A stretch of DNA of 64,000 nucleotides from Hymenobacter gelipurpurascens. Lineage in GTDB: Bacteria > Bacteroidota > Bacteroidia > Cytophagales > Hymenobacteraceae. The stretch lies in the NCBI RefSeq assembly GCF_900187375.1, contig NZ_FYEW01000001.1, positions 1,612,001-1,676,000 on the forward strand. The letters run 5' to 3'. The notes under the pieces are model-generated. The model saw only the letters and a program-made list of their open reading frames with translations, had not been told where the DNA came from and searched no databases. How positions within the stretch are numbered: the first letter of the stretch is position 1; each line of letters begins with the position of its first letter. Of the stretch, positions 1 through 64,000 are shown in pieces. Position numbers and translations under genes: made by a program.

Positions 1-257
1 ATAATGACGTCGAGGTTATAATACGTCACGGGTTTGTCAGAAAAAGCAATGTGCATTTTTTGCACATTGCTTTCTTCATCCAACTCCTCAGACTGAAATA
101 CAGAACGTAAGTGTTTGGTTATCACACTACGTTCACGACCAAAAAGCTCCGCCATCTGCGCCTGGCTAAGCCACACGGTTTCGTTCTGCAGCTGCACATC
201 GAGTTGGGTCTGGCCATCAGCCGATTGGTATAAGAGGATATCCTGCGTAAGCTCCAT
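1..257 (-). CDS. RhuM-family protein, N-terminal part (cut by window edge)
   Basis: About 85 codons are visible from an ATG at 257 running off the left edge; no stop is seen. The translation begins MELTQDILLYQSADGQTQ, then TVWLSQAQMAELFGRERS and, near the edge, YYNLDVI. This is the conserved opening of the RhuM (virulence protein RhuM/PF13310-type) family: a small beta unit, a helix-turn-helix-like segment around residues 28-50, then the YNLDVI block. The biochemical role of the family is not established; members are scattered among mobile and defence-associated regions. The coding strand contains a perfect 13-bp inverted repeat (43-55 / 61-73). The gene is transcribed away from the photolyase cluster. 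Family assignment is fairly secure; function is unknown. Confidence 0.75.
   Translation of the reverse strand, partial: MELTQDILLYQSADGQTQLDVQLQNETVWLSQAQMAELFGRERSVITKHLRSVFQSEELDEESNVQKMHIAFSDKPVTYYNLDVI
43..73 (-). repeat. Perfect inverted repeat inside the RhuM-type gene
   Basis: Arms of 13 bp (43-55 and 61-73) are perfectly complementary around a 5-nt loop of T on the plus strand. Read on the coding (minus) strand the hairpin is followed by a short T run, so it resembles an intrinsic terminator inside the gene. The hairpin encodes residues within SNVQKMHIAF, a segment that I recall as conserved in the family, so coding constraint may explain part of it. Confidence 0.6.
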
Positions 258-414
258 GATAAGGCTAGGATGCAAAAAAGAATAGCAATTCAGCAATATG
301 CAGAATCAGCACACATAACCAAAGCCCACTTTTCACTGGCCTACGAAGCCAAAGCGCCAAAACTTTCGCGGTGCGGCTCAGTTAGCAGTTACCGCTTCTC
401 ACCTGAACTGCTTC

Positions 415-1128
415 ATGAAATTTGCCGACAAAAACATTCTGCTCGTTGGGGCTTCCTCGGGCATAGGCCTGGCTACTGCTCAATTGCTTCACGAGTTGGG
501 CGCCAACTTATACACTGCTTCGCGCCACCTCTCGCCGGAGCTGGCCGCGCTGGAAACCACCTTCCTGGAGCTCGACGTGACCCAACCGATGGGCACCGCA
601 CTGGATGGCTTACCGGAAGTACTACACGGCGTGGTGTACTGCCCCGGCAGCATCAAACTGAGGCCTTTTGAGCGGATTCCGGCCGATGATTTCCGCGCCG
701 ATTTTGAGCTAAACGTGATGGGCGCCGTGCAGGTACTGCAGGCCACCATGAAGCGTCTAAAAAAGGCCAACGGCGCCTCGGTGGTACTATTCAGCACCGT
801 GGCGGCCGAAACGGGTATGGCCTTTCATGCCAGTATTGCTACGGCCAAAGCAGCCGTAGAAGGTTTGGCCCGCGCCCTAGCCGCCGAATATGCCGCCAGC
901 GGCATTCGGGTGAATGCCGTGGCACCTTCGCTCACGAATACGCCCCTGGCCGCTGCCCTGCTCAGCACCCCCGAGAAAGTAGAGGCTGGCGCCAAACGCC
1001 ACCCGCTTCAGCGCATTGGCGAGCCCCAGGACCTGGCCTACATGGCCTCATTCCTGCTCTCCGACCATAGCTCGTTCATTACGGGGCAGGTGCTGCCCGT
1101 GGATGGCGGTATGGGTCGGCTGAAATAG
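415..1128 (+). CDS. Short-chain dehydrogenase/reductase-like protein lacking the catalytic tyrosine
   Basis: A 237-aa single-domain Rossmann protein. The nucleotide-binding glycine motif GASSGIGLAT is at residues 12-21 and the C-terminal VDGGMG is typical of classical SDRs. The usual active-site pattern YxxxK reads IATAK here (the context is FHASIATAKAAVEG), so the lysine is kept but tyrosine is replaced by isoleucine; a serine (LFSTVAA) is present. It is therefore uncertain that it reduces carbonyls by the classical mechanism. It lies 89 bp upstream of the photolyase in the same direction and probably shares its transcript. Similar SDR-photolyase neighbourhoods are familiar to me from Bacteroidota, which suggests a role linked to light or DNA damage, by inference only. 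An overlapping ORF from 270 in another frame is a shadow. Confidence 0.85.
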   Translation: MKFADKNILLVGASSGIGLATAQLLHELGANLYTASRHLSPELAALETTFLELDVTQPMGTALDGLPEVLHGVVYCPGSIKLRPFERIPADDFRADFELNVMGAVQVLQATMKRLKKANGASVVLFSTVAAETGMAFHASIATAKAAVEGLARALAAEYAASGIRVNAVAPSLTNTPLAAALLSTPEKVEAGAKRHPLQRIGEPQDLAYMASFLLSDHSSFITGQVLPVDGGMGRLK

Positions 1129-1217
1129 GCCATTAGCTTGTCTTCTGACTACCTTCTAGGCCACTTCCTTACGCCTTCTTTCCTCTATCTGGCTACGAAA
1201 AGCCGGCGCTATAGCTT

Positions 1218-2537
1218 ATGAAAATCACCTTGTTCTGGCACCGGCGCGACCTGCGCCAACACGATAACGCAGGCCTTACGGCGGCTTTGCAAAGTGGCTT
1301 TCCGGTAGTGCCGGTGTTTATCTACGACCGGGAGATTCTGGATTTGCTGCCTTCGCGCCGCGATGCCCGCGTGACTTTTATCCATCAGGAAGTGGAGCGC
1401 CTAGCCCGCCAGACGGAGCAGCAAGGCGGCGCCTTTCTGGCTTTGTATGGTCGCCCATTGGAGGTGTTTGCGCAGCTTCTCTCACAGTATGAGGTGGCCA
1501 CCATCTTCACTAACGAAGATTACGAACCCTACGCGGCCGAGCGCGACAATGCCATTGCCGCACTGGCTGCGCAGCACGGCGCCACCTTCCAGGCGCTGAA
1601 AGACCAGGTGGTTTTCGCTAAAAATGAGCTATTGGGCAAGTCGGGGAAGCCGGCCCGCGTGTTTGGGGCCTATCGGAAAGCCTGGCTCGAAAAGCTCCAG
1701 GACGAGCACTTACGCCCCTATCCATCGGCCGAGCTGTACACTACGGAGCACCTAGGCCACCTGCCCGATGCCCCACCCCGGCCTACGCTGGCCGATATGG
1801 GCTTCGAGGAATTTAGGCAGGAAGTGCCCGCGGCGGAGCTGCCGGCTGAGAGCCTGGTGCGCAACTACCACCTAACCCGCGACACGCCGGGCCGGGTTGA
1901 TAGCAGCACCCGGCGCTCGGTGCATCTGCGGTTTGGCACCCTCAGCGTACGGGAACTCATGCGGCAGGCCCGCGACCTGAACCCGAAGCTGCTGGCCGAG
2001 CTGATCTGGCGCGACTACTTCATGATGCTGCTCTGGCATTACCCCGGCACCGCCACCGAAAGCTTCGACCCGCGGCTGCGCCAGGTGCCATACCGGAACA
2101 ATGAGGAGGAATTTAAGGCTTGGTGCGAAGGGCGAACCGGCTACCCACTCGTAGATGCCGGGATGCGCGAACTAAACCAGACCGGCTACATACCCAACCG
2201 GGCCCGCATTGCCGCGGCTGGCTTTCTGGTGAAGCATCTGCTCATTGATTGGCGCTGGGGCGATAAGTATTTCGCCGATAAGCTACTGGATTACGATATG
2301 GCTCAGAACGTGGGCAACTGGCAATGGATGGCCGGCACGGGCGTGGTAGCCGCGCCCTGGTTTCGGGTGTACAGCCCGCAAAGTCAGCAGGAGCAATACG
2401 ACCCTACCTTTGCTTACGTGTGGCAGTGGGTACCGGAGTTTGGCACCTGTGAGTACCCAAAGCCCATTGTAGACCACAAGTTTGCCCGTCAGCGCGCCAT
2501 CGACACACTTCGGGCAGCCTATAAAGCGTCTGTTTAG
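1218..2537 (+). CDS. phrB: Deoxyribodipyrimidine photolyase / cryptochrome family
   Basis: A 439-aa flavoprotein of normal class I photolyase length. The N-terminal alpha/beta antenna domain opens with FWHRRDLRQHDNAGL. The C-terminal all-helical FAD domain includes RRSVHLRFGTLSVREL, IWRDYFMMLLW, a long block GYPLVDAGMRELNQTGYIPN, and NWQWMAGTG followed by PWFRVYSPQ. These match enzymes that use blue light and reduced FAD to split cyclobutane pyrimidine dimers in DNA. The tryptophans in the NWQWMAG region are where the electron-transfer chain lies in this family. CPD photolyase versus a cryptochrome-like sensor cannot be settled from sequence reading, though a repair enzyme is likelier. It sits between the SDR-like gene and a TetR regulator in an apparent operon. 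Confidence 0.93.
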   Translation: MKITLFWHRRDLRQHDNAGLTAALQSGFPVVPVFIYDREILDLLPSRRDARVTFIHQEVERLARQTEQQGGAFLALYGRPLEVFAQLLSQYEVATIFTNEDYEPYAAERDNAIAALAAQHGATFQALKDQVVFAKNELLGKSGKPARVFGAYRKAWLEKLQDEHLRPYPSAELYTTEHLGHLPDAPPRPTLADMGFEEFRQEVPAAELPAESLVRNYHLTRDTPGRVDSSTRRSVHLRFGTLSVRELMRQARDLNPKLLAELIWRDYFMMLLWHYPGTATESFDPRLRQVPYRNNEEEFKAWCEGRTGYPLVDAGMRELNQTGYIPNRARIAAAGFLVKHLLIDWRWGDKYFADKLLDYDMAQNVGNWQWMAGTGVVAAPWFRVYSPQSQQEQYDPTFAYVWQWVPEFGTCEYPKPIVDHKFARQRAIDTLRAAYKASV

Positions 2538-2607
2538 GCCAATTTCTTTCTGAACTAGAGGCGCTTCGGCCGAACCACACCCCGGTATTCCCGGTTATAC
2601 CTGAACT

Positions 2608-3285
2608 ATGGAACAGCAACCTTCACCATCCGCCGCGCCCGAAACGGCAGCTACCCCGAAAGCTCGCATCAAGCAGGCCTACCTCGACTATGTGCTGCGC
2701 AAAGGCACGCCACCGGCCTCGGTGTATAAGCTTACCCAAAAGCTAGGCCTGCCGGAGCAGGAGTTTTACCGTTTCTACGCCAACTTCGCCGCCATCGACC
2801 GGGAGCTGTGGGCCGATTTCGGCCGCGAAGCCCGCACTACGGCGGCCAGTGAGCCGGTTTGGGCGCAATACGGAGCCCGCGAAAAGCTACTGGGTTTCTA
2901 CTACACGTTGCTGGAAATCCTGAAGCGCAACCGCAGCTACGCCCTGAACTCGCTGCACCGCTCCATGCCGGAGTTTCCGGGCCTCACGCCTCGTGTGCTC
3001 GATGATTTCCGTCAGGAATATGAAGAATTTGTAGGTCAGATTCTGCGGGAAGGCCGGCGTACCGAGGAAGTGGCTACCCGCCGATTGGTTGAGGATCAGT
3101 ACCCCCGCGCTTTCTGGCAGCAGATGCTGTTTGTGCTGGGCTACTTCGCCAAAGACGATACCGTGGACTTCGAGCGCACCGATGCCGCCGTGGAGAAAGC
3201 CGTTCGCCTGAGCTTCGACCTGGTAGGCCCCAACACCCTGGATTCCGCCGTGGATTTCGTGCGCTTTCTGGTACGCCGGAAGTAA
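2608..3285 (+). CDS. TetR/AcrR-type transcriptional regulator
   Basis: A 225-aa protein. Residues about 20-65 form the helix-turn-helix part (KARIKQAYLDYVLRKG, then ASVYKLTQKLGLPEQEFYRF), the usual N-terminal DNA-binding layout of TetR proteins. The rest is a helical ligand/dimer domain with no recognised specificity. It follows the photolyase by 70 bp in the same direction and precedes the AarF-type kinase, with a REP-like repeat between them. The likely role is local control of this cluster. The HTH is less canonical than usual (FYRFYANFAAIDRELW rather than a typical YYHF motif), so DNA-binding detail is uncertain. Confidence 0.8.
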   Translation: MEQQPSPSAAPETAATPKARIKQAYLDYVLRKGTPPASVYKLTQKLGLPEQEFYRFYANFAAIDRELWADFGREARTTAASEPVWAQYGAREKLLGFYYTLLEILKRNRSYALNSLHRSMPEFPGLTPRVLDDFRQEYEEFVGQILREGRRTEEVATRRLVEDQYPRAFWQQMLFVLGYFAKDDTVDFERTDAAVEKAVRLSFDLVGPNTLDSAVDFVRFLVRRK

Positions 3286-3306
3286 GCTTTTTGACTTTAT
3301 TGAATG

Positions 3307-3395
3307 GTCATGCTGAGCTTGGCGAAGCATCTCTACCTCGTCGTTGAATCAATGCAGGCGAAGCGGTAGAGATGCTTCGCCAAGCTCAGCATGAC
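3307..3395. repeat. REP-like intergenic inverted pair 1
   Basis: Two perfectly complementary 31-bp arms (3307-3337 and 3365-3395) enclose a 27-nt spacer. Each arm also folds by itself (ATGCT...AGCAT around GAGC/GGCGA), the two-level symmetry of REP/BIME elements. It belongs to the same family as the pair at 33281-33381, which carries a compensatory change in that inner stem. It lies between the TetR and AarF-type genes and may weaken read-through. Confidence 0.8.
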
Positions 3396-3419
3396 TGTTT
3401 TACTACATATCTGCATTAC

Positions 3420-4736
3420 ATGGAAGAACCCCAAAAGTCGCTTTCCTCCCTGCCCACCACCAAAGTGGCGCGGGCGGCGCGTTTTGCCAAAACCGGCCTT
3501 AATGTGGGCGCCAACTACGTGAAGCATTACGCCAAGCGGGCTGTAGGTGCCGAATCAACTTCGGAAGACTTGCATGTGGCCAACGCCGCCGAGCTGTACG
3601 GCGCGCTTAGCGAGATGAAAGGCTCGGTGCTGAAAGTGGCCCAGATGCTGGCCATGGAGAAGAACATTCTGCCCACTGCTTACGCCGACCAGTTTGCCCA
3701 GGCGCAGTACCAGACTCCTCCCCTCTCGGGGCCGCTGGTGGTAAAGGCGTTTCGGGATGCGTTTGGCAAGTCGCCGTTTGAGGTCTTCGAGGAGTTTGAT
3801 ATTCAGGCCCGGCAGGCGGCCAGCATCGGGCAGGTACATTTTGCCCGTAAAGGTGGCCTAGAGCTAGCCGTGAAAGTGCAGTACCCCGGCGTGGCCGACA
3901 GTATCCGCTCCGATATCCGGCTGGTAAAACCCATTGCGTTGCGCGTCCTAGGCCTCTCCGAGGAAACTGTGCGGCCCTACATGCAGGAAGTGGAGGCTCG
4001 CCTGATTGAGGAAACCGACTACGCCCTGGAGCTGCGCCGCGGCCAGGAAATTGCGGCTGCCTGCGCTGGCCTAGGCCACCTGCAGTTCCCAAACTACTAC
4101 CCCGAGCTGTCCTCGGTCCGCATCCTGACGATGGACTGGCTGCCCGGTCAGCACCTCAAGGAGTTCCTGCTGACGGAGCCTTCCCAAGCCGTTCGGAACC
4201 AGCTAGGCCAGGCGCTCTGGGACTTCTACATGTTCCAGCTTAACACGCTGCGCACCGTGCACGCCGACCCGCACCCCGGCAACTTCCTGCTTCGCTCCGA
4301 TGAGGGCGGGACGCTGGGGGTACTGGATTTTGGCTGCGTAAAGGAAATTCCGGCCGATGTGCATCGACTCTTCACCTCCCTGCTCCTCCCCGAAACGCTG
4401 GCTGATACGGCCCGGCTTACTGCCCTGCTGGAAGAAGCCGGCGTGGTGCGCCCCGAGGATGCCCCTGCCAAGCGCACGTTCTACGTGAGTACCATGCAGG
4501 CCTCCCTGGAGCTCGTCGGCCGGCCGTTTCGCCAGACCTCGTTCGACTTCGGCGACCCTGCTTACATGCAAAGCCTCTACGCCCTCGGCGACGACCTGAT
4601 GCAGCAGCCAGAGTTGCGCCAGCAGCGCGAGCCGCGCGGCTCCGAGCACTTCATTTACCTCAACCGAACCTACGTAGGCCTGTATGCCTTGCTAACGGAA
4701 CTGCGCGCTTCTATCCGGACCGCAGAGGTGGCCTAG
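3420..4736 (+). CDS. AarF/ABC1/UbiB-family atypical kinase
   Basis: A 438-aa protein starting at the ATG at 3420 (MEEPQKSL); an in-frame ATG at 3372 lies inside the REP-like repeat and is rejected. Family landmarks are LKVAQMLAM (corresponding to the KxGQ motif, with Gly to Ala), LAVKVQYPGV containing the ATP-site lysine, VHADPHPGNFLL (catalytic loop) and VLDFGCVKEI (metal-binding DFG). ABC1 proteins are ATPases/kinases linked to isoprenoid lipid and ubiquinone metabolism; this organism probably uses menaquinone, so the substrate is unknown. Its association with photolyase and a TetR regulator recurs in related bacteria as far as I recall. An adjacent bidirectional-looking hairpin at 4795-4834 ends the unit. 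Confidence 0.88.
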   Translation: MEEPQKSLSSLPTTKVARAARFAKTGLNVGANYVKHYAKRAVGAESTSEDLHVANAAELYGALSEMKGSVLKVAQMLAMEKNILPTAYADQFAQAQYQTPPLSGPLVVKAFRDAFGKSPFEVFEEFDIQARQAASIGQVHFARKGGLELAVKVQYPGVADSIRSDIRLVKPIALRVLGLSEETVRPYMQEVEARLIEETDYALELRRGQEIAAACAGLGHLQFPNYYPELSSVRILTMDWLPGQHLKEFLLTEPSQAVRNQLGQALWDFYMFQLNTLRTVHADPHPGNFLLRSDEGGTLGVLDFGCVKEIPADVHRLFTSLLLPETLADTARLTALLEEAGVVRPEDAPAKRTFYVSTMQASLELVGRPFRQTSFDFGDPAYMQSLYALGDDLMQQPELRQQREPRGSEHFIYLNRTYVGLYALLTELRASIRTAEVA

Positions 4737-4794
4737 CGTTGTTGCAAGCTCAACCGTTCGGGTTGAAAACCTAATAGGCAGCTGCCAGTTTATG

Positions 4795-4840
4795 ATGCCA
4801 GCCTGATTCCTCAATTGGGAAGTCAGGCTGGCATTTCTTC
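4795..4840 (+). terminator. Hairpin terminator after the AarF-type gene
   Basis: Arms 4795-4806 and 4823-4834 are 12-bp perfect complements (atgccagcctga / tcaggctggcat), followed by a T-rich stretch. It lies 58 nt after the stop codon and before the next start. Confidence 0.75.
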
Positions 4841-4858
4841 ATTCATTTCTTCCCCTCC

Positions 4859-5716
4859 ATGAAAAAAATCTGGACCCTTTTTGCGGCGCTACTGAGCACC
4901 GCTACTATGGCTTCGGCGCAAAGCGCCATGAGCTGCTGCACCAAGCCTGCAACGGCCACTGAGACCTTTGCCATGCTGGCTTCTAACGAGGATTTCTCGG
5001 GTGGTCACGATGCACCTCTACCGTATACTTATGCCGGTGAGGGCGAAACCATTGAGTTCAAGACCACCGATGGCCAGACCAGCAAGGCCTTCGAAATCAA
5101 GAGCAACATCCGCTCCGATAAGTACCTGTTTGTGATTCACGAGTGGTGGGGCCTCAACGACTATATCAAGAAAGAAGCCGCCCAGTACGCCAAAGACCTG
5201 CCCGGCGTCAACATCATTGCCCTCGACCTCTACGATGGCCAGGTAGCCACCGACCCCGACCAAGCCGGCAAGCTCATGCAGGGCGTAAAAACCGACCGTG
5301 CTCAGGCCATCATCAAAGGGGCCCTGCTGTATGCTGGCCCCAAAGCCCAGATTGCCAGCGTAGGCTGGTGCTTTGGCGGCGGCTGGAGTCTGCAAACCGC
5401 GCTGCTGGCTGGCCCAAAGGCCGTTGGTTGCGTGATGTACTATGGCATGCCCGAGAAAGATGTAGCCAAGCTCAAAACCCTGAATACGGACGTGCTGGGC
5501 ATCTTCGCCAGCCAGGATAAGTGGATCAACCCTGAGGTGGTTGCGCAGTTCCAGAAGGACATGGCCGCCGCCAAGAAGAAGGTGACCATCAAGAGCTACG
5601 ATGCCGACCACGCCTTCGCTAACCCTTCTAACCCCAAATACAGCAAAGCCTACGCTGCCGATGCACACACCGCCGCCGTGGCTTATTTGAAGAAGAACTT
5701 CAAGCTGAAAGGATAA
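4859..5716 (+). CDS. Secreted dienelactone hydrolase-family protein
   Basis: A 285-aa alpha/beta hydrolase with a signal peptide (MKKIWTLFAALLSTATMASA, cleavage likely after residue 20). The nucleophile elbow is GWCFGGG with cysteine in place of serine, as in dienelactone hydrolase. The remaining triad is suggested by SQDKWINPE (Asp) and DADHAFANPSN (His). The oxyanion-side motif HEWWGLNDY is also typical. The family hydrolyses dienelactones or other esters; the substrate of the exported Bacteroidota forms is not known. It stands alone between two terminator hairpins, so it is probably monocistronic. A short cysteine pair (SCCTKPA) follows the signal peptide. Confidence 0.9.
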   Translation: MKKIWTLFAALLSTATMASAQSAMSCCTKPATATETFAMLASNEDFSGGHDAPLPYTYAGEGETIEFKTTDGQTSKAFEIKSNIRSDKYLFVIHEWWGLNDYIKKEAAQYAKDLPGVNIIALDLYDGQVATDPDQAGKLMQGVKTDRAQAIIKGALLYAGPKAQIASVGWCFGGGWSLQTALLAGPKAVGCVMYYGMPEKDVAKLKTLNTDVLGIFASQDKWINPEVVAQFQKDMAAAKKKVTIKSYDADHAFANPSNPKYSKAYAADAHTAAVAYLKKNFKLKG

Positions 5717-5741
5717 GACTGCAGCATTTTCTGCTTCCCAG

Positions 5742-5776
5742 AAAGGAGTTGGCCTACTGGTCAGCTCCTTTTCTTT
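5742..5776 (+). terminator. Terminator after the dienelactone hydrolase gene
   Basis: An imperfect stem (aaaggagtt ... cagctccttt) containing one G-U pair is followed by a T-rich tract (ttcttttg), 25 nt after the stop codon. Confidence 0.6.
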
Positions 5777-5843
5777 TGTAGGCTCAAACCCGTACCTTTT
5801 ATCCTCGCCCTGGCTCCTAATAAACCCACCAACTCATTCCCTC

Positions 5844-6314
5844 ATGTCTGCTCTCCCCTCCTTGCTTTCTGAGTATGGCGAAAGTCACCAGAACCCGACC
5901 AATAAGCTGGTTCACTGGGTATGTGTGCCGCTGATTATGTTCTCGATTCTGGGCCTGCTCTGGTCGATTCCGGTGCCAGATGCATTGCGACAGATCAGCC
6001 CGTGGCTGAACTGGGGCACCTTGGTAATGGCACTGGCGCTGGCGTACTACCTACGGCTTTCAGTGCGGCTGGCCATCGGGATGTTGCTCGTCTGGGTGGC
6101 TATGGCGGGTGGCCTACGGCTCGTAGATGCGGGGGCGACGCTACCGCTGTGGGCAATTTGCCTGATTGTGTTTGTGTTGGCCTGGGTTGGGCAGTTTTGG
6201 GGGCATAAGGTAGAAGGCAAAAAGCCCTCATTCCTCAAAGACCTGCAGTTTCTGCTCATCGGCCCGCTCTGGCTGCTGCACTTCGTGTATCGCCGTTTGG
6301 GCTGGCAGTATTAA
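5844..6314 (+). CDS. Mpo1-like (DUF962) integral membrane protein
   Basis: A 156-aa protein with about four hydrophobic segments. The N-terminal signature HQNPTNKLVHWVCVPL and the C-terminal GHKVEGKKPSFLKDLQ are diagnostic of the DUF962/Mpo1 family. Yeast Mpo1 is an iron-dependent dioxygenase acting on 2-hydroxy fatty acids at the membrane. The histidines H15, H24 and that of the GHKVEGKKPS block are retained and could bind metal. The bacterial function is untested. Its terminal region is followed by a hairpin shared with the convergent phhA gene. Confidence 0.85.
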   Translation: MSALPSLLSEYGESHQNPTNKLVHWVCVPLIMFSILGLLWSIPVPDALRQISPWLNWGTLVMALALAYYLRLSVRLAIGMLLVWVAMAGGLRLVDAGATLPLWAICLIVFVLAWVGQFWGHKVEGKKPSFLKDLQFLLIGPLWLLHFVYRRLGWQY

Positions 6315-6363
6315 GCTGAACCAGATTTTTACAGGCTTCATTTGCCGTTTCATGGAAAATAAA

Positions 6364-6396
6364 ACGGGCCAACCTGCATGTAGCAAGTTGGCCCGT
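6364..6396 (-). terminator. Terminator of phhA
   Basis: Perfect 10-bp arms 6364-6373 and 6387-6396 (acgggccaac / gttggcccgt). On the minus strand the stem is followed by TTTATTTT, so it best serves phhA; it could also stop convergent transcription of the Mpo1-like gene. Confidence 0.75.
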
Positions 6397-6421
6397 AGCT
6401 TATAAACTGGAAATCAAAAAG

Positions 6422-7168
6422 TTATTCTACAGGCTTCAGCTGCCAGTTGGAGGCCAGCAAGGCGGCTAGTTCGGCCACGCTTTCTGTGAGCTGGTCCCAG
6501 CTGTTGAGCAGGAAGTATTGGTCCTGCAGGTGCGCTTCGCTGTAAGGCGTCTGGAGCACGGTGGCCAGATCGAAGGGGAAGCGGCGGGTTACGTCGCCGA
6601 TGCAATGGTGAATTTCGCCGGAAGAGGACAGCAGACCAGCGCCGTACATGCGGGTTTCGCCGCGCTCCTGCACCAAGCCAAACTGCACCGTGAAGCCATA
6701 TAGCCGCTCCAGACGCGTAAGGGCCACGTCATCGTCCAAGTGCTGAGCGGCTACGTAGCCTAGGAAATGCAGGAAATCAGCAAAGGCCTTGTCCATCAGC
6801 AAGGGCACGTGCCCAAATACGCCGTGAAACAGGTCGGGCTCCTCGATGAAGTCGAACTGGGCCATGGATCGGATCCAGACAGTAGCCGGAAACTTGCGCT
6901 GGGCCAGCAACCCAAAGAAATCGGCATCATTGAGCATGCCTTCTACGGGCTCCAGCTGCCAGCCAGTGGCTTTATACAGGCGCTGGCTTACCTCTGCAAA
7001 GTTCGGAATAGCATTGCGGTGGAAGCCCACCGCGGCCAGACCTTGGGCAAAAGCCGAGCAGGCCCGCTTATGTAGAAGGGCGGTCTGGCGGTCGAACAAT
7101 ACTTTCCAAACCAACTGGTCCTGCGCCATGTATCGGTCGTAGTGTTGCTGAAGCATAGTTGTAGACAT
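6422..7168 (-). CDS. phhA: Phenylalanine 4-monooxygenase
   Basis: A 248-aa aromatic amino-acid hydroxylase of bacterial length (catalytic domain only). The pterin-dependent iron site is seen as EPDLFHGVFGHVPLL, which carries the two iron-binding histidines; the glutamate ligand lies further on in the HFLGYVAA...TRLERLYGFTVQFGLV region. Other family blocks are WVRSMAQFDF-like IRSMAQFDFIEEPD and YGAGLLSSSGEIHH. It turns phenylalanine into tyrosine using tetrahydrobiopterin and O2. The ATG at 7168 directly abuts the T run of a terminator-like hairpin (7173-7205), so expression is probably set by the leader described separately. The trp/DAHP operon lies about 3 kb upstream on the same strand. Confidence 0.95.
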   Translation of the reverse strand: MSTTMLQQHYDRYMAQDQLVWKVLFDRQTALLHKRACSAFAQGLAAVGFHRNAIPNFAEVSQRLYKATGWQLEPVEGMLNDADFFGLLAQRKFPATVWIRSMAQFDFIEEPDLFHGVFGHVPLLMDKAFADFLHFLGYVAAQHLDDDVALTRLERLYGFTVQFGLVQERGETRMYGAGLLSSSGEIHHCIGDVTRRFPFDLATVLQTPYSEAHLQDQYFLLNSWDQLTESVAELAALLASNWQLKPVE

Positions 7169-7172
7169 AAAA

Positions 7173-7205
7173 AAAGGCCCGATTTCCTTTCGGAGTCGGG
7201 CCTTT
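7173..7205 (-). terminator. Intrinsic terminator in the phhA leader
   Basis: Perfect arms 7196-7205 and 7173-7182 with a 13-nt loop, followed on the minus strand by a run of T that ends in the phhA start codon. There is no upstream gene on this strand within 390 nt that it could serve, so it is read as a conditional leader terminator. Confidence 0.75.
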
Positions 7206-7238
7206 ACTGGTTTTCAGAGGTGAAGTAGCATGTTGCTC

Positions 7239-7328
7239 TTAGCTTCCGTACCGGCAATGCAGCCCGACTTCGTCCTGCATAGGACGAATATTGGTTAGGC
7301 AGACTTGCTTTGCGGAATAGTTGAACAT
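7239..7328 (-). CDS. Possible 29-residue leader peptide of phhA
   Basis: An ATG at 7328 opens a 29-codon ORF ending in TAA at 7239. The peptide starts MFNYSAKQVCLTNIRPMQ and ends HCRYGS, with Phe at 2 and Tyr at 4 and 27. The ATG lies 7 nt after a good -7 promoter element (7336-7343), so the transcript would be nearly leaderless. The ORF covers the first hairpin and the antiterminator strand, so its translation could control folding. No run of Phe or Tyr codons is present, so classical starvation attenuation is not obvious. It may be chance. Confidence 0.35.
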   Translation of the reverse strand: MFNYSAKQVCLTNIRPMQDEVGLHCRYGS

Positions 7329-7335
7329 GATGATA

Positions 7336-7343
7336 CAAATATA
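7336..7343 (-). promoter_or_regulatory. Promoter -7 element of the phhA leader
   Basis: Minus-strand TATATTTG matches the Bacteroidota -7 consensus TANNTTTG. No good -33 TTG is found at the usual 19-21 nt spacing; a TTTG lies 25 nt upstream. The predicted start is near 7330. Confidence 0.55.
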
Positions 7344-7567
7344 GAGAAATACTGAAATAGATTGTATGCAAAGAGTATGCTTTTTTTCGCACCTACTTTA
7401 AGCATAATCATAGTCAAGTATTTCGCACCCCTTTTCATTTCATGGGTATTATTGCATAATCGTATCAAATATTGCGCTTACCCCTTTAGAATACACAGGC
7501 CACCTGCGCTCAATACCACTACTCAAAAGCAGGAAGGGGTTAGTTGCTGATTGGTAGAAACAAGAAG
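7344..7567. other. AT-rich gap between the phhA promoter and the DoxX-like gene
   Basis: This is markedly more AT-rich than the flanks. Short ORFs of about 62 codons on both strands have no recognisable features and are not supported. Apart from the phhA promoter at its left edge nothing is identified. Confidence 0.4.
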
Positions 7568-8461
7568 CTAAGGCTTTCCTGTGCTCTCATAGTCCATCCG
7601 GAGGTTGGTATCTCCCGTGACGGTTAGGTCGAGGTTGGCTTGTTGGCCGGAGGGGTTCAGCAGCACTGCCGTAGAGCCCGCCATAAATTTGAGCGTCGCT
7701 TTCTGTCCTGGGGCCAACGTTGCCTTACCAAAGATGCCACCACCCGCGGGCCGTTCCTTGAATTCAACCGGCACTTTACCAATGTTATGAGCCGCCACCC
7801 TGAACGCTCCGCGCTGGCCACCGCCCAGCACAAACTGCTTGCCGGGCTCAATAAACAGGTTGGAGTGCAGATTGCCGCCCCAGCACGCTATGGCGGAAAC
7901 CAGTGTGAGGCAGACCGCCGCCGCTGCCGTAAGCCGGCGGCTGGGTAGCAGGCGCTGGAGTAGAGGGCGCACCGCGGCGGAGTGGCCTAGGGCATAATCT
8001 AGGGAGTAGCGCCCGCCACCTACCGCCGCCACAAGCACAAAGGCCCAGAACAGCAGCTGTTGGTAATACATACCTAGGAGTGGCTCTGGCGCATCGTACC
8101 ACAGGAAGGCAATTACCAGAAACTGGATAGCCAGCTGCACCCCGCTCCAGCGTGTGAGTAAGCCTAGCGCAATCAGTAGGCCACCCGCAAACTCGCCCCA
8201 GGCTGCCAGTGCTGCCCAGAAGTACGGCGAAGGCTGCGTGAAACCTAGCTGAGCCACTTGCTGCACAAACCAGTCAGGAGGGCCAAGGGCGCTGCCTTGC
8301 GTCGTGAGTTTGGCTAGTTCCTGCGTAGTGGTCAGGTTAACGAGCTTAGACCAGCCGGCACCAATGGCAATAGAGAGCCCTAGATGGAGCCGAAAGAGCA
8401 GCCACGCGGCCTCCATGAGGCGAGAGGGCAAGGCGGGAGCGAAAAAGAGGAGCTTCTTCAT
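7568..8461 (-). CDS. DoxX-like integral membrane protein with C-terminal extracytoplasmic extension
   Basis: A 297-aa protein. The first 170 residues hold four membrane helices of the DoxX type (WLLFRLHLGLSIAIGAGWSK, WGEFAGGLLIALGLLTRWSG, FLVIAFLWYDA, QQLLFWAFVLVAAVGGGRYS). A fifth segment (RLTAAAAVCLTLVSAIACWG) precedes a 95-residue, glycine-rich, beta-like tail that should lie in the periplasm. DoxX proteins are linked to quinol oxidation or oxidative-stress membrane complexes; the function here is unknown. It follows the AraC-type regulator gene by 89 bp on the same strand and may be cotranscribed. Confidence 0.8.
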   Translation of the reverse strand: MKKLLFFAPALPSRLMEAAWLLFRLHLGLSIAIGAGWSKLVNLTTTQELAKLTTQGSALGPPDWFVQQVAQLGFTQPSPYFWAALAAWGEFAGGLLIALGLLTRWSGVQLAIQFLVIAFLWYDAPEPLLGMYYQQLLFWAFVLVAAVGGGRYSLDYALGHSAAVRPLLQRLLPSRRLTAAAAVCLTLVSAIACWGGNLHSNLFIEPGKQFVLGGGQRGAFRVAAHNIGKVPVEFKERPAGGGIFGKATLAPGQKATLKFMAGSTAVLLNPSGQQANLDLTVTGDTNLRMDYESTGKP

Positions 8462-8550
8462 GGTAGCAGGAGTTTAGGTTGATGAGTCAGCCAAAGGTCT
8501 CCTCTGCCCCTTCCGCAAGCGCCCCGAATCATAGCCTGGGACGTCCCAAT

Positions 8551-9924
8551 TTATAGGTTGCGCCTTGCTACCTCGCTTGGCGTGCTGCCACGCAGCTTTT
8601 TGAACACCCTATTGAAGGTAGATTTTGAGTTGAAGCCGGCCTCCAGCGCCACGGCCAACAAGGTGTAGTGCTGAAAGCGTGGGTTGCGCAGGCACTGCTC
8701 TGCTTCGCGTACTCGGTACTCGTTGATAAAGTCGTTGAAGTTTTGTCGGCACCCCGTGTTGATGACTTTCGAGAGCCACGAGGTGTTGGTACGCAACTGA
8801 CTCGCCAGCTCGCCCAATGTAAGCTCGGGCGCTAGGTAGGGCCGCTCGGTTTCCATGTGTCGCAGCAAGCGGGTTGTCCAGCGGGTGAGTTCCGCATCAG
8901 CCTCAGCGGGTTCTGCTGTTACAACCGGCGCTGCATCTACTGGCGACGGAGTCATATTGCCGGGTTCCTGTTGTAGGCCACTTGGCGGCGCCTCCTCACT
9001 GGTTTCATCTTGTTCAGCTTCCAGTAGTTCAGCATAGGCCACTTGTTTTGCTGCACTACTCGGCGCAACACCCGGCACTTCAGCAGAAGATAAGGTTGGT
9101 AACGAGGCCAGCGGCTCCGGAGCGGGTTGAAAGCGCAGGCCCGCCAGGCGGTGCCCCGTAAGCAACCCCGCAATGCTCAGGTAGTAGATCAGAAGGCCCG
9201 TAAACAGGTAATCGTACCAGGCCTGATAATAATCCAGGGGGTGCACGAAGGTGTTGATGAAGCCAAACGCCAACGTAACCCCGGTACCTACCCCTACCGC
9301 AATCAGCACGTTACGCAGCCACCGAAACCGGATTTGATCAGTATCAGAAAAGTTGTCGTTGAGATACTGAGCGTATGTGCGGTACTCGCGCAGGGTCCGC
9401 ACGGTGTAGGCCAGTACCAGCAGGTACCCAATTGTATTGACCCAAAACTTGATGGGCTGCTGCTCAGCCCACGCAGCCAGTGGGCCTTTGGTGCCGAAAT
9501 GCGCTGGCAGCGGCTGCCCCTGTAGGCCATGCCACCAGCCTATATCATAGGCATATACCACCAGCCGCCAGCCCAGGTAGGCCAAGGCCGGCACAAAATG
9601 CCACCAGTGCGGCCGCTGCATCCGAAACTCCTGGTTGGTAAGGCTCCGGAAATAGAAATACAGTGTCGGGCCTACCGCCAGCCAATTCTCAAAGGGCCAG
9701 TAGAACATGAACGTGGTGCGCGCATCGTGCGAATCGTACCAGCCACCAAAACCCAGCATCCATTGCGCCAGCCGCCCTACAAACAGCAGCAGTAGCAGCG
9801 CCAGCCAGCCATCAGCAGGCAATTCTTCCCGATAACTACGCCGCCACAACACGCCGCTAACCACCATTCCCTGCACGAAGAATGGCAACAGCAGCGAGCT
9901 ATACAGACTAAAGGTGAAGAACAT
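8551..9924 (-). CDS. Membrane-anchored AraC-family transcriptional regulator
   Basis: A 457-aa protein. Residues 1-260 contain about seven hydrophobic helices (first LYSSLLLPFFVQGMVVSGVL), a variable acidic linker follows (about 270-345), and residues 350-457 form an AraC DNA-binding domain with two HTH units (LTLGELASQLRTNTSWLSKV and LLAVALEAGFNSKSTFNRVF) ending FKKLRGSTPSEVARR. This 7TM-AraC layout is common in Bacteroidota and is thought to sense an extracellular or membrane signal. Targets are unknown; the DoxX-like gene just downstream is the closest candidate. The conserved FNRVFKK and TPSE parts are intact. Confidence 0.88.
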   Translation of the reverse strand: MFFTFSLYSSLLLPFFVQGMVVSGVLWRRSYREELPADGWLALLLLLFVGRLAQWMLGFGGWYDSHDARTTFMFYWPFENWLAVGPTLYFYFRSLTNQEFRMQRPHWWHFVPALAYLGWRLVVYAYDIGWWHGLQGQPLPAHFGTKGPLAAWAEQQPIKFWVNTIGYLLVLAYTVRTLREYRTYAQYLNDNFSDTDQIRFRWLRNVLIAVGVGTGVTLAFGFINTFVHPLDYYQAWYDYLFTGLLIYYLSIAGLLTGHRLAGLRFQPAPEPLASLPTLSSAEVPGVAPSSAAKQVAYAELLEAEQDETSEEAPPSGLQQEPGNMTPSPVDAAPVVTAEPAEADAELTRWTTRLLRHMETERPYLAPELTLGELASQLRTNTSWLSKVINTGCRQNFNDFINEYRVREAEQCLRNPRFQHYTLLAVALEAGFNSKSTFNRVFKKLRGSTPSEVARRNL

Positions 9925-9984
9925 AGGCCTAGAGGGAGGTGCACATCGGCCCTTAAATTAAGTCTTATCTATATACTAGCATCA

Positions 9985-10024
9985 AAGCCCGTTTCTCTTC
10001 CCTTGCAGGAACAGAAACGGGCTT
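9985..10024 (-). terminator. Hairpin between the DAHP synthase gene and the AraC-type gene
   Basis: Perfect 12-bp arms 9985-9996 and 10013-10024 (aagcccgtttct / agaaacgggctt) with a 16-nt loop. It lies 23 nt after the stop of the DAHP synthase gene and likely ends the trp operon; the following T tract is short. Confidence 0.7.
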
Positions 10025-10047
10025 CTATCAAGTGGCCTAACGGGACC

Positions 10048-11061
10048 CTATTCCAGCTCTTGGCGCAGGGCATACACCTTGCGCAGGTTCCGGATCAGGC
10101 GCTCCGACTCCTGGAAATTCAGGGTTTGGGCGCCGTCGGAGGCAGCTTCCTCGGGCTTCTCATGGGCCTCGTAGATGATGCCGTCGGCTCCGGCCATCAC
10201 GCCGGCCAGCGCCATGGTGGGCACGTATTCCCGTATGCCGATGCCGTGCGAAGGATCAACGATGACGGGCAGGTGCGTTTTCTCCTTCAGAATGGGCACC
10301 GCGTTCAGGTCCAGCGTATTGCGCGAAGCAGTTTCAAAGGTCCGGATGCCCCGCTCGCAGAGAATCAGCTTCTCATTGCCCCCCGAAAACACGTACTCTG
10401 CTGATGACAGCAGCTCTTCCAGCGTACCGGAAATGCCGCGCTTGATCATCACGGGCTTATCTACGCCGCCCAGCGCGTCCAGCAGATTAAAATTCTGGGT
10501 GTTGCGGGCACCTACCTGAAACACGTCCACGTAGTCGTGCATTTCCTCTACCTGCGACACCTGCATCACTTCCGTAATGATTTTGATGCCGTGCTTTTGG
10601 GCCATCTGATGAAACATCTTCAGGCCTTCCATGCCCAGGCCACGGAATGAGTACGGCGAAGACCGGGGCTTAAACACGCCGCCACGCATGATGCGCACGT
10701 CATTGTCCACGAGGTGCTGCATCATCATCTCCATCTGCTGCTCGCTCTCGATGCTGCAGGGGCCGGCAGCCAGCGTGAGGTTGCCCTCCCCTATTCGCAC
10801 CCCGTCGCCGAGGTCCAGCACGGTAGGCCGCACGCGCCATTTCCGTGACACTAGCTTGTAGTCGTCGGATACGCGGTGAATGTCGAGAATGCCGGGCAAC
10901 TGGCCTATGGCGCGCAGGTCAATGTCGGCTTTGCCGATGGCCACGAGGTAGTGCGCCCGCTGGGTTTTCACCTCCGTGGCTTTATACTTCAGGTCTTGGA
11001 TGCGCGCCAGAATATCCGCTTTCGCGGCTTCTGAAATGGAAGGTTCGAGTTGAATAATCAT
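10048..11061 (-). CDS. aroF: 3-deoxy-7-phosphoheptulonate (DAHP) synthase, type I-beta
   Basis: A 337-aa enzyme joining phosphoenolpyruvate and erythrose 4-phosphate in the first step of the shikimate pathway. Residues 1-70 are an N-terminal ferredoxin-like regulatory unit as in the Thermotoga-type enzyme. The TIM barrel shows AAGPCSIES, GGVFKPRSSPYSFRGLG, FQVGARNTQN, MIKRGISGT and VDPSHGIGIREY. There is no chorismate mutase extension. It is the last gene of the trp operon, 54 nt after trpA, so DAHP supply is tied to tryptophan demand and the trp attenuator. The N-terminal domain suggests feedback inhibition, probably by an aromatic amino acid. Confidence 0.94.
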   Translation of the reverse strand: MIIQLEPSISEAAKADILARIQDLKYKATEVKTQRAHYLVAIGKADIDLRAIGQLPGILDIHRVSDDYKLVSRKWRVRPTVLDLGDGVRIGEGNLTLAAGPCSIESEQQMEMMMQHLVDNDVRIMRGGVFKPRSSPYSFRGLGMEGLKMFHQMAQKHGIKIITEVMQVSQVEEMHDYVDVFQVGARNTQNFNLLDALGGVDKPVMIKRGISGTLEELLSSAEYVFSGGNEKLILCERGIRTFETASRNTLDLNAVPILKEKTHLPVIVDPSHGIGIREYVPTMALAGVMAGADGIIYEAHEKPEEAASDGAQTLNFQESERLIRNLRKVYALRQELE

Positions 11062-11115
11062 GAGGAGAGGAGAAATCTAGAAGCAGACTGGGCTAGCTGA
11101 AGCGGCAATGCGTTG

Positions 11116-11898
11116 CTAGGCCAGTACTGACTGAACAAACCGAGTGGCGGCGGCCGGAGCATCTTCGGCACCGTCCAGGGCCCGAATCAGGGCCGAGCCG
11201 ATGATGGCGCCTTCGGCATGCTTGCAGGCATTCTGGAAGGATGCTTTATCACCAATACCGAACCCGATGAGGCGCGGATTGCGCAGGTCCATGGCCTCAA
11301 TCCGCTCGAAATAAGCGTCCTGCACACCTTCGGCCTGCGTGTTCTGTCCACCCGTAGTGCCCGGGCCCGATACCAGATACAGGAAGGAATCCGTCAGCTC
11401 ATCAATGCGGCGGATGCGCTCCGGCGCCGTCTGGGGCGTGATAAGGAACACGGGGCGCAGGTTATGGCGCTTGAAAATCTCCTGGTATTCCGCTACGTAG
11501 TCGTCGAGAGGCAAGTCGGGCAGAATGATGCCATCTACCCCTACGGCAGCAGCTTCGCGGCAGAAATTCTCCACCCCGAACTGCATTACCGGGTTCAGGT
11601 AGCCCATCAGCAGAATCGGCGTTTCGGGTACCGACTGCCGCACATCTTTGAGCTGAGTGAACAGCACACGCATGTTCATGCCATTCTGCAAGGCCACGGT
11701 GCTGCTCTGCTGAATCACGGGACCATCGGCCAGGGGGTCAGAGAACGGCATCCCGATTTCGATCAGGTCGGCGCCAGCAGCCGAAATGGCCTGAATAAGC
11801 GGCACTGTGGCCTGGAGCGTAGGGTAGCCGGCGGTGAAGTAGATATTGAGCAGACCTTTTTGCTTGCGGTCAAAGGTGTCTTTGATTCGGTTGTTCAT
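11116..11898 (-). CDS. trpA: Tryptophan synthase alpha subunit
   Basis: A 260-aa TIM barrel that splits indole-3-glycerol phosphate into indole and glyceraldehyde 3-phosphate, passing indole to TrpB. The catalytic glutamate and aspartate are in LIEIGMPFSDPLADGPVIQ. The phosphate-binding C-terminal part has GFGIGDKASF and GSALIRAL. Length is normal. It lies between trpB (77-nt gap containing a weak inverted repeat, 11914-11956) and the DAHP synthase gene. Expected to form an alpha2-beta2 complex with the adjacent trpB product. Confidence 0.96.
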   Translation of the reverse strand: MNNRIKDTFDRKQKGLLNIYFTAGYPTLQATVPLIQAISAAGADLIEIGMPFSDPLADGPVIQQSSTVALQNGMNMRVLFTQLKDVRQSVPETPILLMGYLNPVMQFGVENFCREAAAVGVDGIILPDLPLDDYVAEYQEIFKRHNLRPVFLITPQTAPERIRRIDELTDSFLYLVSGPGTTGGQNTQAEGVQDAYFERIEAMDLRNPRLIGFGIGDKASFQNACKHAEGAIIGSALIRALDGAEDAPAAATRFVQSVLA

Positions 11899-11975
11899 AA
11901 GTTGGTTCCCGCTGAGGGCGCAGTGGTTTCCGCAGAGGACGCAGAAGAACGCCCTCCACGGCCACGGTGAGCTAA

Positions 11976-13172
11976 TTACATTATCTCGTCGGCGTATTTG
12001 ATATAGGTTTCCAGGTCTTTGTCGCCGCGGCCGGAGAGATTTATCACGACCACATCATCGGGGCCGGCGCCCAACTGGCCTAGGGCCGCCAGCGCGTGCG
12101 CCGTTTCAAGCGCCGGAATGATGCCTTCCAAGCGGCTGCACTCGGCCACCGCTTTCAGCGCAGGCTCGTCTTCGATGCTGATAAACCGCGCCCGCCCTGA
12201 ATCGGCCAGGAAGGCGTGTAACGGCCCAATACCCGGATAATCGAGGCCAGCCGACAGTGAGTAGGGCTCCGTAATCTGGCCGTCCTCATCCTGCATCAGC
12301 AGGGTGCGCGAGCCGTGAATGATGCCCGGCTTGCCCAACACCGACGTTGCCGCCGAGTGTCCCGAATGCACACCGTGCCCGGCCGCCTCTACGGCCACCA
12401 GTTGCACCGAAGGCTCTTCGAGGAAGTGGTAGAACGCCCCGGCTGCGTTGGAGCCGCCACCCACGCAGGCCACCACATAGTTGGGCAACTCAGAACCAGT
12501 TTTCTCCAGCAGCTGCTTGCGCATTTCCTCGCTGATAATGGCCTGCAGACGCGCTACCAAATCGGGGTACGGATGCGGGCCTACTACTGAGCCAATGATG
12601 TAGTGTGTATCTACGGGGTTGCTGATCCAGTCGCGGATGGCCTCGTTGGTGGCATCCTTGAGGGTGCGGCTGCCACTCATGGCGGCGCGTACTTCGGCTC
12701 CCAGCAGGCGCATGCGGTACACGTTCGGCTTCTGGCGCTCCATGTCAATTTCGCCCATGTACACGATGCACTCCATGCCCATGAGGGCGCAGACCGTGGC
12801 CGTAGCTACTCCGTGCTGGCCCGCGCCGGTTTCGGCAATGATGCGGGTTTTGCCCAGGCGCTTGGCCAGCAGAATCTGGCCTACGGTGTTATTGATTTTG
12901 TGGGCGCCAGTGTGACAGAGGTCTTCGCGCTTCAGGAAGATGCGCGTGTTGTATTTCTCCGACAGCCGTTTAGCTTCAAATAGCGGCGTAGGGCGCCCCA
13001 CGTAGTCGCGCAGCAGCATCTGGTACTCCTCCTGAAAAGCCGGCTCGGCCATAATGTCCAGGTAGTTCTGGCGCAGCTCCTCTACGTTTGGGTAGAGCAT
13101 TTCGGGAATAAAGGCACCGCCAAACTGGCCGTAATAGCCGCGCTCCGTGGGTTTTTGATAGGTAGTGTTCAT
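11976..13172 (-). CDS. trpB: Tryptophan synthase beta subunit
   Basis: A 398-aa pyridoxal-phosphate enzyme that condenses indole with serine. The PLP lysine is in [11 protein letters not shown], the phosphate cup is [15 protein letters not shown], and the ammonium-site region [13 protein letters not shown] [13 protein letters not shown] is intact. N-terminal [18 protein letters not shown] is typical of the TrpB1 group. The start ATG at 13172 fits the family length. It lies between trpF and trpA in the operon. Confidence 0.97.
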
Positions 13173-13250
13173 GGTGTCGGTTTCGTTCTGATGGCTTCAA
13201 GGCTGATGCCCGGGCCTTCGTAACTGATTCTTATGCTGGTACAGACTGGC

Positions 13251-13931
13251 CTAGGAAGCTTGGTGGGTGAGTCGGAGTTCAGTGAACATCTGCTGGAGCA
13301 GCGCGGCATCCTTCGCGCCGGGGGCCGTTTCAAACTTACTGTTCAGGTCCAGTGCAAACAGGCCGGGTAAACGTAGGTTTCGCAACGTTTCGGCGTGAGC
13401 CAGTTCCAGGCCACCCGCCAGAAAATACGGCACCTGAAACGGGTAGCGCTCCAACAAGCGCCAATCGAAAGTGGTGCCGTTGCCGCCCGGCTGCGCTCCT
13501 TTGGTGTCGAACAGGAAGTAGTCGACGTGGCCTAGGTAAGGCGTGAGCTGGTTGAAGTCAAAGTCGGCCCCTACCGAGAAGGCTTTTACCACCTCCAGGC
13601 CACCTTCGCGTAGCTGTTGGCATTGGGCGGGCGTTTCGTGGCCGTGCAGCTGCACCAGATCCAGCCCAAACTCCCGCACCCGCGCCCGGATGACCTCGGT
13701 GGCTTCATCTACAAACACCCCTACTTTCTGAATACCGACGGGCAACGCGGCCAGCATGCTGCCGCTTAGCCCCTGACCTACGTAGCGGCTGGATTTTGGG
13801 TAAAAGATGAACCCCAGGAAATCAGGCTGTAGCGCTGCCACGGCCGCCAGGCTCGTGGGCTCGCGCATACCGCACACCTTTATATAAGGAGTGGCAACAG
13901 GCAATAAGGATGTGGAGGCGGTGGCTTGCAT
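13251..13931 (-). CDS. trpF: Phosphoribosylanthranilate isomerase
   Basis: A 226-aa TIM barrel converting phosphoribosylanthranilate to CdRP. The catalytic cysteine is in YIKVCGMREP and the catalytic aspartate region reads YFLFDTKGAQPGGNGTTFDW. Later LAGGLELAHAETL and ALDLNSKFETAPGAKD match the phosphate-binding end. The ATG at 13931 is preferred to a TTG three bases upstream. It is separated from trpC by 11 nt, so translation is probably coupled. Confidence 0.95.
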   Translation of the reverse strand: MQATASTSLLPVATPYIKVCGMREPTSLAAVAALQPDFLGFIFYPKSSRYVGQGLSGSMLAALPVGIQKVGVFVDEATEVIRARVREFGLDLVQLHGHETPAQCQQLREGGLEVVKAFSVGADFDFNQLTPYLGHVDYFLFDTKGAQPGGNGTTFDWRLLERYPFQVPYFLAGGLELAHAETLRNLRLPGLFALDLNSKFETAPGAKDAALLQQMFTELRLTHQAS

Positions 13932-13942
13932 CAATCGTAGGC

Positions 13943-14764
13943 CTATAACAACGTAATGGCTTCGGTGGCGCGCAACTGCTGGACCAGCGCGGCGCAGGCT
14001 TTTTCGGGGCGGCTGTGGCGCATAAAGGTTTCGCCCATCAGGAAGCCCCGGTAGCCCACGGCCCGCAGCGCCTCAATGTCGGCGGCGGTCTGTAGGCCAC
14101 TTTCCGTCACTTTCACAAACTCGTCGGGGATGCGCTGGGCTAGCTCGCCGGAAGTATCGAGGCTCACGGAGAAATCGTGGAGGTTGCGGTTGTTCACGCC
14201 CACCAGCGTCACGGCATCGGGGTGCAGCGTCTTGTCGAGCTCTTCGGCATTATGAATTTCGAGCAGCACTTCCAATCCCAGGCTTTTGGCAAAACGACCC
14301 AGCCGGAGCACTTCCTCACCCGTGAGTACGGCCGCAATCAACAGGATGGCATCGGCCCCAATGCTTTTGGCTTCCAGAATCTGGTACTCATCTACGGTGA
14401 AATCCTTGCGCAGAATGGGGCAGAAATTGTACCGGCGAGCCGTGGTCAAATCATCGTTCTTGCCGCCAAAAAACTCCGTGTCCGTCAGCACCGAAAGTGC
14501 CGAGGCGCCCGCCTGCATGTAGCCCAGCGTGGTGCGCTCAACCGGAGCATGGGGATTAATAAAGCCTTTGCTCGGCGACTTCCGCTTGAACTCGGCAATG
14601 ATTCCGCTCAGGTCTTCGCGCAGCAGATACCGGCGCAGGCTCAGTGGCTGCGAATCCATGTAGATGCTTTGCTCCAGCTTTTTCGCGGGCACCAGGTCGC
14701 GGCGGGCAGCTACTTCCTGGCGCTTGTGGGCAATGATTTTATCGAGAATGGTGGGCGTATGCAT
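13943..14764 (-). CDS. trpC: Indole-3-glycerol phosphate synthase
   Basis: A 273-aa TIM barrel that closes the indole ring from CdRP. Characteristic segments are IIAEFKRKSPSKGFI (catalytic lysine), FFGGKNDDLTTAR, PILRKDFTVDEYQILEAK, VGVNNRNLHDF and ESGLQT. It is a stand-alone enzyme, not fused to TrpF as in enteric bacteria. It lies 125 nt downstream of trpD. Confidence 0.96.
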   Translation of the reverse strand: MHTPTILDKIIAHKRQEVAARRDLVPAKKLEQSIYMDSQPLSLRRYLLREDLSGIIAEFKRKSPSKGFINPHAPVERTTLGYMQAGASALSVLTDTEFFGGKNDDLTTARRYNFCPILRKDFTVDEYQILEAKSIGADAILLIAAVLTGEEVLRLGRFAKSLGLEVLLEIHNAEELDKTLHPDAVTLVGVNNRNLHDFSVSLDTSGELAQRIPDEFVKVTESGLQTAADIEALRAVGYRGFLMGETFMRHSRPEKACAALVQQLRATEAITLL

Positions 14765-14889
14765 GAGTTCTTGGGTGCAGCCCGCACAAGGCTAAGGCTT
14801 GAATGAAGAATGACGTAGCGCAGTACCGATTAGCAACCGTCAACTGGCCTACAATGCTTTTTTACAGTTTAGGGAAGCACCTGACTGGC

Positions 14890-15876
14890 CTAGGCCAGTA
14901 GGTTGCGCAATGCCTCACGGGCCCGGCCAGAGTCCAGAGACTCCTGCGCTTCGGCCAGGGCCTCCGCAAAGCTGAGTTCCGGCTTCACGCACTGAATAGC
15001 CAGTGCCGCATTGGCCGTCACGACGGCGCGCTGCGGAGCGGTAGCCCGGCCTTCCAGTACATTCAGAAACAGCTTGGCGGAGTCTTCCACAGTCTGGCCA
15101 CCGGCCAGCTCCGCGGGTGTAGTGGCGGTCAGGCCCAGGTCGGCAGCCGTTACTATTTGCTCGCCGGCTGCGGAGGCCAGCTTAGCAGCGCCAGTCAGGG
15201 AAAGCTCATCGTAGCCATCCAGCGCGTGCACTACGGCGTATTGCGTGCTGGTTTGCTGCAGCAGATAATGATACAGGCGCAGCAGCTCCAGGCTAAACGT
15301 GCCGGAGAGCTGGTAGCGTGGCCGCACGGGATTCACGAGGGGCCCCAGGATATTGAAGAACGTACGCACGCCCAGCTCCCGCCGCACCGGCCCCGCGTGG
15401 CGCATGGCCGGATGAAAGGATGGCGCGTGCAGAAAGCAGATGTTGGCGCGCTCCAGCTGCCGTTTTAGCTCATCATTGGGCACCGCAAAATTAACGCCCA
15501 GCTTAGCCAGCACATCCGAGGAGCCGCACACCGATGACACCCCGATGTTGCCATGTTTAGCCACCTTATAACCTGCCCCGGCCACCACAAAGCAAGCCAA
15601 CGTGCTGATGTTCAGCGTGTCTTTACCGTCGCCGCCGGTCCCTACAATGTCCACCACTTCATTAGTGCCTAGCTCGGGGTTGCGGGAGAGGTCCAGCAGC
15701 GCATCCCGGAAGCCCGACAGCTCCGGCACCGTGATGGGCCGCATGCGGTACACCGTCATAAAGGCAGCCATTTCCGAGGGGTTGGCCTCACCCTGCCCGA
15801 TGCTGTACATGGCATGCTGGGCTTCGGCGTAGCTTAGGGTTTGCTGATCAAATAGTTGATTTAGGAGTTGTTTCAC
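14890..15876 (-). CDS. trpD: Anthranilate phosphoribosyltransferase
   Basis: A 328-aa enzyme that attaches phosphoribose to anthranilate. Landmarks are DIVGTGGDGKDTLNIST (PRPP site), KHGNIGVSSVCGSSDVLAKLG and a long middle block with GPVRRELGVRTFFNILGPL. It starts at a GTG (15876); no nearby ATG gives the right N-terminus. Length is typical for the non-fused form. It follows trpG by 99 nt. Confidence 0.95.
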   Translation of the reverse strand: MKQLLNQLFDQQTLSYAEAQHAMYSIGQGEANPSEMAAFMTVYRMRPITVPELSGFRDALLDLSRNPELGTNEVVDIVGTGGDGKDTLNISTLACFVVAGAGYKVAKHGNIGVSSVCGSSDVLAKLGVNFAVPNDELKRQLERANICFLHAPSFHPAMRHAGPVRRELGVRTFFNILGPLVNPVRPRYQLSGTFSLELLRLYHYLLQQTSTQYAVVHALDGYDELSLTGAAKLASAAGEQIVTAADLGLTATTPAELAGGQTVEDSAKLFLNVLEGRATAPQRAVVTANAALAIQCVKPELSFAEALAEAQESLDSGRAREALRNLLA

Positions 15877-15975
15877 GATGGGAGCCCCTGCGGTGGATAG
15901 CAGAGAGTTAATGAGAGAAGCGAAGAAGCTGATACAAACCGGGCACGATAAACAGGCCTAGCGCCTGTTGGGCGG

Positions 15976-16545
15976 TTACGCCAGCCAGTTTTTCAGCATC
16001 TGATGTCCGTGCTCGGTCAGGATAGACTCGGGGTGGAACTGAACGCCGCGCACATCATACTGGCGGTGGCGGAAGGCCAGCACCTGGCCGTTTTCGTCTA
16101 GGGCAGTTACTTCCAGCTCGGCGGGCATGCTCTCCGGCTGCACGCTCCAGGAGTGGTAGCGTCCCACCCGAAACTGCCGGGGCAAGCCCTGGAACAGCTT
16201 TTCATCGTCGGTGGTCAGCGCGGCGTCGGTGGCAATGCCGTGCAGCACATCGGGCAGGTTATACAGCTCACCGCCGAAGCTCTCCGCAATGCCCTGGTGG
16301 CCTAGACACACGCCCAGCATCCGTTTAGTGGGCGCGTAGCGCCGGATAACCTCCGGCATCAGACCTGCTTCAGCAGGCAGGCCAGGGCCCGGCGACAGGA
16401 GTACCGCGTCGTAGGCCTCTACATCATCCAGCGTGAGCTTGTCGTTGCGGATGACGGTGGTATCGGCTCCGTGGCCCAACTCGCGCAGCACCTGCACAAG
16501 GTTGTAGGTAAAGGAGTCGTAATTATCAATGACAAGAATCTTCAT
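15976..16545 (-). CDS. trpG: Anthranilate synthase glutamine amidotransferase subunit
   Basis: A 189-aa class I glutamine amidotransferase supplying ammonia to TrpE. N-terminal LVIDNYDSFTYNLVQ, oxyanion LSPGPGLP, nucleophile GVCLGHQGI and the His/Glu pair GVQFHPESI are all intact. It could also serve para-aminobenzoate synthesis, as in Bacillus; that cannot be judged here. It lies 79 nt after trpE. Confidence 0.95.
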   Translation of the reverse strand: MKILVIDNYDSFTYNLVQVLRELGHGADTTVIRNDKLTLDDVEAYDAVLLSPGPGLPAEAGLMPEVIRRYAPTKRMLGVCLGHQGIAESFGGELYNLPDVLHGIATDAALTTDDEKLFQGLPRQFRVGRYHSWSVQPESMPAELEVTALDENGQVLAFRHRQYDVRGVQFHPESILTEHGHQMLKNWLA

Positions 16546-16624
16546 GGCAATAGGCAGCGTGGGGCCGGTAGCACGGCGCCAATTAGGGCGATGTAATTAA
16601 CTGATTAAGAATTCGCAACGTTCG

Positions 16625-18070
16625 TTAGCGGAGCTTGGCGGGGGCTATCTTCTCCCCTATTTGCTCGGCCTCCTTCAGGGCCTTGCGCAAAGCCGCCAGT
16701 TTGTGGTGCACTTCGTTGAGTTCCGAGTTGATGTCGGAAGCGGCCACTACGCCGGCACCCGCCTGGTAGTAAAGCTGCCCGCCGGTGCTCAGGAAGGAGC
16801 GAATCATGATGGCGTGGTTGAATTCGCCGTTGAAGCCGAGGTAGCCGATGGCACCGCCGTAGTACCCGCGACCAGTAGGTTCCAGACCATCAATAAGTTG
16901 TATGGCGCGGTGCTTGGGTGCGCCCGAGAGCGTACCCGCCGGGAAGGTATCGGCCACTACCTGCAGGGAGTTGGCTTCGGGGGCCAGTGTAGCATTCACC
17001 TCGCTCACCAAATGAATCACATGCGAGTAGAACTGAATTTCGCGGAAGGTTTTCACCTTCACCTCGTCGCCGTGGCGGGCTAAGTCGTTGCGAGCCAGGT
17101 CTACCAGCATGGTGTGCTCGGCGTTTTCCTTGGGGTCGTCGGCAAGCTTCTGAGCCAGGGCGGCGTCTTCAGCATCGTGGCCGGTGCGGCGGAAGGTGCC
17201 GGCAATCGGGAACAGGCTGGCTTTGCGCCCTTTAATCAGCAGCTGCGTTTCGGGCGAGGAGCCGAAGATTTTAAAGTTGCCGTAGTCGAAGTAAAACAGG
17301 TAGGGCGAAGGATTGATGGAGCGGAGCGCGCGGTACACATTGAACTCGTCGCCCACAAAACCCTGCTGAAACCGCCGCGAAAGCACAATCTGAAATACAT
17401 CACCGCGGCGGCAGTGTTGCTGCCCCTGCGCCAGCACCTTCAGGAACTCCTCGTCGGTCTGGTTGGTCTGCTCCTCCCCGGTGGTTTGAAAGCCGAATTC
17501 TGGAAGTGAGGGATTGCGAATCAGGTTCACCAACCGTTCCAGGCCATCCTGATCTACCGCTTCGCCTTCCAGCGTGTGCTCAAACACATACAGCTCGTTG
17601 CGGAAGTGGTTGAGCGCAATAACGTAGCGGTACGTACCATAGATAATATCCGGAATCTGACCAGCGGCTTCCTTTTCCTCGCTCAGCGTCAGGTCCTCGA
17701 AATACTGTACGGCCTCATAGCCCAAGTAGCCAAACAACCCGCCCGTGATAAAGTCAAACCCCTGATCCTCTGTCTCGAATCGGCCCGCAAACTCGCGCAA
17801 TCTATCCAGCGCCTGCCGGGGCTCCGCGAGGGTTTCCGAAGTTACGGAATCATCGGGGAAGCTTTGCTTCACTACGCCGCGCTGCACCTCGAAGCGCGCC
17901 AACGGGTCACAGACGAGGTAGCTGAAGGCGTTTTGCTGACCGTGGTAGTCGGAGCTTTCCAGCAGCAGGCAGTTCGGGTACCGGTCGCGGAGGCGCAGGT
18001 AGAGGCCTACAGGAGTCACGGTATCTGCCAAAACACGGAGATGGCGGGTAGTGAGGCGGAAGGATTTCAT
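16625..18070 (-). CDS. trpE: Anthranilate synthase component I
   Basis: A 481-aa chorismate-using enzyme making anthranilate. The chosen ATG at 18070 gives MKSFRLTTRHLRVLADTV and removes a 34-residue in-frame extension that would translate the attenuator hairpin. The tryptophan feedback site is expected near LLESSDYHG. Catalytic blocks include QIVLSRRFQQGF, IFGSSPETQLL, FPIAGTFRRTG, HTMLVDLARNDLAR and FPAGTLSGAPKHRAI. It is the first gene of the trpEGDCFBA-aroF operon and is controlled by the leader described separately. Confidence 0.95.
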   Translation of the reverse strand: MKSFRLTTRHLRVLADTVTPVGLYLRLRDRYPNCLLLESSDYHGQQNAFSYLVCDPLARFEVQRGVVKQSFPDDSVTSETLAEPRQALDRLREFAGRFETEDQGFDFITGGLFGYLGYEAVQYFEDLTLSEEKEAAGQIPDIIYGTYRYVIALNHFRNELYVFEHTLEGEAVDQDGLERLVNLIRNPSLPEFGFQTTGEEQTNQTDEEFLKVLAQGQQHCRRGDVFQIVLSRRFQQGFVGDEFNVYRALRSINPSPYLFYFDYGNFKIFGSSPETQLLIKGRKASLFPIAGTFRRTGHDAEDAALAQKLADDPKENAEHTMLVDLARNDLARHGDEVKVKTFREIQFYSHVIHLVSEVNATLAPEANSLQVVADTFPAGTLSGAPKHRAIQLIDGLEPTGRGYYGGAIGYLGFNGEFNHAIMIRSFLSTGGQLYYQAGAGVVAASDINSELNEVHHKLAALRKALKEAEQIGEKIAPAKLR

Positions 18071-18118
18071 ATCGGGGCGAAGTACTGGTTGTGGTGTTTT
18101 CCGCGCCGGGCAATAAAA

Positions 18119-18144
18119 AAAGCCCGGCGTTGCGGCCGGGCTTT
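18119..18144 (-). terminator. trp attenuator terminator
   Basis: Perfect 10-bp arms 18135-18144 and 18119-18128 (gccgggcttt / aaagcccggc on plus) with a 6-nt loop, followed on the minus strand by seven T. It lies between trpL and trpE. The competing antiterminator may use 18200-18206 (GGACGGG on minus) pairing with 18134-18140 (CCCGGCC on minus), six of seven bases matching. Confidence 0.8.
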
Positions 18145-18179
18145 CTGTAGTCGAATGCGAAGAGAGTTTCACGTAGGCT

Positions 18180-18257
18180 CTAATGCACGCACAGGCTGTC
18201 CCGTCCGGAATTTCCGAGGGGCCACCACCAAGCTTGCAGAGTCATGTGAGAAGTCAT
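18180..18257 (-). CDS. trpL: trp operon leader peptide with three consecutive Trp codons
   Basis: A 25-codon ORF (ATG at 18257, TAG at 18182-18180) encoding MTSHMTLQAWWWPLGNSG then RDSLCVH. The WWW run at residues 10-12 is the signature of a ribosome-stalling leader peptide. A hairpin (around CGGAAATTCCG, 18203-18213) follows the Trp codons and the terminator 18119-18144 lies before trpE. In the classical mechanism, low charged tRNA-Trp stalls the ribosome at WWW and favours the antiterminator, so transcription continues. A second in-frame ATG lies at 18245. It lies 22-28 nt after the predicted transcription start. Confidence 0.88.
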   Translation of the reverse strand: MTSHMTLQAWWWPLGNSGRDSLCVH

Positions 18258-18284
18258 TGCCGATTTTTTGGGCGTTGAATGCTG

Positions 18285-18314
18285 CAAATGTACAGCGGGC
18301 TTTTTACGGCGCAA
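18285..18314 (-). promoter_or_regulatory. trp operon promoter
   Basis: Minus-strand -33 TTG (18314-18312), a 19-nt spacer, then -7 TACATTTG (18292-18285). This matches the Bacteroidota sigma-ABfr consensus in both boxes and spacing. The start of transcription is predicted near 18279, about 22 nt before trpL. Confidence 0.75.
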
Positions 18315-18389
18315 GGTTTTTTTCGTTTTCTATTTGAAAAATCGCAACCAAGCTGCCTGTTGATTTAGGATTTGATACCCTAGGCCACT

Positions 18390-19817
18390 CTACCGTTTTA
18401 CCAATGTCTGGCTGCCGGTCTGCTTACCCGCCGACACGCGCAGCAGATAATTCCCTTTCGGCAGGTGGCCTACGGCAACACCAGTGCGCGTTCTTGCTTT
18501 CTTTTTCAACACCACACGCCCCGCCTGATCGAAGATTTCTAACCTCGCCTTCCGTGTACCTTCCGGCAACTGAAGGGCCAGCTGGTTTTGCGCCTGATTT
18601 AAAGCAGCACTATAAGGCAGTGGCCTAGGGCCTTTATCCGAGTTGCTGGCCGCCCCCAACTGATAGAGCCACGAGTAGGCCGCCGGAAACTCTCGTTTCC
18701 AGAACCATTCCGCGTGTTTGCCATCGGGAGGCGTGCTGTAGGCGAGGTTGGCAGCGGGCACGCCGTTGCGCTGAAGGGAGTCGCGCATGGCCTGCATCAG
18801 CGGCGCCATGGTTTCGCTTTCGGTGGTGCCACTCACGAAGTAAAATCGCGTACCGGGGTTAGCCGGATGCTGACGCACATACTCAAAAAGAGGCTGCTTC
18901 GCGAACCAGAACGCTGGCGAAAACACACCTACTTTACTGTAGACCTGCGGGTATTTGAGAGCCGCATATGTAGAAATCAGCCCGCCCATGCTGCTGCCCG
19001 CAATGCCCGTAAACTCCCGGCCCGTAAGAGTCCGGTAATGCGCATCGATATACGGCTTGAGCGTCTCCACCATGAAATCTACGTACTGGTCGCCTTGCCC
19101 GCCGCCATACTCCGCATTGCGCCACGGCGAGAGTTCGTTCAGCCGCTGGTCGCCACCGTTATCTACGGCTACTACTATGCTGCCCGTATCTAGAGCTTTC
19201 TGCTGCAGTTGGCTCAGGGCTTCATCAACGCCCCACTCCCCCGAAAAGCCAGTGCAGGCATCAAACACGTTTTGTCCGTCGTGCAGGTACAGCACCGGGT
19301 AACGCTTGTTAGAAGAGGCCGCATAATCCAGCGGTAGGTACAGCCAGATCCGCCGCTTGCGCTGAAGCTGAGGCATTTCAAAAGCAGAATCCAATACCTG
19401 CACCTGGGGTTTCAATGCAGTGCTTGTACAGGCTACTTGGCCACTCGCACCACCAGAATCCTTCCAACTTGCCACTTGCAGCTCCAGGGTAGCAGCTTTT
19501 TTATCGATGACGTATTGCCGATTTGCAATGTCCTGGTGTTGTGCATCGGCCTCTGCTGTAGGCCAGGTGCCACGTGTAATTTTAAAATCCAGGGTGCCGA
19601 TAAGCGTAGCCGGTAACGTCAGCTGGTAAGTCCCAGACGATGTCTTGGTGAAAGCATATGCCTCGCTGCCGGGGTTCCAGTTATTGCAGGAGCCTGCCAG
19701 GTACAAGGTAGCCGCTTTGGGGGTTTGAGCCGGTACCTGCGTAAGGCGGATTGTAGTCTGGGCATTGCTTCTGGCCGCTAGCAGCACGGTAAGCAGTAAA
19801 AGGAGGATTGACTTCAC
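18390..19817 (-). CDS. T9SS-secreted esterase (EstD/enterochelin-esterase type) with N-terminal carbohydrate-binding-like domain
   Basis: A 475-aa protein starting with GTG at 19817. A signal peptide (MKSILLLLLTVLLAARSNAQ) is followed by a beta domain resembling the starch-binding/AMPK type (LAGSCNNWNPGSEAYAF, DFKITRGTW), then an alpha/beta hydrolase at about residues 150-385. The nucleophile is in GIAGSSMGGLIS, the Asp region precedes TRFYFVSGTTE, and the His is in DGKHAEWFWKREFP. The last 80 residues form a T9SS type A sorting domain ending GNYLLRVSAGKQTGSQTLVKR-like (YLLRVSAGKQ...LVKR). It is probably exported to the cell surface and may remove esters from polysaccharide. It is divergent from the SusC gene across a 970-nt gap. 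The exact substrate is unknown. Confidence 0.85.
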   Translation of the reverse strand: MKSILLLLLTVLLAARSNAQTTIRLTQVPAQTPKAATLYLAGSCNNWNPGSEAYAFTKTSSGTYQLTLPATLIGTLDFKITRGTWPTAEADAQHQDIANRQYVIDKKAATLELQVASWKDSGGASGQVACTSTALKPQVQVLDSAFEMPQLQRKRRIWLYLPLDYAASSNKRYPVLYLHDGQNVFDACTGFSGEWGVDEALSQLQQKALDTGSIVVAVDNGGDQRLNELSPWRNAEYGGGQGDQYVDFMVETLKPYIDAHYRTLTGREFTGIAGSSMGGLISTYAALKYPQVYSKVGVFSPAFWFAKQPLFEYVRQHPANPGTRFYFVSGTTESETMAPLMQAMRDSLQRNGVPAANLAYSTPPDGKHAEWFWKREFPAAYSWLYQLGAASNSDKGPRPLPYSAALNQAQNQLALQLPEGTRKARLEIFDQAGRVVLKKKARTRTGVAVGHLPKGNYLLRVSAGKQTGSQTLVKR

Positions 19818-20791
19818 TGGTAGAAAAGAGCAGAGGTTTCTAGCTCAAATGTACTGCCTAAGCAGCAGGCACCCGCCACCCCATCTGCTACAGCGTGGGG
19901 CATCTTCTCTAATTCAGTAAGGGACCGGAAATTTGGAAACTACTGCTTAAATCCAACCTGTATTTTTCCGAGAAAAAATCTAAGTCATCAACAACCGCCC
20001 CCTTTTTTTTGACGCCAAAAAACGTAAAAAACAGTTCCACTGGCCGCCCGTATGTTTGATGCTTTATCGGAAAGCAATAGAGCAATAGCGCTCTTTATGT
20101 TTGACTAGGTTATATGCAAAAATTGGCCTACTGATTTTTATAGTACACATTCCGATTAGTTATCCTTGATTGACATAATAGCATTTCTCAATCGATACCC
20201 TTAACCACCATTTTAGCTATTTTTTCCGAAAGCAATATTTGCCTCTATAGCTCGTATTCATAGTTTACGTACGTAATCTATCTGGCACCCCCTCCATTTT
20301 ACCCCCTACACCCTTCATTTAGCTCAGTTTATACCCGCTCTCACGAGGGTTCAACACAGCACCATATTTTGTTAATATAGCATTAGCCATTTTTTGTGGC
20401 TGACTTCCATTACTATTCCTGCATTTGCACCCTCAGTAGGGCTATTTAAAATAACAGGGTAGATTAAAGAGGGTTATGGTCAGCTTTTGACGGTGTCTTA
20501 GTGCCCATATTGGCAATAGCAGTAAGTGAGTCTTTAGTCACCTACAGAATAGCTAGCCGCTAAATCCAATTATTGCTATTCCCAGAGTGAGTATTTTCTC
20601 ATTGTTTTTGTGCTGTCTACCGCTTTAACTTGCGGTGTTTCTCACAAATTGATGACTTCGCATTCTCCTTAAAGTGAATCGTGAATTGCACCGTTGGATG
20701 CACTCTAGCCTCTGCTCCAGCGCCCAAAGTCATTGAAAATTCCCACTCCGGTAAGTCCGGAAAAATCCATTTAACCCCTAACATCATTTAA
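19818..20791. other. 974-nt AT-rich intergenic region with putative promoters and a long susC leader
   Basis: No ORF of note. The segment is far more AT-rich than its flanks. TATGTTTG (-7 consensus TANNTTTG) occurs on the plus strand at 20051-20058 and 20096-20103, and a looser TGCATTTG near 20422, so susC would have a leader of several hundred bases. The reason for such a length is not visible; a regulatory RNA is possible. No specific element is recognised. Confidence 0.45.
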
Positions 20792-23700
20792 ATGAAACAC
20801 CCTTATCTAGCGAAACTAGTGTTTCCGCTATTGTGCGCTGGCGTAAGCGTCAGCAGCGCCTACGCACAGGGGGTCGGCACTGTAAGCGGCCGGATCCTGG
20901 ACGAGAAAGGCGAAGGCATTCCCGGTGTAACCGTCCTGGTGGAAGGTACTACCATGGGCGGCTCAACGAACTCTGATGGTACCTTCTCCATCCAAGGCGT
21001 TCCTTCCGGCCCTCACACGCTGGTTGTCTCTTTTGTGGGTTATACCACACGCCGCCAGCCGATTACAGTAACCGCAGGCCAGAACACGGCAGTGGCTCCG
21101 CAAACGTTAGCGGAAAACACTACGCTGCTGAATGAAGCAGTAGTAGTAGGCTATGGTGTACAGCGCCGCCAAGACGTAACGGGTTCTATTGCCACAGTGC
21201 AAGCCAAAGACTTTGTGCCAGGCCAGGTGACTAACCCCGAGCAATTGGTGCAGGGCAAAATTGCCGGCGTAAACATCACTACGGGCGGTGGTGCTCCCGG
21301 CGCGGCCAGCACAATCCGTATTCGTGGTGGTTCCTCGCTGACTGCGAGCAATGATCCACTGTTTGTAATTGATGGTGTACCAGTAGACAAGGGTGGAATC
21401 AGCGGCGCCAGCAACCCGCTGACCATGATTAACCCCAACGACATTGAGTCGGTAACTGTATTGAAGGATGCTTCGGCTCTGGCTATTTATGGCAACCGGG
21501 CTTCGAACGGCGTTGTACTTATTACGACGAAGCGTGGGGTACAGGGTGAGAAGTTAACGGTTAACTTCTCCTCCCAGACGTCTGTTTCGCGTCCTTTCAA
21601 AACGTACGACGTACTGGGTGCTGATGAATTTCGCACGCTGATTGAGGCTAATGGCTTGGCTTCTCAGAAAGCAACGCTAGGTTCATCTAATACTAACTGG
21701 CAGGACGAAATTTTCCGCACTGCTACCTCTTTTGACAACAATATCAGCCTGACCGGTAACTTAGGCAAAGTGCCTTTCCGTGTTTCTTACGGCAATCTGT
21801 ACCAGGATGGTATTGTTATCACGAACAACCTGAAGCGTAATACCGGCTCTGTAAGCCTCTCTCCGGTTATCCTCGATGGCCATTTGCGCATTGATGTTAA
21901 TGCAAAGGGCACACAACTGGAGAACCGCTTTATCGACAATGGAGCCATTGGCGGTGCATTGTTCTACGACCCTACGCAGCCAGTTCGTTCCTCTGAAGCG
22001 CAGTTTGCGCCTTTCGGTGGTTACTATCAGTATCTGACTGCAGCTGGTGTCCCTTTGACGCTAGCACCCGGCAACCCGGTAGCTGCCTTGCGGAACACGA
22101 ACAACACAAGCGATGTAAAGCGCTTCATCGGCAATGTGCAGCTGGACTACAAATTCCACTTCCTGCCCGAGTTGCGTGCTAACCTGAACCTGGCAACTGA
22201 CCTTTCGCGGGGTACTGGCTCGACCATCAACTCGGTGACCGATTTCGGTAACTACAACAGCAAAGCGACCAACATAAACCAGAACGGCCGCTACTCGCAG
22301 TACAAGCAGGACAAGGATATGAAACTGCTGGAGTTCTACCTGGCCTACGCTAAGCAGTTGGGTGAGAATTCCAAGTTCGATGTGCAGGCAGGTTATTCCT
22401 ATCAGGACTTCGTAACGCAAGGACCCTTATACCTGCCTTACCGCTTCGACCGTACCACTCTAGCCAACGAAAACGCGACTCAGACGGTAACAGGGTATTA
22501 TGACCCCTTCCGCTATAAATCTTACTTCGGCCGTGCCAACTTCACGGTTAAGGACCGTTACTTATTAACGGCTACCCTGCGGAACGACAATACCTCGCGC
22601 TTCCTGGAAGATCAGCGCCATGGTTACTTCCCAGCTCTGGGCCTGGGCTGGCGCATTAAGGGTGAGGAATTCCTTGCCAACAATACGGCAATCACGGAAT
22701 TAAAGCTACGCGCTGGCTACGGTATCACGGGTCAACAGGAGATTGGTGGGCCCTTCGATGCTCTGCCGCGCTATGTAACAGGTCGCTCTACAGTACAATA
22801 CCAGTTTGGCGTAGATGCTAATGGCAATCCAATATTCGTTACCGGGTTGCGTCCCTCCGCCTCCAATGGCGCTCTGAAGTGGGAAACCACTACTACCTAC
22901 AACTTAGGTTTAGACTGGGGACTGTTCGACAACCGCTTGTCTGGTGCTGTTGATGTGTATGAGCGTGAATCCAATGACCTACTTGCCAACGTATTTGTTC
23001 CGGCTGGTGGCCTGAGCAACCAGCTGAACCGTAACATTGGTTCGCTGCGTAACCGAGGCGTAGAAGTTGCTATAAATGCCTCGCCGGTACGCACCGAAGA
23101 TTTCAGCTGGGATCTTAACTTCAACGTGGCCTACAACAAAACCAAGATTACGGACCTAGGCCCACAGCAGGAGAACTTCCCTGGTTATCTAGTGGAAGGC
23201 ATTCCTGGCGGCACAGGCACCACCGTCCAGATCAACTCGGTTGGCTTCCCCAACAATGCCTATTATGTATACCAGCAGGTATACGGGCAGGATGGCCGTC
23301 CGGTGGAAGGGCTATATGTTGATCGCAACGGCGACGGCACTGTGAACGAGCAGGACCTGTACCGCTACAAGCAGCGTGCTCCATTGGCTACGTTCGGCTT
23401 GTCGACCAACTTTGCCTATAAGAAGTTCTCGCTGAACGCCGTGCTGCGCGCTAACGCTGGCAATTACGTGTACAATGCGGGAAATGGCAATCTGGCCAAC
23501 TTCGCTAACGCTAATACCTCTACCAACTTTGTAGGCAACCTGCCTGTAGGCATCCGAGATACCGGTTTCCGCACGCAGCAGGTACTCTCTGATTATTACG
23601 TAGAGAATGGCTCATTTATCCGCGGCGAGAATATCACGCTGGGCTACAACGTAGGTAAGATTTTCCGCGAAGGGTCGAATCTTCGTCTAACTGCAGCTGT

Positions 23701-23821
23701 TCAGAACGTGTTCCTGATCACCAAGTACAAAGGCTTGGATCCGGAAATCTTCAACGGGGTAGACAACAACTTCTATCCTCGCTCCCGCACCTTCACCTTC
23801 GGCCTGAACGCCAGCTTCTAA
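20792..23821 (+). CDS. susC: SusC/RagA-type TonB-dependent outer-membrane transporter
   Basis: A 1009-aa protein. A signal peptide (ending SAYAQG) is followed by a carboxypeptidase-like regulatory domain (GTVSGRILDEKGEGIPGVTV to about residue 105), a TonB box-like region and plug (NEAVVVGYGVQRRQDVTGSI, IRIRGGSSL, DPLFVIDGVPVDKGG), and a 22-strand beta barrel ending in an aromatic-containing strand (TFGLNASF). It imports oligosaccharide across the outer membrane using TonB energy, under a SusD lid. Followed directly by SusD (12-nt gap) and SusE genes, with a starch-type amylase nearby. Starch or maltodextrin is the likely substrate, by context only. Confidence 0.95.
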   Translation: MKHPYLAKLVFPLLCAGVSVSSAYAQGVGTVSGRILDEKGEGIPGVTVLVEGTTMGGSTNSDGTFSIQGVPSGPHTLVVSFVGYTTRRQPITVTAGQNTAVAPQTLAENTTLLNEAVVVGYGVQRRQDVTGSIATVQAKDFVPGQVTNPEQLVQGKIAGVNITTGGGAPGAASTIRIRGGSSLTASNDPLFVIDGVPVDKGGISGASNPLTMINPNDIESVTVLKDASALAIYGNRASNGVVLITTKRGVQGEKLTVNFSSQTSVSRPFKTYDVLGADEFRTLIEANGLASQKATLGSSNTNWQDEIFRTATSFDNNISLTGNLGKVPFRVSYGNLYQDGIVITNNLKRNTGSVSLSPVILDGHLRIDVNAKGTQLENRFIDNGAIGGALFYDPTQPVRSSEAQFAPFGGYYQYLTAAGVPLTLAPGNPVAALRNTNNTSDVKRFIGNVQLDYKFHFLPELRANLNLATDLSRGTGSTINSVTDFGNYNSKATNINQNGRYSQYKQDKDMKLLEFYLAYAKQLGENSKFDVQAGYSYQDFVTQGPLYLPYRFDRTTLANENATQTVTGYYDPFRYKSYFGRANFTVKDRYLLTATLRNDNTSRFLEDQRHGYFPALGLGWRIKGEEFLANNTAITELKLRAGYGITGQQEIGGPFDALPRYVTGRSTVQYQFGVDANGNPIFVTGLRPSASNGALKWETTTTYNLGLDWGLFDNRLSGAVDVYERESNDLLANVFVPAGGLSNQLNRNIGSLRNRGVEVAINASPVRTEDFSWDLNFNVAYNKTKITDLGPQQENFPGYLVEGIPGGTGTTVQINSVGFPNNAYYVYQQVYGQDGRPVEGLYVDRNGDGTVNEQDLYRYKQRAPLATFGLSTNFAYKKFSLNAVLRANAGNYVYNAGNGNLANFANANTSTNFVGNLPVGIRDTGFRTQQVLSDYYVENGSFIRGENITLGYNVGKIFREGSNLRLTAAVQNVFLITKYKGLDPEIFNGVDNNFYPRSRTFTFGLNASF

Positions 23822-23833
23822 CCCACCCGACTA

Positions 23834-25495
23834 ATGAATAAATTTCTAATCCGCGGCCTGGTAGTAGCCACAACGGGCTTTGCTCTAGGTACCAGCCTAA
23901 CTTCCTGCGGCGACCTCGACTTGAAACCTAAGTATGAGACGACGCCGGATAAAGTGTATGTAGACCTGAACGGTTACCGTTCGGTACTCGCTAAAGTGTA
24001 CGGTGGTTTCGCCGTAACTGGCCTAGGCTCAGATGACAATGGTGCTTCCGGCGGCGGCGACGTAGGAGGTATCGATGAAGGTACTTCGGATTACATCCGT
24101 CAGCTGTGGTGCGCACAGGAGCTCTCTACTGACGAAGCCATCCTAGCTTGGGGCGACGTTGGAGTGCGTGACTGGCACAATATGAACTGGACGGCTTCCA
24201 ACCCGCTCATTCGTGGTCTTTACTACCGCATTTACTACGAAATTGCTATTGCCAACGAGTTTATCCGCGAATCGAGCGACGATAAGCTGAGCGCGCGTTT
24301 GAGTGGCAGTGACGTTGCTAGCGCCAAGCGTTTCCGCGCTGAAGCTCGGTTCCTGCGTGCTGTAGCCTATATGCACGTTCTGGACCTGTACGGTGGCGGC
24401 CCTTTTGTGGTAGAAACTGACCCTACTGGTGCTTACACGCCTCCTTATCGCAACCGTCAGGAGCTGTTCAGCTATGTAGAAAGCGAGCTGCTTGCGTTGA
24501 GCAATGATGCTGATTTCGCGGAGCCCAAGACTAATGAGTACGGCCGTGTTGATAAGGCTGCTGCCTGGGGTATGCTTTCCCGTTTGTACCTGAATGCTCA
24601 GGTGTATACCGGCACCCAACGCAACAACGACGCTGCCACGTATGCAAAGCGCGTGATTGACGTGCCTGGCTATGCGCTGTCTACTACAGCAGCTGGTAAG
24701 GTTACCTCGGCCTACGGTCGTTTGTTTCTGGCCGACAACCAAACCGCGCCAGCTCGTAACGAAATCATCTGGCCGGTTACGTTCGATGCGAACAATACCC
24801 GTAGCTTCGGTGGTACTACGTTCCTGGTCAACGGTTCCACTAGCTCAAGCAATGGCAACTGGAAAGCCAAAAACGGCATGCCTCAGGGCGGCTGGGGCGG
24901 CATGCGGGCTACCAAGAACTTGGTTAACCTGTTCGGAGCTGACACGGTGCGCGACACTCGTGGCCGCTTCTGGACGGATGGCCAGACCCTCGAAATTGCC
25001 GATATCGGTAATTTCAATGAAGGCTACGGTGTAATCAAATTCCGTAACGTGACCTCGACAGGTGCTGCCCAAGGTGGTTCGCAGAGTCAATCAAGCGTAG
25101 ATTACCCTATGATTCGTCTGGCAGAAGTAATGCTGAACTACGCCGAAGCGGTATCTCGTGGCGGTGCTGGTGATGCTAACCTGGCGCTGTCGTATGTAAA
25201 CCAGATTCGTCGCCGGGCTTACAGTGTCCCTACTACTACGCCTAACACAACGGTTGACTTAGCCGCTCTTTCAACTAACGCTTTGCTTGATGAGCGTGGT
25301 CGTGAGCTGTTTTGGGAAGCCTTCCGTCGTACGGACCTTATCCGTTTCGGCCGCTTCGTAGAGGGCACTTATCTGTGGCCTTGGAAGGGTGGCGTTAAGG
25401 ATGGTCGTGGAGTTGAGGCATTCCGTGCGCTTTACCCGTTGCCCGCTTCTGACTTGAGTGTAAACCAGAACTTAAAGCAGAATACTGGTTACTAA
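23834..25495 (+). CDS. susD: SusD/RagB-type surface glycan-binding lipoprotein
   Basis: A 553-aa lipoprotein with lipobox SLTSCG (Cys near residue 27) followed by DLDLKPKYETTPDKVY. The N-terminal TPR-like helices contain AEARFLRAVAYMHVLDLYGG and the C-terminal part includes RLAEVMLNYAEAVSRGG and LLDERGRELFWEAFRRTDLIRFG, diagnostic of SusD. It binds polysaccharide at the cell surface and caps SusC. It is in one operon with susC and susE. Confidence 0.95.
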   Translation: MNKFLIRGLVVATTGFALGTSLTSCGDLDLKPKYETTPDKVYVDLNGYRSVLAKVYGGFAVTGLGSDDNGASGGGDVGGIDEGTSDYIRQLWCAQELSTDEAILAWGDVGVRDWHNMNWTASNPLIRGLYYRIYYEIAIANEFIRESSDDKLSARLSGSDVASAKRFRAEARFLRAVAYMHVLDLYGGGPFVVETDPTGAYTPPYRNRQELFSYVESELLALSNDADFAEPKTNEYGRVDKAAAWGMLSRLYLNAQVYTGTQRNNDAATYAKRVIDVPGYALSTTAAGKVTSAYGRLFLADNQTAPARNEIIWPVTFDANNTRSFGGTTFLVNGSTSSSNGNWKAKNGMPQGGWGGMRATKNLVNLFGADTVRDTRGRFWTDGQTLEIADIGNFNEGYGVIKFRNVTSTGAAQGGSQSQSSVDYPMIRLAEVMLNYAEAVSRGGAGDANLALSYVNQIRRRAYSVPTTTPNTTVDLAALSTNALLDERGRELFWEAFRRTDLIRFGRFVEGTYLWPWKGGVKDGRGVEAFRALYPLPASDLSVNQNLKQNTGY

Positions 25496-25586
25496 GAAGA
25501 ACTCGACCAATCCGGGAACCACTTCGAGCTGGTTCCCGGTTTGATCGGGAAATTCTTCCATCAATTCCCACTTTCATCAGCGACTC

Positions 25587-26633
25587 ATGAATCATTTTAC
25601 CAAACTAGCAGGGCTGGGCTTAGTTGCCACTCTGTTTCTTGCTTCGTGCGAAAAAGACGAAGATCGTGCAGTGATGCAGCCAGGCAGCGCACTTGCTGTA
25701 ACTGCCTCTACCAACACCGCTGTTCTTACCCAGGACAAAGCATCTACCAACGCCGTTACCTATACCTGGAGCCCCGTTGATTTCGGTTTTCAGGCGGCAG
25801 TGAAATACACGCTTCAGTTCGATAAGAAGGGTGGTCCTTTCACTACGCCTATCGAGTTTGAAGCTGGGAATGCTACTTCGCGTACCCTCACCGTATCTGA
25901 GCTAAACAGCGTATTAATTCGTTTGAAAGTAGCACCGGGCTCAACCGGAAACGTTGATGTACGAGTGAAAGCCAGCCCAGGTGGGGTTGCTGCACCCGTT
26001 ATATCTTCCGTTTCGACACTGACCGGTACGCCTTATTTAGTATTCATTCAGTATCCTTCTTTGTATGTACCTGGTAGCTACCAGGGCTGGGCACCAGATA
26101 AGGCTCCTTTCATTGCCTCGGTGAACAACAACAAGGTGTATGAAGGATATGTAAACTTTCCTACAGCAGATACAGAGTTCAAAATCACCAATGCTCCTTC
26201 ATGGGATAAGGGTGATTACGGAATGGATCCAAATGGTGCTCCCGGGTCGCTAGTTTCTAGCAACAGCCAGAACATTAAGGCTGCTAACCCTGGTTACTAC
26301 CGCCTGAACGTCGATCTGAACACGCTGAAGTATACGCTTACCAAAACTTCTTGGGCCGTAATTGGAGCTGCAACTCCAGGCGGCTGGGATGTAGAAACCC
26401 CGATGGTTTTCAACTCCGTGAAGCAGGTATGGACCGTAACGCTGCCACTAAAGGCCGATGAACTGAAGTTCCGTGCCAATAATGCTTGGGACATCGATAT
26501 GGGCGACAACGAGCCTGATGGCGCTCCTGATTATGGTGGAAAGAATATCAAAGTAGGTGCTGCTGGTACATATACCGTCACACTCGACTTGAGCAAAGGC
26601 GCTGGTAACTACAGCTACTCCATCGAGAAATAA
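25587..26633 (+). CDS. susE: SusE/SusF-type outer-membrane starch-binding lipoprotein
   Basis: A 348-aa lipoprotein (lipobox LFLASCEK). The N-terminal Ig-like domain is the SusE type (TNAVTYTWSPVDFG, KYTLQFDKKGG). Two carbohydrate-binding repeats follow: LYVPGSYQGWAPDKAPFIAS with EFKITNAPSWDKGDYGMD, and WAVIGAATPGGWDVETPM with ELKFRANNAWDIDMGDNEPDG. The aromatic residues in GSYQGW and GGWDVE are where starch is bound in SusE/SusF. It lies 91 nt after susD. The presence of SusE strengthens a starch/alpha-glucan assignment. A strong palindromic terminator (26651-26692) ends the operon. Confidence 0.9.
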   Translation: MNHFTKLAGLGLVATLFLASCEKDEDRAVMQPGSALAVTASTNTAVLTQDKASTNAVTYTWSPVDFGFQAAVKYTLQFDKKGGPFTTPIEFEAGNATSRTLTVSELNSVLIRLKVAPGSTGNVDVRVKASPGGVAAPVISSVSTLTGTPYLVFIQYPSLYVPGSYQGWAPDKAPFIASVNNNKVYEGYVNFPTADTEFKITNAPSWDKGDYGMDPNGAPGSLVSSNSQNIKAANPGYYRLNVDLNTLKYTLTKTSWAVIGAATPGGWDVETPMVFNSVKQVWTVTLPLKADELKFRANNAWDIDMGDNEPDGAPDYGGKNIKVGAAGTYTVTLDLSKGAGNYSYSIEK

Positions 26634-26650
26634 TCTTTCTCGATTGCTTA

Positions 26651-26692
26651 CCATACAAAAAGGGCCGTCATATGACGGCCCTTTTTGTATGG
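26651..26692 (+). terminator. Perfect 42-nt palindromic terminator after susE
   Basis: Arms 26651-26670 and 26673-26692 are perfect 20-bp complements with a self-complementary TA centre. The right half carries cccttttt. It lies 18 nt after susE and should stop transcription from either side. Confidence 0.85.
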
Positions 26693-26903
26693 TACCCTTC
26701 TGAACACTCGTTTGCTGAATGTGCTTACTAGTCTTCTACAACGCTCAAAAAAGTGAGCAGCTACTTTTAAGAATCTATTACCTGATTTTCTGCCGAAATT
26801 TTCTGTGTTTCGTTGAGGTTAACTACGAACTTTGCTTGTAGGCCATGTTACGTGGCCTAGCCTCAATATCGACTTCCCATTTCTTCTACCTTTCCGACTT
26901 AAT

Positions 26904-27761
26904 ATGATCCTTATTGCCGACGGTGGCTCGACCAAGAGCAGCTGGTGTCAGCTCGATGAAGCTGGTAACCGTGTGTATTTCAACACTGAGGGGTACAACC
27001 CTGACTTCATTACCACGGAAGGCATTGCCCAGTCCCTGGAGAAGAACCTGCCTGATACCCTTCCGCGGCAGAAAGTGACGGAAGTGTATTACTACGGGGC
27101 TGGCGTATCGTCGCCGAAGAAAGCCGAGGTAATTGCCAAAGCCATGCGCCAGATTTTTCCGCAGGCCGAAGTCGTTGTAGACCACGACCTGCTGGCCTCG
27201 GCGCGGGCCTTGCTGGGACGCAAGCCAGGTTTTGCAGCTATCCTTGGTACCGGCACCAACTCCTGCCTATACGACGGCAATAAAATCACGTATAACGTGG
27301 ATTCGCTGGGCTACTTCCTCGGTGATGAGGGCAGTGGCTCTTTCATCGGCAAGCGCCTGCTGCGCGATTATCTGCGCGGATTGCTGCCTGATGGCCTACA
27401 GGAAATTTTCAAGGAAGAGTTCAACCTCACCCGCGAAGACATTCTGGACAAGCTCTACAACCAGCCTCTCCCAAACCGCTTCCTGGCTAGCTTCGCCAAG
27501 TTCACTTACGACCACAACAACATCAGCTACTGCCGCGAGATTGTGCTGCAGGGGTTCGAGACGTTCTTCGCGAACATTGTGCGGCACTACCCTAACTACC
27601 AGGATTACACGTTCAACTGCATCGGCTCGGTAGGCTACAACTTCCGCGATGCCTTGTCGCAGGTGGCCAAAGACCACGGCATGGAAGTCGGCAAAATCAT
27701 CCGCTCCCCTATCGATGATCTGGTGGCCTTCCACGAGGAAGAGCTAGCTAAATCGAAATAA
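26904..27761 (+). CDS. BadF/BadG-type sugar kinase (N-acetylglucosamine kinase family)
   Basis: A 285-aa ASKHA-fold kinase. The ATG at 26904 gives MILIADGGSTKSSWC, the phosphate-1 loop; the longer in-frame ORF from 26832 adds a non-conserved extension and is rejected. Other landmarks are AAILGTGTNSCLYDG, LGYFLGDEGSGSFIGKRLL and GSVGYNFRDAL. The family phosphorylates amino sugars or glucose with ATP. Its place between the susCDE operon and the amylase makes a role in phosphorylating imported sugar attractive, but it has its own upstream region (after a strong terminator), so this is inference. A shared hairpin follows. Confidence 0.85.
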   Translation: MILIADGGSTKSSWCQLDEAGNRVYFNTEGYNPDFITTEGIAQSLEKNLPDTLPRQKVTEVYYYGAGVSSPKKAEVIAKAMRQIFPQAEVVVDHDLLASARALLGRKPGFAAILGTGTNSCLYDGNKITYNVDSLGYFLGDEGSGSFIGKRLLRDYLRGLLPDGLQEIFKEEFNLTREDILDKLYNQPLPNRFLASFAKFTYDHNNISYCREIVLQGFETFFANIVRHYPNYQDYTFNCIGSVGYNFRDALSQVAKDHGMEVGKIIRSPIDDLVAFHEEELAKSK

Positions 27762-27778
27762 CGATAGCACCTCCAACG

Positions 27779-27812
27779 AAAAAGCCCGCTCTCTTAGGAG
27801 AGCGGGCTTTTT
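27779..27812. terminator. Bidirectional terminator between kinase and amylase genes
   Basis: Perfect 15-bp arms 27779-27793 and 27798-27812 with a 4-nt loop, A-rich on the left and T-rich on the right, so it can end both the kinase gene (plus) and the convergent amylase gene (minus). Confidence 0.85.
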
Positions 27813-27860
27813 TAGTGGCATAGGCTAGTAGCCGGCGTGGCCGGCTTTTGCCAGACAGGC

Positions 27861-30809
27861 CTAGTGGTGCACTACCAACCGAACGGTTTGCTGCTGAGCG
27901 CCTGCGTTCAGGCGCACCAGATACACGCCGTTGGCCAGGTTTTGCACAGGGAGTTGCAGCTCCCGGGTGCCGGCCGGCTGGCGAGTAGAAGTGGTAACGG
28001 TATGCACCGTGGCACCCAACAGGTTCGTGACGGTTACGCTTACCGGCGCCGACTGGCCTAGCTCGTAGCGCAGTGTAGCGGTAGAGCTGGCAGGGTTCGG
28101 CAGGGCCACCAGTTGCAGAGCAGCCGCATCCTTTTGGCGCTTGGTAGCCAGAACGGTACCAGCGGGCACCGCAATCTTGCGTGAGGTGTACACCGTGTAC
28201 TGGCCGGGAGCCAACGTGAGTGGCGCCGCCTTATCGGTTACCGTAAGTGTTTCGCCGTTGAGGTAGTTGTACCACGTACCGGCTGACTGGAAGTTCGGTA
28301 CCACAGTAGCTGTCTTCACATCAAAGTTTCCGACGATAGTTACCTGTAGGCCAGGGTCCGAAGAGCTAGCATCACGCTCCGAGAGGTGCATGGTTTTTAC
28401 GGCCCCGTTGAGGTCTTGCGTAAAGCTGGCGGGATTCTCAAACGCTGGCTCCTGCACCTTCAGGGCAATCAGGCTGCGGTATACATCGTACAGGTGGCGA
28501 CGGTTGGCATCCTTGTAGTAATCCCACAGCGCTGGCTTGTTGCTGAGTTTGCAGCTTTGGTCTTTGCCATACTGCTCCGGCGTGCCGTCGTCATTAGGTA
28601 TGGATCCATCCGTGCACATGAAGATGGATTTATCGTAGCCTACTTCGCCAAACTGCCAGATCATGCGGGGGCCGGGCACCGTGAAGAAGAAGGCACCAGC
28701 TGCCTCCTGACGGGCCAAGGCCGTGTTCAGCTCTTTCACTGAATAAGTACCGGAGCTGTTGCCGAAACGCAGGTTCTTGTACATCAGGCGCTGCTCATCA
28801 TGGCTTTCCATGTAGGTTACCAAGTTAGGCGCGTTCCAGCCACGGCCGCCTTGTGCCGTGTTGCCATAATAACCATAGCTGAAGTTGGACTTGCCATTTT
28901 CATGGTAGCCCATTGTCGCTTCGTTGTAGTTGTCAGTCGCCTTGCCCCATAGCATCAGGCCATAGTCAGCCAGTGTCTTGCCTTCCGCGTTGGCGGCAAA
29001 GGACTCCAGAATCGGGTAAGACGTCGCGTCTACGCTGATCTGGTAGTCGTAATAATCCTTCCAGATTTCTACCCGCGACTGGTCATACACGGCATCATAG
29101 GTAGCTTCCGTTTTCTGCACCTGGCTGAATCCTCCGGCCAAGTCATAGCGGTAGCCATCAATGTGGTACTCCGTCAGCCAATGCTTGATTACCTGCTTGG
29201 TGAAATACTTGGTGAAAGCACTTTCGTGGTTGAAGTCGTAGCCTACGTTGTAGGGGTGCTTGGCAGTGGTATTGAACCAAGGGCTTGTCGAAGACGGATT
29301 GCCATTTTCGAAGTACATCTGCACCATGGGGCTCTGGCCGAAAGAGTGGTTGAGCACCATATCCAATACTACCGCAATACCGCGCTTGTGGGCTTCATCT
29401 ACCAGCTTTTTCAGGTCGTTCTTGGTGCCGTAGTATTTATCGGGAGCGAAGAAGAACGAGGGGTTGTAGCCCCAGCTTTCATTGCCTTCAAACTCATTCA
29501 CGGGCATCAGCTCCAGCACGTTCACGCCCAGGCGCTTGATGTAGTCGAGCGAGTCCGTTACGGTCTTGTAATCGTGGCGAGCTACGAAGTCGCGCACCAG
29601 CAACTCGTAGATAATCATATCCGTGCGCTTCGGACGGGCAAAGTTGGTTACCTGCCAGGCATAGTCGGAGGCGTTGCTTTGCAGCACCGAAACAATACCA
29701 TTGGTTTTGCCGGTGGGGTAAGCCTTCAGATTTGGGTACGTAACGGCCGGAATGTACTGGTCGTTGTTGGGGTCGAGAACCTTTTCCGAATACGGATCCG
29801 CCACGCGTAGGCCACCATCCACCAGAAACTGATAAGCATATTCCTGACCAGCCGTTAGGCCGTCAATCTGCACCCACCAACGCCCATCTACTGTGTTGTC
29901 GGCTGCATCACCAGCTGCGTTTGGCGTGCGCTTCATATAGGAAGCTTCATTGGCCGTCCAGTTGTTGAATTCCCCGATAACGTGCACGAACTGCTTGTTG
30001 GGGGCCGTCAGGCTGATGATGGCCGACGTACCTCCGTTGAGATATGTAACGCCATCTTTCTTGGCGCCGGCAGGCAAGGCAGCCAGCGTTATCGCCGAGC
30101 GGGACTGCACTACTACTTCCGTAGCTTCCGTAGCAGTGCCTTTGGTGGCCGTGAGGCGCAGCGTGTTATTGCCAGCCTGCGTCAGAGTTACGTTGGCCGT
30201 AATGCTGGTGGCGTTGGCTTGCTCCGCTACTTTCGTTCCGTTCAGAAATAGGGCTAAGTCGGAGGCTACAGCCGAGGAGCCACTTACGGGCGTGGGGGTA
30301 TTCAGGGCAAACAGGAACGGGCCTATGCCAGCCGGATTGGTGAAGCGCAGATCGAACGTGTTTTGGGCTACCGATACCAGGATATCGGAGTTACCGTCGC
30401 CTTTTCCTTCCGGTTTGCCGCCATCACCCCGGAACACCATGGCCAGCTTACGGATAACTTCCGCACTCGTGAGGCCGGGGTAGTACGTGCGTGGGACGAA
30501 AGTGATGCTGTACTTATTGTTGCCCAGCGACGTCATTTTCTCGGCAGCCGAGGGAGATGAAAAGCTGGTGCCTTTCACGTGCTTCCAGTCGCTGTCGGAA
30601 GTGCTCTGGTTAGTGATAACACCCGTCCAGATGTACACATTGCCGGTATACCCCACTAATGCCTTGTTGCCCTGATTGGCATCATACGTTAGTGTAACCT
30701 CATCAGTGTCTTTAAAGATGGCGGGCTGAGTGGTTACTACCTGGGCCTGCAGAAGGGGCATTCCGGCCAGGAAAGCCACCAGACCTAGTAATAGTCGAAG
30801 TGTTTTCAT
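27861..30809 (-). CDS. T9SS-secreted GH13 alpha-amylase-family enzyme
   Basis: A 982-aa protein starting at ATG 30809 (signal peptide MKTLRLLLGLVAFLAGMPLLQ); a longer in-frame ORF to 30872 is rejected. Two N-terminal beta domains precede a CBM48/E-set module (FVHVIGEFNNWTANEASYMK, GRWWVQIDGL). The GH13 barrel shows VVLDMVLNHS (region I), GYRYDLAGGF (II, nucleophile Asp), PILESFA (III, acid/base Glu) and MESHDEQRL (IV). A C-terminal beta domain and a T9SS sorting domain (LATKRQKDAA, then PNPASSTATLRYELG and GVYLVRLNAG) follow. It should be displayed on the cell surface to cut alpha-1,4 or alpha-1,6 glucan and feed the SusCDE importer. Exact specificity (amylase versus pullulanase) is not decided. 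Confidence 0.93.
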   Translation of the reverse strand: MKTLRLLLGLVAFLAGMPLLQAQVVTTQPAIFKDTDEVTLTYDANQGNKALVGYTGNVYIWTGVITNQSTSDSDWKHVKGTSFSSPSAAEKMTSLGNNKYSITFVPRTYYPGLTSAEVIRKLAMVFRGDGGKPEGKGDGNSDILVSVAQNTFDLRFTNPAGIGPFLFALNTPTPVSGSSAVASDLALFLNGTKVAEQANATSITANVTLTQAGNNTLRLTATKGTATEATEVVVQSRSAITLAALPAGAKKDGVTYLNGGTSAIISLTAPNKQFVHVIGEFNNWTANEASYMKRTPNAAGDAADNTVDGRWWVQIDGLTAGQEYAYQFLVDGGLRVADPYSEKVLDPNNDQYIPAVTYPNLKAYPTGKTNGIVSVLQSNASDYAWQVTNFARPKRTDMIIYELLVRDFVARHDYKTVTDSLDYIKRLGVNVLELMPVNEFEGNESWGYNPSFFFAPDKYYGTKNDLKKLVDEAHKRGIAVVLDMVLNHSFGQSPMVQMYFENGNPSSTSPWFNTTAKHPYNVGYDFNHESAFTKYFTKQVIKHWLTEYHIDGYRYDLAGGFSQVQKTEATYDAVYDQSRVEIWKDYYDYQISVDATSYPILESFAANAEGKTLADYGLMLWGKATDNYNEATMGYHENGKSNFSYGYYGNTAQGGRGWNAPNLVTYMESHDEQRLMYKNLRFGNSSGTYSVKELNTALARQEAAGAFFFTVPGPRMIWQFGEVGYDKSIFMCTDGSIPNDDGTPEQYGKDQSCKLSNKPALWDYYKDANRRHLYDVYRSLIALKVQEPAFENPASFTQDLNGAVKTMHLSERDASSSDPGLQVTIVGNFDVKTATVVPNFQSAGTWYNYLNGETLTVTDKAAPLTLAPGQYTVYTSRKIAVPAGTVLATKRQKDAAALQLVALPNPASSTATLRYELGQSAPVSVTVTNLLGATVHTVTTSTRQPAGTRELQLPVQNLANGVYLVRLNAGAQQQTVRLVVHH

Positions 30810-30961
30810 GAAAAAGAGTTGGGTTGGGAATTTTGAATACGAGGGAATAAGTGATGCTCTATTAACTTCCAAGTAGATGAGTGAGGAGTCACATAGTGCA
30901 AGAGGGCATTAAAGATACAGCGACTAGGCCTCTCTAACCAAGCCTACTAGGCCTTTTATCG

Positions 30962-30969
30962 TAGCTTTG
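30962..30969 (+). promoter_or_regulatory. Promoter -7 element of the DUF2279-type gene
   Basis: TAGCTTTG matches TANNTTTG, with the ATG at 31007, giving a leader of about 30 nt. No clear -33 box. Confidence 0.45.
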
Positions 30970-31006
30970 ACGCAGTTACTTTACCCCAAGCCTGCTGCCA
31001 CTGCTC

Positions 31007-31987
31007 ATGTCGTTTTTTCCTGCATTTTTCCCGTCTACCAAACGTGTGAGCCGGCAATGGCTGCTGGCACTTCTGGTGGGCCTGGCGGGAAGCGCAACCG
31101 CGCAAGTCCCAACTCGGGCGGCGGCAGTGGCATCAGGAGTCGTGGCCGATACCGTAACTGCTACCGCTCCTACCTCTAGCCTGCTCAACCGGCGCCTGCC
31201 GGTGTTGGCGGGGGGGCTGGTACTCTCCTACTCGGGCACCATGTACTTGCTTGGCCAGGGCTGGTACACCGGCGAGCAGTCGAAGTTCCACTGGTTCAAT
31301 GATTTGCCCGAGTGGAAGCAAATGGACAAGGCTGGCCATTTCTGGGGGGCCTTCCACGAAAGCCGGGGCGCGGTAGATATGCTGCGCTGGGCCGGCGTGC
31401 CCGACCGAAAAGCCATCTGGTACGGCGGTTTCGTGGGATTTCTGCTGCAAAGCCCCATTGAGCTGCTCGATGGCCGCGACCCGCAGTACGGTGCTTCCGC
31501 TACCGATCTGGCCGCCAACTTCCTGGGCTCCGTAGGCCTCATCGGGCAGCAGCTGGCCTGGAATGAGGTGCGCATCATGCCCAAATACTCTTTTCATACC
31601 ACGCGCTACGCGCCGCTACGGCCCAACGTGCTGGGCAAGAGCCTCGGCGAGCAATACCTGAAAGACTACAACGGCCAGACCTACTGGCTATGCGCCGATG
31701 TGGGTGCCTGGCTGCCCGCCTCCAGCCACTGGCCGCGCTGGCTTCAGCCGGCCGTAGGCTATGGCGCTCAGCAAATGGTATATAATGACCAAGACGCCAA
31801 CGCAGCCCTGGGCCTACGCCCTTACCGCCAGTATTACCTCAGCCTCGACGTAGACCTGCGCAAAATCCCGACGCGCAGTAAGCTCCTGAAGCGCGTATTT
31901 TATGTGGCCAGCATTTTCCATCTGCCCGCGCCCGCGCTGGAGTGGAATGCCCGGCGCGGCCTAGTGGCACACGGGCTATATTATTGA
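31007..31987 (+). CDS. DUF2279-type secreted/outer-membrane protein
   Basis: A 326-aa protein with an N-terminal signal (VSRQWLLALLVGLAGSATAQ). Typical segments are WFNDLPEWKQMDKAGHFWGAF, a possible active-site-like DKxGHxxGA block seen in YfiM-like proteins, IWYGGFVGFLLQSPIELLDG and a terminal LKRVFYVASIFHLPAPALE. I recall this arrangement as a DUF2279 family member; the function is unknown. It stands alone, divergent from the amylase gene. Confidence 0.75.
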   Translation: MSFFPAFFPSTKRVSRQWLLALLVGLAGSATAQVPTRAAAVASGVVADTVTATAPTSSLLNRRLPVLAGGLVLSYSGTMYLLGQGWYTGEQSKFHWFNDLPEWKQMDKAGHFWGAFHESRGAVDMLRWAGVPDRKAIWYGGFVGFLLQSPIELLDGRDPQYGASATDLAANFLGSVGLIGQQLAWNEVRIMPKYSFHTTRYAPLRPNVLGKSLGEQYLKDYNGQTYWLCADVGAWLPASSHWPRWLQPAVGYGAQQMVYNDQDANAALGLRPYRQYYLSLDVDLRKIPTRSKLLKRVFYVASIFHLPAPALEWNARRGLVAHGLYY

Positions 31988-32147
31988 GCCGCCGAAGTGG
32001 CCTAGGCTTATCTGAGTGCGTATAGCAATCAATTCAAGCCAAAGGCCTGACCTTTGGTTACTCTTCGCGACTTTTGTTTGTTAAGAGAATCCCGGTTTCT
32101 AGCCAGCAACTGGCCTAGAGAGAACATTCAGCGTTAATCTGCAATAC

Positions 32148-33260
32148 ATGAACATAGGAGATAGAGTGCGCCTGCTGACAGGCCGCGAAGAAGGCATCGT
32201 TACGCGCCTGCTCGACAACGACCTAGTAGAGGTAGCCATTGATAACGACTTCACCATTCCGGTGTTGCGCCGCGAGGTGGTGGTAGTAGCCGCCGAAGAA
32301 ACCAAGGCCTTCGGGCAGAGTGCGGCAGCCATTGCTTCTGAGAAAAAAGCCGCGTCTATCGGAGCCGCCCAGGCAGCCCGTGCGGCCGGCGCTACCCCAG
32401 CCGCCGCTGCGGCCGCGCCCAAGAAATCGGAAGGCCCCGCCGGGCTGCCCGCTGCCAAGGATGTACCGCCGCCCGTACAGAAAGGCGTGTACCTGGCTCT
32501 CACGCACCAGTCGCCGGAGCTGCTGGCGTTGCAGCTCGTCAACCACACCGACCGCGACGTGCTCTACACCTTTGGGGAAGAGCGTGTAGGCCAGTACCGT
32601 GGGCTGGGTTCCGACAAGCTCGCGGCCAAGTCGGTGAGCAAGCCGCTAGGCCACTGGCACCTCAAGGATTTTGACCAGTGGGCGGCGCCGGTTGTGCAGC
32701 TACTGCCCTTCCAGACGAACGGCACTACGGCGTTTGAGCTGATTACTAAACGGATTCAGTTCAAGGCCGCCAGCTTCTACACCAGCCGCCAGCCCAACGT
32801 GCCGGTGCTGCAGCGAGAGGCCTACCTCTTCCAACTCGATGAAAAGCCTGCTGCCCCGGTTGCTATTGCGCCTGAGAAATTAGCCGAAACACTGAAAGCC
32901 CAGCTCACCGGCAACGCCCCCGCCAAACCTGCCGCCGTAGCGCCCGCACCTGAGCCAGCCAAAGCCATTGTGGCGCCTCCGCATGAGGTAGACCTACACC
33001 TGGAAGCTCTCATGCCGGAAGGCGCCGAAGGCCTCAGTAATACCGCCATTCTGAAGCTCCAGCTCGAAGCTTTCGAGGACACGCTGAGCCGCGCCCTGGC
33101 CACCAACATGCACGAAATCGTGTTTATCCACGGCTCCGGCAACGGCACCCTGCGCAAAGAGCTGCACAAGCTCCTGAGCCGCAACCGCGACATCAAGTTC
33201 TTCGAGGATTCGAAGAAGGAGAAGTTTGGCTACGGTGCTACGCTGGTGCGGCTGAAATAG
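32148..33260 (+). CDS. Smr-domain protein with N-terminal DUF2027
   Basis: A 370-aa protein. The N-terminal small beta domain (MNIGDRVRLLTGREEGIVTR, DLVEVAIDNDFTIPV) is followed by an Ala/Pro-rich linker (about residues 60-110), a middle domain, a second Pro/Ala linker and a C-terminal Smr domain (EVDLHLEAL near residue 285, EIVFIHGSGNGTLRKELHKL, FGYGATLVRLK). Smr domains are nickase or RNA-cleaving modules in MutS2 and related proteins; HGxGxG is intact. The DUF2027-Smr fusion is frequent in Bacteroidota and its job is not established. It precedes a REP-like pair. Confidence 0.85.
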   Translation: MNIGDRVRLLTGREEGIVTRLLDNDLVEVAIDNDFTIPVLRREVVVVAAEETKAFGQSAAAIASEKKAASIGAAQAARAAGATPAAAAAAPKKSEGPAGLPAAKDVPPPVQKGVYLALTHQSPELLALQLVNHTDRDVLYTFGEERVGQYRGLGSDKLAAKSVSKPLGHWHLKDFDQWAAPVVQLLPFQTNGTTAFELITKRIQFKAASFYTSRQPNVPVLQREAYLFQLDEKPAAPVAIAPEKLAETLKAQLTGNAPAKPAAVAPAPEPAKAIVAPPHEVDLHLEALMPEGAEGLSNTAILKLQLEAFEDTLSRALATNMHEIVFIHGSGNGTLRKELHKLLSRNRDIKFFEDSKKEKFGYGATLVRLK

Positions 33261-33280
33261 GAGAAGCCTAATACCCAAGT

Positions 33281-33381
33281 ACGTCATCCTGAGCAGAGCG
33301 AAGGATCTTATCACTTATAAACGAGAGCCCTAGCGCCCCGTGCTAATGTGACAAGATCCTTCGCCCTGCTCAGGATGACGT
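33281..33381. repeat. REP-like intergenic inverted pair 2
   Basis: Arms of 29 bp (33281-33309 and 33353-33381) complementary except one position, with a 43-nt spacer. Each arm also contains the inner stem ATCCT...AGGAT, in place of ATGCT...AGCAT of pair 1 at 3307-3395: a compensated base change. Together they define a repeat family of the type gtcatNctgagc...cgaagNatct. Confidence 0.8.
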
Positions 33382-33483
33382 GTTTTTGCGTTAGGCCACA
33401 CTTGCTACAGGTTATCTCGACATGTAGCTACGCAACCGTGCGGCGGCATCTGGTTACTTTGCGGCTGAAACCTTTTCCGCCGC

Positions 33484-35346
33484 ATGAAAATCCACGCGCT
33501 ACTCGCCGCTTCTCTACTTTCCCTAACCGCTCTAGGCCAGCAACTGCCGGTTCCGCGCAATCTGCAGGCTACGTACGCCAAAGGCACCCGCGCCGAGAGT
33601 GGCCTACCGGGCCCCAACTACTGGCAGAACTACGCCGACTACAAGCTTAACGTTTCCTTCGACCCTGGCACGCGGCGCGTGGCGGGCACTGCGGATATAG
33701 CTTATCACAACCAAAGCCCTGACTCGCTACGGCAGATCTGGTTTAAGCTCTACCCCAACCTATACCAAAAAGGGGCGGCCCGGGCTTCTTCCATCGAGCC
33801 GGAAGATGTAGGCGAAGGGATGCAGATCGAAAAGCTAACCATCAACGGCCAAACCATTGATGTAGCCAAACTGAGAGGCGACGCTACCAACCTGCCGGTG
33901 TCTGTGCAGCGTGCTATCGGCCCCAAGCAGACGGCTCAGGTTTCCGTCACGTATTCCTATATCCTGAACAAAGGCTCGCACACGCGCACTGGCGAAGTGG
34001 AGCCCAATGCGGATTTCGTAGCCTACTTCTTCCCGCGCATTGCGGTGTACGATGACATTGATGGCTGGAACCGCAACCCCTACCTCGGCTCCCAGGAGTT
34101 CTACAACGACTTCGCCAACTTCTCAGCCGATATCACCGTGCCCAAAGACTTCGTGGTGTGGGCTACCGGCGACCTGACGAATGCCGACAAGGTGCTCACG
34201 AAGAAGTACGCCAAGCGCCTCCAAGATGCGGAAAAGAAGGACGGTATCACGAGCATCATCACAGAGGAAGACCTGAAGCGCCGCGACATTACGGCCACGA
34301 ACGCGCAGAACACCTGGCACTTCGAGGCGAAGAATGTAACCGACTTCGTGTTTGCTACCACCGACCATTACGTGTGGCAAGCCAGCAGCTTGGTAGTAGA
34401 CCCAGCCACCAAACGTCGTACCCGCGTCGATGCCGTGTACAACACCAAGCACAAGGATTACGCCGAGGTAATTCAGTTTGCGCGCAAGACGGTGGAGGCC
34501 ATGTCGTACACCTTCCCGAAGTGGCCCTTCCCCTACTCCCACGAAACCATTTTCGATGGCCTGGACCAGATGGAGTACCCCATGATGGTGAACGACAACC
34601 CGACGGAAACCCGCCAGGACGCCATTACGCTCACCGACCACGAGATTTTCCACACGATGTACCCATTCTACATGGGCATCAACGAAACCAAGTACGGCTG
34701 GATGGATGAAGGCTGGGCCACCATTGGCGAGTGGATTATCTCCGGCATCATCGACCCAAAGCTGGACGACGACTACGGCATTGCGCCCTATGCCCGTGGC
34801 GCCGCTACCGAGGATGATGTGCCGATTGTAACGCTCAGCACCCAACAAACCGGTACTGCTTTCTTCCTCAACTCCTACCCCAAACCTGGCCTAGGCTACC
34901 TCTACGTGAAGGATATGCTCGGTGATGAGTTGTTCACGAAAGCGCTGCACACCTATATCCGTAACTGGAACGGCAAGCACCCCATGCCCTACGACTTCTT
35001 CAACTCGATGAACGCCGGGGCCGGCCGCAACCTCAACTGGTTCTGGCAGCGCTGGTTCTTCGACTCAGGCTACCCTGACCTCGCAATTCAGCAGGTCACA
35101 AAAACCGGCGCCGGCTACGACGTTATAGTAGAATCAAAAGGTACCAAGCCCGTGCCCGTTGACCTCACCATCACCTACGCCGACAACTCCACCGAGAAGC
35201 TACACCGCACCATTACCGTCTGGGAGCAGGGAGCCCGCACCGTCATGGTGCCCCTAGCTACAACCAAAGCCTTGAAACAAGTGAAACTCGGTGCTACGCT
35301 AGTGCCTGATAGCTACCCCAAGGATAATGTGTGGGAGAGTAAGTAG
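33484..35346 (+). CDS. Secreted M1-family metallopeptidase
   Basis: A 620-aa zinc aminopeptidase-like protein with signal peptide (MKIHALLAASLLSLTALGQQ). The zinc motif is HEIFHTMYPFYMG followed by the third ligand in WMDEGWATIGEW, i.e. HExxH-x18-E. An exopeptidase-like segment is DQMEYPMMVND. Order: N-terminal beta sandwich, catalytic thermolysin-like domain (about residues 300-520), C-terminal helical/beta part. M1 enzymes trim N-terminal residues from peptides; the exported form probably feeds on external peptides. A TACTTTG promoter-like sequence lies near 33452. Confidence 0.92.
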   Translation: MKIHALLAASLLSLTALGQQLPVPRNLQATYAKGTRAESGLPGPNYWQNYADYKLNVSFDPGTRRVAGTADIAYHNQSPDSLRQIWFKLYPNLYQKGAARASSIEPEDVGEGMQIEKLTINGQTIDVAKLRGDATNLPVSVQRAIGPKQTAQVSVTYSYILNKGSHTRTGEVEPNADFVAYFFPRIAVYDDIDGWNRNPYLGSQEFYNDFANFSADITVPKDFVVWATGDLTNADKVLTKKYAKRLQDAEKKDGITSIITEEDLKRRDITATNAQNTWHFEAKNVTDFVFATTDHYVWQASSLVVDPATKRRTRVDAVYNTKHKDYAEVIQFARKTVEAMSYTFPKWPFPYSHETIFDGLDQMEYPMMVNDNPTETRQDAITLTDHEIFHTMYPFYMGINETKYGWMDEGWATIGEWIISGIIDPKLDDDYGIAPYARGAATEDDVPIVTLSTQQTGTAFFLNSYPKPGLGYLYVKDMLGDELFTKALHTYIRNWNGKHPMPYDFFNSMNAGAGRNLNWFWQRWFFDSGYPDLAIQQVTKTGAGYDVIVESKGTKPVPVDLTITYADNSTEKLHRTITVWEQGARTVMVPLATTKALKQVKLGATLVPDSYPKDNVWESK

Positions 35347-35357
35347 GAAATTTAGAA

Positions 35358-35663
35358 ATGAGTCAGAATCCACTTATACCCTATGTTCTGCGTTCAACTC
35401 AACGCGCTCTTCTATTTAATATTCGATCCTCATTCATAGCTATTTCAGTCGACTTATCAGACTCCAATGCTTTTCTCATGAGAGTACAGCTAGATGGTGA
35501 GCCTAATGAGAACGAGAAAGATTTATGCTTTGCAGCCGCAGCAGAGGTATGTGGTGACTTTGGGGAAATACACGATAGCGAGGTAGCTTTTATTCAATCA
35601 ATACCTATTTTCGATAAAGACAAGCACTTGCCTTACCTAGTATATGCAAGAGCAGAAGTCTGA
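35358..35663 (+). CDS. Low-GC orphan, immunity-protein-like hypothetical
   Basis: A 101-aa protein that starts 11 nt after the M1 peptidase stop. It has no signal or membrane segment. The sequence opens SQNPLIPYVLRSTQRALLFNIR and contains FLMRVQLDGEPNENEKDLCF. This recalls a widespread family of small orphans of the type QRALLG...YFDGE (often beside toxin or immunity genes), but I cannot name a function. Codon use is clearly more AT-rich than the flanking genes, suggesting acquisition. No toxin partner is visible here. Confidence 0.6.
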   Translation: MSQNPLIPYVLRSTQRALLFNIRSSFIAISVDLSDSNAFLMRVQLDGEPNENEKDLCFAAAAEVCGDFGEIHDSEVAFIQSIPIFDKDKHLPYLVYARAEV

Positions 35664-35685
35664 AATTCAAATAGAAGCTAGTGCA

Positions 35686-35724
35686 TATAAAAAGGCCAGC
35701 CTGTAACAGGCTGGCCTTTTTATA
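35686..35724. terminator. Strong bidirectional terminator (18-bp stem)
   Basis: Perfect 18-bp arms 35686-35703 and 35707-35724 with a 3-nt loop (tataaaaaggccagcctg / caggctggcctttttata). It separates the low-GC orphan from the convergent histidine kinase gene. The core ggccagcctg is shared with the terminator at 43210-43242. Confidence 0.85.
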
Positions 35725-35765
35725 TGATTAAAGTTATTTCCTATCATGTCGCAACACAACCAGGC

Positions 35766-37040
35766 TTATTGCAGCCGCACGCGCATGATGTGTCGGTCGG
35801 GGGCTTGGAAGTGGTAGCTGAGTAGGAAGCCGTAGGTTTCGCAGATCTGGCGGGCAATGGCTAGGCCTAGGCCTACGCTTCCAGGCGGCCGCTCGGGGCC
35901 AGGCCGAAAGCGGACGAACAACTGGTCAGCGGGCAAGGCGTGAGAGCGACCAGTGTTCTGCACAGAAAATTCCTCGGTAGTGAGCGTTACGACTAACTCC
36001 CCACCGGGCACATTATGGCGAATAGCATTGCTAAGCAGATTGCTCACCAGAATCTCTAGCAGGGACCGGTTTGCTGCCAGCGGCAAGGACGCTACCACAT
36101 CAGTAGTCAACGTGAGGTTGCTGGCGCTGAGCTGCTCCCGCAACTGGCCTAGCTGAGTACGGATGGCGGCAGCCAAGTCCACAGTTTCGGTGGGGAAGAA
36201 CAGCTGCTGATCGAGGTGGGCCAATAGCAGCAGGCTGCGGCTTAGGTGGGTCAGGCGCTGCGTCACCTCCAATAGCGCTTCAATGTGGCCGGCTTGTTGT
36301 TCCGTTAGACCAGGGGCCTGCACCAATAAGTCGAGCTTGGTGCGGAGGATGGCCAGCGGTGTTTGCAGCTCGTGGGCGGCGTTTTCGGTAAATTCCCGTT
36401 GGCGGTGATAGATCCGCTGATTACGGTTAAGCACCCGCTTCAACGCCGAGTTTAGCTCCTTGAACTCCGGGATGCGCGTGTCGGAAAGATGCACGGACTG
36501 GTGCTGATCAAGCTTGTACTTCTGCAGCTCACTCAGCGTGCTGTAGAATGGCGCCCACATCCGGCGAGCCAGAAAATGCTGCAGTAGCAACAGGCCTACC
36601 AGTAGCGCCCCAAACAACAAGGCCCCTGCCAAGACAATACGCGCCAGCAGTTCCTGGCTATCGAGCATGGTAGTGCGCAGCTCCAGCCGGTAGGGCCGCC
36701 CCTGAAATTGCACCGGCGCCGCCAGTTGCCGGTAGGGCACAATCTGGTTGGTCAGCTCATTATACATCATGCGCTGGCTGAAGGCAACGGGCGGCCCCGG
36801 CACCGACAGGGGCTTAAACTCCACGTTATGATCAAGCTGATGCCAGAAAGTAAGGTCGGCGGGGGTGCGCAGATGCAGACGCAGGGCTTTTTCCACTCGC
36901 ATCTTCCGCCGACTCAAGGTGCGGTCGACGTAGGCGTAGTAGATTTTGCTGATGAAGCCGTAGTACACAAACGTGCCGCCCACAGCTACAACGCTGGCAT
37001 AAATCAGGAAGAAAACAGTGGTGCGGGCCAGCAGCTTCAT
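35766..37040 (-). CDS. Membrane sensor histidine kinase
   Basis: A 424-aa kinase. Membrane helices are at about residues 7-30 and 145-172, with a periplasmic sensor between them (about 115 residues, WHQLDHNVEFKPLSVPGPP). No clear HAMP but a linker region is present. The phosphoacceptor is in FTENAAHELQTPLAILRTKL and the ATP domain shows NLLSNAIRHN (N box) and GSVGLGLAIARQICETYG (G2 box). It is transcribed with the adjacent OmpR-type regulator (24-nt gap) and divergent from a TonB-dependent receptor followed by a CitMHS transporter. Signal likely citrate or a metal, by context. Confidence 0.9.
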   Translation of the reverse strand: MKLLARTTVFFLIYASVVAVGGTFVYYGFISKIYYAYVDRTLSRRKMRVEKALRLHLRTPADLTFWHQLDHNVEFKPLSVPGPPVAFSQRMMYNELTNQIVPYRQLAAPVQFQGRPYRLELRTTMLDSQELLARIVLAGALLFGALLVGLLLLQHFLARRMWAPFYSTLSELQKYKLDQHQSVHLSDTRIPEFKELNSALKRVLNRNQRIYHRQREFTENAAHELQTPLAILRTKLDLLVQAPGLTEQQAGHIEALLEVTQRLTHLSRSLLLLAHLDQQLFFPTETVDLAAAIRTQLGQLREQLSASNLTLTTDVVASLPLAANRSLLEILVSNLLSNAIRHNVPGGELVVTLTTEEFSVQNTGRSHALPADQLFVRFRPGPERPPGSVGLGLAIARQICETYGFLLSYHFQAPDRHIMRVRLQ

Positions 37041-37064
37041 GGCAAACGGCGGAGAGGAAAACGG

Positions 37065-37751
37065 CTACGTGTCGGAACTTGGGTCGAACCGATAGCCTAG
37101 GCCATATACCATGCGGATGTAGTTGGGGGCGCCGGCATCCGCGAGCTTGCGCTTGAGGTTCTTGACGTGGGCATACACGCTCTCGAAGGTATCAAACTGC
37201 TCTGCCGCGTCGCCGGAAAGGTGTTCGGCAATGGCGCCTTTCGTGATGACACGTCCCTGGTTGGCCAATAGAAGCAGCAGCAAATCAAACTCGGTGCGCG
37301 TGAGCGTTACGGGCTGGCTTTCCACGGTGGCACGGCGGGCAGGAACATCTACAGTAAGCTTGCCGGCTTGCAGAAGATTGGTACCCTGGTAGTGGCGGCG
37401 GCGGACCAGCGCCGAAATGCGGGCGCTGAGCTCCGGCAGATAGAACGGTTTGGGCAGATAATCGTCGGCGCCCAGCTCTAGGCCAGTTATGCGGTCATCT
37501 ACGGCGGCACGGGCGCTGGTGATAATAACGCCGGCCGCTTTTTGGTGGCGCTGCAGCTCGCGCAGTAGCTCTAAGCCATCGCCCCCGGGCAGGGTGAGGT
37601 CGAGCACAATGCACTCATAATTGTAGAGCAGCATTTTTTCCTGCGCCTGGGCATAGGTAGTAGCCACCTCGCACACGTAGTGCTGGGCTTGTAGGTAGCT
37701 GACCAGGCTGGCAAGCAGCTCCGGCTCGTCTTCCACGAGAAGCAACTTCAT
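37065..37751 (-). CDS. OmpR/PhoB-family response regulator
   Basis: A 228-aa regulator. The ATG at 37751 gives MKLLLVEDEPELLASLVSYL; a longer in-frame ORF from 37850 is rejected. Receiver residues: acidic pair in VEDEPE, phospho-Asp in CIVLDLTLPGGDG, lysine in DDYLPKPF. The winged helix covers residues about 130-225 (LTRTEFDLLLLLLANQGRV, NYIRMVYGLGYRFD). It partners the histidine kinase encoded next to it. The divergent TonB receptor gene starts 184 bp away, so this intergenic space is the likely target. Confidence 0.93.
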   Translation of the reverse strand: MKLLLVEDEPELLASLVSYLQAQHYVCEVATTYAQAQEKMLLYNYECIVLDLTLPGGDGLELLRELQRHQKAAGVIITSARAAVDDRITGLELGADDYLPKPFYLPELSARISALVRRRHYQGTNLLQAGKLTVDVPARRATVESQPVTLTRTEFDLLLLLLANQGRVITKGAIAEHLSGDAAEQFDTFESVYAHVKNLKRKLADAGAPNYIRMVYGLGYRFDPSSDT

Positions 37752-37935
37752 GTGGGAATGGGGGCAATAGAAGGGTGGGAGAAGCAGAAAGATAGCGGCA
37801 TTCAATCGGGAAAGTGACCAATCACCCAAATTTTTCTGGTAGAGGCCCATTCTTCTAAATGTCTTCTAAATCGTTGTGCTACTTGGCTGACACAATACGC
37901 TGCACTTCCCTCCAACCTACTTAAAAATTCCCCCA

Positions 37936-40650
37936 ATGACTGTACTGCTACCTTCCCTGTATCGAGCTGGTTGCGCTGGGCTGGTTCTGGCCGCGCAAGT
38001 AACGGCCGGCACAGCTGTCGCCGCCCCAACCCTCTCCGCTCCTAACGCCCTAGCACACCTCGCCGACCGTCGTCCGCTCACGGGCCGCGTGCTCGATGGA
38101 GCCGACCAGGCCCCGCTGAGCTTCTGCTCGGTGGGCATCAAAGGCTCTAACCGCGGGACCACCACCGACGCCAACGGCGCCTTTAAGCTGGATGTGGAAG
38201 ACGGTGACATTCTGGTGATTTCCTACGTAGGCTACGAGCCGCGGGAGATTCCGGTGCCGGCCGGCGAATCAACTATTTCCATCAGCCTAAAGTCTACCAC
38301 GCACACCATGGCCGATGTGGTGGTGGTGGGCAACCGCGCTTCGGAAGCTCGCACCAATGTGGAGCTGCCCGTACCGGTAGACGTGCTCAGCGCTAAGGAA
38401 ATCACGAAAACTGGCCAGACGGAGCTAGGCCAGATGATTCACTTCCTGGCACCCTCCTTCAACTCTACCAAGCACGCTATCAGCAACGTAACCTCGTACG
38501 TAGACCCTGCCACGCTACGTGGCCTAGGCCCCGACCAGACGCTGGTGCTTGTGAATGGCAAACGCCGCCATCAGTCCTCGGCTCTGAACGTGAACAATGT
38601 GGTAGGTCGTGGCTCGGTGGGTACCGACCTGAACGCTATTCCAACGGCAGCCATTGAGCGAGTAGAAATCCTGCGCGATGGTGCAGCGGCCCAATACGGC
38701 TCCGATGCCATTGCCGGTATTGTGAACCTGGTGCTGAAAAAAGCTCCTCGCGGCGGTACTGTCACGGGTAACTACGGCATCAGCAAGCTCGGCGATGGTG
38801 ACACGTATGATGCGGGCGTTAACTTCGGGCTACCCGTGGGCAAGCGCGACGGTTTCTTTAACACCACCGTGCAGCTCCACCACAACGAGCCCACCGACCG
38901 CTCCGGCGACTACACGGGCGCCGTGTACAGCACCAAACCCGAGGAAGACGCAGCTCTGGTTGCCCAGAACGGCTTCAACCGCCACGTAACTACCTACGGC
39001 ACGGCCAAAAACACCATGGGCCAGCTGTTTTACAACGCCGAAACCAAGCTGGGCGAGGCCTGGACGCTGTATTCCTTCGGGGGCTACTCCCGCAAGGACA
39101 TGACGGCCTACGGCTTCTACCGTCAGCCCAGCAACAAAAAGCGGGCAGTGCTTTCTCTGTTCCCGAATGGCTACAACCCGGTTTTCCCGGCCAAAGTCCA
39201 GGATCTGGCCTCTACCGTGGGGGTGCGCCGCACTACCGGCAGCGGCTGGAACCTCGATTTTAGCGCTGGCTTTGGTGGCAATACCATCGAAACCTTCGCG
39301 AATCATACCGTTAACCCTTCCTACGGCAGCAACTCGCCCACCAGTTTTTACACGGGAACCAACAAGTTTGGGCAGGGCCTAATTAACGCAAACGTCTCGA
39401 AATCTCTGAAAAACATCGGCAGCCTGAAGTCCCTGAGTGTGGCCTATGGCAGCGAGCTGCGCGTGGAGCGCTACCAGTTGGAGGCTGGTGATGATGCCTC
39501 CTGGATGAAAGGCCCGGTTACGACCAACTCGCCCGACGTGGGCTCTAGCGGCCGCGAGGGCATTGGGGCTCAGAACGCCGTGAAGCGCACCCGCAACAAC
39601 GTAGGCCTATATGCCGACGTGCTCAGCGATATTACCGAAGCTCTGTTGGTAGATGTAGCCGCCCGCGTAGAGCGCTACAGCGACTTTGGCACCAACGTAT
39701 CCGGCAAAATCTCGACGCGCTACAAGTTCTCGAACCTGTTCTCGGTGCGCGGCTCCCTCAACCGGGGCTTCCGGGCGCCCTCCATGCACCAGCTCTACTA
39801 CTCCAATAATGCTGATGCCCAGTGGCTGACCATCAATGGCGTATTCGACTCCTACCCTATTGCCCACCTGCGCAACGACAATGCCTATGTGCGGGCACTA
39901 GGAGTCGAGAAGCTGAAAGCGGAAACGACTCTCGACTATAACCTGGGCTTTACGGCACAAATTGGCCCCAACCTGCAGGTGACGGCCGATATGTACCAGA
40001 TTGATATCAAAGACCGGATTGTGATTTCCGGCCAGCTTGATGCCACCAAAGACCCCTTGGCTCCCGTGTTCCAAGGCTCGGGCATTGCACAGGTGCAGTT
40101 CTTTTCCAACGCCCTGGATACCCGCACCCGCGGCCTCGATGTGGTAGCCGCCTACCGCCAGAACATCAGCAAAGACCAGGAGGTAAACCTCAGCGCCTCC
40201 ATGATGCTAAATGCGACGAAAGTACAAGGCGGTGTGCGCACCCCTGCGCAGCTCTCCAGCCTCAGCACCGGCCTCATTGATAGGGTTATGATTGGGCTGA
40301 TTGAGGTGGCTCAGCCTCGCTCGAAGGCCATTGTATCGGCTAGCTACCGCTACAAGAAGCTAGAAGGCATGCTGCGGGCCACCCGCTTCGGCGAGGTTAC
40401 TGCCATCCAGACCACCCCAGAGCTCGACCAGACCTTCCGGGCCAAAACTGTCGCCGATGCTTCCTTGTCGTACAGCTTCAACCCCCGCATCAACCTGACG
40501 GTAGGCGCCAACAACATCTTCGACGTGTACCCTGATAAGATTGCCTTCCCGTCCCTGACGGCCTCGGGCCAGACGCCTTACACGCGTTTCACTTCGCAGT
40601 TCGGCTTCATGGGCGCTTACTACTTCACTACGGTGCGGTATAGCTTCTAA
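37936..40650 (+). CDS. TonB-dependent outer-membrane receptor
   Basis: A 904-aa receptor with a signal-like N-terminus (MTVLLPSLYRAGCAGLVLAA), a carboxypeptidase-like regulatory domain (TGRVLDGADQAPLSFCSVGI to about 130), a plug (VLSAKEITKTGQTELGQMIH, TLVLVNGKRRHQSS, IERVEILRDGAAAQYGSDAI) and a barrel ending YYFTTVRYSF. It resembles iron/siderophore receptors more than SusC types. The next gene encodes a CitMHS transporter, which points to a metal-citrate complex as ligand. Regulated, presumably, by the divergent two-component system. Confidence 0.9.
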   Translation: MTVLLPSLYRAGCAGLVLAAQVTAGTAVAAPTLSAPNALAHLADRRPLTGRVLDGADQAPLSFCSVGIKGSNRGTTTDANGAFKLDVEDGDILVISYVGYEPREIPVPAGESTISISLKSTTHTMADVVVVGNRASEARTNVELPVPVDVLSAKEITKTGQTELGQMIHFLAPSFNSTKHAISNVTSYVDPATLRGLGPDQTLVLVNGKRRHQSSALNVNNVVGRGSVGTDLNAIPTAAIERVEILRDGAAAQYGSDAIAGIVNLVLKKAPRGGTVTGNYGISKLGDGDTYDAGVNFGLPVGKRDGFFNTTVQLHHNEPTDRSGDYTGAVYSTKPEEDAALVAQNGFNRHVTTYGTAKNTMGQLFYNAETKLGEAWTLYSFGGYSRKDMTAYGFYRQPSNKKRAVLSLFPNGYNPVFPAKVQDLASTVGVRRTTGSGWNLDFSAGFGGNTIETFANHTVNPSYGSNSPTSFYTGTNKFGQGLINANVSKSLKNIGSLKSLSVAYGSELRVERYQLEAGDDASWMKGPVTTNSPDVGSSGREGIGAQNAVKRTRNNVGLYADVLSDITEALLVDVAARVERYSDFGTNVSGKISTRYKFSNLFSVRGSLNRGFRAPSMHQLYYSNNADAQWLTINGVFDSYPIAHLRNDNAYVRALGVEKLKAETTLDYNLGFTAQIGPNLQVTADMYQIDIKDRIVISGQLDATKDPLAPVFQGSGIAQVQFFSNALDTRTRGLDVVAAYRQNISKDQEVNLSASMMLNATKVQGGVRTPAQLSSLSTGLIDRVMIGLIEVAQPRSKAIVSASYRYKKLEGMLRATRFGEVTAIQTTPELDQTFRAKTVADASLSYSFNPRINLTVGANNIFDVYPDKIAFPSLTASGQTPYTRFTSQFGFMGAYYFTTVRYSF

Positions 40651-40946
40651 TCAACGCAGCAAGCGGCGCCCACATGGTCCGCTAGGCCACTCCCTGCGTC
40701 ATGAGCGGAGGCTGCAACCTCTCGCCTTGGCACCGGGAGTGGCCAAGCAGGCCCTGACCTTTTATTATACTTCGCGCTCCAAGCTGTGCGGACGTGGAGT
40801 GTAGGCGAGGGCAATTACCCTGGCTCAGTTGCAGAAAGTTGGTTTCCATGCTGCGCGGAAGCCGACTTAAACTACCCAGCCTAGGGCGCCGCTGCTGCCT
40901 TGTTTAGCACTCTGCGCACGTACCACCCACTTTTCACTCCTGCCTC
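40651..40946. other. Intergenic region between TonB receptor and CitMHS genes
   Basis: A 296-nt gap. It contains inverted GC-rich segments (taggccactccc and gggagtggcc about 50 nt apart, 40682-40744) that could form a hairpin and so separate the two genes. No recognised riboswitch and no ORF. Confidence 0.35.
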
Positions 40947-42302
40947 ATGCTCGCACTTGCTGGCTTTGCCATGATTATCACCTTCATGGTGCTAATTATG
41001 ACGAACCGACTCTCGGCCATTACGGCGCTGCTGCTGGTGCCCGTGGCGTTTGCGGTGCTCACGGGCTTCAGCGCCCAAATGGGCACCATGATGCTGGACG
41101 GCATCCGCAACATTGCCCCCACGGGTATTATGCTGGTGTTTGCCATCCTGTACTTCGGGTTGATGACGGACGCCGGGCTGTTTGATCCCGTTATCAGCCG
41201 AATTCAGCGCGTGGCGCACGGCGACCCCATGAAGATTATCATCGGCACGGCACTGTTGGCCCTGCTGGTGTCATTGGATGGTGATGGGGCTACTACCTAC
41301 ATCATTGTCGTGACGGCCATGCTACCGCTTTACCGCCGCCTGGGCATCAACACCCTGATTCTCACTTGCATGAACATGCTGGTAGGCGGCGTAATGAACA
41401 TTTTGCCCTGGGGCGGCCCCACTGCCCGCGCCATGAGCGTGCTCCACCTCGATAGCACCCAACTCTTCAACCCGCTTATTCCGGCCATGCTGGTGGGGCT
41501 GGCGTGGGTGTTTTTTGTGGCGTGGCGCTTTGGCAAACAGGAACGCAAACGCCTAGGCCTGCATCAAGAACCCAACCAAGCCAAAAAGCCGATGGTGTTT
41601 GGCATTACGGCTGGCTTTCCGGCTCCGCTTCCCCCCGATGACGAAACTACCCACATAGCGCTTTCACCTGAAGACCAGGCCTTGCGCCGCCCCCGCCTGC
41701 TGTGGATCAATGCGTTGCTTACCATTGGCCTGATGGTGGCGCTGGTGCGGGAACTGCTGCCGCTGCCGGTGCTTTTCATGGTTGCTTTCGCGCTGGCGGC
41801 GTTGCTCAATTACCCCAATCTGGCACAGCAGCGGCAGCGGTTTGCGGCCCACGCCAGCAACGCCCTATCGGTGGCGGCCATGGTATTTGCGGCGGGCATC
41901 TTCACCGGCATTCTGAGCGGCACCCACATGGTTGATGCTATGGCGCACACCTTCGTGCAGCTGGTGCCCACGGAGCTAGGGCCGCGCTTCCCCGTCCTAA
42001 CTGGCCTAGTGAGTGCGCCGCTTACCTTCTTTATGTCAAATGATGCCTTTTACTTCGGCATCTTGCCCTTCTTCACGAAGGCAGCAGCGCAATTTGGCAT
42101 CACGGCCGCCACGATGGGCAAGGCCTCGCTGCTAGGCCAGCCTGTGCATCTGCTTAGCCCGCTGGTGCCTTCTACCTATCTGTTGGTAGGTCTGGCCGGC
42201 GTAGAGTTTGCCGCCCATCAGCGCTTCACCCTGAAGTGGGCCTGTGGCACCGTACTCGTGATGCTGCTCACGTGTCTGCTGCTGGGTATTGTGCCGTGGT
42301 AG
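40947..42302 (+). CDS. CitMHS-family citrate (metal-citrate/H+) symporter
   Basis: A 451-aa protein with about 11-12 membrane helices (first MLALAGFAMIITFMVLIM). Conserved segments are GIMLVFAILYFGLMTDAGLF, LVSLDGDGATTYIIVVTAML and NMLVGGVMNILPWGGPTARA, plus the C-terminal FFMSNDAFYFGILPFF and GQPVHLLSPLVPSTYLLVGL. Bacillus CitM/CitH of this family carry citrate complexed to divalent metal. It follows the TonB receptor, so the pair would form a two-membrane citrate-metal uptake route. The loop at about residues 190-245 is hydrophilic and charged. Confidence 0.92.
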   Translation: MLALAGFAMIITFMVLIMTNRLSAITALLLVPVAFAVLTGFSAQMGTMMLDGIRNIAPTGIMLVFAILYFGLMTDAGLFDPVISRIQRVAHGDPMKIIIGTALLALLVSLDGDGATTYIIVVTAMLPLYRRLGINTLILTCMNMLVGGVMNILPWGGPTARAMSVLHLDSTQLFNPLIPAMLVGLAWVFFVAWRFGKQERKRLGLHQEPNQAKKPMVFGITAGFPAPLPPDDETTHIALSPEDQALRRPRLLWINALLTIGLMVALVRELLPLPVLFMVAFALAALLNYPNLAQQRQRFAAHASNALSVAAMVFAAGIFTGILSGTHMVDAMAHTFVQLVPTELGPRFPVLTGLVSAPLTFFMSNDAFYFGILPFFTKAAAQFGITAATMGKASLLGQPVHLLSPLVPSTYLLVGLAGVEFAAHQRFTLKWACGTVLVMLLTCLLLGIVPW

Positions 42303-42389
42303 TGCCTACACGGTAGCTGTTTGCAGCTTACTATTTGGCGCGCCCTAGGCCACACCTACTCCACTATGGGCTTCCCTTTCTGTCCATCC

Positions 42390-43181
42390 ATGAATCAATA
42401 CATTCAACATATTCTCGATAATCCAGCCGCCTCGCTGGCTATCATTGGCAACTTGGTCATCATTGAAAGCCTGCTTTCCGTGGATAATGCGGCGGTTCTA
42501 GCTACAATGGTGGGCGACCTGCCCCGCGAGCAACGCAAGAAGGCTTTGCGATACGGCATTTTCGGGGCTTATATTTTCCGGGGGCTGTGCATTCTGTTTG
42601 CGTCGTTTCTGATCAAATTCTGGTATCTCAAACCACTAGGCGGTCTGTATCTACTGTACTTGGTGTACGACCATTTCAAAGCCCGCGGCTCCAGTGAGGA
42701 TGAGGGAGTAGATAAAGAGAAGAGCTGGCTTTACCGCAACACGCTAGGCCTGTTCGGGAAGTTCTGGGCAACGGTAGCCCTGATCGAGCTCATGGACCTG
42801 GCCTTCTCCATCGACAACGTCTTTGCTGTAGTAGCCTTCACCGACAACCTGATCCTAATTTGTGCGGGGGTATTTATTGGCATTCTGGCCATGCGACTAG
42901 TAGCACAGGCCTTCGTGCTGCTAATGGGCAAATATCCCTTTCTGGAAACTGCGGCTTTTGTGGTAATCGGTTTCCTGGGGCTGAAGCTGGTACTGTCGCT
43001 GGTAAGTCACTTCCTGCCCGGCCACCCGCTCAGCCTCGCCCTGGAAAGTGAAGCTGCCGATGTAGCCATGACTGTGCTGACGGCCAGCGCATTTCTGGTG
43101 CCCTGGGTTACCTCGCTGCTCTTCAATGTACCGCAGCGCCCCGGTGGCAACCGAGTTGAGACGTGGGAAGTATCTGAGTGA
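42390..43181 (+). CDS. TerC-family integral membrane protein
   Basis: A 263-aa protein with about seven helices. The ATG at 42390 gives MNQYIQHILDNPAAS; an extension from 42321 is not conserved-looking. The paired acidic motifs SLLSVDNAAVLATMV and MDLAFSIDNVFAVVAFTDN are diagnostic of TerC/Alx. These proteins move or balance metal ions, notably manganese. It is 87 nt after the CitMHS gene and may share its transcript; export of metal entering as citrate complex is one possible reason. Confidence 0.88.
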   Translation: MNQYIQHILDNPAASLAIIGNLVIIESLLSVDNAAVLATMVGDLPREQRKKALRYGIFGAYIFRGLCILFASFLIKFWYLKPLGGLYLLYLVYDHFKARGSSEDEGVDKEKSWLYRNTLGLFGKFWATVALIELMDLAFSIDNVFAVVAFTDNLILICAGVFIGILAMRLVAQAFVLLMGKYPFLETAAFVVIGFLGLKLVLSLVSHFLPGHPLSLALESEAADVAMTVLTASAFLVPWVTSLLFNVPQRPGGNRVETWEVSE

Positions 43182-43209
43182 ACTACCTGTAAGTATCTGC
43201 CGAATACAA

Positions 43210-43242
43210 AAAAAGGCCAGCCCATTACAGGCTGGCCTTTTT
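43210..43242. terminator. Terminator between TerC and subtilase genes
   Basis: Perfect 13-bp arms 43210-43222 and 43230-43242 with A and T runs on either side, so it can work in both directions between these convergent genes. Confidence 0.85.
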
Positions 43243-43264
43243 AATATATGTTAACCTTTTCGGC

Positions 43265-44488
43265 TTACAAGTGAGCGATGGTATCGGGGTTGCCGTCCGG
43301 ATCGTTCTTCACGGTGCCGCTGGTGGTGAAGTTCTTGCCGCGCATCAGCAGAACACCAGCCATGTGCGGAGTAGCCATGGAAGTGCCGCTGATGGTGTTG
43401 TAGCCACCGCCCATCCAGGTAGACTGAATGTTCACACCGGGCATGCAGTAATCAACCGGCGGGTTGCCGAAGTTGGAGAACGACGCCCAGGTATCGGTGT
43501 TGTTCATGGCCGAAATGGTGAAGATGTTAGCACCATTCACGCGAGCTGGCGAGTGGTTGTTGGCATCGTCCGTTTCGTTGCCGGCAGCCAGTGCGAAGAG
43601 CACACCACCAGCCGAAGCGCGCAGAACAGCGTCATCAAGAGCTTGCGAAACACCGCCACCGAGGCTCATGTTGGCCACATCACCGGCTTTGCCGTTGGCG
43701 CCTACATAGTCAACGCCAGCAATAACGCCGGAGTTGGAACCGCTGCCGCGCGAGTCGAGCACGCGAACTGCTACTACCGAAGCGTTGGCAGCTACACCTA
43801 CTACCCCAATAGAGTTGTTAATGGCCGCAATAGTGCCCGATACGTGGGTACCGTGGCCGTTGCCATCATTTGGCGAAGCATAGTTAGCACCGCTGGTCAG
43901 GAAAGACTTGCTGCGAGCTACGTCCACGTTCAGGTCAGGGTGCGTCAGGTCGATGCCGGTATCAATGATCCAGGCAGTTTTGCCGGTGCCGTCGCCAGTG
44001 CCTACACGGGCAATGCCGTAGGGTGTTACCTGGGCTGGCTGCGTGGTACCGCCACCACCGGCGGGCTTACCGAGAGAAATTACTTTATCAGCCTCTACGT
44101 AGGCCACCCGAGCATCTTCGCGCAGCGCCTTAGCCTCGGCAGCGCTCAATCGGGCCGAGAAACCTTTCAGGGCATGACCGTAGGCAAAGCCTAGTGCATC
44201 GGCACTAGCGCCACGGGCTTTCAGGATGCCTTGTCCTACTTCTTTAACCTTGGATACCTTCTGCGTATACGACTCGTTTCCGCTCAGTTCAACTGCTCCA
44301 TCCTTCAGCACCACGATGTACTGACCGGGAATTACGTCTGCATCACTTTTAGCATCGCTGCTCTGCGCTACGCCAGCTTGGGAAGGTTGTACGGCATCTT
44401 CCGAGCAGGCGGTAAAGGTGGCACTAGCAGCAATTGCTGAGGCACTTAAAAGCCAAGCGAGACGGGCATTGCGTTGTTTCTTCTGCAT
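43265..44488 (-). CDS. Subtilisin-like (S8) serine protease lipoprotein
   Basis: A 407-aa protein starting at ATG 44488 ([20 protein letters not shown]); the lipobox is FTACSED. An inhibitor I9-type propeptide ([30 protein letters not shown]) precedes the catalytic domain. Triad: Asp in [15 protein letters not shown], His in [13 protein letters not shown], Ser in [15 protein letters not shown]; the oxyanion Asn is in [10 protein letters not shown]. The C-terminus ends shortly after the Ser helix ([13 protein letters not shown]). It is probably anchored outside the cell for nutrition. A TACTTTGC promoter-like sequence lies near 44620 on the minus strand. Confidence 0.92.
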
Positions 44489-44893
44489 TCTACTGTGGTG
44501 AGAGGTGGAAAGAAAAAGTGGAAGTCGCTGTATGGAGCTTATTCTTCTTAGAAAGGAAAAACACAAGAAGCGTCAACTGCTTGCGAAGCTCTTCAACAGT
44601 TACATCTGCTGCTGCAAAGTATAAATTATGCCGAACTTTCGCTGTCATCAATTACAAATATTACTCGTATAAGCTCGTCTTTATACACAATTGTTCAGTA
44701 AAAAAGCCTTTTGATTGATATTTACACTTGTTTTGAGATGTTTTAATAAAATTATGTTAATTCGTAAAATTATATGTTTTTATGAAATTCTCAACATAGA
44801 ATTATTCAGAACGATGACCGAAAAGTTATAAAATCTTTTGATTGCTGTTTGGGTAGTGCGAATCCTTCTACACCAGCAACCAAGTTATCCGCT
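44489..44893. other. AT-rich intergenic region upstream of rnpB and the subtilase gene
   Basis: About 400 nt, strongly AT-rich between about 44600 and 44850. It holds the divergent promoters of the subtilase gene (minus) and rnpB (plus). A small plus-strand ORF (44434-44718) is judged spurious. No other signal is recognised. Confidence 0.5.
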
Positions 44894-44901
44894 TACCTTT
44901 G
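44894..44901 (+). promoter_or_regulatory. rnpB promoter -7 element
   Basis: TACCTTTG (TANNTTTG) ends 6 nt before the inferred 5' end of RNase P RNA at 44907, a spacing that fits the known distance for this promoter class and supports other calls in this window. Confidence 0.7.
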
Positions 44902-44906
44902 CCTTT

Positions 44907-45305
44907 GTGATGGGTCGCCCCACCGCGGCGCTTTCGGGCGACGAGGAAAGTCCGGGCAACACAGAGCACCCTGCTTCCTAACGGGAAGGATTTGGAAGCG
45001 TAAAGCAACCCAAGACAGCCAGTGCCACAGAAAACTACCGCCTACGTCGCCTCCGGGTGGCCGGTAAGGGTGAAAAGGTGCGGTAAGAGCGCACCAGCGG
45101 CTGGGCAACCATGTCGGCTGGGTAAACCTCAGGGGTTGAAAGACCAAATAAGCTGGCACGTCGGCCTTTCGGGGCCGGCACCGGGTGGCTCGTCCGGCGC
45201 CAGCGGGTAGGTTGATGGAGCCTTTCCGCGAGGACTGGCCTAGATAAATGGTGGGGCCGCTTTTGCTTGCAGAGGCGGACAAAACCCGGCTTACAGACTC
45301 ATCAC
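44907..45305 (+). ncRNA. rnpB: RNase P RNA (bacterial type A)
   Basis: About 399 nt. Universally conserved pieces are seen in order: GAGGAAAGTCCGGGC (about 44941), ACAGAAAACTACCG (about 45027), GGTAAGGGTGAAAAGGTGCG (about 45063), a P-type element AAACCTCAGGGGTTGAAAG, ATAAATGG and ACAAAACCCGGCTTACAG near the 3' end. P1 is formed by 44907-44916 with 45296-45305 (one G-U). It cleaves the 5' leader of tRNA precursors with the RnpA protein. A predicted protein ORF beginning at 45267 overlaps its 3' end and cannot be the real start of the next gene. Terminator at 45315-45350. Confidence 0.97.
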
Positions 45306-45314
45306 CGCCATCAG

Positions 45315-45350
45315 ACGGCCGCTGCAACTTTGGGTGCGGCGGCCGTTTTT
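45315..45350 (+). terminator. rnpB terminator
   Basis: Arms 45315-45326 and 45335-45346 pair over 12 positions with one G-U, followed by a T run. It starts 9 nt after the RNA. Confidence 0.8.
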
Positions 45351-45389
45351 GTTGCCGCATGGTGTTACTTCGCGTACACGTTCTCCGCT

Positions 45390-48017
45390 ATGTATTCTTC
45401 CCTTTCTTATTCAGCCAAGAGTGGCCTAGGCCGTGTCTGGCTGATTTCGCTTCTCTTTCTAAGCCTAGGCCTGTCAAGCACCTCCGCTCAAACTTCCCCG
45501 CCAGCCAAGGCCGATGTATATATCGATGGCAAAGGCATTATGCGCTGGCAGGGCAGCAAGCAGGAAGTAGCTCTTTTTGGCGTGAACTACACTACGCCTT
45601 TCGCTTACTCCTATCGGGCTCATCAGAAGCTGGGGATAAACCCCGAGCAAGGTATTGCCCAGGATGTGTATCACCTGTCGCGGTTGGGCGTTGATGCGTT
45701 TCGGGTGCACGTGTGGGATGTGGAGGTGACAGACACGGTGGGCAACCTGCTCCAGAACGAGCACCTGCGCCTGCTGGATTACCTGATCCAGCAGTTGAAA
45801 GCGCGGCGCATTAAGATTATTCTCACGCCCATTGCGTACTGGGGCAACGGCTACCCCGAAAAGGATACGGCTCAAACGGGTTTCTCCAGTATCTACCCCA
45901 AAGGACAGGCCTACAACACGCCCCGAGCCGTGAAGGCCCAGGAAAACTACCTGACCCAGTTCCTCAACCACCGCAACCAGTATACCGGCCAGTTCAACCG
46001 CGAAGACCCCGACATTATTGCCTACGAGGTCTGCAATGAACCGCATTACCGCCAGCCCGAGGCCGAGGTAAGCGCCTTTATTCAGCGGATGGTGCAGGCC
46101 ATGCGGGCTACGGGCTATAAGAAGCCTATCTTCTATAATATTGCTGAAAGCCCTACGGTATCCAATGCCATCCTGAGCAGCCAGGTGCAGGGCTTCACGT
46201 TCCAATGGTATCCGTCGGCGCTGGTGGGTGGCCACACGCTGCGCGGCAACATGCTGCCGCTGGTAAACCAGTACCCCATTCCATACGCCAAAGACCCACG
46301 CTTCAGCAGCAAGCCCCGGATGGTGTATGAGTTTGAATCGGCAGATATTCTGCAGCCGGTGATGTATCCCCTGATGGCCCGCAGCTTCCGCAGTGCCGGC
46401 ATGCAATGGGCCACCCAGTTCGCCTACGACCCGCTGGCTATTGCCTTTGCCAACACCGAGTACCAGACGCATTACCTGAACCTGGCCTACACGCCGGCCA
46501 AAGCCGTGAGCCTGCTTATTGCGGGCAAGGTTTTCCGTCAGGTTAAACGCGGCCAGCCATTTGGCACCTACCCTACTGATTCCGTTTTCAACAATTTCCG
46601 GGTGAGCTACCGCGCCGGCGTGAGCGAGTTGAATGCGCCAGAAGAGTTTTACTACACCAGCTCTACCACTACGCAGCCGCGCAAGCCGGCCAGCCTGCGC
46701 CACGTGGCCGGTACAGGCTCGTCGCCGATAGTGGCCTACGAGGGCACGGGTGCTTATTTTCTCGACCGCCTGGCCACGGGTGTGTGGCGGCTGGAGGTGA
46801 TGCCCGACGCCCTGCAGGTGCGCGACCCATTTGCCACAACCTCGCTCAAGCAAGTCGTGACCCGCATTGCCTGGAACACGCAACCCATCCGCATGAGCTT
46901 ACCTGGCCTAGGCCAGGATTTTACCGTGCGCGGCCTTAACACAGGCAACACCTTCCAGGGGCAGGCCACCAACGGCACTGTGCGCTTGCAGCCGGGCGTA
47001 TATGTAGTGGCGGCGCGGGGCAAAAACACATCGGCCTTCACGCCAAGCATGGCAATGGGGGCTATTAAGCTGGGGGAATACGTTGCGCCGCCTGCTACCA
47101 ATTTGCCCACGCAGATACTGCATACCGCACCATTTCAAATTGCCGCTGGCCAGCCTGCCACGCTCCAGGCCACTGTAGCCGGCGCTGACGCTACTGACTC
47201 CATATTCCTGGTAGCACAGCACTACTATGGCCGCACCCGTACCCTCCCGATGCGCCGCCTCACACTCACGACTGCCGAATCTACCGTGCCGGCCGACCTG
47301 CTGTACCCCGGTTTGCTCCGCTACTGGATGGTAGTGAAGCACAACAACAAGAACACCACCTTCCCCGGTGCCCACCCCGGCAGCCCCCGCGACTGGGATT
47401 ACGCTCCGCGGGAGTACTGGGAAGCCTCTATCGTTGCGCCCGGCACGGCATTGCCACTGTATATAGCTAGCCAAGATCAGCAACGAACGGAAACTGGTGG
47501 AATCAATGGCGCTGGCTGGTCGGATTATGTGACGACCGGCAACGGTCAGTTGTCCTTACGCCTGCTGCAGAGCCCGCCGCCTTCCAGCCCCATTCCGTTC
47601 TCTGATGCAGCCGCACCAGTGGCGTTTCTGCGCGCTTACTTCGGCGACCGGCTGGCCTCACGCGCTGCTGATGCCGGCACATTCCAGGAATTAGTGATTC
47701 GTGGCCGCCGTGGCGCCGGAGCTGGCAGCGTCCGCTTGGTGCTCACAACCCGCGACGCAGTGGCCTACGTGGCCGATGTGGAGCTACCCGCCGACATGCA
47801 GGAAGTGAGAGTTCCACTTACGGCGTTCCGCCTTGGTGCGCAGGCCTTGCTGCCGCGCCCGTATCCGAGCTTCTTGCCGCTTACGTTCCAGACCAACGGC
47901 CCCGCTACCCTGCCACTGGCTCAGGCCGAAGTACTGCAGGTGCTCCTTGGCCCGGCCGCCACGCCTGCTACCGAAGCCCGCCCTTTCCTCGACATCGAAT
48001 CGATATACCTGCGCTAA
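45390..48017 (+). CDS. Secreted GH5-like (clan GH-A) glycoside hydrolase
   Basis: An 875-aa protein. The ATG at 45390 (MYSSLSYSAKSGLGRVWLIS) gives a signal peptide ending about SSTSAQ; starts further upstream lie in rnpB. The barrel spans residues about 40-400: FGVNYTTPFAYSYRA, VDAFRVHVWDVE, acid/base Glu in AYEVCNEPHYR and the probable nucleophile Glu in MVYEFESADI. The C-terminal 350 residues are beta-rich accessory domains without recognised identity. Substrate may be a beta-glycan. The stop overlaps the ATG of the GH2 gene, indicating coupled expression. Confidence 0.85.
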   Translation: MYSSLSYSAKSGLGRVWLISLLFLSLGLSSTSAQTSPPAKADVYIDGKGIMRWQGSKQEVALFGVNYTTPFAYSYRAHQKLGINPEQGIAQDVYHLSRLGVDAFRVHVWDVEVTDTVGNLLQNEHLRLLDYLIQQLKARRIKIILTPIAYWGNGYPEKDTAQTGFSSIYPKGQAYNTPRAVKAQENYLTQFLNHRNQYTGQFNREDPDIIAYEVCNEPHYRQPEAEVSAFIQRMVQAMRATGYKKPIFYNIAESPTVSNAILSSQVQGFTFQWYPSALVGGHTLRGNMLPLVNQYPIPYAKDPRFSSKPRMVYEFESADILQPVMYPLMARSFRSAGMQWATQFAYDPLAIAFANTEYQTHYLNLAYTPAKAVSLLIAGKVFRQVKRGQPFGTYPTDSVFNNFRVSYRAGVSELNAPEEFYYTSSTTTQPRKPASLRHVAGTGSSPIVAYEGTGAYFLDRLATGVWRLEVMPDALQVRDPFATTSLKQVVTRIAWNTQPIRMSLPGLGQDFTVRGLNTGNTFQGQATNGTVRLQPGVYVVAARGKNTSAFTPSMAMGAIKLGEYVAPPATNLPTQILHTAPFQIAAGQPATLQATVAGADATDSIFLVAQHYYGRTRTLPMRRLTLTTAESTVPADLLYPGLLRYWMVVKHNNKNTTFPGAHPGSPRDWDYAPREYWEASIVAPGTALPLYIASQDQQRTETGGINGAGWSDYVTTGNGQLSLRLLQSPPPSSPIPFSDAAAPVAFLRAYFGDRLASRAADAGTFQELVIRGRRGAGAGSVRLVLTTRDAVAYVADVELPADMQEVRVPLTAFRLGAQALLPRPYPSFLPLTFQTNGPATLPLAQAEVLQVLLGPAATPATEARPFLDIESIYLR

Positions 48018-50443
48018 TGCTGTTCCGCTGCCTCTCATCCCAAGCCCAACTGCTGACACTGGCTGCCTTCCTAGGCCTGTCGGCGTGCTCTCGCTCCAGC
48101 AGCCCTGCTACTTCCGGCACCGAAGTTTCTCCCCTCCAAAGCACCTTCAATACCGACTGGGAGTTTGTGCGCGATGTAGATACCACGATGGGGCCAAGCC
48201 TCTTTGTGCGGGCTGACAAATCGAAAAGCTGGGCAACAGTAATGCTCCCACACACGCCTCGCCTGGAACCCGTAGTAACGGCCGAGAAGCAGTGGCAGGG
48301 CATCAGCTTTTACCGGCGTTTCTTCCGGGTGTCGGCAGCGGATACCAGCCGCCGGGTGGCCATCCGTTTTGAGGGAGCCATGAACGAGGCCGACGTGTAC
48401 CTGAACGGACGCCGCCTGATGCGCCACCAGGGCGGCTACCTGCCCTTCACCGTCGAGCTTACGCCTTATCTGCAGGTGGACGCAGAAAACTGCTTGGTGG
48501 TGAAGCTTAACAATCAAGATAACCAGGCCATTCCGCCCGGTAAGCCTCTCAAAGACCTCGACTTTAATTATTACGGTGGCCTATACCGCCCCGTGCAGCT
48601 ATTGGTGCAAGACCCGCTGCGCATTACCGATGCTGTGGAGGCAGCTAGGCCTGCCGGAGGAGGCATTCTGCTGCATTATGAAAATGCAAGCGCGCAACAG
48701 GCGACACTCCACATCCAAACGGAAATCCGCAACGGCCACCGCACCGCTCGCCCGGCCAAGCTGCGCACCGTGGTGCTTGATGCGGACGGCAAAGAGGTGG
48801 CCAGCACTACCACCGATGCTCCGCTGCTCACGCCGGGTGGGGCTACCTCGGTTAAGCAAACCTTCTCGCTGGCTTCGCCCAAACTATGGTCGCCAAGCCA
48901 GCCCTACCTATATCGGGTGCAGGTGGCAGTGCTCGATGAGAAGGGCAACAGCGTGGATCAACAAGAACTGACGACGGGCGTACGTACCATCCGGTTCGCG
49001 CCCGATGGCTTTTATCTCAATGGACAGAAAACCCGTTTGCGCGGCACTAATCGGCACCAGGAGTACCCGTATTTGGGCTATGCGCTGTCGGATGAGATGC
49101 AGTACCGAGATGCCTGGAAGATTAAGGAGGCCGGTTTCAACTTCGTGCGTTGCTCGCACTATCCGCCTTCGCCGGCGTTCCTGCAGGCTTGCGATGCGCT
49201 AGGCCTCTTAGTAATGAACTCTATTCCGGGCTGGCAGTTTTTCGGCGATGCCGCGTTTCAGCGCAACAGTCTCCAAAACGTGCGCGACATGGTGCGCCGC
49301 GACCGGAACCATCCCAGCATTGTGATCTGGGAGGCGGCTCTCAACGAAACCGACATGAGCAAGCCGTTCATGGACCAGGCCCATCAGGCCGTACATGAGG
49401 AGCTGCCCTTCCCGACGGATGTATATACCTGCGGCTGGATGGATTATGCCTACGACGTATTCATTCCGGCCCGCCAGCATGCCAAAGCGCCCGACTATTG
49501 GCACAAATACAACAAGCAGAAGCCCATCCTGCTCTGCGAGTACGGCGACTGGGAATATTACGCGCAAAACGCGGGCTTCAACCAAACCGCCTACTCAGGC
49601 TTAAAGGAGTCGGAAAGGACGTCGCGGCAGTTGCGCGGGCAGGGCGAGCGGGCGTTGCAGCAACAGGCTCTCAACTTCCAGGAAGCCTATAACGACAATT
49701 TCGTGGGCCCTGCCATCGGCGACGCCAACTGGCTGATGTTCGACTACAAGCGCGGCTATGCGCCGGATATTGAGTCGTCGGGGGTGATGGATATATACCG
49801 GCTGCCCAAGTTTGCGTTCTACTTCTATCAGAGCCAATATGGCCCCGTGCCCGATGCTCTGGGCTTCGGCAAGCCGATGGTGTTTATTGCCAGCTACGCC
49901 CAGCCTACTTCCTCGCGGCAGGTGCGCGTGTACAGCAACTGCAGCGAGGTAGAACTGCAGCTGAATGGCCGCACACTGGCCCGCCAGCAACCCGATAAAG
50001 ACCGCTACTCTAATCATCTGGCGCATCCGTCGTTCACCTTCACCTTGCCCAAGTTTACGGCGGGCACCCTGAAAGCAGTGGCCTACCAAAACGGTAAAGC
50101 CGCCGCTGAATATACCCAGCGCACGCCCGGCCCGGCTCACCACATTCAGCTCACCTTTGATAAAAGTGGCCGCGAGCTAACCGCTGGCCGCCAAGATGCT
50201 GTGTTTGTGTACGCCACCGTGGTAGATGCCCAGGGCACGCCCGTTCCCGACGCTACCTCCGCTATCCAGTTTGCGGCTACCGGCAACGCCGAACTGCTCG
50301 GCGACAACCCTGTAAAAGCCGAAGCGGGCATTGCCACCACTCTTCTGCGGGCCGGTAGTACGCCTGGCGCCGTAAGTGTTACAGCCACCGCAAGTGGCCT
50401 ACCAGACGCGAAACTGGAGCTGCGAAGCGTTAAACCTCAGTAG
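48017..50443 (+). CDS. GH2-family glycoside hydrolase lipoprotein
   Basis: An 808-aa lipoprotein (lipobox LGLSACS near residue 23). Order: sugar-binding jelly roll (FNTDWEFVRDVD, WATVMLPHT, FEGAMNEADVYLNGRR), Ig-like domain, and TIM barrel (LRGTNRHQEYPYLGYALSDE). Acid/base Glu is in WEAALNETD and the nucleophile probably in LLCEYGDWEYY. Two C-terminal Ig-like domains end the protein. GH2 includes beta-galactosidase, mannosidase and glucuronidase; the precise activity is unresolved. It overlaps the GH5-like gene by one base (TAATG), so the pair likely degrades one polysaccharide in series. Confidence 0.88.
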   Translation: MLFRCLSSQAQLLTLAAFLGLSACSRSSSPATSGTEVSPLQSTFNTDWEFVRDVDTTMGPSLFVRADKSKSWATVMLPHTPRLEPVVTAEKQWQGISFYRRFFRVSAADTSRRVAIRFEGAMNEADVYLNGRRLMRHQGGYLPFTVELTPYLQVDAENCLVVKLNNQDNQAIPPGKPLKDLDFNYYGGLYRPVQLLVQDPLRITDAVEAARPAGGGILLHYENASAQQATLHIQTEIRNGHRTARPAKLRTVVLDADGKEVASTTTDAPLLTPGGATSVKQTFSLASPKLWSPSQPYLYRVQVAVLDEKGNSVDQQELTTGVRTIRFAPDGFYLNGQKTRLRGTNRHQEYPYLGYALSDEMQYRDAWKIKEAGFNFVRCSHYPPSPAFLQACDALGLLVMNSIPGWQFFGDAAFQRNSLQNVRDMVRRDRNHPSIVIWEAALNETDMSKPFMDQAHQAVHEELPFPTDVYTCGWMDYAYDVFIPARQHAKAPDYWHKYNKQKPILLCEYGDWEYYAQNAGFNQTAYSGLKESERTSRQLRGQGERALQQQALNFQEAYNDNFVGPAIGDANWLMFDYKRGYAPDIESSGVMDIYRLPKFAFYFYQSQYGPVPDALGFGKPMVFIASYAQPTSSRQVRVYSNCSEVELQLNGRTLARQQPDKDRYSNHLAHPSFTFTLPKFTAGTLKAVAYQNGKAAAEYTQRTPGPAHHIQLTFDKSGRELTAGRQDAVFVYATVVDAQGTPVPDATSAIQFAATGNAELLGDNPVKAEAGIATTLLRAGSTPGAVSVTATASGLPDAKLELRSVKPQ

Positions 50444-50585
50444 GAAGTTACCGTCAAACCCGTTCATCATCAACTGCCAGCTACTAACGCTGTAGGCCAC
50501 AGCGAAAGAGGTTTTCCGATTTGGATATATCCTTTTGCCAGGCGCTTTTCGTTACTTTGGTTTCCTCCATTCGCCTTTCCAACCT

Positions 50586-51743
50586 ATGCCCCGCATTTTA
50601 ATTATTGACGACGAAAAGGCCATCCGCAATACGCTGAAGGAAATTCTCGAATACGAAAACTACCAGGTAGACCAGGCGGAAGACGGTCCGACTGGCCTAG
50701 ACATGCTCATCCGCGATAAATACGACGTGGTCCTCTGTGACATCAAGATGCCCAAGATGGATGGCATTGAGGTGCTGGAGCGGGCTCGTATTGTGGCTCC
50801 TGATGCGGCTTTCATCATGGTATCAGCGCACGGCAACGTGGAAATGGCAGTGGAAGCCACCAAGAAAGGCGCCTACGATTTCCTCCAGAAGCCACCAGAC
50901 CTGAACCGCCTCCTCGTGACGGTGCGCAACGCCCTCGACCGCACTAAGTTGGTAACGGAAACCAAGACGCTGAAAAAGAAGATTGCCAAAAGCTCCGAGA
51001 TGGTCGGTAATTCTGCCGCCCTCGGTGCTGTGCGCAAAGCCATTGAGAAGGTGGCCCCAACGGATGCCCGTGTGCTCATTACGGGCCCCAACGGTGCCGG
51101 CAAGGAAATGGTAGCGCGCCAGCTCCATGAGCTCAGCAACCGCAACAACGGCCCTATCATTGAGGTAAACTGCGCGGCCATTCCCTCAGAGCTGATTGAA
51201 TCGGAGCTGTTCGGACACGAGAAAGGCTCGTTTACTTCGGCTGTGAAGCAGCGCATCGGCAAGTTTGAGCAAGCCGATGGCGGTACGCTTTTCCTGGATG
51301 AAATCGGCGACATGAGCCTTTCGGCGCAGGCCAAAGTGCTGCGGGCCCTGCAGGAAAACAAGATTACCCGTGTGGGCGGCGAAAAGGAAATTTCGGTGAA
51401 TGTGCGCGTGCTGGCCGCCACCAACAAGGACCTAATGCAGGAAATTGCGGACAAAAACTTCCGCGAAGACCTTTACCACCGCCTCTCGGTTATCCTTATC
51501 CAGGTGCCGGCCCTCAACGACCGCCGCGAAGATATTCCGGCCCTGATTGAGAAGTTCTTGCAGGACATTGCCAACGACTATGGCAACAAGCCCAAAAGCA
51601 TCGATGCCGCCGCCCTCAAGTACCTGCAGAGCCTCGACTGGCGCGGCAACATCCGGGAACTGCGCAACGTGGTAGAGCGCCTAGTGATTATGAGCGACGC
51701 CACCATCACAGAATCCGACGCTAAAGCATTTGCCGGCAAATAG
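50586..51743 (+). CDS. Sigma-54-type AAA+ response regulator without DNA-binding tail
   Basis: A 385-aa protein from ATG 50586 (MPRILIIDDEKAIRN). Receiver: phospho-Asp 52 in LCDIKMPKMDG. AAA+ domain from about residue 145: Walker A GPNGAGKE, Walker B TLFLDEIGD, and a sensor/arginine finger region (NFREDLYHRLSVILIQV). The loop that normally reads GAFTGA is GSFTSA here, and the protein ends after the AAA+ lid (DAKAFAGK) with no FIS-type HTH. It may therefore not be a standard sigma-54 activator. Similar proteins occur in other Bacteroidota. No kinase gene is adjacent. Confidence 0.88.
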   Translation: MPRILIIDDEKAIRNTLKEILEYENYQVDQAEDGPTGLDMLIRDKYDVVLCDIKMPKMDGIEVLERARIVAPDAAFIMVSAHGNVEMAVEATKKGAYDFLQKPPDLNRLLVTVRNALDRTKLVTETKTLKKKIAKSSEMVGNSAALGAVRKAIEKVAPTDARVLITGPNGAGKEMVARQLHELSNRNNGPIIEVNCAAIPSELIESELFGHEKGSFTSAVKQRIGKFEQADGGTLFLDEIGDMSLSAQAKVLRALQENKITRVGGEKEISVNVRVLAATNKDLMQEIADKNFREDLYHRLSVILIQVPALNDRREDIPALIEKFLQDIANDYGNKPKSIDAAALKYLQSLDWRGNIRELRNVVERLVIMSDATITESDAKAFAGK

Positions 51744-51832
51744 GCCTAGGCCTGTTATTGACAGCTGGCAACATATAACAGCTGGCCGATCAACAGATAT
51801 AGTTTATAGCTATATTGTTGATTGGTCAACTG

Positions 51833-52264
51833 CTACTTTTTATAACACAGTAGTTTTAGTCTATTTTCATCTTTTTCTATTGAGAACTGACCAACGCTTT
51901 CCAACAAGGCTTCTATTTGTTCTAGGTAATGTTCACCGTACTTATTTGAGGCAGTTTTTGGAAAAACAAGATATTCTACCTCTTTAAAAAGTAACCATCC
52001 TCCGATCGAGTTGCACCCTTCAAATCCATTTTGCCAGTAATCGAATCCATATTCTGTATCCATAACAAGATATAATTCGCCAATATGGTCTTGCTGCACT
52101 TTCTTAAACTCTATTTTTAGAATCTTATCAGCATTTTCTACAAGCTTATTGATAAGCCGAATCCATTTAGAGTTAGACATTAGTGGCTGAGAGAAATCAG
52201 AAATAGCTTTCTCCATCTCCCGCTCTTTCTGCGCATCGAACCTCATAGCTTTATGTGTTCTCAT
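51833..52264 (-). CDS. Low-GC hypothetical protein (immunity-like)
   Basis: A 143-aa soluble protein (ATG at 52264; alternative at the internal Met of KAMRFD). It is rich in Lys, Glu and Asn with AT-rich codons, unlike all neighbours. Internal features are MSNSKWIRLINKLVEN, MDTEYGFDYWQNGFEGCNS and WLLFKEVEYLVFPK. This layout (MSNxKW near a start, later W/E-rich) reminds me of small immunity-type families such as DUF6678, but I cannot confirm it. No toxin gene is visible beside it. Gene status is likely but function unknown. Confidence 0.55.
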   Translation of the reverse strand: MRTHKAMRFDAQKEREMEKAISDFSQPLMSNSKWIRLINKLVENADKILKIEFKKVQQDHIGELYLVMDTEYGFDYWQNGFEGCNSIGGWLLFKEVEYLVFPKTASNKYGEHYLEQIEALLESVGQFSIEKDENRLKLLCYKK

Positions 52265-52329
52265 ATATTCAATACTAGCACTTATAAAAGTTTATTTCGT
52301 GCAGCAATTTGCTGCAAAATCTTGTTTGG

Positions 52330-53331
52330 CTACACCATCTGATTGCACCCCCGAATATCGGAATTGTCTAGGCGGCCCAGCACCTCGAAGGAGCCATCGG
52401 GGTGCATGCGGGCCAAGTCTTTTGTTTCGATGAAGGCGCAACTGTCCACGTTGGCCAGATCAATGATGTTGATGGCGCCGGCTTCGCGAGAGGCTGAGAC
52501 GGAAAATGGGTCGGAAGGGTCGCGGAGCAGAATCTGGAGCTGGGGCGGCGCGTGGAAGCGGCCGTCGCCGAAGCTGTAGGCCTGTCCGAGTAGCTCCGTC
52601 ATGCCGTACTCAGAGTGGATGTCGATAGTCCCAAACCCTTTCCGCAGCTCTTCGTGGAGTTCTTCCCGAATCATCTCGCGCCGACGTCCTTTCATGCCGC
52701 CGGTTTCCAGCACCGTGAGCCCCTGCAGGGCCGGGTTGCCGGCGTAGGCCTCTACCAAATCAAGCAAGGCGTAGCTCACCCCTATCAGCAGCACCTGCCG
52801 CGAGGCATCCCGCTGGGCTTCGCGCAGAGCTGCAAGCAAGGCTTTGTGGTTATGCAGAAAAAATGCGCCCTGGTATTGCCCCGACTGCTGAGCGAAATAA
52901 TCTACCATGGCCACCAAGGACGACTGCCCCTGCTCCAGGTAAGATGGCAGCAGTGCTAGTATCGTCCAGCTGGTTAGCGGACCATAATAATGCTCAAATA
53001 TGCGGGCCGCGTGTTGGCGGTACAGTTGCGGGTCGCGCACGAAATGGTGACTACGTTGCTGCTGGGTGGTGCCGCTGCTCAGGAAGGTTTCCTGGGGTTC
53101 CCATTCGGCGGCATCGGTGCGCACGCTATGGGTTTTAAAAAACTCGATGGGCAGAAACGGAATATCCTCCAGCCGCGTCACGGTTTGCGGGTTGCGGCCC
53201 AGAGCCTGCAGGTACTCCCGATACGGCCCGCAATGCTCGGCCTGGTAGCGGAACAGGCCTAGGGCAGCCGCCGGCGCGGTGGCCTCGGTCAGTGTAGGTA
53301 AGGCAGACAGAAAGTCGTCGCGGAAACTCAT
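52330..53331 (-). CDS. LuxE-like acyl-protein synthetase / ligase
   Basis: A 333-aa member of the LuxE/PaaK branch of the adenylate-forming enzymes. Key parts: EDIPFLPIEFFKTHSV, ETFLSSGTTQQQ (nucleotide loop), FGTIDIHSEYGMTELLGQAY (adenylation motif) and ETKDLARMHPDGSFEVLGR (hinge). LuxE activates a fatty acid for reduction in luminescent bacteria, but stand-alone copies in Bacteroidota have no lux partners. A role in activating a carboxylic acid is likely; the substrate is unknown. Divergent from the lipoprotein gene at 53447 (115 bp). Confidence 0.87.
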   Translation of the reverse strand: MSFRDDFLSALPTLTEATAPAAALGLFRYQAEHCGPYREYLQALGRNPQTVTRLEDIPFLPIEFFKTHSVRTDAAEWEPQETFLSSGTTQQQRSHHFVRDPQLYRQHAARIFEHYYGPLTSWTILALLPSYLEQGQSSLVAMVDYFAQQSGQYQGAFFLHNHKALLAALREAQRDASRQVLLIGVSYALLDLVEAYAGNPALQGLTVLETGGMKGRRREMIREELHEELRKGFGTIDIHSEYGMTELLGQAYSFGDGRFHAPPQLQILLRDPSDPFSVSASREAGAINIIDLANVDSCAFIETKDLARMHPDGSFEVLGRLDNSDIRGCNQMV

Positions 53332-53446
53332 TCGAAAGCGGTAGGGTTAGCGAAACGATAGAACAATGCCGGCGCTACTTCGTTCGTTAGGAAGTTGTAC
53401 CTTCCCGACGCGGCAGGGCCGTTTTCCACTAGTTTCACTGCTTGTT

Positions 53447-53998
53447 ATGACTATATCTCGTACTCTTGGGTTTGGGGCGCTGCTATTGCTGGCCAGCATA
53501 GGCATTTCATCGTGCTTAAGCCCACCAGATTACCCAGACACGCCGGAGATTAGCTTTAAGAATATTCAGAAGACCCGCGTTGATACAATCACTGGCCTGT
53601 TTGACCGGGTAGTAGTGACGGTGTCGTTTAAAGATGGTGACGGGGACCTAGGCCTCGACAACGGAGATACTTCCCCCCCCTACAACGAGCTGGACCCCAT
53701 TACGCAGCTCCCAAACCGCTACTACAACAATTACTTCTTCCAGCCCCAGATCCAAAATGGTAGTGGCCAGTTCGAAGATTATAACTTGTCTTTTTCCTAC
53801 AACGCCCGGTATCCGCGCTTATCACCTACAAATCAAGGCGACCGGAAAGAGCCTCTGAAAGGCGACCTGAACTTCAAGCAACAGTTCTTCCAGGGCACCT
53901 TCCCGCGCAATTCGGTAGTTCGCTTTAAGGTGAAGATTGTGGACCGTGCCCTGCACGAAAGCAACGAAATCACGACAGAGCCTGTCACTTTCGAATAG
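53447..53998 (+). CDS. Small lipoprotein of unknown function
   Basis: A 183-aa lipoprotein from ATG 53447 (MTISRTLGFGALLLLASIGI, lipobox SIGISSC). The mature part starts LSPPDYPDTPEISFKNIQKT and includes an acidic Ca-binding-like stretch DGDGDLGLDNGD, followed by Tyr/Asn-rich text. It has the features of a conserved Bacteroidota surface lipoprotein; no function can be assigned. It is divergent from the LuxE-like gene and followed by a strong bidirectional terminator. Confidence 0.75.
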   Translation: MTISRTLGFGALLLLASIGISSCLSPPDYPDTPEISFKNIQKTRVDTITGLFDRVVVTVSFKDGDGDLGLDNGDTSPPYNELDPITQLPNRYYNNYFFQPQIQNGSGQFEDYNLSFSYNARYPRLSPTNQGDRKEPLKGDLNFKQQFFQGTFPRNSVVRFKVKIVDRALHESNEITTEPVTFE

Positions 53999-54021
53999 TC
54001 CGCTTTCCTGATAAACACATG

Positions 54022-54067
54022 AAAAGCCCTCGTTACACTGGCCTAGGCCGGTACAACGAGGGCTTTT
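54022..54067. terminator. Bidirectional terminator between lipoprotein and E1 genes
   Basis: Perfect 13-bp arms 54022-54034 and 54055-54067, with A run left and T run right. The loop itself contains the palindromic word ggcctaggcc. Confidence 0.85.
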
Positions 54068-54074
54068 TAGTGGC

Positions 54075-56495
54075 CTAGTAAATAGAAGCGAAGCGCTTTG
54101 GGTCGCTTTCCTGCATCATCTCATACACGGTATCGAACACATCTTCGGCGTTGGGCTTGGAGAAGTAGTCGCCATCGGAGCCGTAGGGCGGACGGTGGGC
54201 CTGGGCCGAGAGGCAGCGTGGCGCGGAGTCGAGGAGCTGATAAGCCCCCTGCTCATCCAGCACCTGCTGCATCATGTAGGCCGTGGCACCGCCGGGCACG
54301 TCTTCATCGGCGAAGAGGACACGGTTTGTTTTGCGCAGACTGTCGGTGATGAGGTGCTCGATATCGAAAGGCAGCAACGTCTGGACATCGATGATTTCCA
54401 CCGATATACCTACTTCGGCTAGTTGCTTGGCGGCATCCTGCACAATCCGGCACATGGAGCCGTACGTCACGATTGTCAGGTCCTGGCCTTCCCGGATGAC
54501 CTCTGGCATACCCAGTGGTACCGTGAACTCGCCCACGTTCTGCGGAATGCGCTCCTTGAGTCGGTAACCATTGAGGCACTCAATCACGATGGCGGGCTCA
54601 TCAGCACGCAGGAGCGTGTTGTAGAAACCGGCGGCCTGGGTCATGTCGCGGGGCACACATAAGTGGATGCCGCGGATGCTGCCTAGAATCATCTGAATTG
54701 GCGAGCCGCTGTGCCAGATGCCTTCCAGGCGGTGGCCGCGGGTGCGCACAATCAGGGGCGCCTTCTGGCCACCTTTGGTGCGGTACTGCAGGCTGGCTAC
54801 ATCGTCGCTGAGAATCTGGATGGCGTAGAGCAGGTAATCGAGGTACTGAATTTCGGTGATGGGGCGTAGGCCACGCATGGCGGCGCCAATTCCCTGGCCT
54901 ACAATTGTGCACTCCCGAATGCCCGTATCCGTCACGCGCAGCTCCCCAAATTTCTCCTGTAGGCCCGCAAACGCCTGGTTCACGTCGCCAATACGGCCTA
55001 CATCTTCGCCAATAGCAAAAATGCGCGGGTCGCGGCGGAAGTTGGCTTCGAAGCACGCCTGCAGTACCTCGCGGCCGTCTACTTGTGGCGCGTTGGGCGC
55101 AAACTCCGCCTTTATTTCTTCGATGTTGAGGGCGGCATCTTCGCTCTGGCTGTAGAGGTAGGAGTTGTAGCGGTTGGCGTTTTCGGCCAAGGCCTGCTCC
55201 AGCCAGTTCTGCAGGTCGCGGCGGGCCATGCTGCGTAGGCCACGTACGCGGCGCAACACGCGGCGCGCCGTACGCACCAGATCGGCGCGAATGGGCGCCG
55301 GGTTGTGGGCCAGGGGCTCTACCAGTTCGTGCAGCTCGTGCTCGGTGCCCGTTTCAGCCACCAGCTTGTTCAACAGGCCTACTACCTCTTCGCGCTCCTG
55401 CTTAATGGGGTTGAAGAAAGCATCCCAGGCGGCTATGCGCGCCTGCTTTACGGTGTCCTTGGCTTCCAGCTCAATCTGGTTCAGTTCTTCTTCCGAGGCC
55501 TGGCCATCGGTAAGGAGCCAGTCGCGCATTTTGCGCAGGCAGTCGTGCTCCTCCTCCCAGCTCAGGCGGTCTTTGCTTTTGTAGCGCTCATGCGAGCCGG
55601 AAGTGCTGTGGCCCTGGGGCTGCGTGACTTCCGTCACGTGAATCAGGACGGGCACGTGCTGGGTGCGGCACACTTCGGCGGCGCGCTGATATGTATCAAT
55701 CAGGGCGGCGTAATCCCAGCCTTTTACCACAAAAATCTCGAAGCCCTGCTGGCCCTCGCCTTCGCGCTGGAGGCCTTTCAGGATTTCGGAAATGTTCTGC
55801 TTCGTGGTCTGGTATTCGGCCGGCACCGAGATGCCGTAATGGTCGTCCCAAACGCTCACCAGCATCGGAATCTGCAATACGCCGGCGGCATTCAGGGCCT
55901 CGAAGAACATGCCTTCGGAAGTGCTGGCGTTGCCGATGGTGCCAAACGCTACCTCGTTGCCGTTCACCGAAAACTGCGTCATATCGTGCAGCTCGGGGTT
56001 CTGGCGGTACAGCTTGGAGGCGTAGGCCAGTCCGACGAGGCGCGGCATCTGCCCGCCGGTTGGCGAGATATCGGCGGAGGAGTTTTTGCTTTCCGCCAGG
56101 TTCTTAAACTGGCCGTCGTCGTCGAGTAAGCGGGTGCCAAAGTGGCCATTCATGGCGCGGCCGGCGGTGGCAGGTTCGGCCTCCGCATCGGGGTGGGCAT
56201 AAAGCTGCGCGAAATACTGCTGCAGCGTCAGCTCGCCGATGGCCAGCATGAAGGTTTGGTCGCGGTAGTAGCCGGAGCGCCAGTCGCCGGCCCGGAAGGC
56301 GCGGGCCATGGCCAGCTGGGGCACTTCCTTGCCGTCGCCGAAGATGCCAAACTTGGCCTTGCCCATGAATACCTCTTTGCGCCCTGCCAGCGAGGCATGC
56401 CGGCTTTCCCAGCCCAAGCGGTAATCACGAAGGAGTTCTTCTTTGCTAAGTGTGGCAACGGTGGCCATTAGGTCGGCAGTTTCAGCAGTGGACAT
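54075..56495 (-). CDS. Branched-chain 2-oxoacid (2-oxoisovalerate) dehydrogenase E1, fused alpha and beta
   Basis: An 806-aa protein from ATG 56495 (MSTAETADLMATVATLSKEE); the longer ORF to 56570 is rejected. Residues 1-about 440 are E1-alpha with a TPP motif region GTIGNASTSEGMFFEALNAA and SVWDDHYGISV; residues 480-806 are E1-beta (IFAIGEDVGRIGDVNQAF, TGIRECTIVGQGIGAAMRGL, PFDIEHLITDSLRKTNRVLF). The metal-binding GDG of most E1 enzymes reads GNA here, as in Bacteroidota homologues to the best of my memory. It decarboxylates branched-chain oxoacids for CoA production, feeding branched fatty acids. The fusion makes alpha and beta stoichiometric. E2/E3 genes are not in the window. Confidence 0.92.
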   Translation of the reverse strand: MSTAETADLMATVATLSKEELLRDYRLGWESRHASLAGRKEVFMGKAKFGIFGDGKEVPQLAMARAFRAGDWRSGYYRDQTFMLAIGELTLQQYFAQLYAHPDAEAEPATAGRAMNGHFGTRLLDDDGQFKNLAESKNSSADISPTGGQMPRLVGLAYASKLYRQNPELHDMTQFSVNGNEVAFGTIGNASTSEGMFFEALNAAGVLQIPMLVSVWDDHYGISVPAEYQTTKQNISEILKGLQREGEGQQGFEIFVVKGWDYAALIDTYQRAAEVCRTQHVPVLIHVTEVTQPQGHSTSGSHERYKSKDRLSWEEEHDCLRKMRDWLLTDGQASEEELNQIELEAKDTVKQARIAAWDAFFNPIKQEREEVVGLLNKLVAETGTEHELHELVEPLAHNPAPIRADLVRTARRVLRRVRGLRSMARRDLQNWLEQALAENANRYNSYLYSQSEDAALNIEEIKAEFAPNAPQVDGREVLQACFEANFRRDPRIFAIGEDVGRIGDVNQAFAGLQEKFGELRVTDTGIRECTIVGQGIGAAMRGLRPITEIQYLDYLLYAIQILSDDVASLQYRTKGGQKAPLIVRTRGHRLEGIWHSGSPIQMILGSIRGIHLCVPRDMTQAAGFYNTLLRADEPAIVIECLNGYRLKERIPQNVGEFTVPLGMPEVIREGQDLTIVTYGSMCRIVQDAAKQLAEVGISVEIIDVQTLLPFDIEHLITDSLRKTNRVLFADEDVPGGATAYMMQQVLDEQGAYQLLDSAPRCLSAQAHRPPYGSDGDYFSKPNAEDVFDTVYEMMQESDPKRFASIY

Positions 56496-56576
56496 AGAAA
56501 GCGCAGCGGGTAAAGGTGGGGGCGGGTACAGGGTGGGTGGGAACCGGTTTCCGAGGAAACAGGCCCCCAAAAGTAC

Positions 56577-56584
56577 GGATTTGC
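56577..56584 (-). promoter_or_regulatory. Probable promoter -7 element of the E1 gene
   Basis: Minus-strand TACTTTTG (TANNTTTG), 82 nt upstream of the ATG at 56495. No good -33. Another TATCTTTG at 56647-56654 on plus could serve the DUF1573 gene (leader about 115 nt). Confidence 0.4.
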
Positions 56585-56776
56585 CATTGATCCGGCTGTG
56601 CTCTTCTATGCCAAGCGCTATCTGGCAGCTAGCGGGCGTTTTTGCCTATCTTTGATAAAAGAAGCAAAGCGCTAAAAGCCAGCCCCCAGATTTGGTTTTT
56701 CAGCGGCCGGCTGCTCCCTTTGCCAGTCAGGCGCTTTTAATCAGTACTCGATTTTCAACCTCTGCCTCTTACGAAT

Positions 56777-57550
56777 ATGAAACACCTGTTCTCACTGCTG
56801 GTAGCCGTATTGATGGCGGCCGCCACCCACGCACAGGGCGTGCTGCAGTTCGAAAAAGTACTTCACGACTTCGGCAAAGTGCCCGAAGGCACTATGGCCA
56901 CCTACGAATTCAAGTTCAAGAATACCGGCAACCAACCCGTCATCATTGCCGATGTGCAGGCCTCCTGCGGCTGCACCACGCCCGACTGGACCAAAACGCC
57001 GGTGTTGCCTGGCAAAACCGGCATTGTGAAGGCCGTGTACAGCAGCTCCGGCCGGCCCGGCATCTTCAACAAAACCGTGACCGTTACCAGTAACGCCGCT
57101 ACGCCCAGCACGGTGCTTACCATCAAAGGCAATGTGCTGAATAAAGATCAGATAAAGGCCACTCTTACGCCGGCCCAGCTGGCACAAGGCCCGCGCCTAG
57201 TGCTCGACCAAACCACCCACGATTTCGGGAAGATGGAAGCCGGCCAAGCGCCTACTGCCCGCTTCACCATAAAAAATACGGGCAAGCAGGACTTGGTCCT
57301 GAGCGCTATTCAGTCGCAGTGCTACTGCGTGGGCTACAAGTCGGCGCCAGCGCCTATCAAGCCGGGGCAGAGCGCCGTTGTGGAACTGATCTATAACCAG
57401 CGTAAGCTAGGCCTGCAGGAGGAAAGCGTGACTATCACGAGCAACGATATGCACGGGGATACCAAGCTTACGCTCAAGGCCAATGTGGTGAAGGACTTGA
57501 ACGCCGGCAGCATGGTAAAGGAAAGCGGCTCATCGGTGCCGTTTAAATAA
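56777..57550 (+). CDS. Secreted protein with two DUF1573 domains
   Basis: A 257-aa protein. Signal peptide MKHLFSLLVAVLMAAATHA is followed by two Ig-like repeats of the DUF1573 type: FEKVLHDFGKVPEGTMATYE with ASCGCTTPDW, and DQTTHDFGKMEAGQAPTARF with the cysteine segment QCYCVGYKS. The repeated SCGC/CYC segments could bind metal or form disulfides. The family is widespread in Bacteroidota with no known function. It is monocistronic and followed by a complex hairpin (57584-57699). Confidence 0.85.
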   Translation: MKHLFSLLVAVLMAAATHAQGVLQFEKVLHDFGKVPEGTMATYEFKFKNTGNQPVIIADVQASCGCTTPDWTKTPVLPGKTGIVKAVYSSSGRPGIFNKTVTVTSNAATPSTVLTIKGNVLNKDQIKATLTPAQLAQGPRLVLDQTTHDFGKMEAGQAPTARFTIKNTGKQDLVLSAIQSQCYCVGYKSAPAPIKPGQSAVVELIYNQRKLGLQEESVTITSNDMHGDTKLTLKANVVKDLNAGSMVKESGSSVPFK

Positions 57551-57583
57551 GCCTTCCTGCGCTGGGCAAAAGTGCAACCTACC

Positions 57584-57699
57584 GAACCGTCCTGCTGAGT
57601 TGAGCGTTGGGCCTTGTTACAAACCTGGGAGCTGGTGCTAGGCCACTCCCGGAGATGTACGCAGAGCCTGGCCTCCACTAAGCAGGACGGTTCTTTTTT
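57584..57699 (+). terminator. Terminator-like structure with very long loop (possible ncRNA)
   Basis: Outer perfect 13-bp arms 57584-57596 and 57681-57693 are followed by a T run, as in a terminator, but enclose 84 nt. Within the loop an inner stem (gggag/ctccc with tgg/cca, about 57627-57652) can form, giving a branched structure. It may be a terminator grown by insertion, or a small structured RNA. Confidence 0.5.
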
Positions 57700-57726
57700 A
57701 CCGCGCTGCCTCTGCGATTTCCGCCT

Positions 57727-57734
57727 TATCTTTG
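57727..57734 (+). promoter_or_regulatory. Promoter -7 element of ald
   Basis: TATCTTTG (TANNTTTG) lies 56 nt upstream of the ald ATG at 57790. A -33 TTG is not evident. Confidence 0.5.
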
Positions 57735-57789
57735 CCCCCGCTTTTAGAGCGTTATCCTCCACCCCCACCTTCACACTTCGCTTCGAGCC

Positions 57790-58917
57790 ATGCTAATCGG
57801 CGTACCGAAAGAAATTAAGAACAACGAAAACCGCGTAGGCCTGACGCCCGCTGGTGTAGCTGAATTCCGTAAGCATGGCCACGATGTGTACGTGCAAGCT
57901 ACTGCCGGCACCGGCAGCGGCTTCTCCGACGCGGAGTATGAGCAGGCCGGCGCTACCATCCTCGCAACCATTGAGGAAGTGTACGCCAAAGCTGAAATGA
58001 TTGTGAAGGTGAAGGAGCCGATTGCTTCGGAGTATCCTCTCATCAAGGAAAACCAACTGCTCTTCACGTATTTCCACTTTGCCTCGGGCGAGGAGCTGAC
58101 CCACGCCATGATTGAGCGCAAGGCGGTATGCCTGGCCTACGAGACGGTAGAATTGCCTTCGCGCGCCTTGCCCCTGCTCATTCCGATGAGTGAAGTAGCT
58201 GGCCGTATGGCACCGCAGGAAGGTGCTAAGTACCTGGAGAAGCCCCTGAAAGGTCGTGGCATTCTACTGGGTGGCGTACCCGGCGTGAAGCCCGCCGAAG
58301 TACTCGTATTGGGTGCTGGCATTGTGGGCACGCAGGCGGCTAAAATTGCCGCTGGCCTGGGCGCTCAGGTAACCATCATGGATATCAGCCTGAACCGTCT
58401 GCGCGAGCTCGACGATTTCATGCCCAAAAACGTGGTAACGCAGTACTCCAACGAGTACAACATCCGCGAAGCCATCAAAACCGCCGACCTCATCATCGGT
58501 GCGGTGCTGATTCCAGGTGCCAAGGCGCCCCACCTCATCACCCGCGACATGCTCAAGACCATGAAGGCTGGCACTGTACTGGTTGACGTGGCCGTGGACC
58601 AGGGTGGCTGCATCGAGACCTGCAAGCCGACTACCCACGAAAACCCGACCTTCATCATCGACGACATCGTGCACTATTGCGTGGCCAACATGCCCGGCGC
58701 GGTGCCTTACACCTCTACCCTGGCCCTGACCAACGCAACACTGCCCTACGCGGTGAAGTTGGCCAACCTGGGCTGGCAGGAAGCGTGCCGCCGCGACGAG
58801 GCTCTGCGCCTCGGCCTGAACGTGGTACATGGCAAAGTAGTGTACAAAGGAGTTGCTGAAGCCTGGGGCCTGCCCTTGGAAACGGTAGAATCTGTAATGG
58901 AAGTGGCCGTTGCGTAA
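57790..58917 (+). CDS. ald: Alanine dehydrogenase
   Basis: A 375-aa NAD-dependent enzyme interconverting alanine and pyruvate plus ammonia. N-terminal MLIGVPKEIKNNENRVGLTP carries the substrate-site Arg (R15), Lys74-type residue is in EMIVKVKEPI, catalytic His in FTYFHFAS, the NAD site is VLVLGAGIVGTQAAKIAAGLGA, and catalytic Asp in DVAVDQGGCIET. Length equals the family norm. It is transcribed singly, with a terminator just after it. Confidence 0.97.
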   Translation: MLIGVPKEIKNNENRVGLTPAGVAEFRKHGHDVYVQATAGTGSGFSDAEYEQAGATILATIEEVYAKAEMIVKVKEPIASEYPLIKENQLLFTYFHFASGEELTHAMIERKAVCLAYETVELPSRALPLLIPMSEVAGRMAPQEGAKYLEKPLKGRGILLGGVPGVKPAEVLVLGAGIVGTQAAKIAAGLGAQVTIMDISLNRLRELDDFMPKNVVTQYSNEYNIREAIKTADLIIGAVLIPGAKAPHLITRDMLKTMKAGTVLVDVAVDQGGCIETCKPTTHENPTFIIDDIVHYCVANMPGAVPYTSTLALTNATLPYAVKLANLGWQEACRRDEALRLGLNVVHGKVVYKGVAEAWGLPLETVESVMEVAVA

Positions 58918-58941
58918 GCAGCAACCTTTCCTATAAAGCGG

Positions 58942-58978
58942 AAAAGCCTTTCCGGCCACTTGGTCGGAAAGGCTTTTT
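58942..58978 (+). terminator. ald terminator
   Basis: Perfect 13-bp arms 58942-58954 and 58965-58977 (aaaagcctttccg / cggaaaggctttt) with a T run, 24 nt after ald. Confidence 0.88.
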
Positions 58979-59092
58979 CTATAGCGCGAAGCCCTAGCTT
59001 AGCGTGTTGTTAATAGCATTTACCCTGACGGGACTGGCCTAGCACCCAGCCCGTTGTTCGAAACGCGAATCGCAAGTTTCGCGCTGCATCCT

Positions 59093-59692
59093 ATGAAAGG
59101 CATTGTATATACCGGCGGCGAGCTTACGGACCTCGTGAGCTTCGCACGTCTTCCCTCCTACATGCAGACATTTCTGCGCGAGCAAAATGGTGTAGTGGCC
59201 TACTTCGGTGGCCTACACATTCGGGGCTGCGTATCGGAACCCATCTGGCACTCCCTATCTGAGGCTTGGCAGGGCGAGAAGGCGTTCTGGCGCACCTATG
59301 ATACCGTGGTAGAAACGGATATTCCATTTGCTCAGGATTGTGTAGGCAATCAGTTCCTATTACGCGGCGACGCAGTGCTGTTCCTGGACACCGAAACCGG
59401 CGAGCTAGCTGACCTAGAGGTTGACTTCAAGCACTTCCTTTTCGGGGCCGAAAAATTCCCTTTGGATGCGCTGGGCATGGAGCCATTGCGCGGGTTTCAG
59501 CAGCGTGGTGGCGTGTTGCAGCCGGGCCAGCTGCTGAGTCTGTTTCCTCCGGTGTGCATTAACACGGCTCAGGAGCCCCAGGCAAAACCTCAGGCGGCCG
59601 CCGAGCGGTTGGCCTGGCTCGCCGATTTGTACCTCCAGATCAAGAACCTGCCGGATGGCCAACGCCTCAATCTTAAGCCAGGTCAGGATTAA
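59093..59692 (+). CDS. SMI1/KNR4 (SUKH)-like protein
   Basis: A 199-aa protein from ATG 59093 (MKGIVYTGGELTDLVSFA); a TTG at 59054 would add 13 residues. The SUKH-type segments are FLREQNGVVAYFGGLHIRGC, IPFAQDCVGNQFLLR and VLFLDTETGELADLEVDFKH. SUKH domains are frequent as toxin immunity proteins but also occur as regulators. The sulfatase-fold gene starts 15 nt later in the same direction, so they are probably one operon. Its role with that enzyme is not known. Confidence 0.75.
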   Translation: MKGIVYTGGELTDLVSFARLPSYMQTFLREQNGVVAYFGGLHIRGCVSEPIWHSLSEAWQGEKAFWRTYDTVVETDIPFAQDCVGNQFLLRGDAVLFLDTETGELADLEVDFKHFLFGAEKFPLDALGMEPLRGFQQRGGVLQPGQLLSLFPPVCINTAQEPQAKPQAAAERLAWLADLYLQIKNLPDGQRLNLKPGQD

Positions 59693-59707
59693 CCCTTACG
59701 TGCCTTG

Positions 59708-61612
59708 ATGCTCTCCCCTGTTCTGCGCTTGCTGGTTCGTCGGTTTCTGCTGCTGCTTGGTGTGTACCTGCTGCTGCGGCTGGGATTTTATCTGTCGAAC
59801 CAAGCCGTATTTCAGGAGGCGCCCGTAGGCCAGGTGTTATGGGCATTCTGGCACGGCTTCCGCTTCGATATATCGGCGCTGCTGCTGCTGAATATTCCGT
59901 TTCTGGTGCTTTCTCTCGTGCCGCGGTTCACCCGGAACTGGCAGCGCACGGTGCGGGGCGTTTACCTTACGCTGAATGCCGCCGGTATCGCGCTTAACCT
60001 GATTGACACCCAGTATTTCAAGTTTATCGGGCGGCGCACCAGCGACGAGCTGTTTACCATCACCGATGACATTGAGCGGCAGGCCGGGCAGCTCGTAGGC
60101 CACTATTGGTTTCTGCTGCTGCCGTTTGCGGTGCTCTTTGGGCTGCTCCGGTACTTCTACCCCATGCCAAGCCCGGCAAAGAGCGTGGCAGCTGCGCCAC
60201 GCGCACCTCAAGCTTCCCGACGTATCCTGCGCACTTCGCTGGAAGTTATTCTGGTGGCGGCGCTGGCCGTGTTGGGCATCCGGGGTGGCCTACAGCTCAA
60301 GCCGCTGCGTACCGGGCACGCGTTCATGCAAACGCCACCCATGCTAGGCCACCTGGCCTTGAATAGCACCTTCACTTTCCTCAAAAGCCTTGGCTACCAG
60401 CCGGTGGAGCGGCTCACGTACTTCTCCTCGAAACAGCAGCTGCATGCGGCGCTGGCGGCTCGTACCCCGGCTGCCCGCCCCAACGCTCCGCACGATAATG
60501 TGGTGGTACTGCTGGTGGAAAGCTTTGCCTCTGAGTACAATGGCATCGAAAATGGCGGTAACGGCTACACGCCCTTTTTCGATTCGTTAGCCACGCAGGG
60601 GCTGTTTTTTCGGGAGCATTATGCCAATGGGCGCCGCTCCATTGAGGCGCTGCCGGCGGTGTTGGCGGGCCTGCCTTCCCTCATGGAAAGCCCCTTCATC
60701 ACCTCCAACTTCCAGACCGACGAGCTGCATGGCCTGGGTGAGTTGCTGGGCAAACAGGGTTACGCCACGTCCGTTTTTCATGGGGCACAGAATGGCACCA
60801 TGGGCTTCAATACGTTTTCGGGTATAGTAGGCATTCAGCGCTATTATGGTCTGAATGAGTATCCGGGGAGCATCAAAAGCGCGGAATATGATGGGCACTG
60901 GGGCATTTTTGATGAGCCTTATCTGCAGTATTTCGCGCAGCAGCTGACCAGGCAAAAGGAGCCTTTCTTCTCCACGGTTTTCACGCTCACCTCCCACGAG
61001 CCGTTTCCGGTGCCCGTAAAGTACCAGGGCAAGTTTAGCCGGGGCAAGCTGCCCATCCATACCTCCATCGGCTACACCGATTTTGCGCTGCAGCAGTTCT
61101 TCAAATTGGCGGCCCGGCAGCCTTGGTACAAGCGCACCTTGTTTATCCTGCTCGCCGACCACACTTCCCAAACGCTGCGGCCCGGCTACCAGAACCTGCT
61201 GGGCAGCTATAAAACGCCACTCCTGCTTTTTCATCCGGGCCGCTCACTGCCGCCCGCCGATGTGCACCGCATTACCCAACAGGCCGATGTGCCGGCCACC
61301 GTGCTGGATTATCTGGGCATTTCGGCTCCCAAGCAGCTGCTTCCGTTTGGCTACTCGGTGTTTGACACGGGCACGAGTGGCCGCGCCCTGTTTCTAAGCG
61401 GCGGCTCCCACTACCTCGTGCACCACGACTTCGTGACGGAGCTCACTGCCGATAATCAGGTTCGGCTGTACCCATACAAAACGCATTACGTGCCCGCTAG
61501 GCCACTTGCCAACCCCAATCCGGAAAAGCTGCGCGCGTACGGCAACGAACTTAAGGCCTGCAACCAGTTCTTCACCAACGGCCTAGCCGACAACACACTG
61601 TACAAGTGGTAA
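59708..61612 (+). CDS. LtaS-like sulfatase-fold membrane phosphotransferase
   Basis: A 634-aa protein. The ATG at 59708 is preferred to a TTG at 59705. Five membrane helices fill residues 1-190 (LVRRFLLLLGVYLLLRLGFY, ALLLLNIPFLVLSLVP, LLPFAVLFGLLRYF). The extracellular catalytic domain shows VVVLLVESFASE (metal site), the nucleophile region NGRRSIEALPAVLAG and LLADHTSQ. It resembles LtaS and related phosphoglycerol or phosphoethanolamine transferases that modify envelope glycans or lipids. Bacteroidota lack lipoteichoic acid, so the acceptor is unknown. It forms an operon with the SUKH-like gene. Confidence 0.87.
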   Translation: MLSPVLRLLVRRFLLLLGVYLLLRLGFYLSNQAVFQEAPVGQVLWAFWHGFRFDISALLLLNIPFLVLSLVPRFTRNWQRTVRGVYLTLNAAGIALNLIDTQYFKFIGRRTSDELFTITDDIERQAGQLVGHYWFLLLPFAVLFGLLRYFYPMPSPAKSVAAAPRAPQASRRILRTSLEVILVAALAVLGIRGGLQLKPLRTGHAFMQTPPMLGHLALNSTFTFLKSLGYQPVERLTYFSSKQQLHAALAARTPAARPNAPHDNVVVLLVESFASEYNGIENGGNGYTPFFDSLATQGLFFREHYANGRRSIEALPAVLAGLPSLMESPFITSNFQTDELHGLGELLGKQGYATSVFHGAQNGTMGFNTFSGIVGIQRYYGLNEYPGSIKSAEYDGHWGIFDEPYLQYFAQQLTRQKEPFFSTVFTLTSHEPFPVPVKYQGKFSRGKLPIHTSIGYTDFALQQFFKLAARQPWYKRTLFILLADHTSQTLRPGYQNLLGSYKTPLLLFHPGRSLPPADVHRITQQADVPATVLDYLGISAPKQLLPFGYSVFDTGTSGRALFLSGGSHYLVHHDFVTELTADNQVRLYPYKTHYVPARPLANPNPEKLRAYGNELKACNQFFTNGLADNTLYKW

Positions 61613-61644
61613 GTTGATGTGCCACTGGCCTAGCCTCTAGGCTA

Positions 61645-62100
61645 CTATAGCACTACTTCACCATAAGCTGGTACCTCGAGCAGCCGCTCATTCGTGCGCT
61701 GCTCGAAATCTACGCGCCAGCAGAAGTGGTCGAGGCCATTGGTGAGCAGCAGCAGCGGGGCGCCAATGGTCTGGTTGTAGGTAGCCGCCTGCATGGCAAC
61801 AGCCGCGGTAATAGCTACCGAGGGCGCTTTGCACTCTACTAGCAGCAACGGTTGGCCATCGGGGCCGAGGGCGCAGAGGTCGGTGCGTTTCTGGCGCTGG
61901 TTGTAGCGGTGGCCGCGCTCCAGGCTCAGCAAGCCTTTGGGGTAGCCGCGGTGGTGCATCAGGTAGTGCACTACGTGCTGGCGCACCCATTCTTCGGGGG
62001 TTAATACAACTTGTTTGCGGCGTAATACATCCCAGATCAGCAAATTTTCGCTGGATTTCGTAACTTTGTATTCGAAAGGCGGCAGGTTCAACTCTTGCAT
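61645..62100 (-). CDS. HsdR N-terminal-domain protein (type I restriction enzyme R-type nuclease fold)
   Basis: A 151-aa stand-alone protein. The ATG at 62100 gives MQELNLPPFEYKVTKSSENL; a TTG nine bases upstream is rejected. The segments LTPEEWVRQHVVHYL, RYNQRQKRTDLCALG and LLVECKAPSV match the PD-(D/E)xK nuclease core of HsdR N-termini (D and E...K present). No HsdR motor, HsdM or HsdS is present, so it is not a restriction enzyme. Such short proteins are frequent in Bacteroidota; the function is unknown. Its promoter TACCTTTG lies 6 nt before the ATG, so its mRNA is likely leaderless. Confidence 0.85.
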   Translation of the reverse strand: MQELNLPPFEYKVTKSSENLLIWDVLRRKQVVLTPEEWVRQHVVHYLMHHRGYPKGLLSLERGHRYNQRQKRTDLCALGPDGQPLLLVECKAPSVAITAAVAMQAATYNQTIGAPLLLLTNGLDHFCWRVDFEQRTNERLLEVPAYGEVVL

Positions 62101-62106
62101 CACCTC

Positions 62107-62114
62107 CAAAGGTA
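62107..62114 (-). promoter_or_regulatory. Promoter -7 element of the HsdR-N gene (leaderless arrangement)
   Basis: Minus-strand TACCTTTG is followed by only GAGGTG before the ATG, so transcription should start within a few bases of the start codon. The rnpB promoter-to-5'-end distance (6 nt) supports this. Confidence 0.55.
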
Positions 62115-62288
62115 CGGCCCAGGACTTCGGTTCCCGCTTTTCGCCCCGTACCGTCGCACCCTTTTGGGTCCCGACGGTTTTTTTGTACCTAAGAACGCCG
62201 AAGATAGGTATATGTCTATGCCTCTTTGGTACTTCGGGGTTTTCAGTTGTTCATTTACCTACATCACAAGTTCACCATTACATTGCCT

Positions 62289-63062
62289 ATGAAGACTAAA
62301 ACCGACATTGTCGAGAACTGGCTGCCACGCTACACTGGCGTACCACTCAAAGATTTCGGCCAGTATATCCTGCTGACGAACTTCCTCAACTACGTGACCA
62401 TGTTTGCCGAGCAGTTCGGCGTGGAGGTTCGTGGCCTGGATAAGCCGATGCAAACGGCCACGGCCAACGGCATCACCATTATCAACTTCGGGATGGGCTC
62501 CCCGATGGCAGCTACGGTTATGGATCTGATTTCGGCCGTAAAACCGAAAGCAGCGCTGTTTCTGGGCAAATGCGGTGGTCTGAAAAACAAGACCAAACTC
62601 GGCGACCTGATTTTGCCCATCGCGGCCATTCGCGGCGAGGGTACTTCCGATGACTACTTGCCCGCCGAGATTCCTGCCCTGCCCTCGTTCCGGTTGCAGC
62701 GCGCGGTGTCTTCCATGATCAAGAAGCACGAGAAAGACTACTGGACCGGCACGGTGTACACCACCAACCGCCGTGTGTGGGAGCACGACGAGAATTTCAA
62801 GGAGTATCTGCGCCAGATCCGGGCCATGGCCGTTGATATGGAAACCGCTACGATCTTCACGGTAGGCTTCGTAAACGAGATTCCACACGGTGCGCTCCTG
62901 CTCGTGAGCGACAACCCTATGACACCTGAAGGCGTGAAAACCTCCGAGAGCGACAAGAAGGTTACCACCGATTTCGTGACTTCGCACCTCCAGATCGGCA
63001 TTGAGTCGTTGATGGAGCTGAAAAACTCCGGCGAATCGGTGAAGCACATGCGCTTCGAGTAG
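62289..63062 (+). CDS. amn: AMP nucleosidase (short Bacteroidota form)
   Basis: A 257-aa protein from ATG 62289 (MKTKTDIVENWLPRYTGV); an upstream in-frame start at 62226 is rejected. It has the nucleoside-phosphorylase fold: GITIINFGMGSPMAATVMDL, FLGKCGGLKNKTKLGDLILP, MAVDMETATIFTVGF and LLVSDNPMTPEG. It hydrolyses AMP to adenine and ribose 5-phosphate, tuning adenylate levels. The N-terminal regulatory domain of the enterobacterial enzyme is absent, as usual in Bacteroidota. A terminator follows at 63089-63118. Confidence 0.93.
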   Translation: MKTKTDIVENWLPRYTGVPLKDFGQYILLTNFLNYVTMFAEQFGVEVRGLDKPMQTATANGITIINFGMGSPMAATVMDLISAVKPKAALFLGKCGGLKNKTKLGDLILPIAAIRGEGTSDDYLPAEIPALPSFRLQRAVSSMIKKHEKDYWTGTVYTTNRRVWEHDENFKEYLRQIRAMAVDMETATIFTVGFVNEIPHGALLLVSDNPMTPEGVKTSESDKKVTTDFVTSHLQIGIESLMELKNSGESVKHMRFE

Positions 63063-63088
63063 AAGCCATTCGCAGCTTAACTAGCAAG

Positions 63089-63118
63089 AAGCCCGGGCAT
63101 TATCGTCCGGGCTTTTTT
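63089..63118 (+). terminator. amn terminator
   Basis: Stem aagcccgg / ccgggctt (63089-63096 / 63107-63114) followed by a run of T, 27 nt after the stop. Confidence 0.85.
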
Positions 63119-63400
63119 GCGTCTAGGCCAGTTTCGCTTGCACTCAGGTAGGCCTAGCAGCACGCGCAAACAGCCGGCAGGTGGCAGCAAAACGGTACGC
63201 CAGCATCAGGTTTACCAACACGCTGCTCCCGCCTCGCCCTGTGTCCCTTTGCTCAAGACAGAAGCCAAAATTTCAGAACTGTCTTAATTCCTTATACCTT
63301 GAAGCCATAGTTCACTACCCGGAAGGCCTGGAGCCACCTTTGGTACCGGACGAGGCTTGCGCAATTGAGTGCCTCGCATTTCTGTCCTTACGTCTTATCT
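63119..63400. other. Intergenic region upstream of the small hypothetical gene
   Basis: About 280 nt. It contains two copies of the TAGGCC word and a possible promoter-like TATACCTTG near 63294. An ORF from 63181 in another frame is not supported. Confidence 0.35.
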
Positions 63401-63835
63401 ATGCCGCTTTTCGACTCGAATTACCTCACGATTACGTACACGCCTGAGTCGCAGCAGCTCACGGGGCGCTGGCTACGTTCGGTGATGCCATTTGAGCTAC
63501 ACCGAGGCTACAACACCCTGCTGGACAGCGCAGTGGAACGAAATTGCCGCTTTTGGCTGATTGATATCCGGCGGCGCTCCAGCGTAGAGTCACGGGATGT
63601 ATATTGGATGCTGGAAGAGTTTTATCCGCAGCTATTTCCCCGCTTGGGCCGCACCACCTACATCGCCTTTCTAATGGCCCCGAACCAACTGGCTGGCGTA
63701 TTAGCTGATTCTAAGATGCCCGTTCTGGAGACCCCGGAAGATGGCAAACCGTACATTATCCAGCGGTTTACAGAGGAAAAATCGGCGCAAGACTGGCTGC
63801 ATCATTACCAACAGCACGAATCCGTAGCGCGCTAA
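63401..63835 (+). CDS. Small hypothetical protein (STAS/SpoIIAA-like?)
   Basis: A 144-aa soluble protein from ATG 63401 (MPLFDSNYLTITYTPESQQL); an upstream ATG at 63365 adds 12 unlikely residues. Residues 1-100 suggest alternating strands and helices (LTGRWLRSVMPFELHRGYNT, FWLIDIRRRSSVESRDVYWM), in the manner of STAS-like or similar single-domain proteins, but no catalytic motif is seen. The function is unknown. It lies 43 nt before the amidohydrolase gene in the same direction. Confidence 0.65.
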   Translation: MPLFDSNYLTITYTPESQQLTGRWLRSVMPFELHRGYNTLLDSAVERNCRFWLIDIRRRSSVESRDVYWMLEEFYPQLFPRLGRTTYIAFLMAPNQLAGVLADSKMPVLETPEDGKPYIIQRFTEEKSAQDWLHHYQQHESVAR

Positions 63836-63878
63836 TTTTCCCTGTGGTGCAGGCACGCTCGTTGCGTACCTTCGCTCC

Positions 63879-64000
63879 ATGACCCGTCTCCGATTACTCG
63901 CTCTGCTCCCGCTGCTCGGGAGCTTCGCTGGCTGCCAAACGGCCAGCCGTCAGTCCGCTGACCTGATCGTGTATAATGCCACCGTGTACACCGTCGATTC
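63879..64000 (+). CDS. Amidohydrolase-family lipoprotein, N-terminal part (cut by window edge)
   Basis: The first 40 codons are visible from ATG 63879: MTRLRLLALLPLLGSFAGCQ with a lipobox (SFAGC), then ADLIVYNATVYTVD, the opening of YtcJ-type metal-dependent amidohydrolases (first beta domain). The catalytic barrel lies beyond the window. A TACCTTCG box ends 4 nt before the ATG, so its mRNA may be nearly leaderless. Confidence 0.75.
   Translation, partial: MTRLRLLALLPLLGSFAGCQTASRQSADLIVYNATVYTVD

Follow-up and report, generated by a model that had tools for sequence, protein, structure and literature searches.

In the ribosome-mediated trp, his and pheA attenuators of Enterobacteria, a leader peptide is coupled to RNA segments that enter into mutually exclusive pairings. 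Leader peptides that arrest the ribosome are a second type, and the known arrest peptides carry conserved C-terminal residues. The speF and mgtC leaders contain two ORFs each, and tandem attenuators have reportedly been described for mgtC. For Flavobacterium psychrophilum, one study gives strong indications that amino-acid operons are preceded by attenuators with leader peptides (PMC9723704), and the part of a comparative survey that was accessible gives putative attenuators for tyrA operons, Bacteroides thetaiotaomicron included, and none for phhA (PMC1173090). In Proteobacteria, phhA is under TyrR/PhhR, according to the accessible portion of PMC5343134. No described phhA leader was found in the open-licence PMC literature, and no mention of phhA was matched in PMC2965389.

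The window analyzed here is a 64,000-nucleotide stretch of Hymenobacter gelipurpurascens (contig NZ_FYEW01000001.1, positions 1,612,001 to 1,676,000). The phhA leader found in it is probably a ribosome-mediated transcription attenuator, judging from its sequence and that of its relatives, and it would represent a clade that lacks a run of Tyr codons and has a second mini-ORF. It resembles the trp, his and pheA attenuators in having a leader peptide, three mutually exclusive pairings and an intrinsic terminator, but differs from them in the missing control-codon run, in the second mini-ORF and in its target, which is a Phe-consuming enzyme. With the TnaC and SpeFL arrest leaders it shares a leader peptide upstream of a catabolic gene, but the end of its peptide is not conserved. 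The parts of the leader, in which nucleotide n corresponds to window position 7329-n, are as follows, with the evidence in brackets.

7336-7343, minus strand: promoter -7 element TATATTTG, Bacteroidota sigma-A type (sequence and conservation)
7239-7328, minus strand: ORF1, 29 codons, MFNYSAKQVCLTNIRPMQDEVGLHCRYGS, with its ATG at 7328 (ORF list, conserved frame)
7307-7315, minus strand: 5′ arm of helix P0, leader nt 14-22, codons 5-8, region 1 (swap test)
7269-7288, minus strand: hairpin P1, inside ORF1 (swap test, compensatory changes)
7261-7269, minus strand: 5′ arm of the antiterminator, AGUCGGGCU, region 2 (duplex energies, swap test)
7251-7260, minus strand: 3′ arm of P0, leader nt 69-78 (pairs with 7307-7315)
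7214-7231, minus strand: ORF2, ATG CTA CTT CAC CTC TGA (MLLHL*), between the ORF1 stop and the terminator
7173-7205, minus strand: intrinsic terminator (fold and terminator prediction)
about 7194-7202, minus strand: 5′ arm of the terminator, region 3, common to the antiterminator
7169-7175, minus strand: T run of the terminator (sequence)
6422-7156, minus strand: phhA, phenylalanine hydroxylase homologue, likely start ATG 7156 (MLQQHYDRY)

A preliminary description of this DNA had reported the box, the 29-codon ORF, the hairpin, the complementary segment, the terminator and the T run, and all of them are present on the minus strand at the positions listed above; helix P0 (7307-7315 with 7251-7260) and ORF2 were absent from it. 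The complementary segment is AGTCGGGC (7262-7269), which matches exactly GCCCGACT (7194-7201) in the 5′ arm of the terminator. The minimum free energy of the 170-nt leader is -54 kcal/mol, compared with a mean of -37.5 kcal/mol for shuffled sequences (z -4.0), and none of the 200 shuffles folded as low. Both P1 and the antiterminator arm lie within P0, which crosses the antiterminator; the antiterminator in turn shares the 5′ arm of the terminator. Because P0 crosses the antiterminator, it occupies the place of the protector (1:2) helix in an attenuator of the 1:2 / 2:3 / 3:4 form. The structures had been described as mutually exclusive, which applies to the antiterminator and the terminator, but not to P1 as one of the alternatives, since P1 only adjoins the antiterminator arm, with 1 nt in common, and the competitor is P0. 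P1 could possibly act as an RNA polymerase pause hairpin.

The genome of the window has one phhA match, and a terminator-like site (6364-6396, minus strand) lies just past the end of the gene, so that phhA is probably a single-gene unit. The same-strand genes upstream are, from a reading of their ORFs, what we take to be the trp operon and a chorismate mutase/DAHP synthase gene. A leader resembling a Trp attenuator, TACATTTG, is located before trpE (18117-18292, minus strand); its leader ORF MTSHMTLQAWWWPLGNSGRDSLCVH, with an ATG at 18257, reads MTSHMTLQAWWWPLGN..., and it is followed by a terminator at about 18117-18146 and a T run.

The sigma-A box TAnnTTTG of F. psychrophilum is placed at -12 to -5 in the accessible part of PMC9723704. 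With that placement transcription would start at about 7331, leaving a 5′ UTR of about 3 nt and a near-leaderless ORF1. In B. thetaiotaomicron 5′ UTRs of less than 10 nt are rare, about 3.7%, and leader-like sORFs are present (available sections of PMC7366714). The T run (7169-7175) abuts an ATG at 7168, and the terminator had been thought to end in the phhA start codon. This is unlikely, since a relative (L005) with a 93-94% identical phhA has ATC in place of this ATG, and an in-frame ATG is found 12-26 nt after the T run in 68 of 69 leaders; an ATG directly follows the T run in only 30 of the 69, in 27 of them in the phhA frame. On this comparison phhA most likely starts at 7156, 12 nt beyond 7168.

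The preliminary description had proposed that a covariance model be built from the phhA upstream regions of relatives and that the conservation of the mini-ORF be examined in them. A model (R1) built from 35 leaders matched 102 of 120 Hymenobacter genomes, and 102 of its 103 matches were followed on the same strand by a phhA match at a distance of 24-114 nt. The remaining one, G004:C87:148350-148480, is a weak second match (E 0.005) about 2.5 kb upstream of the element that precedes phhA. phhA itself is present in 119 of the 120 genomes; among the 18 without an R1 match, the only phhA match is weak in 17 (best E 1e-27 to 1e-38, with 35-41% identity where listed) and one (G094) has none. Five regions of other Hymenobacter (L161-L165), upstream of aromatic hydroxylases of about 35-41% identity, have an ORF-bearing leader of their own with a different peptide, which contains RPKPGxGI in L162-L165. 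When 194 genomes of the order were searched with R1, the 8 matches were all in Hymenobacter, under stricter filters that lose weak matches; this search missed the related leaders of genus g5.

The upstream regions of 97 loci, among which many records duplicate others and two (L001 and L002) come from the genome of the window, gave 96 leaders by script, 69 of them distinct; L087 was dropped for its interrupted terminator tail. In all 69, a TAnnTTTG-like box is followed after 4-8 nt by the ATG of an ORF1 of 24-32 codons, which implies a 5′ UTR of 0-4 nt if the box placement holds throughout; the box is exactly TATATTTG in 60 of them and differs from it by one or two bases in the other 9. The dN/dS ratio of ORF1 was 0.68 in frame, against 0.97 and 1.02 out of frame (33 disjoint pairs), which points to a weak, yet frame-specific, constraint on the amino acids. 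No control codon is universal: Tyr, Phe, Cys and Leu each fail across the 69 leaders, and a Tyr run is absent from ORF1 in every one of them.

The pairings were then compared by an alignment-free swap test, in which native partners are set against random re-pairing among 27 cluster representatives (2000 permutations, floor p 0.0005). Covariation of the antiterminator and terminator helices in relatives was another check named in the preliminary description. In the swap test, P0 (native mean -10.3 vs -8.0 kcal/mol), P1 (-5.0 vs -4.1 kcal/mol) and the antiterminator (-19.7 vs -18.1 kcal/mol) beat re-pairing, each with p 0.0005; three negative controls gave p 0.60-0.77. Two other candidates were rejected, a helix P2 around the ORF1 stop (p 0.25) and a pairing of the antiterminator arm with the stretch that precedes P1 (p 0.21). 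In this test the antiterminator arm was misplaced clearly in L096 and probably in L095, and both were excluded from the ribosome-position folding described below. The duplex between ORF1 and the 5′ arm of the terminator ranged from -11.8 to -27.1 kcal/mol in the 69 leaders, with the weakest group in L094-L097, and in seven of them (L051, L052, L054-L056, L069 and L071) the best duplex was further 3′ than the usual arm. Compensatory changes on both sides were observed at three of the five alignment pairs of P1, and at one terminator pair 39 of 53 sequences have A-U and 13 have G-C. RNAalifold on 53 leaders recovered only P1 and the terminator, and not P0, which we put down to alignment shifts. 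A column-pair covariation scan with APC was not used, because many of its top pairs were not base-pairing, as expected from relatedness. In addition, a conserved CUCUGAAA is found immediately before the 5′ arm of the terminator.

ORF2 is present in 58 of the 69 distinct leaders, in 52 with ATG and in 6 with GTG or TTG (one of these six, in L050, is probably spurious), and it is missing or unclosed in 11. An ATG occurs in the linker of 56 leaders, and in 52 of these it is closed in frame before the terminator, mostly by CTC TGA, with the stop 8-14 nt ahead of the terminator core. ATG-started ORF2s were found in 20 of the 27 representatives, compared with 2.9 expected in shuffled linkers (maximum 8); these numbers overstate independence, because the rows are related. 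Leu accounts for 157 of the 242 internal residues, encoded by CTC (72), CTT (50) and CTA (35) and never by CTG, whose share of Leu codons in 17 genes of the window is 51%; the avoidance of G may equally serve an unpaired linker. Thirteen other leaders of the clade were chosen for the ORF2 script and one (L138) was left out because its terminator was misplaced; ORF2 was found in 10 of the remaining 12, often overlapping the ORF1 stop as ATGA. The script's ORF2 in L142, one of these 10, is spurious, and by reading this leader has MMRPPQLTYPT* instead. As an N-terminal part of phhA, ORF2 was rejected, as it falls in frames 0, 1 and 2 in 23, 17 and 16 of the 56 leaders. In five leaders (L079, L080, L082, L120 and L140, but not L081) ORF2 has no stop before the terminator and continues past it, in the phhA frame, into the gene.

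A further 57 upstream regions of the family (L109-L165) were sorted by reading into 25 of the window's type (A), 29 with a Tyr run (B) and 3 of neither type. B leaders are exemplified by MHLFSQSYYYYYPTCQP and MNLMNNAYYYYYYHQS, and the 15 that were read have 3-6 Tyr codons within about codons 7-15 of ORF1. A fixed criterion, applied after the reading (an ORF of 14-50 codons with at least 3 Tyr within 7 codons), was passed by 27 of the 29 B regions (L150 and L157 being missed), by all 20 tandem second phhA copies in Hymenobacter loci (one of which is the same copy as L126), by none of the 25 further A regions and by none of the 3 others. Among the 69 window-type regions it fired in 6, on ORFs other than ORF1, and its background was 25 of 2000 random window stretches. 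Outside Hymenobacter, 12 of 27 class-wide phhA homologues passed; these are the best-scoring 27 of 53 matching genomes, with L183 and L188 nearly identical, and several of the misses look, by reading, like genes inside operons. As judged from these counts, the runs appear to mark Tyr-codon attenuators before other phhA copies. In a midpoint-rooted tree of 84 proteins, which includes only some of the B regions, one group (100/100) holds all 31 A rows together with two g5 rows that are A-type on reading, and the other side holds all 28 B rows, 13 class-wide rows that bear Tyr and 10 others; the wide spread of the Tyr run leads us to infer that it is the ancestral condition.

The two kinds of phhA leader have in common the gene family, the mini-ORF, a nested P0/P1-like fold, an antiterminator-like pairing and a terminator before the gene. 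The nested shape was seen in 8 B leaders and in the trp leader, as single MFE predictions without controls. In contrast, the B leaders have a Tyr run and no real ORF2 (a search in 15 of the 29 returned only two bare Met-stop matches), whereas the window leader has an ORF2 and no Tyr run. With the same layout in a separate clade, the window leader thus looks like a Tyr-codon attenuator without its tyrosine sensor. The original proposal, that a leader ORF and exclusive helices decide whether phhA is transcribed, draws support from the conservation, from the swap tests and from these Tyr-run relatives. The leader has, as an attenuator would, a conserved short ORF, exclusive protector, antiterminator and terminator helices and an intrinsic terminator upstream of the gene; the run of codons for the regulating amino acid was found in none of the 69 ORF1s and in none of the 25 further A leaders. 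The leader would hence be a variant and not a member of the classical attenuators.

In the mechanism that we propose, transcription would begin 0-4 nt ahead of ORF1. If no ribosome is present, P0 and P1 would form first, so that the antiterminator arm is held and transcription ends at the terminator. A ribosome that is kept within the first dozen codons of ORF1 would leave P0 open, the antiterminator would form and phhA would be read. Once a ribosome finishes ORF1 and re-initiates on ORF2, P0 would refold behind it and the antiterminator loop would be occupied, leading to termination. In the folding model, before the 5′ arm of the terminator emerges, P0 (at least 4 expected pairs) is predicted in 24 and P1 in 23 of 25 representatives. 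When this arm is out and no ribosome is present, the antiterminator (at least 4 pairs) is predicted to be favoured at equilibrium in 22 of 25; as it beats P0 there, the ribosome-free OFF state would have to be kinetic. With a ribosome at codon 9 the antiterminator is predicted in 25 of 25, and with a ribosome at the ORF1 stop in 21 of 25. At the ORF2 stop the antiterminator is predicted in 11 of 19 and P0 (at least 4 pairs) in 8 of 19, and in the window the expected antiterminator pairs fall from 8.6 to 0.4 as P0 rises to 5.3. The predicted folding fits a switch that is ON with the ribosome held on ORF1 and OFF once it has moved to ORF2, with P0 forming first. Tyr-tRNA charging sensed through a codon run is not supported as the signal in this clade. 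Our guess is that the leader of this clade would respond to how ORF1 and ORF2 are translated as such, through initiation or through slow decoding of the Leu codons other than CUG in ORF2, and not to a run of one amino acid in ORF1. A narrower version, to which we assign a low probability, places the decision in ORF2, a pentapeptide frame that consists mostly of such Leu codons: their slow decoding, under a shortage of leucine or of amino acids in general, would keep a ribosome in the antiterminator loop, let P0 refold and turn the hydroxylase off.

An alternative that we regard as unlikely is a TnaC- or SpeFL-like arrest, in which free phenylalanine or another ligand would stall the ribosome near the end of ORF1 and the stalled ribosome would cover the 3′ arm of P0, so that the antiterminator forms and the substrate induces the hydroxylase. 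In 56 of the 69 leaders, 21-22 nt separate the end of the antiterminator arm from the end of the stop codon, and with this spacing a ribosome on the stop codon would lie roughly over the 3′ arm of P0; however, 14 of 16 leaders of the Tyr-run and trp kinds show a comparable spacing (14-23 nt), with weaker duplexes. The C-terminal residues of ORF1 also vary across the clade (CRYGS, CGYER, GRCNR, GRKGR, RKNKA), unlike those of arrest peptides. On the metabolic side, a 4-hydroxyphenylpyruvate dioxygenase match over the cut-off was found in 39 of 41 Hymenobacter genomes and a prephenate dehydrogenase match (PF02153, tyrA type) in 38 of 41, the window's genome included in both, so that phhA need not supply tyrosine and a catabolic role is possible. 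The three genomes without PF02153 (G022, G003 and G087) have two phhA matches each, and a Tyr-run leader precedes the second copy in G022 and in G003; in these three genomes phhA may be the tyrosine source.

A sensor that reads the scattered Phe and Tyr codons of ORF1 (Phe2, Tyr4 and Tyr27 in the window, for example) is quite improbable. At alignment column 10, which sits where other leaders have the Tyr run, Phe occurs more often than any other residue (43 of 69), but several leaders have neither Phe nor Tyr in that zone, five (L090, L092, L093, L094 and L097) have neither anywhere in ORF1, and no Tyr run is present in the 69 ORF1s or in the 25 further A-clade leaders. A riboswitch or protein-binding leader with incidental ORFs would agree with the strong RNA conservation and with the conserved motif before the terminator 5′ arm, but we consider it very improbable, because the start and length of ORF1 are kept in all 69 leaders, the linker ATGs are closed in frame as described, and related leaders have Tyr runs. 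The riboswitch option raised earlier was also not borne out by Rfam, in which the leader has no match at the gathering score; 10 local hits all fell below it. The one Rfam family found in the window is the bacterial class A RNase P RNA (44907-45309, plus strand). That the leader is a decayed Tyr attenuator, whose leftover parts give constant partial read-through and no signal, would explain the absence of its relatives' sensor codons but is the most improbable of all, since matching changes have preserved P0, P1 and the antiterminator, and ORF2 is kept over a clade that spans two genera.

Returning to the ribosome-mediated attenuator, these comparisons suggest that a Tyr-codon attenuator often precedes phhA in Bacteroidia (the 12 of 27 homologues outside the genus), which would mean that the enzyme is treated there as a tyrosine-making step. 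They also suggest that one duplicated branch has kept the RNA layout, with the tyrosine codons absent and a second ORF carried. Among the 102 Hymenobacter genomes listed, 40 have two phhA copies, and where the second has a Tyr-run leader, as in the 20 tandem pairs read, a single cell would allow a test of whether the signal changed after duplication. If slow decoding of the ORF2 Leu codons does take the decision, the window-type copy would be shut off, while the sister copy with the Tyr-run leader would be turned on by tyrosine shortage; gene duplication would then have been followed by the conversion of a single-amino-acid sensor into a brake that acts on starvation.
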